Part shown: in pieces, positions 1-64,000 of the stretch
Position numbering within the stretch: position 1 is the first letter of the stretch
Layout of the letters: every line of letters starts with the position of its first letter
Source: Cucumis sativus
Taxonomy: Eukaryota; Streptophyta; Magnoliopsida; Cucurbitales; Cucurbitaceae
Length of the DNA stretch: 64,000 nucleotides
Reading direction: 5' to 3'
NCBI RefSeq assembly: GCF_000004075.3
Contig: NC_026660.2
Span: 29,701,498-29,765,497 of the forward strand
The notes under the pieces: model-generated
What the model was told of the DNA's origin: nothing
Database searches by the model: none
What the model saw: the letters and a program-made list of their open reading frames with translations, nothing else
Position numbers and translations under genes: made by a program

Positions 1-1680
1 TCCTCGTTACACCACAAGACACAAAGATCAAGTGTATTGTATATCACAGAAGAAAAAAGAGCTAACTAGAGAGAAGTTTAGTTTTCCCTAAGATTTCCAA
101 CTTATGCAATGATTGGAGTTATATATTTTCCATTGGTGAGAACATCAATTTTTAGTCTCTGGTATCAAACTCCTGCAATTTTAATTTCATCAGAATGATT
201 TATATTATACTAATGCAAGTGTTAGCAATTTTTATATACCATCATAACTTAACTTTTTTTCTAATCTACACAATGATTTTAATGATAAGAAGAGAAATTA
301 GAAAATCATAAAAAAAAACCCAGAATCAATCATGGAATAAGTGGTATATACAATTAATTTGGAAATCTGTTAGAAACCATGCAACAAGTTCCAAGTTAGT
401 AATCACACTTTAATTATTGTTTTTAAATTGAAGCAATGGTCTAATAATATGGCTCTAGCTGATTCCATTTTGACCAGCATACTAACATGATTATTATAAG
501 GATTGTCTATACATTAATTATTATATAAAAATGATGTTTTCAAGGAAGTATAATACAACATAATCTTTCTCAAAATGTTCAAATACGATCTTACAAAAAG
601 TGTGTTGTTCTGATAAGGTTTTAAACGAGTCAAATTTTTTGTTTATCTTAAATGGGCATAAAAAGGAAAGAGGAGAGAGGACTAGAGAATCAGATCAGAG
701 CCAAAGCTGAAAAGAAAGGTCAGCTGGCAGCTGGCAGTGGCATATACTCTTTCTCACTAACCAAAGCATATCCAATCACCAATACTTCTTCACCTTCAAC
801 TCTACGATGCTTCGTTTATACAAAAAGGTTTATTAGGGTTTTCATTCTAAATAATAATAATAGGAAAAAAACGGGTCATTCTCCTATACTTCTGAGAAAA
901 ACGTACTTAAAGATTTCATCCACTTGAATATCTCCATTTGGTTAATTCTTTTTTAGCTTTCTTATCCCATCTTAGATCCAAAAAATATTGATGCATTAAT
1001 CAAAAGGAGAAAAAAACAATAAGAAATACATGCAGACAAGGATAAATATTATATCATAATTACAAAAATGAGAAGATTTATTAGAACAACACAAAACGTT
1101 GGCATCATTTGGCATATAATTTGAATATATTTTACTGCCTGCTGGCTTAGTTTTTCCTACAAATCATATGTTTTATAATAATCCATCCAACTCTCTGTAA
1201 AAGATTTATACAAGGATGAACTTAGCACTACAAAAAAACCACGTCTATTTTAGCATTTTTTTTTTCCTTTTTTCCAGATGTTTGGAAAACGACGTAAGGG
1301 TTTATAAAATTGCAGCAATTTTTAACGAGACATAACAAATTGTTGCTATTTATAGGCATTGAAGCAGTTTGTTTACAACAGAAAATATTTATGGTGTAGC
1401 TTCGCTATAGCTATTAGACACAAACCAGATCGTTGACTTAAATCTCAAACTAAACACAATTAGTTTCATTTTATGTGGGGGAAGGGGACAGTGGTTAATG
1501 GATGGAGAATACAGATCTAAATATAGAATATGGAAAATCTCCAATATTCGTTTGAAAAATAAAATATAAAAGAGGAAGAGTGAAATTGGGGTTAAAAAAG
1601 AGATCGATGTGGCCCTAAAAGTAAAAAGAATAGGGGGGAGGAGGAGGGGGACCTAATTTTGATATTGCAACAAAATTATT
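1..1680. other. Intergenic, AT-rich, no gene seen
   Basis: I see no convincing coding region. A 91-residue open frame at 652-927 has no family resemblance and lies in low-complexity AT-rich sequence, so I take it as chance. The right part is the upstream region of the first MIR399 hairpin. Confidence 0.5.
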
Positions 1681-1688
1681 GAATATGC
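1681..1688 (+). promoter_or_regulatory. P1BS-type site (distal) upstream of MIR399 copy A
   Basis: GAATATGC fits the GNATATNC consensus of the PHR1 binding site found in phosphate-starvation promoters. It lies about 180 bases before the first hairpin and about 50 bases before a second P1BS. The motif is short and common in AT-rich DNA, so alone it would mean little; its position next to a MIR399 hairpin gives it weight. Confidence 0.5.
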
Positions 1689-1736
1689 TTTGGATATATA
1701 ATAGGGTATGAAGAAAGTGTAGAGTTACGTTGAATA

Positions 1737-1778
1737 GCATATCCAACATATTGTGCGAATCCCAAACCATTTAAATAA
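1737..1778 (+). promoter_or_regulatory. Core promoter module of MIR399 copy A
   Basis: Three elements stand in order: GCATATCC (P1BS, 1737-1744), TGCGAATC (1754-1761) and TTTAAATAA (1770-1778), a likely TATA element. The same three occur before copy C at 4906-4948 with starts offset by 17 and 17 bases, against 17 and 16 here. A CCAACTCTCTCA string follows at 1803-1814 and probably lies near the transcription start. P1BS is a known PHR1 site; the role of TGCGAATC is unknown to me. Confidence 0.65.
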
Positions 1779-1861
1779 TTGTGGAGAGTGTTCTGGGAAT
1801 TCCCAACTCTCTCATGTAATTTGAACAACAGTATTATTTTTCAGAAGAAGTAGCCAAGAAT

Positions 1862-1984
1862 AACAGTGCGAGTCTCTATTGGCAGAGATTTATTATTATC
1901 TCAAAGAAAAATAAAAAAATATTTTTGTTTTTGCTTCTTTTTTCGATCTTCTCCTTCTTCTGCCAAAAGAGACTTGCCCTGCCA
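1862..1984 (+). ncRNA. MIR399-like precursor hairpin, copy A
   Basis: The 3' arm at 1961-1981 begins TGCCAAAAGAG and ends TTGCCCTG. This is the miR399 pattern apart from A instead of the usual G at position 8. The 5' arm at 1864-1886, containing GTCTCTATTGGCAGA, pairs with it over about 20 of 23 positions plus a G:U pair. The loop of roughly 75 bases is AT- and pyrimidine-rich. miR399 guides cleavage of PHO2 mRNA and is induced by phosphate starvation through PHR1, which fits the upstream P1BS sites. The 29 bases around the mature sequence are the same in copy C. The family is clear; processing and expression are inferred. Confidence 0.85.
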
Positions 1985-1996
1985 TTCCATTCAGCT

Positions 1997-2028
1997 ACAC
2001 ACACACACACACACACATACACACACAT
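1997..2028. repeat. (AC)n microsatellite
   Basis: An AC dinucleotide run with one AT interruption directly follows the copy A hairpin. Copy C is also followed by a shorter ACACAC run, so the repeat probably belonged to the duplicated unit. Confidence 0.9.
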
Positions 2029-2029
2029 A

Positions 2030-4200
2030 TGACCTTCTTCAACATCGGCTAAATGCTATAATTCAGAGTAATTCATTTCTCTCCTCTCTTTATCTTTCTT
2101 TTATAATGAATATATATATCCATATGAAATAAAATTTTAAATTTGAATAGTTTTTTCGTGGATGGGTTATACAGATTTTCGGAGAAGCCATGGATTTATT
2201 TGTTCTGGAAAAATGGTGGTTTAAATGTGAGGAAAAGGACAGGAGAGAATTGGAATCGTGTTGACGAAAAGTTTGCTGCAAGGAGAAGCGAAGTGTATGT
2301 CACATATAGCTCTCTTTTGAATTAAAAGAGAGAGGAATATGTATTATTGTTTCAAAGTTTTTGTCTGTCGTTGGAGTTATTCTATTCCATGGCCGTGGGG
2401 CACAAAGGAATGTCCATTAATTATTATTTTTGAGTTGGTGAATCAACTGATCTCAAATAATAATATCTCCCCATCTCCTTCAACAAATTTTCTCAATCCA
2501 AATGAAATATTTCATATTACAAGTAATTACAATTATTATTATTTAACATGCCCTTAATTAGGAGAGAGATTGTAGGTTTTACAACACAAGAATGAATCGT
2601 CCTACGTGAGAGATATATGGAACCCTTTGATATAAACTGAACAACTATAATGAATCTTAATTATGAAACTCATGCATGGACCAAAAACGAACAAATTCAA
2701 TTTCATTTTTAAAAAAATTTAAATTTAACTCTTTCAACTGTTTTTCTTAAGATATAATTACAACTTTAATCAATTTAACATATAAAAGGGCGATTAAATA
2801 AAAACATGCTAGAAAGAACAAAACTGTCCTCCCTAATTTGAACATGCATACATACATACATATATATATACACCTCTCAATTATTATGTATAACTTTTTA
2901 AATAAAAACAAAAAACAAAAAACAAAAATGCAATTCATCAATGGAAATAAGAGGGAAATTATAATATTCATAAAAAGAGTACGTGACACTCTAGATTAAA
3001 TAGTTGGAACAATTAATTGAAACAACTCATTATAATTAGGTAATAGAAAGCAAACAATAATGGTAAAAAAAAAAAATTGAACTTTTTGGAGTGTGGATCA
3101 AACATATACCTAAAATTTCACCCATCAAATTATTTTTTAGTATTGAGAATTTTTTCCCCAAAGTACGAAGCTATAAATGCAACATATAACAAGAGTAATA
3201 GTCGTAGTATGTTTTTTTTTCATTAAAAAAAAACAATGCTTTTTCTATATGTATTAAATGAAGTAATTGTATATGATTAATAGGTAATCTTATGGGGACT
3301 AATTGCTTCATTACGGACGTCTCGACTTACTCATGTCGTCAATCAACTTAAATGAAAGTCTGAAAGTGAAAGCTACTTATTCTTATCCATGCATATCTCA
3401 ACTTAAGTTCCAACATTATAGTCCTTATAGCAAAAACTTGGTTTTACAACTCTAATAAAATTCCCACCTTTCACATTCCCAGTTGTCTATTCAATTTTTA
3501 TAGACATATTGCATGCTGTCACTTTAATTTGAATCAATATTTTCATTATATTTTATATAAAAAATGACGAAAAATCAAAATTACAATAATATAAACAATA
3601 AACCCATTTAGTTATTTAAGAATTCTACTACTCAGATTCCAAAATTTTGTGGCAGTTTTGGGTGTGATTTAGAACATTTGATTAATTACAAGCTGTTCTG
3701 CAAAATTTAGTAAAAGAAAACAGTTTAGACTAAAAGAGCTGTGTGAAATAAAAAGCAAATTTGTATGAATTATGTGGGAAATAGACAATAGATCATATCT
3801 GTTTGAAGAAAATATAAAAGACAGTGAAGGGTACATAAAACATTCTATGAAGATTTCACGAGGAATATGGGTTTTAAATTTTGAAGACTGCAATTATAGA
3901 AAATGTTGATGGTGAAATTAAAGAAAGAAAAGTTTAGGGATAATTCAAGAATTGAGGTTAAGTTAAATATATTAAAGATGGGTGCGCTTGGCTGCTTTGT
4001 ATGTGTAATATGCGGATCGTAGATGTGGCAAATAGTTGACATGAAGAGCATCTACCCCAGGAATTTGCATATCCATATATGAAACCCAACAAGATATAGG
4101 CATTCAGGAATTATATATTAAATATTCCTTTGAAGAATTATCTGAAGAACATGAATTGATATTCACCTTTATCTTTTACCAAAGACGTGAGAGTGGGGGA
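2030..4200. other. Spacer between MIR399 copies A and B
   Basis: AT-rich sequence with short open frames only (up to about 80 codons) and no recognisable family. GCATATCC at 4067-4074 fits P1BS and lies about 260 bases before the copy B hairpin. No transposon ends were seen. Confidence 0.45.
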
Positions 4201-4205
4201 GAAAA

Positions 4206-4248
4206 GCACATTCTAGTTTAATGTGCGAATCCTCAAATGCTAAAGAAT
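4206..4248 (+). promoter_or_regulatory. Worn MIR399 promoter module before copy B
   Basis: The octamer TGCGAATC recurs exactly at 4224-4231. Eighteen bases upstream, GCACATTC (4206-4213) differs from a P1BS by one base. About 16 bases downstream, CTAAAGAA (4240-4247) stands where copies A and C have TTTAAATAA. The arrangement matches the intact modules, but two of the three elements are mutated. An intact P1BS at 4067-4074 might partly compensate. Confidence 0.5.
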
Positions 4249-4327
4249 GTGGAAATTATTGGAAATAATGGACTTTACGTAAACAAAAAACAAACATGAA
4301 ACAACAAAATGGTAGAGGAGAAATTAT

Positions 4328-4442
4328 AACAGAGCCAAGTCTTCTTTGGCAGAGATAATTAATGAATTTATAATGCTCTAAATTCCACACCTGACTAACA
4401 AATTTTACTTTCATGAAGTGCCAAAACAGAACTGCCCTCTTA
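4328..4442 (+). ncRNA. MIR399-like precursor hairpin, copy B (diverged)
   Basis: The 3' arm at 4419-4439 begins TGCCAAAACAGAA and ends CTGCCCTC. The 5' arm at 4330-4352 contains GTCTTCTTTGGCAGAG and pairs with it at about 14 of 21 positions, with mismatches in the middle. The 5' arm is closer to a canonical miR399 star than the 3' arm is to a canonical mature sequence, so the 3' arm has changed most. The loop is about 65 bases. It is probably a paralogue of copies A and C. Whether it still gives a functional miRNA is uncertain because of the central mispairing and the worn promoter. Confidence 0.65.
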
Positions 4443-4905
4443 TACTTATACACATATTCGATTATTCATTTTGTTTTAACTTAAACAAAATGCTACAAGT
4501 AAAAACTTAAAGATAAATTTGCAATATAATTAACGTATCATAAAAGACGAGGAAATTGAAAAAAGAAAAATAGAAAATCTCAAATTTGAATGGTGTTATT
4601 ATAATAGAATATAGATATTAGATATAGAAAAGAAAGGTTCTTTTTGGTGTAATGTTTAAGTTATGAAGTAAGAAATAAAAAGAGGTGGTTGAATAGGCTT
4701 TGAGTTAGTGGGGTTATGTTGAGAAAGTAATTGAGAGTTGAAAGTGATGAGTAGAGTGGCGATGGAGATGAAGATATGATGCCAACATATATATACATAA
4801 AACATAAAAGTAAAATATTATACTCCATATATCCCAAGAATATTATGATCCTAAATGAAAGGACATGTGTGAAGAAATGCCCTAATTGTACGGAATAAGG
4901 GTCAG

Positions 4906-4948
4906 GCATATTCAACTTCAAATGCGAATCATGGAGGGCTTTAAATAA
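4906..4948 (+). promoter_or_regulatory. Core promoter module of MIR399 copy C
   Basis: GCATATTC (P1BS, 4906-4913), TGCGAATC (4923-4930) and TTTAAATAA (4940-4948) stand in the same order and almost the same spacing as before copy A. CCAACTCTCTCA follows at 4964-4975, near the likely start of transcription. The hairpin begins about 60 bases after the TATA-like element. Confidence 0.65.
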
Positions 4949-5008
4949 GGCCTCTTCCACAACCCAACTCTCTCAACAAACATCATTATTAAATGGAATG
5001 AGAAGAAT

Positions 5009-5083
5009 GAGAGGGCGGATCTTTTTTGGCAGGTGGATTCATCTAAATTAAAATTGATCTGCCAAAAGAGACTTGCCCTGCCA
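5009..5083 (+). ncRNA. MIR399-like precursor hairpin, copy C (compact)
   Basis: The 3' arm at 5060-5080 begins TGCCAAAAGAG and ends TTGCCCTG, identical to copy A over the 21 bases and several flanking bases. The 5' arm at 5011-5033 contains GGGCGGATCTTTTTTGGCAG and pairs with it nearly throughout, using several G:U pairs. The loop is only about 25 bases, much shorter than in copy A. The identical mature sequence and the shared promoter point to a fairly recent tandem duplication or to selection on the mature sequence. PHO2 is the expected target. Confidence 0.85.
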
Positions 5084-5283
5084 TTCAACTCTTCTGCAAC
5101 CACACACACAAGTATATATTTTCTTGTTGCTAAACAAATTACTCCTCTTCTACTTCCTTCTTACTATCCATGTGTAGGCAAAATTTTCAATTACTATGAA
5201 TACGGGGATGTCCTAAAATTTGTATCAAACCAAAAAAATTAGAAGTCATCAATAATACAAAGTAGTTTCTAAAAAGATGGCAA

Positions 5284-6165
5284 GTAATAATATGGTCCGG
5301 CCATTCCAAGTCCCAAGAGTATCCAGATGAAAACTTTTTTTGGCTCACAAGATGTGTGGGAGATTATAGAATGAGGATATATTGAATCGGAGATTGATGG
5401 TGGTCTTTCTCAAACACAAAAAGATAGTTAAGAGATTAGAAAGAGAGACAAGAAGACAGCGAAAGAAGTGTGGAAAAAGCTTCAAACATTGTACAAGAGA
5501 TTGGTTCCCACCAAGAAGGTACGTTTCAAACTTTGCATATAAACAAAGGAAAAGCATGGGAGAATTAAGACGCAGACATATATCATACAAAGGGAGTGGA
5601 TCACGTAAGAGAGGTATGTCTTCAAACTCTAAGAGCTGAATTTGATACTTTGTGTATATGAAAGAAGAGGGAAACCATCTCAAACTATTTCTTTTGTGTC
5701 TTAACTATCGCCAATCAACTTAAGAAAAATGGGGAGAAGATTAATGATGTAAGATCATGGAGAAAATACTAAGATCATTTGATCTAAAGTTTGAACATAT
5801 TGCAGTCATAGTCAAAGAAACAGAAGACTTGAAGGTTATGATTATTGAGCAACTCAGAAGTTCTCCACAAGCATAGGAAAAAAGGAGAAAGAAGAGGGAA
5901 GAAATCAGAAACCAATTGTTCAAGTTATGAGTTGATTCTTCAACTAGTAGAGAAGTCAGTCTCAATAACAGAAGCAAACAAGGATGAAAACGTGGTGGAC
6001 ATTGAGGATGAAGAAGTGGTCATGGACAAGGACATGGACAGAACAACAACAGCTTCCAAAGAGGATTAGAAAGCAAACCCTATCTTCCACAATCAGAATA
6101 ACCACATCAATACGCCTCATGATTATATCAGAGCGTGCATAGAAAAGAAAAGATTGTGCAATTAG
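5284..6165 (+). mobile_element. Degenerate Ty1/Copia gag fragment
   Basis: Read in shifting + frames, this encodes a recognisable Copia gag (UBN2-type) core: a PFQVPR start, then GSQDVWEII-like and SQTQKD-like segments, KVRFQTLH, then MEKILRSFDLKFEHI and KETEDLKVMIIEQL. It is broken by several stop codons and frameshifts and lacks a stretch near the N-terminus. I found no protease, integrase or reverse transcriptase, and no clear LTRs. The open frames at 5382-5639 and 5845-6069 are pieces of it. It lies between MIR399 copies C and D, so it inserted within the cluster. Confidence 0.75.
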
Positions 6166-6271
6166 AGTATGTTAAAACTAATGATCATGTAGTTTATGTA
6201 TATTAAAATAAAAATAAAAAGTTAATGAATAAAATTGAAGGTAGGGGACATCATATTGAAACAAAGCTGCG

Positions 6272-6405
6272 TGTGTAGGCAAATCTCCTTTGGCAGAAAC
6301 TAGAAAGCATATATATAGTGAAGCAACAAATAAAAAAAAAAAGTGGGTGATTGAGTTAATAATATATATGTGTGTATGTGACCCATTCAGACTTGGCACT
6401 GTAAA
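6272..6405 (+). ncRNA. Decayed MIR399-like hairpin, copy D
   Basis: The 5' arm at 6275-6295, containing GGCAAATCTCCTTTGGCA, is a near-perfect canonical miR399 star. The expected 3' arm appears to be CCATTCAGACTTGGCACTG at 6383-6401. It retains the AGACTTG and CTG parts of copies A and C but has lost the TGCCAAA seed, and the arms pair at only about 10 of 18 positions. No P1BS, TGCGAATC or TTTAAATAA module was found upstream. On the minus strand 6295-6275 reads like a canonical miR399, so antisense transcription is a possible alternative. Most likely it is a dying paralogue. Confidence 0.45.
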
Positions 6406-6449
6406 CAACTGCAGTAGTGTACTACTACTCCCAATTTCCAATCCTTCCA

Positions 6450-9070
6450 ATCCTCATTATATACATATAATAATATATATTTCACAAATATAAACTTGTA
6501 ATAATGCATATACTATTATGTTTGCAGTTATATTGCTGAATTGATCAATTAAAGTGGCCTTAAAAGAAAACTGAAGAAACTCGACCCTGCTTCTGCTGAT
6601 TTGATTTAGAGAAAGAATTAATATTCTATGTTTTGAAAGCTCAGGTGGCAATCCCCTTTCTCTTTAGTCTTTACTTTACCAATGTTTGGCATTTCATCAC
6701 CCTCAAAGGCCATTTCCACTTTCAAAATCAATCCCAATCCATATATATATATATATATATATTCTCTCTTTTTTATACTTTTCATTTCTGATCAGTTTTT
6801 GAATTAACACTTCGTAAATGCTTGATATTTGGTCCTCCAATTAAATATTTGACAAAAATTGATTTAAAAATCTGTTCACATTCAAACTTTAATTCCTGAC
6901 TTAATAAATCTCAAATTTATATAGGTATGTTGCATCACATCAAATAAGTTAAACTTGGTAATAATGTATATATGCTAATCACATAGATCTTGGTGTTACT
7001 ATATACTTAATTATTATATCTCAAATGAAATTATTCTAAAGTATAACTATAGGGGTCTACGCCCATACCAACGGCATATCAGGACTGAAACATATTGAAT
7101 TGTAGTCGATGTTAAAAACAATTACAAGTGTTCTATTTTATACCAATTTGAGACTACGTCTTCAAAATTTTCAATTTTCATTCGCATTTGGGGCCGGCCC
7201 AATTCCGTTGAGTGTATCCACCGATAGCTGAAAGGCCTGACGCAGTCTAGTAGCCCATCGCTATACGCCTAAAGCGAAAGAATTTATGAATAGTTTTTGG
7301 AGAGGACAGGTTCTGATAAATGCCATCATATTCATTCATAGATTACTGTAAAAAATATCCGATTCAAATTTGTTATTGAGAGAAATTATTATTAGTAGTA
7401 TAAGAATTACGGTCGATAGACAAGTATCTTGTTGGTCATAGAATTTCATGACTAATAGAAAAATTCACTAATGATAAATTCACATCAACAATAAAGTCAT
7501 ACTAAATACTCCATTACAGTAATGAAAAAATGATTAGGCAATTGATAGAGGAGGAAAAAATGATTGAAAAGTGCATGATAAATAGGGGAAGGGTAGAAAA
7601 TGGTTTGAAAATAGTTTTTGTCATTAGTAGGAGTATGTTATTGATATGAATATGATTGTTTCGTTGATAGAACAATATCAATAATATGTGTATATAAAAG
7701 AGTTACAGGGAGGATATGAACTAACATAATAAAAATGATAATTAAGTACCCAAACTCTAGAAAGTGACATACAAATCAAACAATGATTATACTACAAATA
7801 ACGGAGATAAAAATAAATCAAGAGATATATATACCCAAATATTACCTAAAAATAATATAAGTTCTTTACACTGTTTAGGTTTAGTTTGTTATTAATCATT
7901 TTTTAGTAGTTGAAAATTAAGTTTTCATGAATTATTTCACTTTTATCTCTAAATTTATACACTATATATTTAAATTTCTACATTATATATTTGTCCAACT
8001 TTTTAGTAACATTCTTTATAATCAAACTAAAAAGAAATGTTTTTGGTTTTAGATTTGGATAATGTGCTTGTTTTTTTTTTCTTTTAAAAAAATGAGAATG
8101 GTTATAAAAGAACTAAAAACATATGGAGGAGTAAATTAGAGTTTATGGAATGTAAGATGTAAAGTTATGGTGGAATTAATGAAGAGATGAAAACCAAAAT
8201 AGTGATTGGAATGAAGAATGGGATGGTAGTTTGAGGAACTAAAAGGAAAAGAAGTTGTGGGAACCTCCAACGAAAGCCAATGAAAAGATTGTAAAATGGG
8301 AAGTAATTTTCCCTTTTCTTAGGTGCATAGTTGATAGTATAGCATAGGGTGTGGATATATTCGATGGAAGAAGAGAGATGAAAAGAAAATATGTTAAGAG
8401 AAGAAGCCAAAATAAGTAATGAAAAGTTGAGCCTTCACCTCAATCATAGTTTTTATAAATACACAAACGTCAAACACAAATGGACAAACCCAAAGCGCGG
8501 TTTCATAAAGAAGGCTTGAAATTATATATAATATATATGATCATTAAAAAAAAAAAAGTAGACAGAAAAAAGTAGTTTTTTTTTTAAAAAAAAAGTGTTT
8601 TTTCTGTGGTGAAAATAATTGTAGTGTAGAAAAAAAAAAGTAAGTTTTGGTTTTGGGTTTTGTGGGGTGTATCAACATCATCATCATCATCAACTCCCTT
8701 AGCCTTAGCCCTACTACTACCACAACAAAAAAGCTGCATACAAATTGCAAACTATTAATTACTAAATTCCACATTTCCTTTTTGCCTGCTTTTTGCCTTT
8801 ATGTGTTCATCACTCTTTACTTAAAAACAATATTAATAATAATATGGTTTTTTTTTATAAATTAAAAAGAAAAAAGAAAAGAAAGAAAGTGGTTCACATG
8901 TATGTGTTTCTATATGCCTACCTCAACCTCTCCCTCCATTATTCCTATACCTCAAAATACAATAATATTCAAAATTTTAGTTTCAACCACCCACTTTGGA
9001 ATTGGATGTCTAATTAATAAAAACTAAATTTGATTTAATGCTAATCATCCTACAATTAGAATAGATAAGC

Positions 9071-9103
<33 letters not shown>

Positions 9104-11600
9104 ATATATGCGACACAACATAGGACATATATAAGAAAACATGGCTAATGATGACAAAACTATGTTTTCTAAAAAACACTACCTAATTACTCCAATCCAG
9201 CAAATGGTTTTTATTGGAAACAACCAAGGAATTTAAACTAATTGACCTCAATGGGGGAGGGGGAGGTTAAATCAATTCATTTCACATGAATTTAAGCATA
9301 TATATGACAAAAATGATTTATAGTTCAATAACTTACATCATTGTTGCACATAAATAAATTATCAATTTAGATTGCTATGCATGTTATTATATTTTGAAGA
9401 GTGATAAGTAGATATATATTGGTATGTATTGATTGGATAGAGTAAAAGTGGAATGAAAATGTTGATTTGGGAATGGAGATAGAAATGAGTGAGGGTAGGG
9501 GGTGTTGTCTAATTATGTAGCGCAGTCCCCTACGAGGAAATGAATTGACCTCTCCTTAGGGAGAATGAGATTTGTTCATAACAAACAAAAACTAAATATC
9601 ATTTCTGAATAATTGTTCTAAACAAATCCTACACATTATTTATTCTCACAATCATTCTCATTACAATAATATTATTTCCTTTCTTTTAACATTTTACTCT
9701 GACAAATTCGACAATCTCTTCCACATCAAAATATTTTCATTCAAAAGAAAAGAAAGAAAAAAAAGGTTCACTTGGTTTAAGAAAGAATCTTGCCGATGTA
9801 CATCATCTAGTTCCATCTACATCAATATTAAATTAATACTTTCTTCTTCACTCAACTTCCATTCTATAAATACAATTCATACACACTCCTCAATTTTGTT
9901 ATCATACTTTCAAACAGATCATCCTTAAATTACCTTCTCAAATCAAAATTTATTCAACAATTACATCTTTCTTTAATCATTAATTTGGTGCATGCATGTT
10001 CATTTACAGACCTCCAATTTTTTTTCTATTCCTATTCAAATCTTCTAAAACCACTAAACACTCGTTTTAAATCTTATTTATTTTAATATTTATGGTATAG
10101 GAGTGTACAGTGAACTCTGTATTAAATCTTTGTATCCGTATTCTAATACACAAAAAATTCAACTCTAGTGTCAAATCAAATTAGCCTTGTATTTATTTTC
10201 CCCCTCTCAAGTGGGAATTTATATCTATAAACTCTTGCTTGCTACCTTGCCATCTTGCTATCTTGCTTGCTAGCTAGAACTTACATTAATGACTTAAATA
10301 TATAACCGAAAACCTAACAATTAGTTGTATAAATTAATATTTGAAAAGAAGAGAGACAAGATATTTTTTGCCGAAAAGTCCATATAGCTAAAGCCAAGAC
10401 ATATAAAATTTGGGGTAGTGACAGAAGTAAAAACAGTAATAAACAGTAGGATGTAATAGAGAGGGATTAAATTCCAGAGAGAAAGAGAATAAAGGTATGA
10501 AAGTATATAATAATGGAGAGATGAAGAAGAAGACAAAAGAATAGCAGTGTATAGGATGTATTGTATTTGTATATACAATAATAAAGCCAAGCAAAACAGT
10601 GATCAGAGCAGGTGGCCTGAATTAATTTGTATATATCATTCATTATATCCAAACACCCGAAGTGGAAAGAACGATAAAGAATAATACACACTCCAAAAAT
10701 GTTGTGTCAGAACAACATCAACATGTGACCTATATCTATCTATCTCTAAGCTAACCCATCAAAACATAATATGTTTATACATTTACATTATTACAAAATA
10801 CACACACAAAAAAATAAAAGAACCCCCTTAATTGGGCAACCCCGTGACTCTCTCCCCTTTGTTCTGCCCTTCCCATGCATGTCTCCATTTTAGTACTTAC
10901 TGCTCATTTTCATGCATGCCCCTTCTCTTCACTCTTATTGTCTTCTTCCTCATTTCCTCTCCCTAACCTCTGGACTTATGTCTTCAACTTTTTCTACATT
11001 TTCCCATTAACTAAACTTACTTATATATACCATCCTTTTTTTTTTTCTTTTTTTTTTCTTTTTTTTTACTTTTCAAGATATGATACCAGACACGGCACGT
11101 CATTAAAGCACACACACAAAATTACAAAAAGAGAACCAAAAAGAAAAATGGTGATGTGGAAAATAAATGGTGGTAGGCAGAGTAATGTACTTGAGTTGTG
11201 CAGACAACATTACACCAGAGGACAACCACTATGCATATAATGTACTATAGTATTGATTGATTGTAATTTTTGCCTTTTCCATCTCTTAAAATAAATAAAG
11301 TTAAAGTTATCCTCTTCAAACATGCAGGGTACAAACTCATAACGAGGTAAAAAGGGGGAAAATGAAAAAAAGAAAAAAGAGAAAGAGAAAAAGTAACCTC
11401 CAACCTAATTTTTAATCCCCACATACCATATTGTCCTGTATATATATGTGTGTGTGTGTGTGTGTAAGCATAGAAGTATTTACGTACGAATGGAATAATT
11501 AAATATTATATAAGTTTTAAAGAGATGGGGTTCCTCTGTTTTTTAAATTCACATAAGAGATTGTCACAATTTCGCCTTTAAAAATACATAGAGAGCAAAC
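6450..11600. other. Long intergenic region, no gene identified
   Basis: AT-rich throughout. It contains AT microsatellites at 6741-6761 and 9070-9109 and a GC-richer island near 7180-7270 of unknown origin. There are many short open frames, such as 8165-8410 (-) and 10321-10590 (-), that are hydrophobic or low-complexity and match no family I know. An ORF of 121 codons at 10875-11240 runs through poly-T and CT-rich sequence and looks like chance. Confidence 0.45.
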
Positions 11601-11609
11601 TTTTTTATG

Positions 11610-11619
11610 CTATAAATAG
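11610..11619 (+). promoter_or_regulatory. TATA box of the HLH/ACT-like gene
   Basis: CTATAAATAG lies about 105 bases before the chosen start codon. Transcription would begin near 11640-11650. Confidence 0.7.
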
Positions 11620-11714
11620 ACACACCCTTCATTTCAGGTCTTATTCCTCACTGACTTTTGTTTAATTGGGGAGCAAGAGCAAGTTCAAGCTTAGAGATTA
11701 ACAGAGAAACAGAG

Positions 11715-12477
11715 ATGGTTTCTACATTACAAAAGAGATTCGACTCACGTAACAAGCTACGCCTTGTTCGATCTCTACCCACTTATGAATCCTCTGTAAT
11801 TCCTAAAACATTCTTCTTCTTTTTTCTTTTTTCTTTTTTTGTTATGTTTTTTTTAATCATTCTTTTTTTTTTCCCCTGTCACTTCACCTTGTTTTGGCCA
11901 TTAGTTCTAATCAAGTCTTCTGTTTATGTAGGGAAGACAGAGGTGTGTGTTTTGGAATGCTGTTCTCTTCATTCATAAGCTTAAACTCAAGCTGGAAGCA
12001 ATTGAGAGAGAGTACTCAAATCTACTGGACATGAAAAGAGAATATTTGAACTCAATAAAGCAATTTCATTCCTCCAAGGTCCTTTTTTCACCCCTCTTTC
12101 TGTCTCTTTAAACTATTGAAAGATATGATCTTTATAATGGGAACAAAGTAAATATAATGTTTTTATAAAAGCAGGAAGTGAAGGTTGAGAAGAATGGAGA
12201 AGAGTTTAGGGTGAAAGTGAGATGCGAAAAGGGAGGGGACAGATTGGTTTCAGTATTAGAAGCATTTGAGAAAATGGGTCTTAATGTTGTTGAAGCTAGA
12301 GTTTCATGTACTGAATGTTTTTGTATGGAGGCCACTGCTGTAGCTGAAGATCATCATCAATTGCTTAATCTCAGTGATATAACCGAAGCTATTAATGTAG
12401 CCATTGATCCCAAATTATTAGCTCCAAACCAGCATCATAATGACAGTATTCCTCACAATGATGCTCAACTTTATTAG
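11715..12477 (+). CDS. bHLH-like regulator with ACT-like domain (basic region absent)
   Basis: Three exons, 11715-11795, 11941-12078 and 12175-12477, give about 173 residues. Exon 1 (MVSTLQKRFDSRNKLRLVRS) is helix 1, lacking the DNA-binding basic residues. Exon 2 supplies helix 2 and a leucine-rich extension (FIHKLKLKLEAIEREYSNLL). Exon 3 is the ACT-like domain, with LVSVLEAFEKMGLNVVEAR and the SCTECFCMEA strand. The family is the plant bHLH-like proteins with a C-terminal ACT-like fold, which probably regulate other bHLH factors by dimerisation in the nucleus. The exon 2 acceptor is ambiguous: the CAG at 11938-11940 fits the family length better than the upstream TAG, which would add three residues. 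An in-frame ATG at 11658 is very near the predicted transcription start, so MVS is preferred. Confidence 0.82.
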
Positions 12478-12588
12478 TCACTTCCTAACCTATCAATTCA
12501 ATGAAAATGTTTCTTCCATTCCAAATTCCAAACTCTCGTGTTTTTCTTTCGTTCTTTCTTTCTTTCCAATTATTCAAATTTGAAAAGA

Positions 12589-12619
<31 letters not shown>

Positions 12620-14236
12620 TTTGGCAATTCTTAAGAATGAAACCAAACTTATTTTGTTTGGTGTGGAAGAAGTTGAAACCGAAACAGCTAGTAAATATGG
12701 AAGTAAAAGTTTGATTTAAAACTTTATTGTGCATAAGAATAAGAAAAATACGAGAATGTTAGATTGTTGATCAAACCATAGCTCATAAAGTGGATGGAGA
12801 TATGAGAGTAAATTCTGAGTTTGAAGTATCAGCATTTGTAATTAAACTTTTTTTTTTTTAAAAAAAAAGATTAGTTAGGCAATGAAGTTAATAGAGACAT
12901 ATTGATGCAAAAAGTGAAATAATGAAAAAAAGTTGAAGAGGATAATTGAATTTGGTTGAAATGAGTTAAATATGGGCCGAGGTTTAAGGAAAAGAGGATC
13001 CGAGAAAAAGAAAGAGAGTATTTGGGGGGAAGAGATATGGAGAGAGTGAGGCCCAATATGAGACCCACAAGAGATTCGACCCGTGACACCCATATCATAT
13101 CCTTAAGCTTTACATTTTTCAAGAATGGGTTTAGGTTGAGGATACAAAAAAGCAAAAGCTTTAACCTAAATATTATTAAAATATATATTACATAAAAATG
13201 ATTCCAATTCTTTACATTATTGGTTCCCATTATTCAACTCTTTTTCATTTCTTTCTACAAACTTTATGAGATACAAATCTTTGCGAATATACTTCTTTTC
13301 TGAATAAGATAATGCACATACAACTTTGTATTTCGCTTTTTCAAAATTGTTTATCTATGCTTTTCAACAAAATTATTGTTATTGTTTTATTATTCACAGT
13401 CCAAGTTAATGGCTGAAGTTTCATCCTTTTATAATTTTAATATCGACACTGAAACTTTGCATTCACATATAGTCTAAACTAAATAAAACAAACACAGACT
13501 TCACTATTCGTCTCAAACACAAAAAAACAGAAGTGATAAAGAACTTGATTTTGATGACTAACTAGCGAAAAAACAATCCTCCATTTTAACTTGCAAATAA
13601 GAGAAATTGGTAGGATCTTCTCCCCTTGATGTGAAGTGAAGCCTAAAGACCAAATAAGAAGTAAATTCAAAACTTAACAAATGAATTAAAAGTTAATAAA
13701 GAAATCCATTATTAAACAGATAAAAAGGAATAAATCTGAATTAGGTAGAGTGGCATTAACAATGATTTTGTTGGCCTTTAATGCTTTTGCTCACTCCACT
13801 TTCTACATTAAATTACGGCAGATGAACAGCAAAGTTTGACCCATAATTTACTCCCTTCCATTGATTTACCATTTTCTTCAGCTTAATTACTTCAATCTTC
13901 AACTCAAATTTCAAACTAAGAACCACAACAATTCTGTACTTAGAAACACAAAAGTCCCTCAAAGTCGATTAAGTATAAAACTGTAATTCCCAAACGTCCA
14001 AGTTTAATCAGCTTAAGCTTCAGTATTTTTGGCATCATAAGTTAAAAATATCAGTAACCAAAACAATAAGATACATCAAATCATTCCCCATGAATCCCCC
14101 CCATCCTACCTCTATGCATCCCTGGAAAAAATTTCACACAACCACGGTGTACTATATGTAAAACAAAATGTAAAAATAGATGTCGAGAAAGGAGACAGCC
14201 TGCTCGTTTGCTGCAGCAGCTTCAGAGATTGGTAGT
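12478..14236. other. Intergenic between convergent genes; probable 3' UTRs
   Basis: It holds the trailer of the HLH/ACT gene, with a run of A and an AT repeat near 12590-12617. On the right it holds the 3' UTR of the minus-strand Rab gene, roughly 14000-14236. Open frames at 12871-13230 (-) have no recognisable content. Confidence 0.45.
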
Positions 14237-18837
<4,601 letters not shown>

Positions 18838-18864
18838 TATTTATATATATATATATAAACATTA

Positions 18865-18907
<43 letters not shown>

Positions 18908-18919
18908 CTCGCTCTCTCT
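18838..18919 (+). promoter_or_regulatory. TATA-like element followed by a (CT)n tract
   Basis: TTATTTATATATATATATA at about 18838-18857 is followed, about 10 bases on, by a CT-repeat tract at 18866-18919. In plants such tracts are common at the start of transcription or in 5' leaders. The reading frame of the next gene starts at 18975, a reasonable leader length. Confidence 0.55.
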
Positions 18920-18974
18920 GTGTGTGTTCTTTTTTCTTGGATTTGAAAATCATTTGGCTTCCAAATTTCCATCA

Positions 18975-19244
18975 ATGTCCATTCCTGAACTGCCATTTTC
19001 ACCTTCTAATCCAAAGGTTCAGAGAGTGTCAAAATCCACTTCAGACAGATTGCTTCAGAAATTCTTCGATGCTACTGAATTTGGATTTGATTACGAGAGA
19101 AGTGGGCTCTGGTCTCCCCCTCTTCAACGCACTGTTTATTTAACTTCTTCGGGTCAAGTTCTCAATCAAACGGATTTACATACAAAACTTCAAACCGTCT
19201 TGAATTCTCGAAGTAGAACACATAAAAGTTGTTTCAAATTCAGA
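18975..19244 (+). CDS. Small conserved plant protein of unknown function, first exon
   Basis: The exon gives 90 residues and ends at a clean donor (AGA|GTAAGC). The core reads SDRLLQKFFDATEFGFDYERSGLWSPP followed by a basic C-terminus (in two pieces: SDRLLQKFFDATEF and GFDYERSGLWSPP). I recall the D/E-F-D-Y-E-x-SGLWSPP signature from small uncharacterised plant proteins, but I cannot name a function. No signal peptide or membrane segment is seen. Without splicing the frame runs on to 19613 through intron-like sequence. A possible second exon begins at 19852 after a TTTGTAG acceptor, in frame. Its protein sequence (ERGKNKEGRRGFASNL) is not one I recognise, so the 3' end of the gene is left open. 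Confidence 0.6.
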
Positions 19245-22200
19245 GTAAGCTGCTGCCTTTACCTCTTTTTTTGTTTCTCTTTTAATTTTGTTTTCTTTTT
19301 CACTACTGGCTTTAGATTTTATAAAATCCCAAATAATTTGTTCATATATTGCTTTAATTTTTGTGTTTTAGAATTAGATGTTTGCAGTTTAAATGTTGTA
19401 GGTGTTTTGGTGCTATGTGAAGCAAATCTGAAAGCTGGAATCTTTATTGCTTCTATGCCTTCAATTTTTCACTTAATGGGATGGATGATAATGGAGTTTC
19501 ATAGTCCCAGCCAAAACAAAAGCAGAAGGGGTCCCCCAAAGAAGGAAAAAATAACCCATCCTATACAGTTCTTATTTTGTTTATTTTGTACAAGTTCGAT
19601 ATTGTTGATATAACATATTAATGTTGCTAATCCAAAGTTCAATCATATAACATCAATCAAATTTGAACTTCAACTCTTTCCTTTTCCCATGTGAATATGA
19701 CACTATTACAATGACCAAGTTTAACTTTTTAGTCCCAATTACTTACTGTGGAGTGTTCGATCAATTATAACTTTGTTGTGTAAAATATGAATGAAATATC
19801 AATGCCCCATTTTAAGGAGTATAATATAAAATCAATAAAAAATTTGTAGGAAAGAGGAAAAAACAAAGAGGGGAGAAGAGGATTCGCCTCAAATTTGGAG
19901 CCACTGATAGCTGGGAACTATGATATGGCATCAGGTATCCTGTCATGTGGGAAAGCCCTTATAAAACAAACCCCTATCATTGGACTACTCTATTCCAAAA
20001 TTATATGTATAATCAATAATGTAATACTTACCTTATTCTTGCATTTTCTTTATCATAGCAACAAATATCCAATGGCTACAATATAGCTAGTGGTTTAGTA
20101 TTGTTGATTATTTCATGCACGCGTGAAAGTAGGTCTCTTAATAGATATTTAAAAGGTCGAAGTTAACTTGGATTTTAAGATTTCAAATTTATAGAAACGT
20201 TGACAGAAATAGAAAGAAAAATTATAAAAGCAAAAAAACTAAAAATGAGTCAAATTTAGGTAATTGTCATCTCAATTTAAGGGTAAGACTCTGTGTTTTC
20301 TGCTTTTTGAATTAAGATTTTCGTTCAACTGCCAAGAATTAATAATAAAAACAACAGATCCCTGACTGGATAACATGAATTTCATTTTCCACTATTAAGG
20401 TATTGGCATGTGGTGCTTTTTTAAAAAAATAAGAAAAAAATAGAACAAACTCCCACTTTTTTTCTCTCACTCTCTGCATTCCTCTGTCCCAAAGGGAACT
20501 TACTGCTACTGCAGAAAAAAAAATTGTTATTCTAACAAAGATATTAGTGGGTGAGCAGTAAGCACATGAAAATAAATTATTGGGTATGTCAGCTTATAAT
20601 ATGCAGTTCCATTAGATCCATACTTTTGTTTAGAGCAATTATATAACATAAGGTGTTATAATCAGTTGACTTAATATGGTTTTGATTTATGGAGAAAAAA
20701 AGTGCTTAAAATTTTTCATTCTTAATTAAACTTTTCTACTAAAAACTTCAAACTGATGTAATCCAAACATACCTTTTTAAAATTGTTCATAATATATTTT
20801 TTTCAAGTTTAAAATCACTGTAACAAAGGGATGGACTAAAGAAAAGTGAGTTTAACTTTATACTTTTAAACATAATTTTTGAAATATTAAAAAATAGGTA
20901 GAGTGTCAAATAAAACGAGAGAAATGTTTCCTGGGCCTGCGATATGCAATGGGCACCCTAATTTCGGCCCAGGAGAATTCACAGCCCGTTTTATATTTTC
21001 AATCGTAATTTGTCATATAACAATTCTTTTAATTTATTTTTTGAAATTATATTTTTACTTATTTATTATTAGAGGGATATGCATGGAGATGTAGCAAGAA
21101 CACCTTATAGGATTGTAGGAGAAGAAAGTGAATGGATTTGTCTCCATTTACGTCTCAGTATAAATGGTCCATTCCAACTGGAAAATGGTCCTTTCTTTCC
21201 CTTAAAAAACTATGGACCATTTAATGATATATTATCTATATACATAGATCTGAATTTAGTCAAATTTTCAAGCTATGGTTTAAATATAGCTATATCTCTT
21301 GTTGACCTCTTTATTTTTGTTACTTTGAAAACTAGTTCTCTCTATTTTTTTCCCCCAGTTATAAACCATAACAACTATGGTGTGTGGTGGGACGACAGTC
21401 TTGACAGCTTAGCTGTTATTTACAAATTAATAATGACACTCGTGTGTCATTCATATCTCACAATCCTTCTCTTAAAAATCAATGCCAACCTATTTTTTCA
21501 AAGGGGGCCTATTAATCACTCATGGATTATTGAATCATGCCTTGCTTTCTTTTTTTTTAATATTGTACGTTTTTCAGTGATTTAATTATTAATGGAAGAA
21601 CTGATTAATTAAGTGTGTGTGTGTGTGTGTGTTTTGGTGAAAATAAAAGGGAAAAAGATTAAAAATTGTTGGGATGAGACAAAGGAGAAAACTCTGGGGG
21701 CATGGAAATGGATAAATCCTGTCCAAACACAGACCCCTTAGTTGTTGACAGTGAGGGGCCTCTTGTAAACATTCTTCCCAGCAAACCCTCCTCCAAAATT
21801 TATGCCGACACCTTTTTTTATTCATTCTCTTCTTATATTATTTTCAACCATAATCGTTTTACACCAATTCCCATACACCCTTCCTTCATTACGTCTATAT
21901 TTTTCTATCCCGACTCATACTTATATTTACTGTTTTTCAAGTCAAATCAGCTAAACCTAACATATCTATATATATTATGCCCAATGCAACCCACGTTAGG
22001 TATATCACTACATCTATTAATTGTTTATATACATATGTTGTAACAAAAATATGGTTTGAAGATCACTCTGTGACAGTCACAATGAATTATGAGGTATGCT
22101 GCTTTCAGTTTTGATCATGTATGCAAATATATATACACACACACACGCATATAAAATATATGTAATTAATGTGGTATGTTGTTAAGAGAAAAAAATAATA

Positions 22201-24447
22201 TAAATGTGGTATGATGGGCCGAGATATCCTCACAAAATTGAAACACGTAGTGGAAATGGTAGAGGCTAGAGAGGGTTTATGACAATAGCCACGAGGAGTT
22301 GTCTGAATAGAATAGAATAATAATGAATTAATAAGATTCTTATGTTTAATTAATGATGCATTGTATATTATATAATTAAAATGAATGCAAAAGAAAATTG
22401 GGTGGTTGTGTGTTTGAAGTATGGGCAAAAAAAGGTGTAGGTGTTATTTTGTTGGCTTATTTTTATATATCGATTTCCTTGACTTCTTTGTAGAAAACAC
22501 ACCAAATCCAACGTCAAACTAAATGGGTAAAATGTGGGATTTTCCCCCTAAAAACGTGTAGCGTCAAGCCAAAGCAAACCTCTTAATTAATTACGCTATT
22601 CATTCTTTTCAATTATATTATTTCTCACTGATTCGTGGATTGTTTAGTATCAAGTCTCTCCTTTCTGCTTGTTGCTTAATCAACTACTTTTTGTGTATTA
22701 ACCATTCATTGAAGTTGAAGCTTAATTTACTTTTGACCTCTTTCTAGTTATTATTTCCTAATTCTTGTTTTTCATCTCTTTAATTAATATCTCAACAACT
22801 TCTACCATCCATTTCAGTTATAATCTCAAACTTTTTTATCAATAAAATTGTTGGCACTCGAATCTCGTCTCCATTGGAGTTTGTTATGTGTGTCATATGG
22901 ACTTAAACCTCCAATGTGCTTCTCTTTCGTATGGTTGTTAGACAATCCACAACTAAATAATACAAAAACCGAAAAAGATCCATACACAACCATAGTTCAC
23001 TAAGACATTAACTATGTCCAAGGGATAGAAAAAGAACAATATTATTAGAAATGACATTAGGATTAGAGAATTTATATAGTGCTGATTTCTAAATCCTAAA
23101 ATCATAATGATATATAACCATAAATAATTAAATTTATTGTTTGTAGCGTCAAATAACATATTCAAGACATTCCAACAATGATCAACATTAAACTAACATA
23201 TATAAAAAAAGATTGAAATACGAATGTGGTGGTAAGTTTAACTTCATATTGGTGTTTGAGATAGTATAAAATACATAGATAAACAAGAAAAAGAGTAAGA
23301 TCAAGCTATGAAAAGAATGACAAAAGAAAATGAGTGAGAAAGAAGACAGTACGTAGAGTTGTGTTGTCCTTATTTGCCCTGGCTTTTAATGGCGGCTTTT
23401 GACAAAAGTGCTAGTGGAAAAATGTCTTCAATTTTCTTCCTCTCGCCGCCTCGAGAGACGAATCAAAACCTCATAACCCTAAACCCTTTCGTTTATCACT
23501 TTCCACACTCCATTTCTCTTTTCCCCTAGCTTTCTTAAATTTATAATAATGTTTCTTTACAAAAAATATAGTTATTTTAATTATTAAACTTATATTAATT
23601 CAAATTAATTTTTTTTTTTTAATTTTATATCAAGACACCTGCAAACACATTCTTTTTATAGTTTATAGAACAAGAAAGATATTTGTTTTTCTAAATTTCA
23701 ATATGAGAGTTAGTGTGGGAGTCAACTTTTGAGCACTAGATTGAAAGTACACCATTTATGTCTATTCATTACTGATTGAAAGTACATTATTTATGTCATA
23801 CTCATTAGTGATGCTCATTTTTACAAAATTAAACTAAATTAATTATAACCTTCAACCATTAATATTAACATAAATTAAAATATCACAGCTGGTTTCCTTT
23901 CCCACGACAATCATGGATTTCCTACCATGTAAAAAAGAAGAAGAAGAAGAAGAAAAATGATGGGTTTGAATGGTAGGGTGGGTGGGACCGAAGGCAGGGG
24001 GTGTTTGTAAAATTGTAATGTAATGAACATAGCAACTGAACTCCTCCAACTGCAATTCCACCATTTATGTTTTAAATGGCAACACAACACAGCTCCCATG
24101 AATTCAGCTGAACCAACGTTGGAGTCATAATTCTCTTTTTCTCCCACTAATGAAAAGTACATACTTTATCATTTATACATTATACAATGAAGCAAACCAC
24201 TAGACACATTCAATTTTTGGCTCTGCCCCTTCTCACAGGGGGACTATCTCTGCATTTTTCTTAATACTATGGTCGGCGCGGCCACCAAATTCCACTCCCC
24301 ATATTCTTAACCATCTATCGTTCAACTCATCTCTCCACTTTACTTACTTTTATATCACATCTCCATTTTCAAATAGTCAAACCCATTTGATGTTGACTCT
24401 TTGCTTCTTCCCCACACCATGCCTTTCTCCACCTTCCAACTTTATAC
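19245..24447. other. Intergenic or unresolved gene tail, no clear gene
   Basis: Possible coding-like islands occur at 19852-19990, 20905-20995, 21080-21150 and 21665-21735. They have higher complexity and plausible splice sites, but I could not join them into a protein I recognise. A GT microsatellite is at 21613-21632. Two telomere-like units (CCCTAAACCCT) are at 23477-23487. The rest is AT-rich. A purine-rich AAG run is near 23936-23955. Confidence 0.35.
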
Positions 24448-24455
24448 TATAAATA
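24448..24455 (+). promoter_or_regulatory. TATA box of the secreted-peptide gene
   Basis: TATAAATA stands 98 bases before the start codon. Transcription would begin around 24480, giving a leader of about 65 bases. Confidence 0.7.
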
Positions 24456-24545
24456 ACCCCTCCTCTCCCTTTCTCCATATAACTTCAAATAACCAAAAAG
24501 TTACCACGGTTTTAACTCTAAAATCTCTAATTATTTTCAATCTCC

Positions 24546-24803
24546 ATGCCTCGCTTCACATTCATCACTTTCTCTCTCATTTTAGCTCTTCTATTCGCAT
24601 TCTCTGCTCCCACTTCACTCGCCGCCAGACTCCTACCTACCAATACCATGCCGTCTCCGAACACCCTCTTTCTCACCGCCCTTCCCAAGGGCACCATCCC
24701 CACTTCCTCTCCCAGCAAGAAAGTTCATTCCATGCTTCTCCACCACAACCTCACTGCTCGCCACCTTGTCCAGTCCGTTCCAAGCCCCGGCGTCGGCCAT
24801 TAG
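24546..24803 (+). CDS. Secreted signalling-peptide precursor, PIP/PIPL or CEP-like
   Basis: A single exon gives 85 residues. Residues 1-26 or so form a signal peptide (FITFSLILALLFAFSAPTS, then LAA before the likely cut). A variable middle part rich in Pro, Ser and Thr follows. The last residues, LVQSVPSPGVGH, are immediately followed by the stop. This layout is that of post-translationally processed plant peptides. The ending resembles both SGPSxGxGH of the PAMP-induced peptides (PIP/PIPL) and SPGVGH of CEP peptides. The usual Gly before Pro-Ser in PIP is Val here, and the CEP residues RPTxPG are missing. Such peptides are secreted, hydroxylated on Pro and sensed by receptor kinases. The receptor and process are unknown for this one. 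Confidence 0.72.
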   Translation: MPRFTFITFSLILALLFAFSAPTSLAARLLPTNTMPSPNTLFLTALPKGTIPTSSPSKKVHSMLLHHNLTARHLVQSVPSPGVGH

Positions 24804-27800
24804 CTCTACAGTTATTGGACTGCACAAAGATAGGTCCAGTTCAAGATGGATTGCACCCAAGTTTTTTTTCTCTGATCACAAATAATACTACGTATAATCT
24901 ATTCCATTTTTTTCTCATCATCATCATCATCATTATTATTATTTTTTAATACATATAGATATACTACTTTGTACAGATACGGATTCACAGTTATATATCT
25001 CGATATATATGTGGTTTAAGCTTAAAGCTTTTCTTTCCATGTAATTGTGTGGACTTGATGTGATCGACATTCGACAGTTTTATTTAATAATATGTTAAAA
25101 TGGGAGATGATGCAATTTTGGAAAGAGAAATACGAAGAGGATGTGTTGATATATATGTTTGTAGCTAGGTTTGTGTGGGATTGAAGTATTAATTATAGCA
25201 CCAAATTAATGAGGCTTTTGTGTGACCTCGTGCAAAGCCACCCAAATAATGCATCCTAAAATAATCTAACGTAGAGATGATAAAAACGGAGGTTGGGTAA
25301 ATTTGCATTTGCCATTTGGGGAAGTATTTGTATTGCTTTGTGTGAAGTCGTTCAATTTATTAAGAAATAGGGAAGGTGAGAAATCACAATCGTGACTATG
25401 AGAGTACAAATCGCCATGTGATTTGTGGAGTTGGTTCTTTGTGTTTTTAAACAATAATTTGGTTCCCAATTTCACTCCGCATTTAAACTTTGCTTCTTAT
25501 GCCTACAAATTCTTCCCCATCGTCTGGGTTTTACTTTTTTAACCAAACTCCATCTATTTTTTCATTCACTTCATTGGTGGATTGAAACGCTTCTACGTTT
25601 AAATCCCAATATATCATTCTACTAATTCAAGTTTGTATTTAAGAAACTAAAAAACAAATTAAGGTTACGTTACATAATAATTAATCTGGTTCTTAGTTTT
25701 TTGTTTTTTTAATTTTAAGAAAAATTAAATCTATATATATATACTTTTTCATTCTTAGAAAAATTATTGTGGCCATTGTGGGGTGGTATTATAAAAGAGG
25801 AAAACCTTAAATTTGTATCTGTGATAAAAGCATGGAGATTTTTGGAGTCTAATACGTTGTGTATTTCCACTTTTGAATCATACAACATACAAAGTTCAAC
25901 AAGGTTTTAAACATATTCTAAGTATCATGTGATAAATTAGATGGGAGATAACTAGTATTAATAGACTCCAAAAAGATATATGTAGTAGTTGAGAAAGCTT
26001 CCATTTTTTATTTATTTATTTGAATCTCATATTGGTAGAGGTGAAAAAGTTTTGGTTTATGACACCCTATCGATCGTTTTAATTAGCACAATAAACTTGT
26101 TGCATGTGTTAATCACAAAAAAAAGGGGAAATTACTTTTTTCCTTTTTTGTCTTCAACCTTGATGCGTGTGTTAAGGAGAAAAAGAGGAAAAAATTATTT
26201 CTTTAGTCTATTTATTTAGTTTAGGAGTTTTAAAAAAATATGTTGAAGATCAAAAACATAATATTTCAAAAAAAACAAAAACAAAAAAGTTTGTGCAAGT
26301 AATGATGCCCCTTTCCACAAAGTCGAATTTGAAATAGAAAGATGAATAGGAGCAGCCTCTTCTTTTTATTGAAACATCCATTTTCAAACTCCAACACATA
26401 CACATGGAAATATGGATACCAAATTCATACAAATAATTACGTGGAAAATAAAATAATAAAGCCGTCAACTTTGAAAAATACAATATACATTCTTTTTTTA
26501 AATCTTAACTTCCAGCAAATAGCATATATTACTGAATTAAGAGTGGTTTAAATAACTATATGGTGTAGAGTTTAGGGAAATGAATGAATATCCTGGGTAG
26601 TTAAAGAAAGCTTCATATGAAGTATAGCAATATGATAGATTGTACTGATTTGTGATTGTAGAAATAATATTTGGGTAGGTGTATCATTGTGTGGTGGGTT
26701 TTCTAATGTCAAACAAAGAATCTTTATCACTTACAAATGTAGTTGCCTAACTCTAACTCCCCATCCTACCTATTAGCTTTTGACTACTGGAGATTGGACT
26801 TCTCTTGAGAATTTATATGCTTTGTTCCGTTGAATGGAATATTTCCTCTTCTTCTTCTTCTTCTTCTTTTTTAGTTTATGAGAGTGACATACAGACAATC
26901 AATTTTAGCAATTTCGCTGTGGAATGAAGGACAACAAAGAGAATTGGAATTTTGCTGTTTCAAATTCTCCAAAACATCTCAATCTTAGAAATTTAGAACG
27001 TCGTATCGTAATAAACTTCCTTCTTCTTTTTTTCTTCATGGAACGACGTCGTTTAGGCTACAAAATAATGGATGAATGGGCGTCAGGCCCTGAAACAATT
27101 GGGCTTTTGTCTTCTATTGGTCTTGAATATTGTGGGCCGATCCACGTTGTTGAGACAAATGTCTTAGCTCATAAGCGTAGGGTTAACGTTGTAATTTAAA
27201 ACGAAGTGCTATTATGGCTAGTTACTATCCAAAGTAGTTGATAAAGTAAATTTACTTTAAATTGAACATGTTTAAATAATATTATTGGTTGAGATTATTG
27301 TTTAAAAGATTATAGAGAGAAAGAAAGACCCAATCTCTCTACATTTGGTAGTATGTCAAAAATGGATCTCGAGTCACACCACAATTAACAATGCATAAAA
27401 TGAAAACTCCTACTTTAAGCTAAAATTTTAAATGAACTTTAAAAATTCCATTTATTTAACAATTAAAAGAAACATAATCCTCTAAAAGACAATAAATAAA
27501 AATCAAGACACTTTGGATCATATTTTATTTCTGATTATGACGTTTTTTTTTTTTTTTCCTCCACTTCAAAAGTTCATTCTATTTTTGTCTAAAATATAGT
27601 GAGAATTTGAATTTTATTTTTGTAGGCACCCGTTTGATCAAATTCAATGTGACATATGACAAAAATAAATAAACAAATAAGATTTATAATTTGCTTTTTT
27701 ATTTTATAGGAAAATAACATATAATGGTAAAGCAAAAGCACACAAGGAGAAGAAGACGGCTGCGGAATAATAATGTAAGAATAAAGTGGGATGTTATACC

Positions 27801-30800
27801 TAATTAATTCCATTTTTCTTGTTTAATCCACTCCTAAACTTTTAATTATGTATTTTGATTTACACTGATTGGTTTGTTTCTATAGGAAAAGAGAGAGAGA
27901 GAGCATATAATGATGCTTAAACTTGTGAAATGGATTTATAATATAATAATAAGTAAATAAAATGTATTTAATTAAAAGAAAATATTTGGTTATCTTTGAA
28001 TTGATTACAACGCAAAGGGTTGATACAATATTCAATATGTTGATGATGGTGAGGATGAAAGAAAGGCACTTTAATCAGGATTTCCAACTAAGGAAAGAGA
28101 AAGTGAAAGATTTACCTATTTCTTTATTTCTAAAACAAGTATTTACCCATTTAAACAAAAACCTTTGAAAGTCAAGAACTTTTTAACAAAGGTTGTAATT
28201 AAGATAGATATATAGTCTATCATATAACTTTAATCCTTATCCAATTACTGAGTTGATATGCTATTATAATTACTCACCTTTGCTTTGTGTTAACCAAAGT
28301 CAAAACTCCAAATTTAAATTGTGAGGAAAGGGCAGGTGGGTGGGATGGGATGGGAAATGGCTTTAAACTTAAAACTCACCTCCCAAAATTTCACAAAAAT
28401 TCAAGTTCCATTAGAATAATAATATTAATAAAGAAAAAGCATTGTTTGACTTATTGCCAAATATATTCTTCAAATTCAAACCACCAAATTCCCCTCCATG
28501 TGCTACATCTGGCTAAGTTTTTTAAGGCATGTCATATACTATATTGATCCTTTAATTAGATATGTATGATGTATGTCATACTTGCCATTTTTCTCCAACT
28601 TTCTTTTCCTTTTAATACAATAACACACCACAAAGTAGACAGAAAATAATATTCCACATTAATAAATTAATAGTAACACATGGGTAGAAGAGGAAATTGA
28701 TATTGTGAGTGGGGTGAGTCTATCATCACCCTTCATTCCTAACGACCCAAACTTGTTTCTTTGTTTTTTAGACATATTATTTGATTGATGCTAGTTGCAT
28801 CGCCAGAAACTAATATCAAAATTTTCAAATTTTATTTTGTTTTATAGTAATATACTAAAACAATGACTTAATATTGAAATAATACTGAAGTTGTCTATAA
28901 TACGTCAAACACACCAAAAAAACTCATGTCCATTTAATTCAATGATTTTGCACGGTTTGGTTAGAAAGCTATTTTCATTTTAATTTTTTAGTTTTGAAAA
29001 TTAATCCCTTCTTTTAATTTTTCATCATGATTATTGTGGTGAAAATGACAAATCTTAACCTTTTAAAATTATACTGTGTGAGAGAGTGTTTGTTGGTAGT
29101 TTTTAAATTTGTTATTAAATACCAGAGCTTAAATTATATCCACTAAGATTGAGATTCATTACATATGAATTGATATTTGATGGCGTGGTGGAAAGTATTA
29201 AATCCATACTTGTATTCCTTGTAAACATCTTAGAGAGCAATGTAAAACAAAGCATATATTAAATAGAACAAGACATGTGAAATAGACATCAAAATATATT
29301 TATATACCAAAGGAATAACAACAACAACATTAATACCATCCTTGTAGATGAATACAATTTCTTTAAACTCCATTGGTTGTACTTGAAAATTAGGTGAGAG
29401 CTATTAGCCTTTTCAAGTTATGCTATAATACATGGTTAATGTTACAATAATAATAATAATAATAATAAAAAAGCAGAATAATATTGGGTTGAGTAATGAA
29501 GTTATATTTGCAAAAAGTGTTTAAATAAAAAAGGTAGAGATATATATATATATAAAAAAATAAAAATGGAAAGAAGGAAAGAAAATGAGAGGGAGAAGTG
29601 GTAGTTATAAAAGCGTATTTGGATAGGTTCCCTTAAAACCCCTCCAAGCTTTGCCGTACGCGCTTCCTATTTACGACACCTAAACCATTTTATATCAAAT
29701 ATAAATAAAGAAATAAAAAAAAGTCAAACATACACCCCCATGGCCCCACCTTACATTTCTGACTCATTCTGGGCCCCCCACGCCCTTCCTTTTCCACTAT
29801 TACCCTTTTACCCCTACTCTCCTCTCTCCTCACCTAACCTATTTCACCTTTCAAACTTACCCCATTACCCTATACATTTATTCATTTCATAATCATCCCC
29901 TACTCCCCCCTCCCACTAATAATCCTTTTTACTATTATTATCTCTTTCTTCTTCTTCCTTTTTTTTTTTTTTTTTTTTATATATATATATATAACACCTT
30001 TTATAATATACTCAATTATCTACGTTTCTTTTACTATCCCCTCTTTTTTAAAATCATATATTTACCTATCTAATAATTCTTCCTTTAATCACATCTTTAT
30101 TCCAACATCTATGGTTTTAAGTCAACAACATAAATACATTTTTATGTCTCATTTTCAACTCAATTATATAATACTTTCAATTACGTATATGTCTTATATA
30201 ACATTTTATTATTTTATAAATACTTCCAACAATATATTGACAATGCATTATAAAACCAACAATACAACGTCTTTGTATATTCCTTCTTAAAATTCCTTTT
30301 CTTTTTTTGTTTCACACTTAAATATTATAAATCAACTAAAAAAGTGTTGATTATTTACTTGTGGTGGATTCAACCAATATATATAAGTGTGTTGGTAATT
30401 AATTAAATTATTTTATTTTTAATTTTACTAAAAATATGATAATTGCATGTAATCACTAACATTTTTCTGTATGTCTGTAACTTATAAATAATACTCATAA
30501 TTCAATTCAGGTGCTATTTGGATAATTAATTATATTTATAATTTTTGAAAAATTGACACAGTTTGTAAATGTTTTAAGCAGCAGTTTTTCATTTAAGATA
30601 AATGATGAAAAGAAAACACTTAAAATATAATGATAAAAGTGAGAAGCTAATGAGGTAGAGGACTTGCCTGAACTTTGTTTTTAAAAACCAAATAATAATT
30701 ATTAAGGAAGAAGTCATCCATTAACAAATTAAGAGTCAGACTTATTTATTTTTCCATTTACTTTTATAGTTAGTAATTTATTTATTGTGTCCCAACCAAC

Positions 30801-31340
30801 TACATAGTATCTAGAAAACTTTGCTATGTTGTGTTTTCGGGTTTGATTTTTGATTGTTTCTTTAGGTTGGAACCTTTATTAAGTTGCAGAATTTGGAAAC
30901 TTTGAATATACTGAATTGATTGAAGTATTCAATTTGTTGAGTTTTACATGCCCTATTGGTTTTTTAATGTTCAATTAACATTTTTATGGTACAGTTTTTC
31001 AAAATGGAATACTTTCCAAATGGACTAAGTAGATGCATGTTTTTATATAAAAGATCTCTTTTTCACATCAAGATTCTCCATAAATTAAAATACATATTTA
31101 TATCAATTAAACTTTAAAACTCTCTAAAATTTTGTTGAACGTATTTACTTACTCTAGTTGTCCATTTTGTAAATATGAATATAAATAAATAAATTAGAAA
31201 AAGAAAAAGGAAAAGGACATTTGATGTTGTGAAAACATAGTTGATCTGAGGGTTGTGGGAAGGAAGAGAAAGGGTATTAGGAAAAACAGAAAGGCAAACC
31301 CTAACCACAAATACGTTGGAATTTGAAAAAAAGAAAATAT
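24804..31340. other. Long intergenic region, no gene identified
   Basis: AT-rich DNA with ATA, AT and T-run microsatellites, for example at 29447-29468 and 29957-29993. A 12-base palindrome AACGACGTCGTT is at 27042-27053. An open frame of 91 codons at 26924-27199 surrounds the palindrome; its second half is less AT-rich, but it matches no family I know. No transposon ends, tRNA or miRNA hairpins were noticed. Confidence 0.45.
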
Positions 31341-31354
31341 AAAAGATAAAAATC

Positions 31355-31711
31355 CACGTGATATCCACGGCAGCGCTTGGGTGATGACATCAGCAGTGAC
31401 ATCTCTCCCACCAAAAAGTCTGAGTTACCCCATTGTATTCCTCCTCATCCAAAACACTCCTATGGTAGGTGTCCACGTGGACGAAGCTCGTGACCGGAAG
31501 CGTCCCCACCTGCGGCCACTCAGGTACACCCCCCTGGACCACACCGTTTCAAAAAAGAAAGTCCTCACGCGGCGCCCTTAACAAGCACGTGTCCGTATCA
31601 AAGTGCAACACGGAGCACCCTGCTCCTCCCCGCACCGGATTTACCCTCTCTTTACCCGGGTCCCACCTTACTCTATCTGTCTCCGACGTGGCTACTTCAG
31701 CACCCGACACG
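31355..31711 (+). promoter_or_regulatory. ACGTG-rich promoter block upstream of TPS7
   Basis: This block is visibly GC-richer than its surroundings. It holds CACGTG at 31355-31360, the palindromic G-box CCACGTGG at 31473-31480, CACGTG at 31586-31591, ACGTGGC (ABRE core) at 31686-31692 and ACACGTAG near 31707-31714. CCGAC cores of the DRE type are at about 31683 and 31704. Such elements bind bZIP, bHLH and DREB factors in ABA, light and stress responses. TATA-like sequences follow at 31848 and 31865. Regulation of TPS7 through them is inferred from position. Confidence 0.6.
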
Positions 31712-31814
31712 TAGAGATTGCTCCATCAGCGGCAACTGGGAGCGCGTGGGACTGAACCTTAGTCATATCCAGTTGGCATTACTGGGTAGTCCATTGGCCG
31801 ACCTTATCCTCTTC

Positions 31815-31846
31815 TCTTTTCTTTTCTTTTCTTTTCTTTTCTTTTT
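31815..31846. repeat. (CTTTT)n microsatellite
   Basis: A pentanucleotide pyrimidine repeat lies directly before the TATA-like sequences of the TPS7 gene. Confidence 0.85.
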
Positions 31847-32531
31847 CTATAAAAAAAAATCGATTATATAAATAATATTTTTCCAGGGAGGAAAAAGATT
31901 GCAATTTAGGAATTGTTTAGAGCAAACAAAAGGTTGAGGAAAAGGAGAGGCTCTAATGTGACTCTTTGGCTTTCCAGAGACACCAAAACCAAACCCTAGA
32001 TTTTTCAGTCCCAAGTAGCAATTCTTTTTCATTTTTATTCACTCAAATTTCAGATCCAACCACATAATACTGAAATCTCCAACACTCTTTCCTCCCCCTT
32101 CCATCTTTTTCCCGCTGGTTAGTATCCTTTTTTCTTCTTCTTTCTCCTAATCATTTCTCCCTAATTTCCTTTTTATTTCTCTTCTTTACTTCTTTCTTCT
32201 TCACTTTTATTCCACTCATCCTTTCTTTTCCACTATTTCGTCTTTCCGAAGGATGTAGGTGGATCATACTCTTTTTTTTTTTTTTCTTCTGTTTCTTTTA
32301 CTTGATGCATATAAGTTCTTCATACTTTGGATGTGAAATTAGTACATGGTTTTTGTTTTGACGCTTTTTATGTTATACCCGTTGCAGATCTTGCCTAATT
32401 TTTGACATTCAAGAAGGAGGAAAACACGTTCAGTGATTTGTGAATACTCTCTTGAGATTCTTTGTGAAGCTTTTTTTAAGTTGGATTTGATTTTTTTTTT
32501 CTTTTTTTTTTTTTTACTTAGACTGTTAAAG

Positions 32532-34565
32532 ATGATGTCCAAATCGTATACCAATCTTTTAGATTTAGCTTCTGGGAATTTTCCCATTATGGGTCGTGAG
32601 AAGAAGCGACTTCCACGAGTAATGACTGTTGCGGGGGTAATATCAGAGCTTGATGATGATCAGGCAAATAGTGTGACTTCTGAGGGACCTTCGTCAGTTG
32701 TGCAAGACCGAATAATTATTGTTGCCAATCAGCTTCCTATTAAAGCTAAGCGTAGACCGGACAATAAAGGGTGGAGTTTTAGTTGGGATGAAGACTCTTT
32801 GCTCTGGCAGCTTAAGGATGGTTTACCTGAAGATATGGAGGTTTTGTATGTAGGATCTTTGCGGGTGGATGTTGATTTTTGTGAACAAGAAGATGTATCA
32901 CAACTTTTGTTGGAGAGGTTTAAGTGTGTTCCAGCGTTTTTACCTCATGACATTTTATCTAAATTTTATCATGGTTTTTGTAAGCAGCAATTGTGGCCGC
33001 TCTTCCATTATATGCTTCCGTTCTCTGCAACTCATGGTGGTCGGTTTGACCGCTCTCTGTGGGAAGCATATGTAGCAGCAAATAAAATTTTTTCTCAAAG
33101 GGTGATTGAGGTCATAAACCCAGATGATGACTTTGTATGGATTCATGATTATCATCTAATGGTGCTACCCTCCTTCTTGAGGAGAAGGTTTACAAGACTG
33201 AGAATGGGCTTTTTTCTTCACAGTCCATTTCCTTCATCAGAAATATATAGGACATTGCCAGTGAGGGAAGAGATTCTTAAGGCACTTTTGAATGCAGACC
33301 TTATTGGTTTTCACACTTTTGATTATGCTCGACATTTCCTGTCTTGTTGTAGTCGGATGTTGGGTTTGGAATATCAGTCAAAGAGGGGCTATATTGGCTT
33401 GGAATATTTTGGAAGGACCGTGGGGATTAAAATCATGCCTGTTGGAATTCACATGGGCCAGATGGAGTCAGTGTTAAGACTTGCTGACAAAGACTGGAGG
33501 GTACAGGAGCTCAAGCGACAGTTTGAAGGAAAAGTTGTGTTACTTGGAGTTGATGATATGGATATTTTTAAAGGGGTCAATCTGAAGTTGTTGGCAATGG
33601 AACAGATGCTGCGGCAACATCCAAAGTGGCAGGGAAGAGCCGTTTTCGTACAGATTGCAAACCCAGCTAGAGGAAGAGGGAAAGATCTCGAGGAAATACA
33701 AGATGAAATACAGGAATGCTGCCAGAGAATTAATGAAAGTTTTGGACAGCCAAATTATGAGCCAATTGTGTTCATTGATCGGCCTGTTTCTCTTGTTGAA
33801 AGAGCGGCATATTATACCATTGCTGAATGTGTTGTAGTCACAGCGGTGAGGGATGGTATGAACCTAACTCCTTATGAGTACGTTGTCTGCAGGCAGGGAT
33901 CCCCTGGATCAGATTATAGCTCAGAAACAAATGGACCACAAAAGAGCATGCTAGTCATATCTGAGTTCATGGGATGTTCCCCTTCTCTTAGTGGTGCAAT
34001 ACGGGTTAACCCATGGAACATTGAATCCACTGCTGAAGCATTGAATGAGGCAATATCAATGGCTGAAGCTGAAAAGCAATTGCGCCATGAGAAGCATTAT
34101 AAATATGTGAGTACACACGATGTGGCATACTGGTCAAGGAGTTTTTTCCAAGATATGGAAAGAACTTGCAAGGATCACTTTAGAAGACGGTGCTGGGGAA
34201 TTGGGTTGGGCTTTGGTTTCAGGGTTGTAGCACTTGATCCTAACTTTAGAAAGCTGTCTATTGATGCCATTGTAGCTGCATATTCGAGGTCTAAAAGGAG
34301 GGCTATACTTTTGGATTATGATGGCACTGTCATGCCGCAAACTTCAATCGATAAGACCCCAAGTCGCCAGGTGATTTCAATCATAGATTCACTTTGTGAT
34401 GATGTTAGGAATACTGTTTTTGTGGTCAGTGGAAGAGGGCGTGAAAGTTTGGGCAATTGGTTTTCTCCTTGCGATAAACTTGGAATTGCTGCCGAGCATG
34501 GCTATTTTATGAGGTATTGTCTTTTTACTTCCTCCCCTTCTACAATCTCTTCTCCTCCCTCCATC

Positions 34566-34596
<31 letters not shown>

Positions 34597-36996
34597 AAAA
34601 AAAAAAACTGTCCATCCATCTGCCTTTCTGTGTGTGTATATATTTTTTCCATATATATTGCCGATGTCTGAATCTTGTAAATTTATCAGGTGGTCTGCCG
34701 ATAAGGACTGGGAGAATTGTGGTCAAGGTAGTGATTTTGGCTGGATACAGATTGCAGAGCCAGTCATGAAATTATACACAGAAGCTACTGACGGCTCATC
34801 TATTGAAACCAAGGAAAGTGGCTTGGTGTGGCATCACCAGGATGCAGACCCTGATTTCGGTTGCAGCCAGGCAAAAGAATTATTGGACCACCTTGAAAGT
34901 GTGCTGGCCAATGAACCAGTCGCTGTAAAAAGTGGTCAGTTTATTGTAGAAGTAAAGCCACAGGTATATTCTTCTACTTTAAATTTCTGAAATAGCATGG
35001 ATTAGGTTTTTTTGTTTCATTTAAACCAATGACAACGCCTTGTTATGTTCCATGTTACATTGTGTTAACTTTTATCTTATTATGTTTCGGTTGTTTTTCT
35101 GGTTTGGGTTTAAATCTGGTAGGTGTCCTCTCCTGACTTTATAGCTCTATTGCCCAGTTTTAGGATTCTCCATTAAATTGCTTTGGGAAGGTTTTCGAAG
35201 TGGGTATTTGGAACAATTTAAATCTTTTTCATCCTAGTTTTTTTTTTTTCACGTGCATTGATTGTAAAGATGAGAAAACTATAACCTTGTAGGATAATCT
35301 CCCATATACTATAGTTTTATGTCATCAGGGTTGGATGGGCAGAAGGGTGTAAGAGTTAATGGAGGATAGGAAGACAAGTATCTTGTCGGAAAATCTAGCA
35401 TATACGATGGTTTTTTTCTTTTACGCAATCAGGGTTGGATGGGCTACAATAGAAATGTGTAATAGTTAATGGATGAGTAAGATAAAACCGTACTTAAGTG
35501 TCTTAATTTCGTGAACCTATGCCATATTAGCTCAAATAAACAGCAACTTTGATGCTGAGAATAGTTTACCAATCAGTAATCAGTATATTTAACTGTTGTA
35601 GTTATTAATATAATTAGATTATTCTTAGGAGATATTATTCTTAGGAGATATTATTCTTAGGAGATATTATTCTGGAGATATTATTTGATATTATTTCCTT
35701 AAGTGTATTTCTCTATGGTTATATATAGGCTTGTATCTCTATTAAGTAATTAATGAAATATAGATTAATTCCATAAAATCAACAGTAGTATCCCCTCTTG
35801 TACGCTTCAACTTTGTCAGAAATGCAAAATTCCTGTTGGGAAGAAGAAAATGTGAACATTACATAAAAGTTCATCGAGATTGTCACTACATGGCGATGGC
35901 AAAAAACAAAACCCATAATTATTTAAAGAATTCACCGCCAAAGTTGGAAGTGAACAAATAAACAAATTTTACTTTAAATCTCAGTGGTATTATAAAGTTA
36001 TATTTCAGAGCAAAAGACATTTATAGACCATTATAGAGAGAGGAATTTGGCGACTTTTGGACATGTGAAGATTTCTTTGACACTATTTTGTACATAGAGT
36101 AGCTGATGGAGAACCGACCAAGAAACCAATTAAATGGGAAGAGGGTAGATGGGGGTTAAAAACTTGCATGAGCCCCCACTCGTTTTTTGGGTGGCTTTAT
36201 GCTTGTGACGGGAAGAAAGGTTTTCCCACGATATATAGTTAAACAAAAGTTTGGAGGAGAAACAATCACTCCCAGTCTCTCAGTTTTATAAAACAGAGAA
36301 TTTGGATCAATTGATCTAACGTGATGTGAATATTTTTCTTTTGGACAATGGCTTTGGTTCAAAGTTCTAATTATGATTTCCATCTTTTTCCCTTCTTTTT
36401 TTTCATTCATACGCACACCCACACACGTTTATATATATGATATACCTATTTTTTTTACCTTTGTTCAGATTGAAAATGGCCTGTGTTTTTGTGCTTTTGC
36501 ACACGATTATCTGTAGTGTGCACATGTGTCTGTGACCAAGATAAAAGTGTCGTTAACTTTGAGTATGGCTTTAGTCCGCGGTTAAATATGTTGAATTTAA
36601 TTGTTTTAGCTTTATATTTAATACATTCCCGAAACATCAAAGCTCTCTTGCCTATCAAGATTGTGTGAAGACTAATTTCAAATTCTGTTGTAATTTTAGG
36701 GAGTCAGTAAAGGCTTGGTGGCAGAAAAGATCTTCACGTCAATGGCAGAAGCAGGAAGACGGGCTGATTTTGTGCTTTGCATTGGTGATGACAGATCTGA
36801 TGAAGACATGTTTGAGATAATTGGTAATGCAGTGTCAAGTGGCTCCCTCTCTTCCAATACATTAGTTTTTGCCTGCACAGTTGGACAGAAACCAAGCAAG
36901 GCCAAGTATTACTTAGATGACACAACTGAGGTCATTAATATGCTTGAAGCCCTTGCAGAAGTTTCGGACATATCTTCTCCTCCAGAATCCCCTTGA
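32532..36996 (+). CDS. TPS7: Class II trehalose-phosphate synthase, TPS7 type
   Basis: Exons 32532-34513, 34690-34963 and 36700-36996 give about 850 residues, the length of Arabidopsis TPS7. The N-terminal two thirds is the GT20 synthase domain (from DRIIIVANQLPIKAKRR to about residue 540), with HDYHLMVLP and SPFPSSEIYRTLPVREE. The last third is the HAD-type phosphatase domain: DYDGT motif at residues 595-599, SGRGRESL, and GDDRSDEDMF in exon 3. Class II proteins carry both domains but are mostly regulatory, linked to trehalose-6-phosphate and SnRK1 sugar signalling. The start MMSKSYTNLLDLASGNFP matches TPS7 rather than TPS6. A TTACTTAG acceptor just before the ATG indicates an intron in the 5' UTR. 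Intron 1 carries a C22A21 tract and intron 2 a possible solo LTR. Confidence 0.95.
34565..34607. repeat. C22-A21 homopolymer pair in TPS7 intron 1
   Basis: 22 C followed directly by 21 A, about 50 bases after the donor and about 80 bases before the exon 2 acceptor. The tract is very prone to slippage and to sequencing error, so its true length is uncertain. Confidence 0.9.
35594..35784. mobile_element. Possible solo LTR in TPS7 intron 2
   Basis: The 191-base segment starts TGTTG and ends CAACA, an LTR-like inverted end. It contains a TATATATAGG promoter-like stretch and a TGTATCTC region before the end, typical of short Copia LTRs. A 16-base unit (TTATTCTTAGGAGATA) is repeated about three times at 35620-35690. 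The five bases on either side do not match, so no target duplication supports it, and no internal region is present. Confidence 0.4.
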
Positions 36997-39535
36997 CAGT
37001 TCTTCTGCATGGCAGTGTTATAACATGCCTCCCGTCTCTTCTCCGACCTTTTAAGCAAGTGACGCTGACTGGTGATTAGTATCATATCACATTCATTTTC
37101 TGCTCTTGTTGAAAGTTAATTAATGTGCAGCAAAATGGAAATGGTCTAATTTGAACCGTCAGCGTCTTGGATTTCTTTACGATATATACAAGTGGATGCA
37201 AAAGTATGAAATGGGGGACAAGCGTTCATCCTTGGCATAAGGGGAACCTGATGGCGATGGAATGAAATGGTACTAATATGGACAGACTGACTGACTTGGG
37301 GGTATGTCGCGGAAACAACAGAGAGGAAGATGGCTGAATGATTTGTGAATAATCATTGAGGCCCAGCCATTGGTATTTCCACGCTCGTTTGAAGTTGGTA
37401 GTCCCGAGTGTCAATGTCTCACGTCTATTCTTTTGATTCATAAATCTTTTTGGGTGGTGGGATGATCAAAGTCCAACTAGAAAGTTAGAAAAGAAGCCCG
37501 AGCTCTCGTCTTGTTTTCAAAACTGTACCAAATGGACAACAGAATGATGTCCTTTGTCTCTCCTTTTCCTGCTTATTTTCATTTTCTCTCTTGTCAAATT
37601 CTTGAGTGCATTTGTTTTCTCATTGTTACTTGATGAACCGTTTTATTTTTGCTCACAAGAAATCTGTAAATTTCCTATATTAAAGGTATTTTGTTTAGAC
37701 TTGCACTACATTTTTGTTAATAAGAATGTGTTTGGCCGTCATAGATGTAAATCCTTGGGTTTGTTCTACATGTATTAATCAATGAAGATGTGAAGATGAG
37801 TTTGAATGAGACGGCGGCATCCTGTCCCGTCTCAGCTGCTACTTCCTCGTACTTCCATCAACGTAACAATTTTCAACCGGGCGGCATTTTTTATTTATTT
37901 GTTTATTGATAGTGAGGGGCACTGTTTTCCCCAAAGAATCTGGCATCATTAATTGCACAGCTGTTTGTTTGAACATTTTTTTCTTTCCCTTTTCGAATAA
38001 ATAAACTATTTCAGGGGTTTAATTTGTTATTTGACTCCTCTGCCTTCACCATTTAATATAGAAGAAACTAGTATATGATTATTTCTGCAGCAGGACACTT
38101 CGTTACAAATAACAATCCTTTGCCAAATTTTGTTTATGGTTGTGTTGAATTTGGTTCCACTAGTGTGTATGTCATTGTACTTGTCAAAAACTTAAACCTG
38201 GTGTGTTTGTGTACTAATTTGTGTATTTGGTCTCTAGTCCTCAGGAAGATATCACACTTTGATGTCAGACATTAAGCATGGGCAGATCTTGTGATAGCTT
38301 TAGATTTCCTATTGCTTCATGTTGCATCAAGCAAGTTATGTTCAAATTGAAACCCTTATGTTTCTGTTGCACTGTATCTAAAAGTAAATATTCAGTCAAA
38401 ACATATCTTTTCTTATAAGAATTTGATCGTTGGAAGTTGATGTCTATAAATACTAACTTGGAAATGCATCAAGCAAACCCAACCACACCGAAAATGGTAC
38501 AACAACCAAATACTGAAAGGGGTGTTTGTTGAATATGATGTCGGACGGTGGGTGCAATGAAGCCTACTTTGTGAGCTGTATTAGAGTTTTGATGTCGGAT
38601 TTGGAATAATCATATTAGCATCTATTTCAATGCATTAGGCTCCCCTTTGTTTATTGTATTTTATTTGCACATTGAAGAAAAAACATTTCTCATTTATTTT
38701 GAAAAGAAAACATTTAATTATCATTTGATTCAACATAAGGTTAGAAGTTAAGACATAATGTATTTATATCTATTTATACTGTGGGGTATAGGTACCTAAT
38801 TCAGTAATATAAAGTATAAGAAAAGAAAGGAGTGTTGAGATGGGGTCATCATTTTTGCCAACACTTAATTCAAAAGAAAAAAAAGAAGATGCCATCATAG
38901 TGTTGGTTCTAAATTATTTACATTATATTTATATCCATCCATTCAACTTGTCAAGCATTGTCCATTCCTCCTTTACACCACAAATCTTTATGCCCAAGAT
39001 TCAAATCAAATTATGCTTTTTTCCCCCAATAATATCATTATATTATGGCCTCGTAGCCTACATATAAATGTTATAATTTTCATATTTTATGGTCAGTTTA
39101 ATTTTAAAATTGAAGTTTTATTAATTCAACCTAATTTTAATTAAGACCTCTTTTTTAAAAGTAGAACTCTACAAAATCAAGATACCATCGAATAAAAGTT
39201 GATAAAAGAAAAATGATTTTCGCGTTTTTGCATAAAGTGAAGTGAAGATTAAATATCATATACATATACATTTATATATAACTAATTGAAGGCTTTGATT
39301 TGAAGCATATTATTAAATAATAAGTAGTGATATATATTATGGCAGAAGTGTGACTGTATAATACAGAGATATTTATACAATTCATTGAAAAAAATTTAAA
39401 AATAGTTTACATTAAGCTGACTACTAATCTCTTGCAATCAAGTTTTTTGATCTAACGGTCAGAGAAGCGTAGCATCCAACGGCTGAGATTTGCCGAACAA
39501 TCAATCTTCTTGTCGACCGGTAATGGGAATGGAAT
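36997..39535. other. Intergenic; TPS7 trailer on the left, GIL1-like trailer on the right
   Basis: The first few hundred bases are probably the TPS7 3' UTR. The rest is AT-rich without coding content; short frames at 37554-37778 and 38075-38275 match nothing. An AT-rich tail directly follows the minus-strand DUF641 gene. Confidence 0.45.
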
Positions 39536-40933
39536 TTAGCGACTCGGCGGCGATAAATAAACCCGACTCTGAACCACCGTTTCTCCAATTTTGAAACCGG
39601 GAACTACGGTGAAACGGACTCGGGGCTCTGACCCGGATCCAACGGCGGAATCGTTCATATCCGCCGGTGAAAATAAGGTCTCTTCGGTAACGCATTGCAT
39701 GTAAACTTCAGAGAATCTGCTGTTTTTTCTTACTTGGAAGATGGTGACGTCGTTGTGCAGTGAAAATGCTAAACATCGTAGAAGCCATACGCGCTTCGAC
39801 ATCTCGGCGAAGGCGGCGAAGAATGTAGTGTCGGGAACGCCGCCGGAGTTCAGGATTTTCCGCTGGTTTAGATTTCCGAAGAGAGAGCATTCCATTTTCG
39901 CGTGGACGAGTTGGAGGTATTTGGAGCGGGTGAATTTAGCGAATATGGAGTTGGGGTTTTGAGAAATGAAGATTTTAGGGTTTACTGGTTTGAGCTTCTT
40001 GAATTTTTCGAACATTTGGTGGTTTAGCTGCTTATCATGGGTAAGGGAATCGTTGTGGAGTATGAAATTGGCGTCGGCTGTAAAACCCTCGAACATGGTT
40101 TTGCAGACGAACGACTCGAAAGCGAAGCTCCTATGGGTTGGCTCTGGGAACTTGGTGTCGGAATCGACGATGCATTGGACAGCGGCGTTGAGGTCCCAGC
40201 TTGCTGATTCCATTTCGCGAATCATCAATTTCACGAAATTTCTGATGGATCTTAAGGTGTAATGGAGGAATTGGGCGAAATGGGTTGGATTCAGCAGTGG
40301 AAATTGAAGATTATCAAACATGGATAAAGAACCACTTGCGTTCAGCTTCTTCTCCAACGACTTGTTGAACGAAATTGATTCGCCTAGCTTTTTCTTCAAA
40401 GCGACAATGCCGCTATCCTTCTGCTCCGATTCGGCTTGCAATTTCTTAATAGTTATTTCATAGGTTTTCATCAAACTTTGCTGTTCTTGAATCTCTGAAA
40501 GCATTAACGTCACTTGGGGTGAGAGATCGAGTTCTTTCTTCAAAAAGCTTCGTTTCAACTCTGAAATAACCTTTAATTCGTCTACCACCGCCTGGTCTGC
40601 AGCTTGAATTGCGTCGCTATTGTAAGGACTCTGTGCCATTTGAAGCTCAGCGTAAGCTGCTTTGATTGAAGTAACGCTTGCAAAAAGCTTCGCAACCAGA
40701 GCTTCCATGACTGCCCTGTTTCGAGCTTTGACATCTTCTTCAGTTCTCTCAAAGATTTGGGATTTTCCACCATGAATACTCGAATCCTCCTTGAATTTGT
40801 TGTGAGAAACCAAAACGCAGATCCCATTACTAGATGCAATCCGAGTTGCATTCCTGAGACTGATTACCTTCTGAAATGTCTTGGCAAATCTGGTCTTGCT
40901 CTTCTTAGATGGTTTGGGTTTGATTGTTTCCAT
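39536..40933 (-). CDS. DUF641/GIL1 family protein (IRKI/GIL1-like)
   Basis: An uninterrupted frame of 465 residues starts METIKPKPSKKSKTRF. The DUF641 part (about residues 70-190) has MEALVAKLFASVTSIKAAYAELQ in two pieces (MEALVAKLFASVTS and IKAAYAELQ), followed by a predicted coiled coil (LMKTYEITIKKLQAESEQK). The C-terminal GIL1 part follows, with FAQFLHYTLRSIRNFVK, FESFVCKTMFEGF and WLLRCLAFS. GIL1 is needed for the loss of negative gravitropism of hypocotyls in light, and IRKI interacts with the receptor kinase IRK. Which one this is I cannot say. The frame can be extended 13 codons upstream to 40972, but MET is the better start because the extension is hydrophobic and lies where the leader should be. 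It is intronless. Confidence 0.85.
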   Translation of the reverse strand: METIKPKPSKKSKTRFAKTFQKVISLRNATRIASSNGICVLVSHNKFKEDSSIHGGKSQIFERTEEDVKARNRAVMEALVAKLFASVTSIKAAYAELQMAQSPYNSDAIQAADQAVVDELKVISELKRSFLKKELDLSPQVTLMLSEIQEQQSLMKTYEITIKKLQAESEQKDSGIVALKKKLGESISFNKSLEKKLNASGSLSMFDNLQFPLLNPTHFAQFLHYTLRSIRNFVKLMIREMESASWDLNAAVQCIVDSDTKFPEPTHRSFAFESFVCKTMFEGFTADANFILHNDSLTHDKQLNHQMFEKFKKLKPVNPKIFISQNPNSIFAKFTRSKYLQLVHAKMECSLFGNLNQRKILNSGGVPDTTFFAAFAEMSKRVWLLRCLAFSLHNDVTIFQVRKNSRFSEVYMQCVTEETLFSPADMNDSAVGSGSEPRVRFTVVPGFKIGETVVQSRVYLSPPSR

Positions 40934-43900
40934 AAGAAAGAAAGGGAAAAAAAGAAAAGAACACACACTCAAAACAGAGTTATATTGAACTCAAAAGAGA
41001 GAGGTTCCAATAGAAAAATGGAAGTGAAAATTTTTGGTGATTGGCGAAGGAAGACAGAGGAAGTAGTAAAAGGGTAAAGGAAGAAAAAGTGATTAAAAGA
41101 GTAGAATTTTCTTTGCAAAAAGCAAAAGCAGGAACTTTGACTATATCTTAGATTAAGGCCGGAAATGGAGGTCCAGGTCTAAAAAAAGCAAAGATTTAAA
41201 GTGCAGGTGTGGAGAAAAGAAAAAGAAAAGGAAGCCATAGCCATAGCCATAGCCATAGCCATAGCCATTGCCATTGCCATTGCCATTGCCACTGCCAAGA
41301 AATTAAAGAATGTAATGGAGTTACAGATTATGAGTACAGCTACAGAACCCCATGGACAATGAATTTGAAGAAAGTTTGCTCTTCAAGCTCAATTTAATAA
41401 TATGGTATTTAAGAATATATTTAGGTGGCGCCATCAGCCTCAGCCTGGAGGTATGATATTATTATTACAAATATTTGTGAAGTCTACGTTTGTAAAGTGA
41501 TTGATTAGGTTTGGCTGTGATCAAATCATGGACCCTACACTAATCATTACAGTTACAGCATTTTCATTTTACTAATCTTCTAAACTTAGATGTATCTGAG
41601 AGGCTCATCTTCTTGTGTGTGTCTCTCTCAATAATTACAAATTCTTTCAATACACTTGACTTGAGAATATGTAGAGCCAAAAAAAGACGAAGGGCATAGA
41701 GCCATACTCAAAAATAGTTATTCATGTCATGTGATAAGTGGGAATGAACCATTGGTGTAGCAAAAAAGAAAAAGATTTCAGAAAAGAAGAGAATGAACCA
41801 AAGCTGTATTCTTGTCACCTATCTTCTTTCGGTTCCCTTTTGTAACGTCTTCATTTGGGTCCCATAAAAATACAAAAAGCAACATTTAATTTGTCTTTAA
41901 AAAACTATTACATAGCTGATTGAATGTCGTTTGATATTTTCTTCTTTTTTAATGGCTATAAGAGTGATACATACAATTTTCATGGTAAAAATGATGGCAA
42001 AAATGACTATTTTGGGGGCACAGGATTTGGTTTAAGTAAAAAAAAAAAAAAGGTTGTGGAGTGAAGAAGGAGGAATTAATATGCAAAGTTAAAAATGAGG
42101 AGTCTTCATTAAGAGAGTTGTCTGTATGGCCAAATGGGTCCTTTCTGCTTCATATTTCCGACACAAATGAGACAAAATTAGTGCAGTAAACTCAGTTAAC
42201 TTTCAATGGCGGACACCACAATGTTTGCTTCTTCTCTTAACCATCAATCCTACATCCTTCCACAAATTTGCTTCTAATATTTCTATAGTCAAATATATCA
42301 ATCTTTGATTACTCCTAATCATCGATCTAAATTGATGCTTCAATTCTCTGCCTAGTAATTTGGACTCAAATATTGTGTTTTGCTTCTCCTATTTTCTTTT
42401 CTGGCATGCAATATAGTCGCTTTTCTTTGGTGTATAAAATATGGATAATTTAATGATTATAATGAAGGCACTAAGCATGCTTCAATCGATTGGTGACATC
42501 AATTTACATTCACATGAAGACACAAGAAGCAAAAAGTTTTAATATTGGGTTCATTTTGGCCTTTCCCTGTTTAGCTTTTGTGGGTTTTCTTCTTAAGTCA
42601 ATGCATATGACCCCCCATTCCAAAATTGTAGTTGTTAAAAATGACAATAATAAATGACAAAGAAAACAGTAAAATGTTTAAACAAAGAGAAAGCCAGAGA
42701 TAGAAAACAAAATTTGACTGAAAAGACAAAAACTCATTACATTTGAAAGTCTCTTAATCTAATGCAATTATATAATAGATTAATTCTAAATAGGAACTCA
42801 TTAATTATACAATTGAAAACTTTAAAAATCTATAAAAGTTTGAAAGGTTTTAGAAGCTTATTTGACAAAATTAAAAGTTTACAGAGTAATCGAACACTTT
42901 TGAAGTTTACAAATAAACATTCAAAATTCAAAGTTTTAACATTTTAGTTTAACCCACCAATATATGACTTAAATATTGTTTCTTTTGTAATATTTTATGA
43001 TATAGATTTGCAATATATTGGATCATGATTTATTTATGTCAATTCTTTTGGGTAACCACATTTTGAATTTTTAAATTTAAAATCCAGTATCAATAAAACA
43101 CATGAAAGAAAAAATATCTTCAAAGAGTGTGTCAAGCTGGTATTAAATCCAAATCATAAGGTAGATATTTGAATTGAGATTAAAAACAAAAAAAAGAGGT
43201 CTTACATACATAATATATATATATATATAACTAACAGTACTATCAAGTGTCCAAAAAGTAGTGGAATAAGACTAGGATGACAGGAGGTGTGAAAGTGGAA
43301 GCCAGACCAGGCAAGCCTAAGGTTGAAATTTAGAAAAAGAATTCATACTTGCAATCAAGAACTGTGGAGAATGTTGAAGCTTTTGGGGATTAGCGAAGCA
43401 CTTTGGTAGGCCTATTTCTATCCCCAAGTCCAAGTGCTTTGCTTTAACCCGTGGGTCTTCACAAACTCACCTCAAAAGACTCAATTCATAGCCTTCACCT
43501 CTTCACTATTACAAAGAAATTCAAAAGTTCTTTTCATTACCAATACCACTCCTTTATATCCATCACCGTTAACAATTTTCACTTCAACTAACCTCATACA
43601 TTGTTATATAATATACACCCAACCATTTCAACATTCAAGGTTTTTTACAGAAACTTTCTTTTTAATACAACACGATTTGTTTTTAGATTTGCTCATTCTT
43701 CCTTTGTTTTTAGATTTGCTCATTCTTCCTTTGATACACCTGAATCAGCCTGATCTTCAGATCAGACATATTGATTCTTCTTTGTCTTTGACAAGCAGTG
43801 ACCGCTGTTTAAAGTAGAGAGTTGTGTCTGATGATACTTTAACACTGTGAAGCACAAACAAAGTAGGGGGAAAAACTCAGAAACCATCAATGGTTTTTTG

Positions 43901-44753
43901 AATGACATTAGTGACAGAGTTGTGCACTGCAACTAAAGGGAAAAATCAAAGTTTCATAGCTCTGCCGTACTTTAAAATACATCAATGTGTTTCACATAGC
44001 TTCAGCCAACCCTTATACATTGTGCAACACTATCAAAAAGTAGTCAATAATTAATTTCATATTTGTGCAATGGTCCAAAACGCATCCAATCATTTCCTTC
44101 ACTCACTGAATTGAGTAATTCTTCTTTGAGATCTCTAATTTCAAATCCTAATATTTACTAAAAAGAAAGCTAAGATTGATAATCTAAAATTTAGCTGAAA
44201 AGTTCACAATAAACAAGAATACAACATTTGCCAAATAAGTACTCTGCTTCTAATTGAATCACAACAATAACAATGGCGGAAGATATAAAAAGTTCAAGGT
44301 TGTATATACTAGACGTACTCGGAAACTAAAATCAAAACCATATTGCCATTAATATCTATTAGTGGTTGCAGTGAAAATGAACTTCAAATTTGTCCTCTAA
44401 GTGACAGTGGGAAAGTGGTCTTCTTGACAAGAAACTTATGAACTACAGAATGGACTTCTGCATCAGCTTATATAATCTTGATGTCAGTCCTCTCAAGTAT
44501 ATCTTTACAAGTTAGGAATGAAGAAAAGAAACCTAACCTTGGAAACTATAATTACCTATGTTAAGAAAAAAGTCCCTAAGAAATTTCAGTTTCCATCAAA
44601 AACCCACCTGAGGTACTACCCGGAAATGAAGGAATTTGTGATGATTGAAGTTAGGTGTCCTATCCCCACACCCAAGTCATATTTACCTACCATGATGTAA
44701 AAACGTAACTAGATCTCATGCTCCATAACATCATACACTGATTCCAGCTTTAA
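40934..44753. other. Intergenic between two minus-strand genes
   Basis: The left end is the leader and promoter of the DUF641 gene, including the hexamer repeat at 41233-41298. The right end, about 44400-44753, is probably the ERD2 3' UTR. A 127-codon + strand frame at 43434-43817 has an internal perfect 27-base tandem duplication at 43677-43730 (FLDLLILPL twice) and no family resemblance. Nothing else was recognised. Confidence 0.45.
41233..41298. repeat. Hexanucleotide repeat (AGCCAT)6(TGCCAT)3
   Basis: Six AGCCAT units pass into three TGCCAT units and then TGCCAC and TGCCAA, about 300 bases upstream of the DUF641 gene. On the + strand it translates as alternating Ser-His then Cys-His, but the surrounding frame has only 62 codons and no start context of note. 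Confidence 0.9.
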
Positions 44754-47077
44754 TCAAGCTGGCAACTGAAGCTTCGAATTGTTTCTCCAGCTGAGAAAGA
44801 AAGATAAAAATAAAACTTATCATTCAATATAACACAGCAGCGTAGAGCAAAATCAAAACAATGCCCCGCATAGAAGTTTGATTTAATCACCTAATGTAGT
44901 AGTAGTAAAAGAAATCAGCATATAAAGCTGTCTGAACCAGGCCAGCAATGCAAGCTACAAGAACAAAACACCATGTCAGACATTTGAAGATAACGAGTAA
45001 CTAAGCGTTTCTGTGAACAAGAGCAACCCTAATCTTACCTATCCACCGATTGAAGTGTATGTCTGTGAAGTATCGATAGATCCAGTTGAGAATGTAGAGT
45101 GCACGATAAGCTCTGCAGATTGATTTTAGCTACAGTCAGAACTATTTTTTCAAAACAATTTTGAGAGGGTACACCAAGAAGAAGCTTGGATTTTAGATAC
45201 TGTAAGAGTTTCTTTCTAAGAAAATCAATATGAAAGGTACCTCGGACTTCTTCTATACTATTGCCCATGTGAAACTAAAAACCTATTTCTATATGTCAAA
45301 ATACATCTAACACCAACGGCAGAAATGGAAAAAAAATAAGTGATCATATTCTTCTAAAGATAATGAGGTTACAAAGCAAAAAAGGAACTAACCCAAGAAA
45401 GAAGACATAATGGCCAGTTAAGTTGTCAACATTTCCACTTCGTTGCAATAAGACTAATTGAGGAAGAATTGCTACGGCTTCCAAGTATATTGAAAACGCC
45501 CAAAATATCTAGAACAAAAAAAGTTCAGAAATATCATTTTCTATTGAGACATATTGTTGCTAGTATAGAAAGAACATGGAAAACACTAAACAGGAATTGG
45601 ATAAAAGAAACAATGTGGATTATTTTTATGAGGTAATAACAAGAAAAATTATTGCATTCCTAACAAGTACTAACAAAAGTGAAGTCAGCATGCCTATGAA
45701 GGTAACATCGCAAGATGTATCCTGTCAATCAACAGAAATGAGCAATAGGGAGATAAAACTAAATCAAAATTTTATCTTCAACAATGATGTTTCAGCAGAC
45801 CTCTTCGGATTGTTCGTTAAAGGAACCAGTCATCAGATTATCTAGACAGTAGTCATATTCCCACTAAGGTTAACAATGCATAGTCAAGTAAACTGCTCGA
45901 GGTTCTGAGAATTTACACAATGATCTAGTGCTTTTGCAGGCTTGCACTAATCCGAACTTTTACAGTTAAATGAACAAAGTATCACCATGGTTTTAATTTC
46001 ACATGCAAATTGCCTAATCTGATGAAATCTGGAAAATATGAACTGATTAGGCTCGTCCTATATATAAACTACAGAATAAATAATTGTGTGCATTGACAAT
46101 GCCTCCCCTCAAACCATAAAATGCGATCTAAAATCATTTATATTAAAAATGTCTCACCTCTTGAAACCCAAACTTCTCATTCACTAAAAGGGCGAGAATG
46201 AAACTTCCAGCAACAATAAAATAATAACGAAAAGTATCGAGATCCTTATCATACGACCGCCTCACGATTGGATGCACCCGCATACACCAAACAATTGCCA
46301 GAGAGCTTGCTATAAAAATAATCTTCATCACAGTATTATAGATAGATATGAAGTCCGTAAATAGATCCAAATACCGGGTCAGAAAAACAAGGGCATACAG
46401 CTCCTGAGTCTTGAGTGAAATTCCTTCAAAATATAAATTTTAAAAATCAGCTCCACGTTGATGTTCCAATTAAGCAAAACAAAAATACTGATGAAGAAAG
46501 TTCCTAAACTATCTATATACGACTCAAAAAAAAAAAAAAAAAAAAAAAAAATCAACTCGGTGAAATATCAACTTTTACTCCAGTTGTCTCGAAAACTAAG
46601 GAGGGGAAAGAAACCCTAATGCTCCAATCATCAGCAGAAAAAGCACAAAAAACCCTAATCCTCCAATTATCAGCACAAAAAGTTCCAAACTTTATCCAAA
46701 AGTTCAACTAAAATTAAATTGACCAATAGCAATATAATTCTGGAAGCTGAACAGACTAACTCTCAGCTTAAAGAAGTCGATATCCGAATCCCACTTCCAA
46801 ATCCGCTACAGTGGGATCCACCATTGAGACACAAAAACTAAAAGAATAAGGAGAGACCCACACTGTTATTACCAATTTCTTTGTATCATATCCTCTACCT
46901 CGAAGCCAGAACCAAACAGAATAAAAATGGGGGGACAAAAAGAGAGAACAAAAAAAGAAGAAGAAGAAAGGGGAGATGATAGTTACCCGAGCAGGATTTG
47001 GTTGCGTAGATTTTGAGGAGAAGAACTAAAATACTGATCAAGTGAGTCATATCGCCGGCGAACCTGAAGATATTCAT
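44754..47077 (-). CDS. ERD2: ER lumen protein-retaining receptor (K/HDEL receptor)
   Basis: Six exons, 47077-46987, 46423-46158, 45508-45393, 45112-45039, 44954-44891 and 44790-44754, give 215 residues, the standard ERD2 length. The start is [19 protein letters not shown]. Family landmarks are [16 protein letters not shown], the [20 protein letters not shown] loop, [33 protein letters not shown] and the short C-terminus [12 protein letters not shown]. The seven membrane segments are intact. It retrieves soluble ER proteins ending in K/HDEL from the Golgi by COPI vesicles. All junctions keep frame (exon 1 ends after one base of a Gly codon). Intron 1 has a run of 26 A at 46526-46551. Confidence 0.95.
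46526..46551. repeat. Poly(A)26 run in ERD2 intron 1
   Basis: 26 consecutive A on the + strand (T on the gene strand), about 100 bases upstream of exon 2 in gene direction. No retroposed body was recognised next to it. Confidence 0.9.
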
Positions 47078-50000
47078 GGTTTAGAGAGTGGAGAAGACGA
47101 CGTATGCCTAGATTTTGGGGGAAGATTGAAATGGAAGCCGGAAATGCGAAATGAGAGAAAGAGAGAGGAGAGAATGAGGGAAACAAAATGAAAATAGGCG
47201 GAGGGAATTTTGAATGGAAGGAAACTGAGAACATACGTGGCAATTGGTAACGCCCTCTGCCTCCACGATGTTCTGTGTATTCACCACCAACAAAAATGAC
47301 ACTCCGCCATACACCTCATCACTTTGACTCTAAATACTCCACATCATTCTTTTCTCTCTTGATTTTTATGCTCCAAATTTTAAATTTTGTTCATTTTACA
47401 TTAACTATTGAGGCTTTCTTTACAAAATCATTTTATTAAAATAGCAAAATATTAAAACTATTAAAACTTTTTACTATATTCTGTAAATAGTCACATTTAA
47501 TAGTTAATACTATCCATACCAATTCTCCTATCTCTTGTTAAGTGTCTCGGGTGTTATCTTCCAACTGTGGCAAGCCAGAAGTTGGGGTTTTGGGTTTTGT
47601 ATCGAACTCAATACCATGGGCCCAGACCAGGCCCAAGTAAAAAATTATAATGGGTTGGGTTTGGCTCAACCAAGAAGTCCCATGCTTCATTCCATCCAAT
47701 GATATTCCTATTGATGATGATAATATATAAACTGAAAAGGCGGCCAAAGTATTGGGAAATAAGAAAAGGGGAAGGATAGAAAAGTAATTAAGTTTGACAA
47801 AATTGTTAGATTGTCCATCTTTTCAAAGTTAGCAAAACAAGAAAATGATTTCCCCTAGATTCTCAAACAATTAGAAAAGAGAACAAACAAACTTTAATTT
47901 TAAAAGATAACTCCCGCCATTGCTTCAGTTGCCGCAATGAATTCAACCCACCTCCTAAAAGAAAGTGAGAAATATAAAGTTTGAAACAGCCGCAAAGGTC
48001 GCCCTATTAGCACGTGAAAAAGCCTTCAATTCCAATGTGGGCTGCCTAACTCCATTAATTTAATCACTTAATAACACATTTCAATGTAAGTCAAGTTTAA
48101 TTTTCTATGCCCATGTCCCTTCGGAACTAGACACTTTCAAACTTTCCCAATCCATTTAAATCATAACCTCCACTCCCACACTACTGCCATACCCTTGCCA
48201 ATTAATTCCCTATACTTCCTGACACATTTGCACTTCTTCTCTGCTAACTCCATCTTATTCACGAACTCAAACTCGGGTGTTCTCTCCTAATCATTCGCTT
48301 TTTGGTCATCATTTTAACGATACTTTGATGGGATTCTGTAATATCGAAATTTGTGTTTAGATGTAACAACAGTGGCTACCTACGTTAATTATAGATTCAA
48401 GTTTCTTTCTTTTGCGTGCATTGAATTAAGGATATTAACATACAAACCAAGTCTCACATTGGTTAACCAATGAATGTAAATAACAATAATTAGCTACACC
48501 AGTATAAAGCTTTTAATGAAGTATTAAAAGCAAAACTCTAAGGATTACTCATGCTCTACGTAGATAATATTATATCGTTGTAGAGATAGGTAGAAATTTG
48601 TTTTCACTTTTCAATTGATAGAGGAGGCTTAAACTTGTAATTTGTTCGATGAGAGAATTGTTAGAAATACACGTAAACTCCCCCTACATTCTTTGAGAAA
48701 AAAGAATGTAAGAATAATTATCTCTATTGGTAAAAGATTTTTTTGGATTGTAACAAAAGAGGTCATGAAAGTTTATATTGAATATAGATAACATCATATA
48801 ATTATTATAGAGATATGTGAAAGTTTTATTATCCCACGTGTTAAAACATTCCATCTATGGCCTAAGGCAAGAGTAGGCAAATTAAGATATTCTCAGTTTG
48901 GTTTAGACAGAAAAGAAAAAGGGACGAAAAATCACAAATGAAGAGAACATGTAAATTCAAGTTGTGGCATGTGCAATACGTATAACTCAAGGGTTGTTAG
49001 TGTGTGTAAATAAAGAAAAGGAAAAGCCCCACAAAATAAAATAATAAGAAGAAGAGAGGATATGTGTTTGTAGGATAATGCATAAGACAAGAGACATGTG
49101 ATGGGTCTGAGTTGAGATTTTGATGGGTTACACAGAGAATCCAAGAAGGTACATATGAATTAAAAAATGTACTATTTATTCTAAACAAAAATACATGTGC
49201 CATAGCCTAACCCAAATGGAATCCTATTCTATTGTGTAGCATATTGTATATTCTAACCCCAACCCTTCATTACCTCCCCCTCTTTTGCTCTTAAACCACA
49301 TCAACGGCTATTATTTTTAACTCCATATTATATACATAAAATTACATTTTCCACCTCTAGGTTTTAGATTTTTAATTATTGCTTTGTTATGTAAACATTG
49401 AGTTTTATAAAAAGCCTCACACCTAGACGATAAATAATTCTTACCCAATTTAAATAATTAATGAGAGCCTAAATACGAAGTCTAATAAATTAATGTTGTT
49501 AAGATTATTTGTTTAATTACTTATTAATTGACACACTAACTATGTTAATCGCCCAAAAACTTGATCCAATCTTTCTTAAAATGATTGAAGTACAACAACA
49601 TACATCTTACACAAAAATATTAATTAAACATAGCTATATAAATTTATAAAAAAATTAAAGTAAGAAGAGACTTTAATGATTTATAGACTAAATCTATAAC
49701 GTAGCTAAAAAAAGTTCCGCTAGAATTTGAGAAGGTAGTTGAGATTCATTAAATTCGAATGTGAGATGACATTAATACTAAGGTGCGAAGAATAGGAATT
49801 TGAAATATAGGTACTACTTTGCACCCAAGAAAGAAAGTTCATTATACTTTGAAATTTAATGAAAGTATTTTTCATGTCAAGATAATAGTTACTAAATGTA
49901 TGAAAATGAAAAGAATGCATTGAAAAGAACAGATTGTTTGGGATTATTCATTATAATTTTGGGTTTGAAAACAAGCACAATTTTAATTTTTTTTAAAAGA

Positions 50001-53000
50001 GAGATGAAAAGGCAAGGGGAAAGGTGAATGAATGAGATTATTGGGCAATAGATGTGGACAGGGTTTGTTTTCATGTGTTGGGTTTTGGGGATTCTGAGAC
50101 ACCCTCCTTCTGCATGCCCCCACCATTCCCCTTTTGCCCACTGCTACCCCCCACATGACATGCCCTCTGCCCCTCTTTCCTCTACCCCCTTCCTTCAACT
50201 TCCCATACCAAAGTCTTTCCTCCTACAACAGCTAAACACCAACACAATCCTCCTATAGAAAATAGACATCAACTAATACAAGAGACGAGCCTTCCCACAC
50301 GCATCATACAATTTTTAAACAGAAGAAGGTAAGAGACACCAAGGCAATGAAAAAAGTCACAGCGAGTGAGCCACACGATCATGAGAATGAGAACCATAAC
50401 ACTCACATGCTACACAAATCCAACAGCAGTTCATCAACATATTTTCTGTTTTCGAAAACCTTTTGACACCTCATTGTGTGCATGAATTATTTCGACCCAA
50501 TTAGATTCAATGTTATGATGATTTAAAATTTAACAAAAAGGGAATGTTTTAGAAATCTAATAAAGTGACTGTTTTTCAAAATTGTTCCCTCTCAATTATT
50601 TACTTTTACATCAATATATATTTAATGTGACACTCAAATTTGTTACCAATTTTTTTTTAAAACAGTAGAGAAAATCAAACATCCACTTCACAAAAATACA
50701 AATTACACAGTTAAATTTAAGTTTAACGTGGTGCTTGTCGCCAACAATTCGACAATCATTAGGGTATACAAAAGACTTTCATTTAAAAACACATGCAAAA
50801 TTAATCCAAACATGCCAACTATTAACTTTTTCAAATTGAGTCTTTTGTTTAAATACGTTATTTTATGATTCAAAATACAATCAATGCAAACATGTTACAT
50901 TTTTTCTTTGGTGTAGTACTTGTAAATTTGCTTTTGACTTACATTATTGTTAAAAAAAACTGCAGTTTTAACGGACATACAACTCAATTAAAAGAAGTAT
51001 TAAACCAAATAAAATGATATAAACAAAAACATAATTCAACTAACGATAAATTTAATTTCCTTACCCCACAACACACATATATATTTATATCTTCTAATAA
51101 TATAATATAATCTCCATCATCATTTACATATTCTTTTCAACGTAACGATGCTCAATTATATAAATTTAATGATGGAGAATAAAGAAACACATTAATTGAA
51201 TTAGGCTCCTACTGTACTAAAAAATTAAAAGCACATTTTGGTCAACATTGTCAATATACATGGTTATATTTTTGTCTCCAAAGGTAAAAAGTAAAATTTA
51301 TCATATTTTAAGGGTAAAAAAACAAATATACGTAGTTATCTCATAGGTACAATTTCGGGACCACGAAATCCCAGTTTACACAACCTGAAACAAAAAAGGA
51401 GTGTTTGGATGATACAAAATACAAAATATTTAGAGCAATTGAAGTGAAGCATGTCCACGTCACCACTCCAAAATATAATCAAATTCCAAGTCATTATTAT
51501 TATTATTATTGATAAATGTTAATTTCAATTCTATCCCCCGGCCGATATACAGTATATAAAGTGTTGAATAATATACGATATGGTTGAACATTTGCATCAC
51601 ACTTATTACAGATTTAAAAATTGAGAATATATATAGGGAGGATTGTTTGTATTTAATTTAAATATTTAGAAAATGAGAAGCCCAACGGTATAAATTATGG
51701 GGTCAGGGTGCATAAATGTGGTAAACGTTGGGGGTCCAATAATTTAGAGGAAGAGAAGCATATAATTTAGTAAAAAAGGAGTTAGAGTTGTTGTTTGTTG
51801 TTTTGGATATATAGCCTTTCACTTTCCCCGTAATTGTACGAAAGCGACGGCGGAAGAAAAGAGGTAACCCCACACCCATAACGCACACACTCTCAGTCCA
51901 CAATAAATAATTTTAGTAATGAAACGGGCAAAATTTCATTCGACACACCACCACCCCCCACCCCCCACACCCTCTCTCTGGACCACATTCCAAAAAACTA
52001 CTCCTTTTCTTCTTCTTTGGAGTGGATTGGCAGTTATGCTTAACAAAAAGTAAACAAGGACTATTGTTCAAAAGGAAACCCTAAAATGGAACCCAGAAAG
52101 ATAATTTTAAAGGGATGTGTTGTTTGGTTTAGGCATCTACATGTTCGATATATAACACATTTCACAAAATACGCTTAACATTCATGTATTAACACGTGTT
52201 GTATATTCGTATGGTGCTTGCAACATATACTTTTATGCTTAAGTTAGCTTTTAAAAAGCCTATGTAACAACTTAAATTTGTTGCATGAGGATTCGTTTAA
52301 TTACCTTGTTTGAGACGGGACTTATCCATCTTATCTATAAACCCTTTCTTTTTCTCTCGTCTCCTTTTTCCTTTAGGTTTCTCAACCAATTTTTGACTCC
52401 CAAACTTTTCTTTTAGGTCGTTCTACGTGCTTTACTCTATCTTTCTTTCGCCTTACCATCAACCTTGGCGATTGGGTTGATTATCTGTTTCCTAACCCAC
52501 GTTTGTACAAATTTGCTATTGTGTGTAGAACATAATTCAAACTACGAAAACTATTGTATATATTATAAAATGTAACGAGTTGAAAAAAAAAAGAAATGAG
52601 AAATAAGTAAAAGTACGTACTACGAGCTCAATACATAAATAATATATCGTTGGAAGTATAACACAACAAAAATAAAATATAAAACTCAGGCAAAAGACTA
52701 ACAAATACATACCCAAAGAAAACAAATTAAAAAAAAAAAACTAGTGCTTCATAAATTTTTCAATAGAAGTTCCACATCACACAGAGCAATTAAGGAGAAA
52801 ATATGACCGAACAACTTAATACTACATAATTTTCCTCCCTTTTCAAATAAACTAATCGCTAAAACGAGAGAAACAATTCACAATCCAAAATAAATATATA
52901 ATCAAATAAACTAAAAAGTGTAAAGCGTTCACTATTCAAATGAAAAGATTATAAAAAGAATAGGTTGCTTTGACCTTTACATAAAAAGTCGTAAGTCACT

Positions 53001-53339
53001 TAAAATAGTAAAGTAGAATCATGAGTATGTATATTTGGACTCACACTAAAGATAAAGTATAAATTATTTGCATTTTGTACACGAAAGATGTTATGAAAAC
53101 ATACGTAGAAAAACATTTTTGTTAAAGAATGTTAGTTAAAAGTAGGTTAAAAAAGAAAGGATAATGAGATTGAAGTTGAATGAAGGTCAGCATAACACAA
53201 CACAGTCCCTCATTATATGAGAAAAATGTTATTATTACTTTAATGAATGATTTAAGCATTTAAAAAAGGCCACAAAATAAATGAATATAAGATCTTGTCG
53301 CCTAAAAAACAATGTATGCTAGTAGTACTCGGAATTTTG
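47078..53339. other. Long intergenic region with one old repeat
   Basis: The first 250 bases or so are the leader and promoter of ERD2, including AG/CT-rich stretches. A degenerate repeat occupies about 48430-48860. The rest is AT-rich, with an ATT run at 51492-51510 and a C-rich stretch near 50101-50210. No coding region was supported. Confidence 0.45.
48430..48860 (+). repeat. Degenerate dispersed repeat (AGTCTCACATTGG type), partly duplicated
   Basis: AGTCTCACATTGGTTA at about 48451 is a start commonly seen in plant dispersed, LTR-like repeats. An internal segment (CATGCTCTACGTAGATAATATT region near 48550, described by its first 20 bases CATGCTCTACGTAGATAATA) recurs in diverged form near 48765-48820 (GATAACATCATATAATTATT, then ATAGAGATATGTG). 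The two copies are worn, no ends or target duplications are clear, and the class is uncertain. Confidence 0.4.
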
Positions 53340-54429
53340 AGAGTTGAGGGGCAAAGGGTGTAGTTCAATAAATTTGGATGGAAAAGGGGTATTTTGGGTT
53401 GAGAAACGGACACACCGATTCACTGCTGACGTGCCCTCCGGTGGGGGAGGTGTCTCTGAATCTGCCTGCAACAGATCTCACCCAACCCCTTTTCTTCTTT
53501 CACTTCCCACTTCCCACTTCCCACTTCCCACTATACACTCTTTTCCTCTTACTCCCCCATTCCTCTGAAGCGGAGTTTCCTGTGTTTTGGACTTCTCTAT
53601 CACCTTCCTCTCTAACTGAACCTCGTGAGCTTCATGGGAAGCTTGCTCTGAGATCTGAGCTTTAATTTTCCAACCGGTTACATTTGATACTGCCTTTCCC
53701 CTCTTCTGATTCAGGTGATTCTTCTTCTTTTCTTTTTGCTTTTTTCCATCTTCTTCAACCGTTTCGCTTTACCCCACCCCTTTGTGTTTTCCTTTTCAAT
53801 ATTATCTTATCTTCTTTCACTCTCCTCCTCACCTTGTTCTCTTCTGTGTTCACAGACACCAACCGTCATTTTTCAAGGGTTTAAGAGGACTGTACGGACG
53901 AGCTTTTGATTCTCCATGAGTATTTTCTCTGTGTTTTTCCCGGTTCGGGTTTTTTCTTTTGTTTGCTTGCTGAAGCTGGAGTGAGCTTGTCGCCGGTATG
54001 CATTGGAGTTTGCTTGTGCCTGCTCATTAGGTTTCAGTAGGAGTAGCATTCGTATTGCTGCTACTTCCGCTTGATTCTCCAGTGATAAGCTTCATGGTTT
54101 ACTCGACCCTGGTTTTCTGGGGTGGGTGATTGGGAGTGGTTTGCCGATGGATTTTCTTTGTTTCTCATTTTCAACTTGGCGGAAAGTTGACGGTGTTGGA
54201 ATATAAATGCTTGACATGGATTCGTTGAAATAGAATCTATAACTTTTAACTTTCGTTGTTTAGATAGGAGGACCTCTGTTTGCCTAAATTGCGGGATATT
54301 TGGGATTCATTTTTTGTCATAATTGTGGAGATTTGACCTCGCGTTGTCTGATTTGATAATGCAATATATTTCGATTCGTTTCCTTAATTGTCAAGAAAAA
54401 TTTCGACCAAATGCATTTATGTTCTCATC
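53340..54429 (+). other. Leader and promoter region of the STICHEL-like gene
   Basis: The sequence is less AT-rich and pyrimidine-rich. It probably contains 5' UTR exons and perhaps an intron, as donor-like GTGAGC and acceptor-like TTTCAG sequences occur, but I could not fix them. A seven-base repeat (CACTTCC)4 is at 53501-53530. Short frames at 53344-53909 are proline/serine-rich and not recognised. Confidence 0.45.
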
Positions 54430-57400
54430 ATGACTAGAGCTGTCCGCGATAGAATTCTCAAGGAGGCAAATGGTGATATTAGTGATCATCTACGTAACCA
54501 CATTCACTTGACGAACTGCATTCACTTGAAGAATCACATGCACAAGCACAGCCCAATCTTGGCTGACAGGTCTCTTATGAGGGATCTCATTGTCCTTCAA
54601 AGGTCGAGATCTCTCAGGGACCCTTCAGCAAGTCCTCCCTCATGGCAATCTCCCTCAATAACGGATCTGCCATCAAGGATGGGCGAAAATAATGTTGTGA
54701 TTCGTGAAGGAAGAAGGTCGGTTGGAACCGAGAGTCGAAGGGTAGGTAGGACAATTTCCGGAAGTTCTCCACCCTTGGGAAGTTTTGCCACATCAAAAGT
54801 TGCTCCGGCTGAGGTGAATGTGGGCGCGGATGGGGTGACAGCAGTTAGTGAGCACAGTGTTAAGAGTGAAATCCGAGATGGTAGAAGAATTCGGCGAGAA
54901 GAGTCAAGTAGGAGGAGTGATAGAAACAGTGTTTTGGATGGCAACGAAGAATCTTCACCTGTTCATGATGCGCATCTTCTGCATGAGGTAATTTCGAGGA
55001 AATCAGAATCTAAAGATAGAAAGAGTGAACAGAAGGATAAGCAGGTTAGGAGCATTCCATTTAAGACACTATCGGAGCAACTAAATTCTGCTCCAATAGA
55101 TAGTGATGATATTGCATCTTCAAGTGCTGTACATGGGAGACGATCTCAGCAGGAGAGAATCGCCGATGAACCTGAACCCAGCTTTCGTGGGAACTGCAGT
55201 GGATTGAATAGGGGTAAAAGGCGAAAATTTCGAGGTACAAGGAGAAGTCGTATGAATTTAACTTCCAGAGACACTGGAGTTCAAAATGAATTGTCGGTAG
55301 CTTCTAATACATTAGCTCATGGTTCGGCTCATTCAAAGCATAAAATGGAAGAAGAAAATGAAAATTATGGCAACAAAAATGTCATTGGTGGACCTAGAAA
55401 TGGGTGTGGTATGCCTTGGAATTGGTCAAGAATTCATCATAGAGGGAAATCGTTTTTAGACATGGCTGGAAGGAGTTTTTCTTGTGGCATTTCAGACTCG
55501 ATGTTAAGAAAATGCAGTCCAACTGCACGTGGGAGAGGCATTTCTGGCACACCCATAGCATCTGATCACTCAAGCTCATCTGCTAAATTTGATGCCGAGG
55601 CTCTACCTTTACTTGTTGAGGCATCTGGGTCCCAGGAAAGCATTGAAAATGCAGGCTGGCAACGAGATTACTCTGGGGAATTGGGAATATTTGCGGATAA
55701 TTATATTAAACACGAAGTTGATTCGGACCTTGCTTCAGAAGCAAGGTGTAGTAACCGAAGAAGAACAAGAGGCCATCATCGTGCTAGACATCAAAATCTG
55801 ACACAAAAATATATGCCACGAACATTCAAAGATTTGGTGGGACAACATTTAGTAGCCCAAGCTCTTTCAAATGCTGTTTTGAGGAAGAAGGTTGGGTTAC
55901 TATATGTTTTTTATGGTCCTCACGGCACAGGAAAAACATCCTGTGCTCGGATATTTGCTAGAGCATTGAACTGCCAGTCTTTGGAACATTCCAAACCTTG
56001 TGGATTATGCAATTCTTGCGTTGGATATGACATGGGAAAAAGCAGGAATATAAGGGAAGTTGTTCCTGTTAGTAATCTCGACTTTGAGAGCATTACCGAA
56101 CTACTTGACCATATGATAGCTTCTCAGCTCCCATCACAGTATACAGTGTTCATTTTTGATGATTGTGACAGCTTTTCTGCTAATTGCTGGAGTGCCATTA
56201 CAAAGGTCATTGACCGAGCACCCAGACGTCTAGTTTTTGTCCTTGTGTGTTCAAGTCTAGATGTTTTACCTCATATAATTATATCCAGGTGCCAGAAATT
56301 CTTTTTTCCAAAGCTGAAGGATGCTGATGTTATCCATACTTTGCAGTGGATTGCAACCCAAGAAAATTTAGAAATTGATAAAGATGCACTAAAACTTATC
56401 ACATCAAGATCAGATGGATCATTGAGGGATGCTGAAATGACTCTTGAACAGCTTAGTTTACTTGGTCAGAGAATTTCTGTTCCTCTAATTCAGGAACTGG
56501 TGAGTTATATATTTGAATTTTAATGATTGCAATAGTTGGAGATGAAAGTTTCCATTCACACTTTTCAGAGGCTACTATTTTATGTCTTGATTCTTATGAT
56601 TGAAATATTTCTGCCTACTTTGAAGTTTGATGTGAAATTTTTACGCAGAGCAAAATGGATCTTCCGCTGCAACTCTGTAATTGTCTTATCTTATATTTCT
56701 TGACCTTTTTGTTGCTGTGGAATAGTGAAAACCTAAATTTGTCCTTTCATTGACATATTGTGATCACAAATTTGGTCTACGCTGTTTCATAACTTCAGCT
56801 GAAACAAACAATGCTGTCTTTTATCTTGTTAACATGACCATATATTTTCTTGTGTGACAAATCGTTCTTTTTCTTGTTTTAGGTCATTGAAGTAACTTTC
56901 ATGGATCTCTCTCTCTCTCTCTCTCTAAAAAAGAGTAACTTTTATGGAGTGTTGAGGGGACCTGAGATCCGCCTATATGTCTTCTTGAACATCTTGATTT
57001 GGTTTTCAGAACTTTTAATAGTTTCTGAAATGGTTTTCTCAACTAGTGAAGCATGAACTTGCTTAAAATTGCAACATTTTTATTCTGCAATGTTTCAAGT
57101 GAAAGACTTCTCATATTGACAAGCTATTTTGACCGATTGTCTGTTTTTTTTTTCCTGTGCACTTTGCGCCTTCCAGCATAAGATAAAATAGGCTAGTTTT
57201 TGGTGATTAAAATTCTGGCTCTGGTTACAATAGTAAAAATTATTTTTAAAAAAACTATAAAAATCACAGCACCCTGCAATGTTGTTTGATTCATATAATT
57301 TCCACTGCATGTAACTTTCTGATTGTTTCAATTCTGATAATTACTATGTACCCAATTGGTTTCCAGGTTGGGCTCATCTCTGACGAAAAACTGGTGGATC

Positions 57401-60400
57401 TTCTTGATCTAGCTCTTTCTGCAGACACAGTTAACACTGTAAAACACTTGAGGTTAATAATTGAAAGTGGTGTGGAGCCAATGGCTTTGATGTCACAAAT
57501 CGCAACTGTGATTACTGATATTCTTGCCGGTAGTTATGATTTCAAGAAAGAAAGACCTCGGAGGAAGTTTTTCCGACGTCAGCCATGTAAGTCAAAGAAC
57601 ATGTTATATATGCGATGGACTTCATTAATTCAGTTTACTGTAACTAGATTGTTGGCCTGTAAAGTTTATAGTCCTGTTTTTTCCTTGGATGTATTAACTA
57701 GGATTTAGTCCATTTTCAGATTTTTGTTAAATGTTGCTTATATTAAGCTTTATATCCGGAACTTCATCTTTTGCTGCCTTTCGTTGGTTTAAAATTTGAT
57801 TAATTAACTAATTTCAAGTCTTAAGCATCTATCAAGCTGATGATTTTTTTTATGGCATTCTAGTATCCAAGGAAGATATGGAGAAGCTACGTCAAGCTCT
57901 GAAAACTTTATCTGAAGCCGAGAAGCAATTAAGAATGTCTAATGATAAATTAACTTGGCTTACAGCTGCATTACTTCAACTTGCTCCAGATCAGCAGTAT
58001 TTGTTGTCCAGCTCTGCTGAAACAAGCTTTAATCACAGTCCCTTAGCGCTGAATAATGTGAGTGGCAGGGGTGTATCAAGGAACATTGATCAGCATGGTC
58101 AAATATCTGCAGGCGAGAAAGGATTGCCAACAGATGTTAAGTTTGCTGGTCATTCTGACTCTAATAGAATTTCTAAAGGCATTAGTTTAGACAGAAAAAG
58201 ACACTCTGGCGTTGGTGTGTCTCCTCAGCTGACTGTCGCAAGCGCTACAGATTTAATGAAGTCTAGTGGAAAGCAGGTTTCTGGTACAACTCATAAAGCC
58301 ATGGAAGAAATTTGGTTGGAGGTGCTAGGAAAAATTCGGATGAATAGTATTAAAGAGTTTTTGATACAGGAGGGGACGCTTGCATCAGTGAGTTTTGGTG
58401 CAGGTACATTTTTCTAAATCATGTTCACAGTTTGCTGTTCCATTCCTCTTTATTTCACTTCATTTATTTAAAAAAGAACATTTCGTAAGTCGATTTGACT
58501 GTAAAAATTTAGAAGCGTCTTAAAATTATGTATTGTAATTTAACATCTGATGCAATGAGTTGACTTTTGACGATATACCATATTTTTGGCAGCACCAACT
58601 GTACGTTTGATATTCAATTCACATAATGCAAAATCAAAAGCAGAGAAGTTGAGAGAGCAAATCTTACAAGCGTTTGAATCTGCTCTTGGGTCCTCAGTGA
58701 TAATTGAAATTAGATATGAATCAAAAAGGGATACTCTAGTGGGGAACCATTCATCAGTTACTTTACCGGCATCCAAGAATGGTCTATTGCAGATTAGGGA
58801 TATAAGTGGTAATATGTCTCAAGCTCAGTTGACGCACTATGGTTCTGGTGAAGTTGGAAGAGGCGAAATTGTTGAAATAGATGCTTCTCCGAGGGAAGCC
58901 AATAATCAGAGAGAACCTAATCAAAGGAATTTAGAAGGTTCACAAGGAGAAGTATCAGTCTCTCGGAAGAACTCAACCATGTCATCAATTTCAGAAAGAA
59001 GAGAAGCTGGAGCTCAAAGTCGGAGTCAAAGTATTGTGAGAAGCAAAGTATCTCTGGCACATGTTATTCAGCAGGCAGAAGGATGTTCACAGCGAAGTGG
59101 ATGGTCCACACGCAAAGCTGTATCTATAGCTGAAAAACTCGAGCAGGAAAACTTGTACGTAATGCTATCTTCAAGATTTCAATTTTTCTTGTGTTGTGAT
59201 GTGTGGTTTCTGGAAGAGCAAAAGCATCTCTTATGCATTAGGGAACTCAAAACAGTTTTCTATTTTATAGAACGAAATTTCTTTAAAATGTGTTCAATAA
59301 CCTCTTTCTAGCCTTCTTCTTCTTCTTCTTCTCTCCCTCTCTCTCTCTTTCTTTTCCCTCGTTTTGTTTTGTGCAGCTCATATATTTGAATGTTATACAC
59401 AATCACATTAAAGTTTAGAGTCATTTGATCACAACCTTTGAAAACAAAAACATACGAGTCTTTCATACAAACATCCTCTTACTTTTTAAACACAGCATAT
59501 AGTGAACCTGTTCGTGAAGGTATTATCTTACTGGCCTAATTGTTCGGCTGTTGCTTTCCTTGGCTGGGATTAGTCCTATGAAGCTACATGTACGCTTAGC
59601 AACATGAGGTAGATTATAGGCTGTTAGGAAAAAATCCAACGTCAGGAAATAATGAAGTTCCGAAAGTATATATACGTAAGGGACTTTTAAAATAGATCAA
59701 TATTAGCCTTTAGAATTCACAAGCTCCTTCAATCCAATACTATGTACAAGAGTGAACAGTTAATTGCTAAGCAACTGTGGCTTATTTAGTTTTATTAAGC
59801 TACTGTGGATGGTTTTTCACCACTCACTCACAATTGCAAAGGTTATGACAATTAGTTTCTACGACCGGAGATTTGTTGCTTCCTTGTGTTTCACGGCCAA
59901 AGCACCTGCTTAATCTTATTACTTCTTTTTTTTTACAATTTTTGCAGGAGACTTGAGCCTCAATCAAGAAGCTTATTGTGCTGGAAAGCATCTAGAGTAA
60001 CTCGGCGAAAGGTACTGCAGGAAGGAGATATAAATAACATATATTTTGCATGTTTCAGTTTTGTTATGAAGTTATCTCTTTGAAAAAAAGCATTCAATAT
60101 TTTGTTATAATTAAAAATGCATATGAACTTTGCAAGGATGGATGCAGTTCATTTATTACCTAATGAAAAATTGTGCCGGTGCTCTCAATAATCAAGTGAT
60201 TAGTGATCATGTAGTTAAACTAGGTTAGGTTTGATGATGAAGAAGAATGTTGTACCATTTATGGTCATTTTACTGTCAAATAGCTTCACTTGAGAACTCA
60301 TGGCTTACTTAGAAGATGAATCGGTCTTCTTTTCTTTGAAGAGGTTATAATCATCCGTTTAATGGTGTTGTCCTATTTGTTCTTTTTGCTAAGACATCCT

Positions 60401-60634
60401 CATGACCTTTTGCCTTTCATGTCCGTTATTCCAATGTTTTGGTTCTGCCTCCGGGTTGAATTACATATATTATATGGTATTATTAATAATAGCAAATAAT
60501 GCATCAATTCACTTTGAGTTCTAAAATTACTTATTGATAATTGCCTCATGCAGCTATCACGGTTGAAAGTTAGAACTCGAAGGCCACAGTCATTGCTGAA
60601 ACTTGTCTCCTGTGGTAAATGTCTTTCTGCGTAG
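54430..60634 (+). CDS. STICHEL-like protein with DnaX/clamp-loader AAA+ domain
   Basis: Six exons, 54430-56499, 57367-57586, 57864-58403, 58593-59154, 59948-60011 and 60554-60634, give about 1178 residues. The N-terminus MTRAVRDRILKEANGDISDH with HLRNHIHLTNCIHLKNHMH is the STICHEL-like signature. A basic Ser/Arg-rich stretch follows. The DnaX-like domain has TFKDLVGQHLV, Walker A GPHGTGKTS (496-504), a Cys cluster (LNC...PCGLCNSC), Walker B VFIFDDCD (573-580) and ISRCQ. C-terminal helices and a basic tail follow. STICHEL controls trichome branching in Arabidopsis; STICHEL-like proteins resemble bacterial DNA polymerase III gamma subunit but act in cell shape, by an unclear mechanism. The start fits STICHEL-like 3/4 rather than STICHEL. 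All junctions keep frame. Confidence 0.93.
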
Positions 60635-62831
60635 TTAGCAAGGTAATAATTCAAGCCAGAAAGGAAGAAGAGGGAGAATCGTTTAGGAAATTGATTAACT
60701 TTGTTTTCTCTTTTAGTTGTATTTAGTTTTTCTTCTCACTCTTTTTCCCCGTGCTGATTACTAGGCTCATTTTTATCTGTGAATTCAAATTTATGAAATC
60801 AATTAATTTTTCATTCTAAAAAATCCTCATGTGCTAGACCTTTGCCCGCTCAAATTCCATTTCCGCCTTGAAAGATCAACTTCACTTGCACAGCGATTAA
60901 TAAATTAGTATCTTGAAAGCATGTAACAGAACAATTGTTAGAGAGAGGTTGCATTTTCACATCAAACCCAGACACCTCTGAAATTGTGGAAACTTTTATC
61001 AGCTCGGGAATGAGGTTGAGTCTAGGAATTGTCGAGAAATCGAATGCATATAATATCCTAGCTTCCCTTGTGCCATGCTTCTGAAGGTATAGCTGTAGAC
61101 TCCATCTTCACACCAGAAGGCCTTCAAGACTGGGAAAGTGCGCTCTTCTCGTGTTTACTCTTTATCATAATGAACTTTGAAGATATATGTTTTTGTTCCT
61201 CCAGGAATCCAAGAATATGATGATTCAGGAGAAACATGGGGCAATTAGTTTCTGTTCTCCCAGTGTATTTTCAAGTAGTTCTTGCTAATTCATAACACTT
61301 TTTTCCTTTCCAGGATACACTAAGCAATTTTATTCCCATAAGCACAATGCATGATAATTAAATAAAGCTTCTCTGCTGCTATGTACAAGTCACTGACCAT
61401 TAAAATTCCTCCAAGTTGTAGGGCTTAAAGAAAATTATGATTTCCAGCTCCCTCTGAGGGGGAAAGCAGTGAAAATCAGAATAGTTTTTCCAAATTTTCT
61501 ATTTCATAATGGTAAACAATAAAAATAAAAGGAAGTTTTAACCAAAATTTTATGCTCCCCCGTTGGTAATCATTTTGATATTCAAGTCTTTTAACTTAAT
61601 GAATGCAACAAATTCATGTTAAGAATCACTTAGGAAGCATTAAACCTATACGATCTCAAAAGTTATTTCTCTTTACATGATCTGCCAGAAGAGAAGCTCA
61701 CAACACTTGAGTGAAGCTAAAAAGACAATGGTCAAATTGTCTACTCGTTTAGACTATTTCAACAACTGCATCTCATGTCCATTATTATACTATATGGTCA
61801 CAACACACTTCCACCAACTTAAAAGATTTGATGAACATAGAGCTATGAAATATAATTTTACAGTACTGTAAAACTAACCTTCACCAACTACTCATAAATG
61901 CTCTAGTCTACATAACATTCTTTTGCTGTACACAATCAACGACTCTGAAGTGTTTGATATGAGAAACCTCACAGTCCAATGGAGCAATCTTCATTTTAGA
62001 CCCAAAAAAAGGATTCATAATCTCCATAGGAGAAATGTACGAGCTCAACCCAGTCAGATTGCTGGACCACTTGTTTTCGACTTTTGACTAAAGCGAAAAG
62101 TCGGAAAATCTAGAAGTGAAGGGGGAAAAAAAAAGCAATAAAGTAGAAAGGCAAGAAACCCAACCCAATAAAATTCCTTCACTAAAGCTTGACAATGAAT
62201 TCTCAAAAACAGTTCAATCCAAAACTAGAACTAAGGGCCTCTCCACGTTTGATATATGGCGTCAAAATGTAAAAAAAGAAACCCCATTTTTTCCCCAACT
62301 CTGTCTGCCCAACAGGTGTTTGTGATTATGACACACAGCCAACTCCCGAATTCTTCTATGTGCTGTGAATTAGAGGCTATAAGGTGTAGGATGAAATAAA
62401 AAAAAAAAGAAAGAAAAAGAAAGAAAGAAAGAAATGGGTTTCTTTTCTTTTTCTTTTTTCCTTTATGTTTTTTTAGCCTCATGTTTGTTCTTTTGTTTCT
62501 GTTTTTCTTATTAATTCCTTATGAGAGATTGAGAACCATCCACAAAAGTGATAAAAAAAAGTGGGCAAGTGGTCACAGGATTAATGGCGGGTTTTTCTTT
62601 TGAAAAAAACAGCAAAAAGACCAATATGAAACCCACGTTCCTACTTAACAGCTTAACTGTCTCAATAACTGCTACTGCTCTCTACCATTATCTTCTATGA
62701 ATCACTTTCTTCTTTCATGTTCCACTATCCCATATACTTTTCTAACGTAAGAAACTTCTGTTTTTTTTTTCTTCTTTTTGGTTCTTTTTGTATCAATTCA
62801 ACTTAAATCCCCTTCTTCCTCCGCTGAAATT
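60635..62831. other. Intergenic; STICHEL-like trailer, then promoter of the OVATE gene
   Basis: About 60635-61300 is probably the 3' UTR and downstream sequence. The rest is AT-rich with an A-rich and AAAG-repeat stretch at 62400-62433. A 12-base match to the start of miR395 (CTGAAGTGTTTG) at about 61946 has no pairing partner. No gene was seen. Confidence 0.45.
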
Positions 62832-64000
62832 ATGAAATGGGGTAGGAGGAAACCGCATAATCCTTCTTCTTCTTCTTCCACTTCTTCTTCTTCCTCCTCT
62901 AGGCCATCTTTCATGTCTAATATCTTGCCTGCTTCTTGGCTTTCAAAGCTCAAGCAAAAGAAAAGTAACCAAGAAGCTAGACCCAGAAAAGTTAAGGGAA
63001 CAGAGAAACGGAGTTCTCCTTGCATTCAATCGCCTGATTTTGCTAATGTGACTCCCTCCCCTGGTCAAGTGAATGGTAATCGTAATCGTCTATGTACCGG
63101 TGATAATGGTGAATTTTGGAAGCTGCCCTTTGGAGGAGAAGATATTGATGTGAAGAAGAGTAGTGAGATTTTGAGGTCAGTGTGGTACAACTCAGAGAAT
63201 GAGCATGATCTTCCACGTACAAGTTGTAGAAGTTGCAGAACTAAATATACAGAATTTGAGGGAAATGAAGAGATTCAGAATTTGGACGACATGGTTTCGA
63301 GGATGACAAGGAGAAGAAGAAGGAGGAGAGAAGCTCCAATCCAAGTGAAGCTTTTGAGAAGAGAGAGTGAAACTGAATCAACAACTCCAAGGAGCAAATA
63401 TAGAGAAAATGGGAACTTCGGGAATTTCGGTAAAAAAGGGGTGGAGAAGAAGGGATTTAAACCAGAGAGGGAAACAGATAAAGGGAAGGAGATCAGAGCA
63501 AGAAGATTAGTGGGGAAGAAAATGCTGGGGGTTGAAGAAGAGTCTGGAGTTAGGAAGAATGAGAGAGATAAAACCAAATTGACAAATTCAAGGAAGCATA
63601 GGTATGTCCCTTCCACCATGTCCAAAAGTTCCAATTTAGGAACTATAGAAGAAAACTGTGTATTTTCTTCTATGAAGGCAGAGGAAAGCGATGGACATGA
63701 TACTTTGGGCATTGAAATTGATTCAGACTGGGAACGAATGAAGGAATTGAAGATCGAAGAATTGAAGTTAAGATATGAAAAGCAAAGACAACCACTCTAC
63801 ATAAGGAAGGACTCAAATGAGAAGAATCCAAAAGGAAGAAGAAAAATCAGAGTTTATTCTCCTAGAACAGCCAATAAAATCGAGATCTGCAAGATTAAAG
63901 CATTGGAGGATATGAAGAAAGCTAAGTTAAAGATGAAGAAGAAGGTAAAAGAAAGCACGGTGGAGGACGATACAGACTTGGAGAGCTTTGCGGTTGTGAA
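62832..64000 (+). CDS. OVATE family protein (OFP5-like), 3' end beyond the window
   Basis: The frame is open for 389 codons to the window edge with no intron. The N-terminus MKWGRRKPHN followed by a Ser-rich stretch and ILPASWLSKLKQ is the OFP N-terminal signature, close to OFP5. Seven consecutive Arg (about residues 160-166) and Lys-rich stretches would act as nuclear localisation signals. The sequence near the edge (VEDDTDLESFAVV) is what usually precedes the OVATE (DUF623) domain, which must lie beyond base 64000. OFPs are plant transcriptional repressors that bind TALE homeodomain and TRM proteins and affect organ and fruit shape. The OVATE domain itself was not seen. Confidence 0.8.
   Translation, partial: MKWGRRKPHNPSSSSSTSSSSSSRPSFMSNILPASWLSKLKQKKSNQEARPRKVKGTEKRSSPCIQSPDFANVTPSPGQVNGNRNRLCTGDNGEFWKLPFGGEDIDVKKSSEILRSVWYNSENEHDLPRTSCRSCRTKYTEFEGNEEIQNLDDMVSRMTRRRRRRREAPIQVKLLRRESETESTTPRSKYRENGNFGNFGKKGVEKKGFKPERETDKGKEIRARRLVGKKMLGVEEESGVRKNERDKTKLTNSRKHRYVPSTMSKSSNLGTIEENCVFSSMKAEESDGHDTLGIEIDSDWERMKELKIEELKLRYEKQRQPLYIRKDSNEKNPKGRRKIRVYSPRTANKIEICKIKALEDMKKAKLKMKKKVKESTVEDDTDLESFAVV

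Follow-up and report, generated by a model that had tools for sequence, protein, structure and literature searches.

A putative companion site with a small RTGC core beside P1BS in most MIR399 promoters found in Cucumis sativus

The window (the whole 64-kb stretch of DNA analysed here) contains three MIR399-type copies, designated A, B and C, which are located within about 3.4 kb. The features of these copies, in window coordinates, are the following:

1737 to 1744, forward strand: P1BS of copy A, GCATATCC, read directly; the PHR1 binding-site consensus is GNATATNC
1754 to 1761, forward strand: octamer TGCGAATC of copy A, 17 bases from the P1BS start, with GTGC from 1753 as RTGC core
1770 to 1778, forward strand: TTTAAATAA of copy A, read directly, probable TATA element
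1802 to 1814, forward strand: CCCAACTCTCTCA of copy A, common with C, near the probable transcription start, putative role
1854 to 1991, forward strand: MIR399 hairpin of copy A, Rfam RF00445, 65.4 bits
4206 to 4213, forward strand: GCACATTC of copy B, a P1BS one base off, read directly
4224 to 4231, forward strand: octamer TGCGAATC of copy B, 18 bases after the degenerate P1BS
4326 to 4440 (limits approximate), forward strand: decayed MIR399-like hairpin of copy B, weak Rfam match on the minus strand only, minimum free energy -16.9
4906 to 4913, forward strand: P1BS of copy C, GCATATTC, read directly
4923 to 4930, forward strand: octamer TGCGAATC of copy C, 17 bases from the P1BS start, with ATGC from 4922 as RTGC core
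4940 to 4948, forward strand: TTTAAATAA of copy C, read directly, probable TATA element
4963 to 4975, forward strand: CCCAACTCTCTCA of copy C, near the probable transcription start, putative role
5001 to 5090, forward strand: MIR399 hairpin of copy C, Rfam RF00445, 57.0 bits

A profile search with RF00445 was extended from the window to the genome (226.6 Mb) and detected at least eight loci at E ≤ 0.001, a lower bound given that the best 44 of 10379 candidates were scored. Copies A and C are in the window, E and F on contig 1, H, I and J on contig 5, and G beside the window (G000:C6:29700558-29700672, minus strand), about 0.8 kb to its left and divergent from copy A. Both A and C carry miR399 on the 3' arm (TGCCAAAAGAGACTTGCCC at 1961 and 5060, respectively) of a hairpin that reaches the RF00445 cut-off of 57 bits, a value which C equals. 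Copy B falls below this cut-off, with only 25.1 bits on the minus strand, and its fold energy of -16.9 kcal/mol compares with -41.8 and -45.2 kcal/mol for the A and C hairpins. The eight RF00445 loci (A, C and E to J) and copy B make up the set of nine promoters discussed here. As revealed by blastn, hairpin-arm similarity groups F with A and C, and E with G, which suggests an old duplicated cluster. A lone near-perfect miR399 complement has also been detected on the forward strand at 6277-6295 (TGCCAAAGGAGATTTGCCT on the minus strand), where no good hairpin accompanies it; this site could be either a MIR399 copy of the minus strand that has decayed or a stray target or mimic-like site. Neighbouring genes in the window include one of the trehalose-6-phosphate synthase type (32406-34769), one of the GIL1/IRKI type (DUF641; 39536-40990) and one for a STICHEL-type clamp-loader protein (54388-58417).

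An earlier note on this DNA had described a three-part promoter shared by these copies, and direct reading of the sequence has borne this out base for base. The starts of P1BS, TGCGAATC and TTTAAATAA are spaced by 17 and 16 bases in A (1737, 1754, 1770) and by 17 and 17 bases in C (4906, 4923, 4940), with both P1BS being exact matches to GNATATNC upstream of the putative transcript, and the two copies additionally share CCCAACTCTCTCA. Copy B retains the octamer exactly next to a P1BS with one deviating base, as had been described, and a further exact P1BS occurs upstream of it at 4067; the TATA element that had been considered mutated in B was a generous reading, there being no recognisable TATA at about 4240. 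In all nine MIR399 promoters, the 330 nt preceding the hairpin include one or more exact GNATATNC. The fixed distance to the TATA element is restricted to A and C and was rejected as a general MIR399 feature, with TATA-like words at other distances in F, G, I and J.

The octamer occurs three times on both strands of the 64 kb (shuffle mean 0.85, with 5 of 100 shuffles reaching three), and all three occurrences are upstream of MIR399-type hairpins, intact in A and C and decayed in B. It is also the longest word common to the three 160-nt promoters, where a common word of eight or more bases appears in 32 of 3000 shuffled triples, while the 13-base CCCAACTCTCTCA common to A and C is equalled in one of 3000 shuffled pairs. 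Between B and A, an 11-base match, TGTGCGAATCC, has been retained. Given the persistence of this match and of the octamer, B may be a pseudogene in which a promoter word has been preserved. The surrounding sequence is indeed as unalike as had been stated: outside the motifs the flanks show approximately chance identity (ungapped comparison in 20-base steps), and comparison of the 9.5-kb cluster with itself by blastn gave a sole match, 53 bp of the 3' hairpin arm of A and C at 87% identity. Since the flanks have diverged to chance, the promoter block has outlived its neighbourhood.

Enrichment of the octamer near P1BS had been put forward as one test of its role, and such enrichment is absent genome-wide. 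In the 226.6 Mb, TGCGAATC occurs 0-25 bases after an exact P1BS at nine places, with spacers of 9 (A), 9 (C), 11, 16, 18, 19, 23, 24 and 25 bases. By rough arithmetic from word frequencies in 257 kb (58 P1BS, one exact octamer and 75 words that differ from it by at most one base, or three per word), roughly 5-16 places are expected by chance, and the octamer is therefore not enriched near P1BS. A and C are the only places in the genome where it lies 9-10 bases from an exact P1BS. Reversed patterns gave two places against nine for the octamer and 37 against 72 for the broader pattern P1BS-N9/10-TGCSRA, differences that do not constitute evidence of enrichment because the reversed words themselves differ in frequency (in 257 kb, 58 for GNATATNC and 40 for CNTATANG, 217 and 130 for TGCSRA, one and three for the octamer). 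The broader pattern shows no excess either, with 72 places genome-wide, four of them MIR399 promoters (A, C, F and G), against about 86 expected. As a general phosphate-starvation element, the octamer was thus rejected for this genome, considering the lack of excess near P1BS and the five negative SPX regions described below.

Comparison of the nine promoters indicates that what is conserved is smaller than the octamer and seems peculiar to MIR399. Among MIR399 promoters, TGCGAATC is restricted to A, B and C, and TGCSRA is found in A, B, C, F and G; of the eight octamer bases, only four are matched in G. For the 11 P1BS of copies E to J, about 0.02 TGCSRA would be expected and two are observed (F and G), a comparison that flatters the result because TGCSRA was chosen after F and G had been seen. 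The 330-nt regions preceding the nine hairpins contain 15 exact P1BS in total, and at seven of these, corresponding to seven of the nine promoters, TGC starts 17 or 18 bases after the P1BS. The aligned words with the core in forward orientation are GTGCGAAT in A, ATGCGAAT in C, GTGCCGAT in F, GTGCCGAG in G, ATGCTTAT in I and ATGCTTAG in J, with TGC at +18 in F (TGCCGATC), G (TGCCGAGA) and I, and at +17 in J. Copy E carries the core in the other orientation (ATGCTCTC, TGC at +17), and B has GTGCGAAT beside its degenerate P1BS. In the promoter of H, TGC is absent at +17 and +18, the nearest being at +19 in the other orientation. The earlier proposal of an undescribed cis-element or a duplication mark is thus supported in part: the full octamer is not enriched near P1BS in this genome, while a smaller piece, TGC at +17/18, recurs in E, F, G, I and J.

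A TGC at a given offset is cheap, at about 1% per position, and the excess was assessed against 58 P1BS in 257 kb, drawn from the rest of the window and from selected stretches of two contigs (20 stretches, 10 kb each), which are not promoters. In this background, TGC occurs at +17/18 for four of the 58 sites (Fisher p 0.0008 against 7 of 15). When A, B and C are left out, 5 of 11 sites remain (p 0.004), and collapsing I and J as well, which look like sister copies, leaves 4 of 9 (p 0.009). If R is required before TGC, the counts become 7 of 15 against 3 of 58 (p 0.0003), or 5 of 11 against 3 of 58 without A, B and C (p 0.0018), numbers which are small and concern a consensus, like that of TGCSRA, set partly after looking. 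When all trimers at 21 offsets (8-28) were scanned with no prior choice of TGC, in six lineages (A, E, F, G, H and I), TGC at 17/18 nonetheless came out on top, being present in five of the six; 10 of 400 shuffles performed as well (p about 0.025).

Among other starvation genes, SPX genes were examined. No TGC at +17/18 was detected for the 11 P1BS in the 1 kb upstream of five SPX genes (five of 12 N-terminal SPX matches), one of these five regions being without any P1BS. The shortest distance between the 26 SPX-domain matches and the 72 P1BS-N9/10-TGCSRA sites is 332 kb. As an additional test gene, miR827 was sought by a mature-sequence pattern, which gave no match.

PHR1 sites are common, yet P1BS alone has been reported to be insufficient for a strong starvation response (accessible parts of PMC2936532 and PMC5398999), and the motifs that act as partners of P1BS are poorly defined. 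The MIR399 and MIR827 promoters of Arabidopsis and N. benthamiana contain one to four P1BS, resembling the presence of P1BS in every MIR399 promoter studied here; in its accessible part, that study counts P1BS copies, without a second site at fixed spacing (PMC6296076). Closer parallels are provided by two composite systems, each documented here from the accessible part of its source. In IPS1, P1BS requires a nearby second motif, motif B, whose mutation abolishes the starvation response but which does nothing alone, and a PHR1 partner has been supposed although the protein is not named (Bustos et al. 2010, PMC2936532). The pairing of P1BS with another short motif no more than 25 nt away, insufficient by itself, is similar to the arrangement described here, whereas motif B is GAWGATNC and the MIR399 promoters have an RTGC core at 8-9 bases. 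In the EZ2 enhancer of PLDZ2, the P1BS context likewise includes GCAYCAAA, a conserved motif of the spacer that begins with the complement of RTGC, but EZ2 consists of two P1BS with a 21-28 bp spacer, whereas the modules of A and C have one (PMC5398999). Neither class is matched exactly by the modules: the exact GAWGATNC and the exact GCAYCAAA are both absent from the 330 nt of all nine promoters, and A and C have a single P1BS at the module.

We consider it about an even chance that the pattern represents a MIR399-specific composite of P1BS and a companion site, in a form akin to these known P1BS composites. The serious rival, which is quite possible, is shared descent without function, where A, B and C are tandem duplicates, the octamer is a functionless ancestral leftover, and TGC elsewhere is either ancestral or due to chance. 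The close clustering of the three copies would fit this explanation, as would the confinement of the exact octamer at 9-10 bases from an exact P1BS to this cluster, and the lack of enrichment of both octamer and TGCSRA near P1BS genome-wide. In addition, B keeps TGTGCGAATCC despite a decayed P1BS and hairpin, so that retention in this copy need not mean function. However, the surroundings have fallen to chance identity and an unselected octamer should have been lost with them, while F and G also have TGCCGA at +18. The occurrence of TGC at the same offset in MIR399 copies elsewhere, even though the contig 6 and contig 1 promoters have no blastn match to each other, argues against a pure duplication mark.

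Two other explanations would assign the octamer to a known class of site. It is improbable that it represents the MIR399 form of a known P1BS partner, either IPS1 motif B or the EZ2 spacer motif. Its reverse complement holds GATTC, fitting the GATNC end of motif B, which in Arabidopsis starvation genes is over-represented at distances of up to 25 nt from P1BS (26 against 12.4, from the accessible part of PMC2936532), and the GCAY of GCAYCAAA is the reverse complement of RTGC (PMC5398999, accessible part), a four-letter agreement that is weak and constitutes a lead and not a test. Besides the absence of exact matches, one-mismatch matches occur in six of the nine promoters (A, C, E, H, I and J), and none is within 25 nt of a TGC-bearing P1BS; the one in A is 14 nt before the other P1BS of that copy. 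Less credible still is a NIGT1/HRS1/HHO repressor site through which nitrate would damp MIR399. TGCGAATC does contain GAATC, a NIGT1 core, and NIGT1 joins the nitrate and phosphate responses, but the same source, in its accessible part, reports that a lone GAATC is not bound by the wild-type NIGT1 dimer, for which GAATATTC or GATTC-N38-GAATC is required (PMC7660924). Within the 330 nt examined, GAATC occurs once per copy in A, B and C, where GATTC is absent, F, G, H and I lack GAATC, and none of the 15 P1BS is GAATATTC; a NIGT1/HHO target was rejected on this basis.

Under the composite reading, the sites would serve as core promoters in a small cluster of MIR399 genes, each being a composite module in which a PHR1-type MYB-CC dimer may occupy P1BS, followed by 8-9 bases and a companion site with an RTGC core. 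In A and C, a putative TATA box would follow 16-17 bases beyond the companion and precede a CT-rich start region, with transcription predicted to start near CCAACTCTCTCA. At about 14-16 bases from the centre of P1BS, RTGC is probably read by a second DNA-binding protein or by an additional contact of the PHR complex, and this contact would make its P1BS effective in MIR399 genes. PHR1 binding, the companion factor and a role in phosphate-starvation induction at the MIR399 copies are what we infer from a pattern of sequence seen in few independent lineages of a single genome. It is rather unlikely, though worth stating as a tentative extension, that MIR399 has a cis-code of its own, where P1BS and an RTGC 8-9 bases away are read by a PHR1 partner, unlike in SPX-type targets, and are kept while the surroundings are replaced. 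If a companion site is truly confined to MIR399, it would help to explain how the family is switched on, and the RTGC core narrows the candidate mutation to two to three bases. Among the matches listed in literature searches, in which subscription papers were mostly outside the scope, no description of a P1BS/RTGC pairing was found, making the novelty provisional; TGCGAATC with starvation terms was likewise absent among the matches listed, and GCGAATC with miR399 was found in two papers, as part of a miR403 sequence in one of them.

Paired P1BS words have also been observed at several places. In the promoter of copy G, TGCCGAGA is flanked by two P1BS whose starts are 26 bases apart, and two SPX upstream regions (L040 and L043) have P1BS paired 23 bases apart from start to start (GGATATTC followed by GAATATTC), without an exact GCAYCAAA. 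In the window, two P1BS-type words are found 26 bases apart at 740-773 (GCATATAC at 740 and GCATATCC at 766), about 1 kb upstream of copy A.
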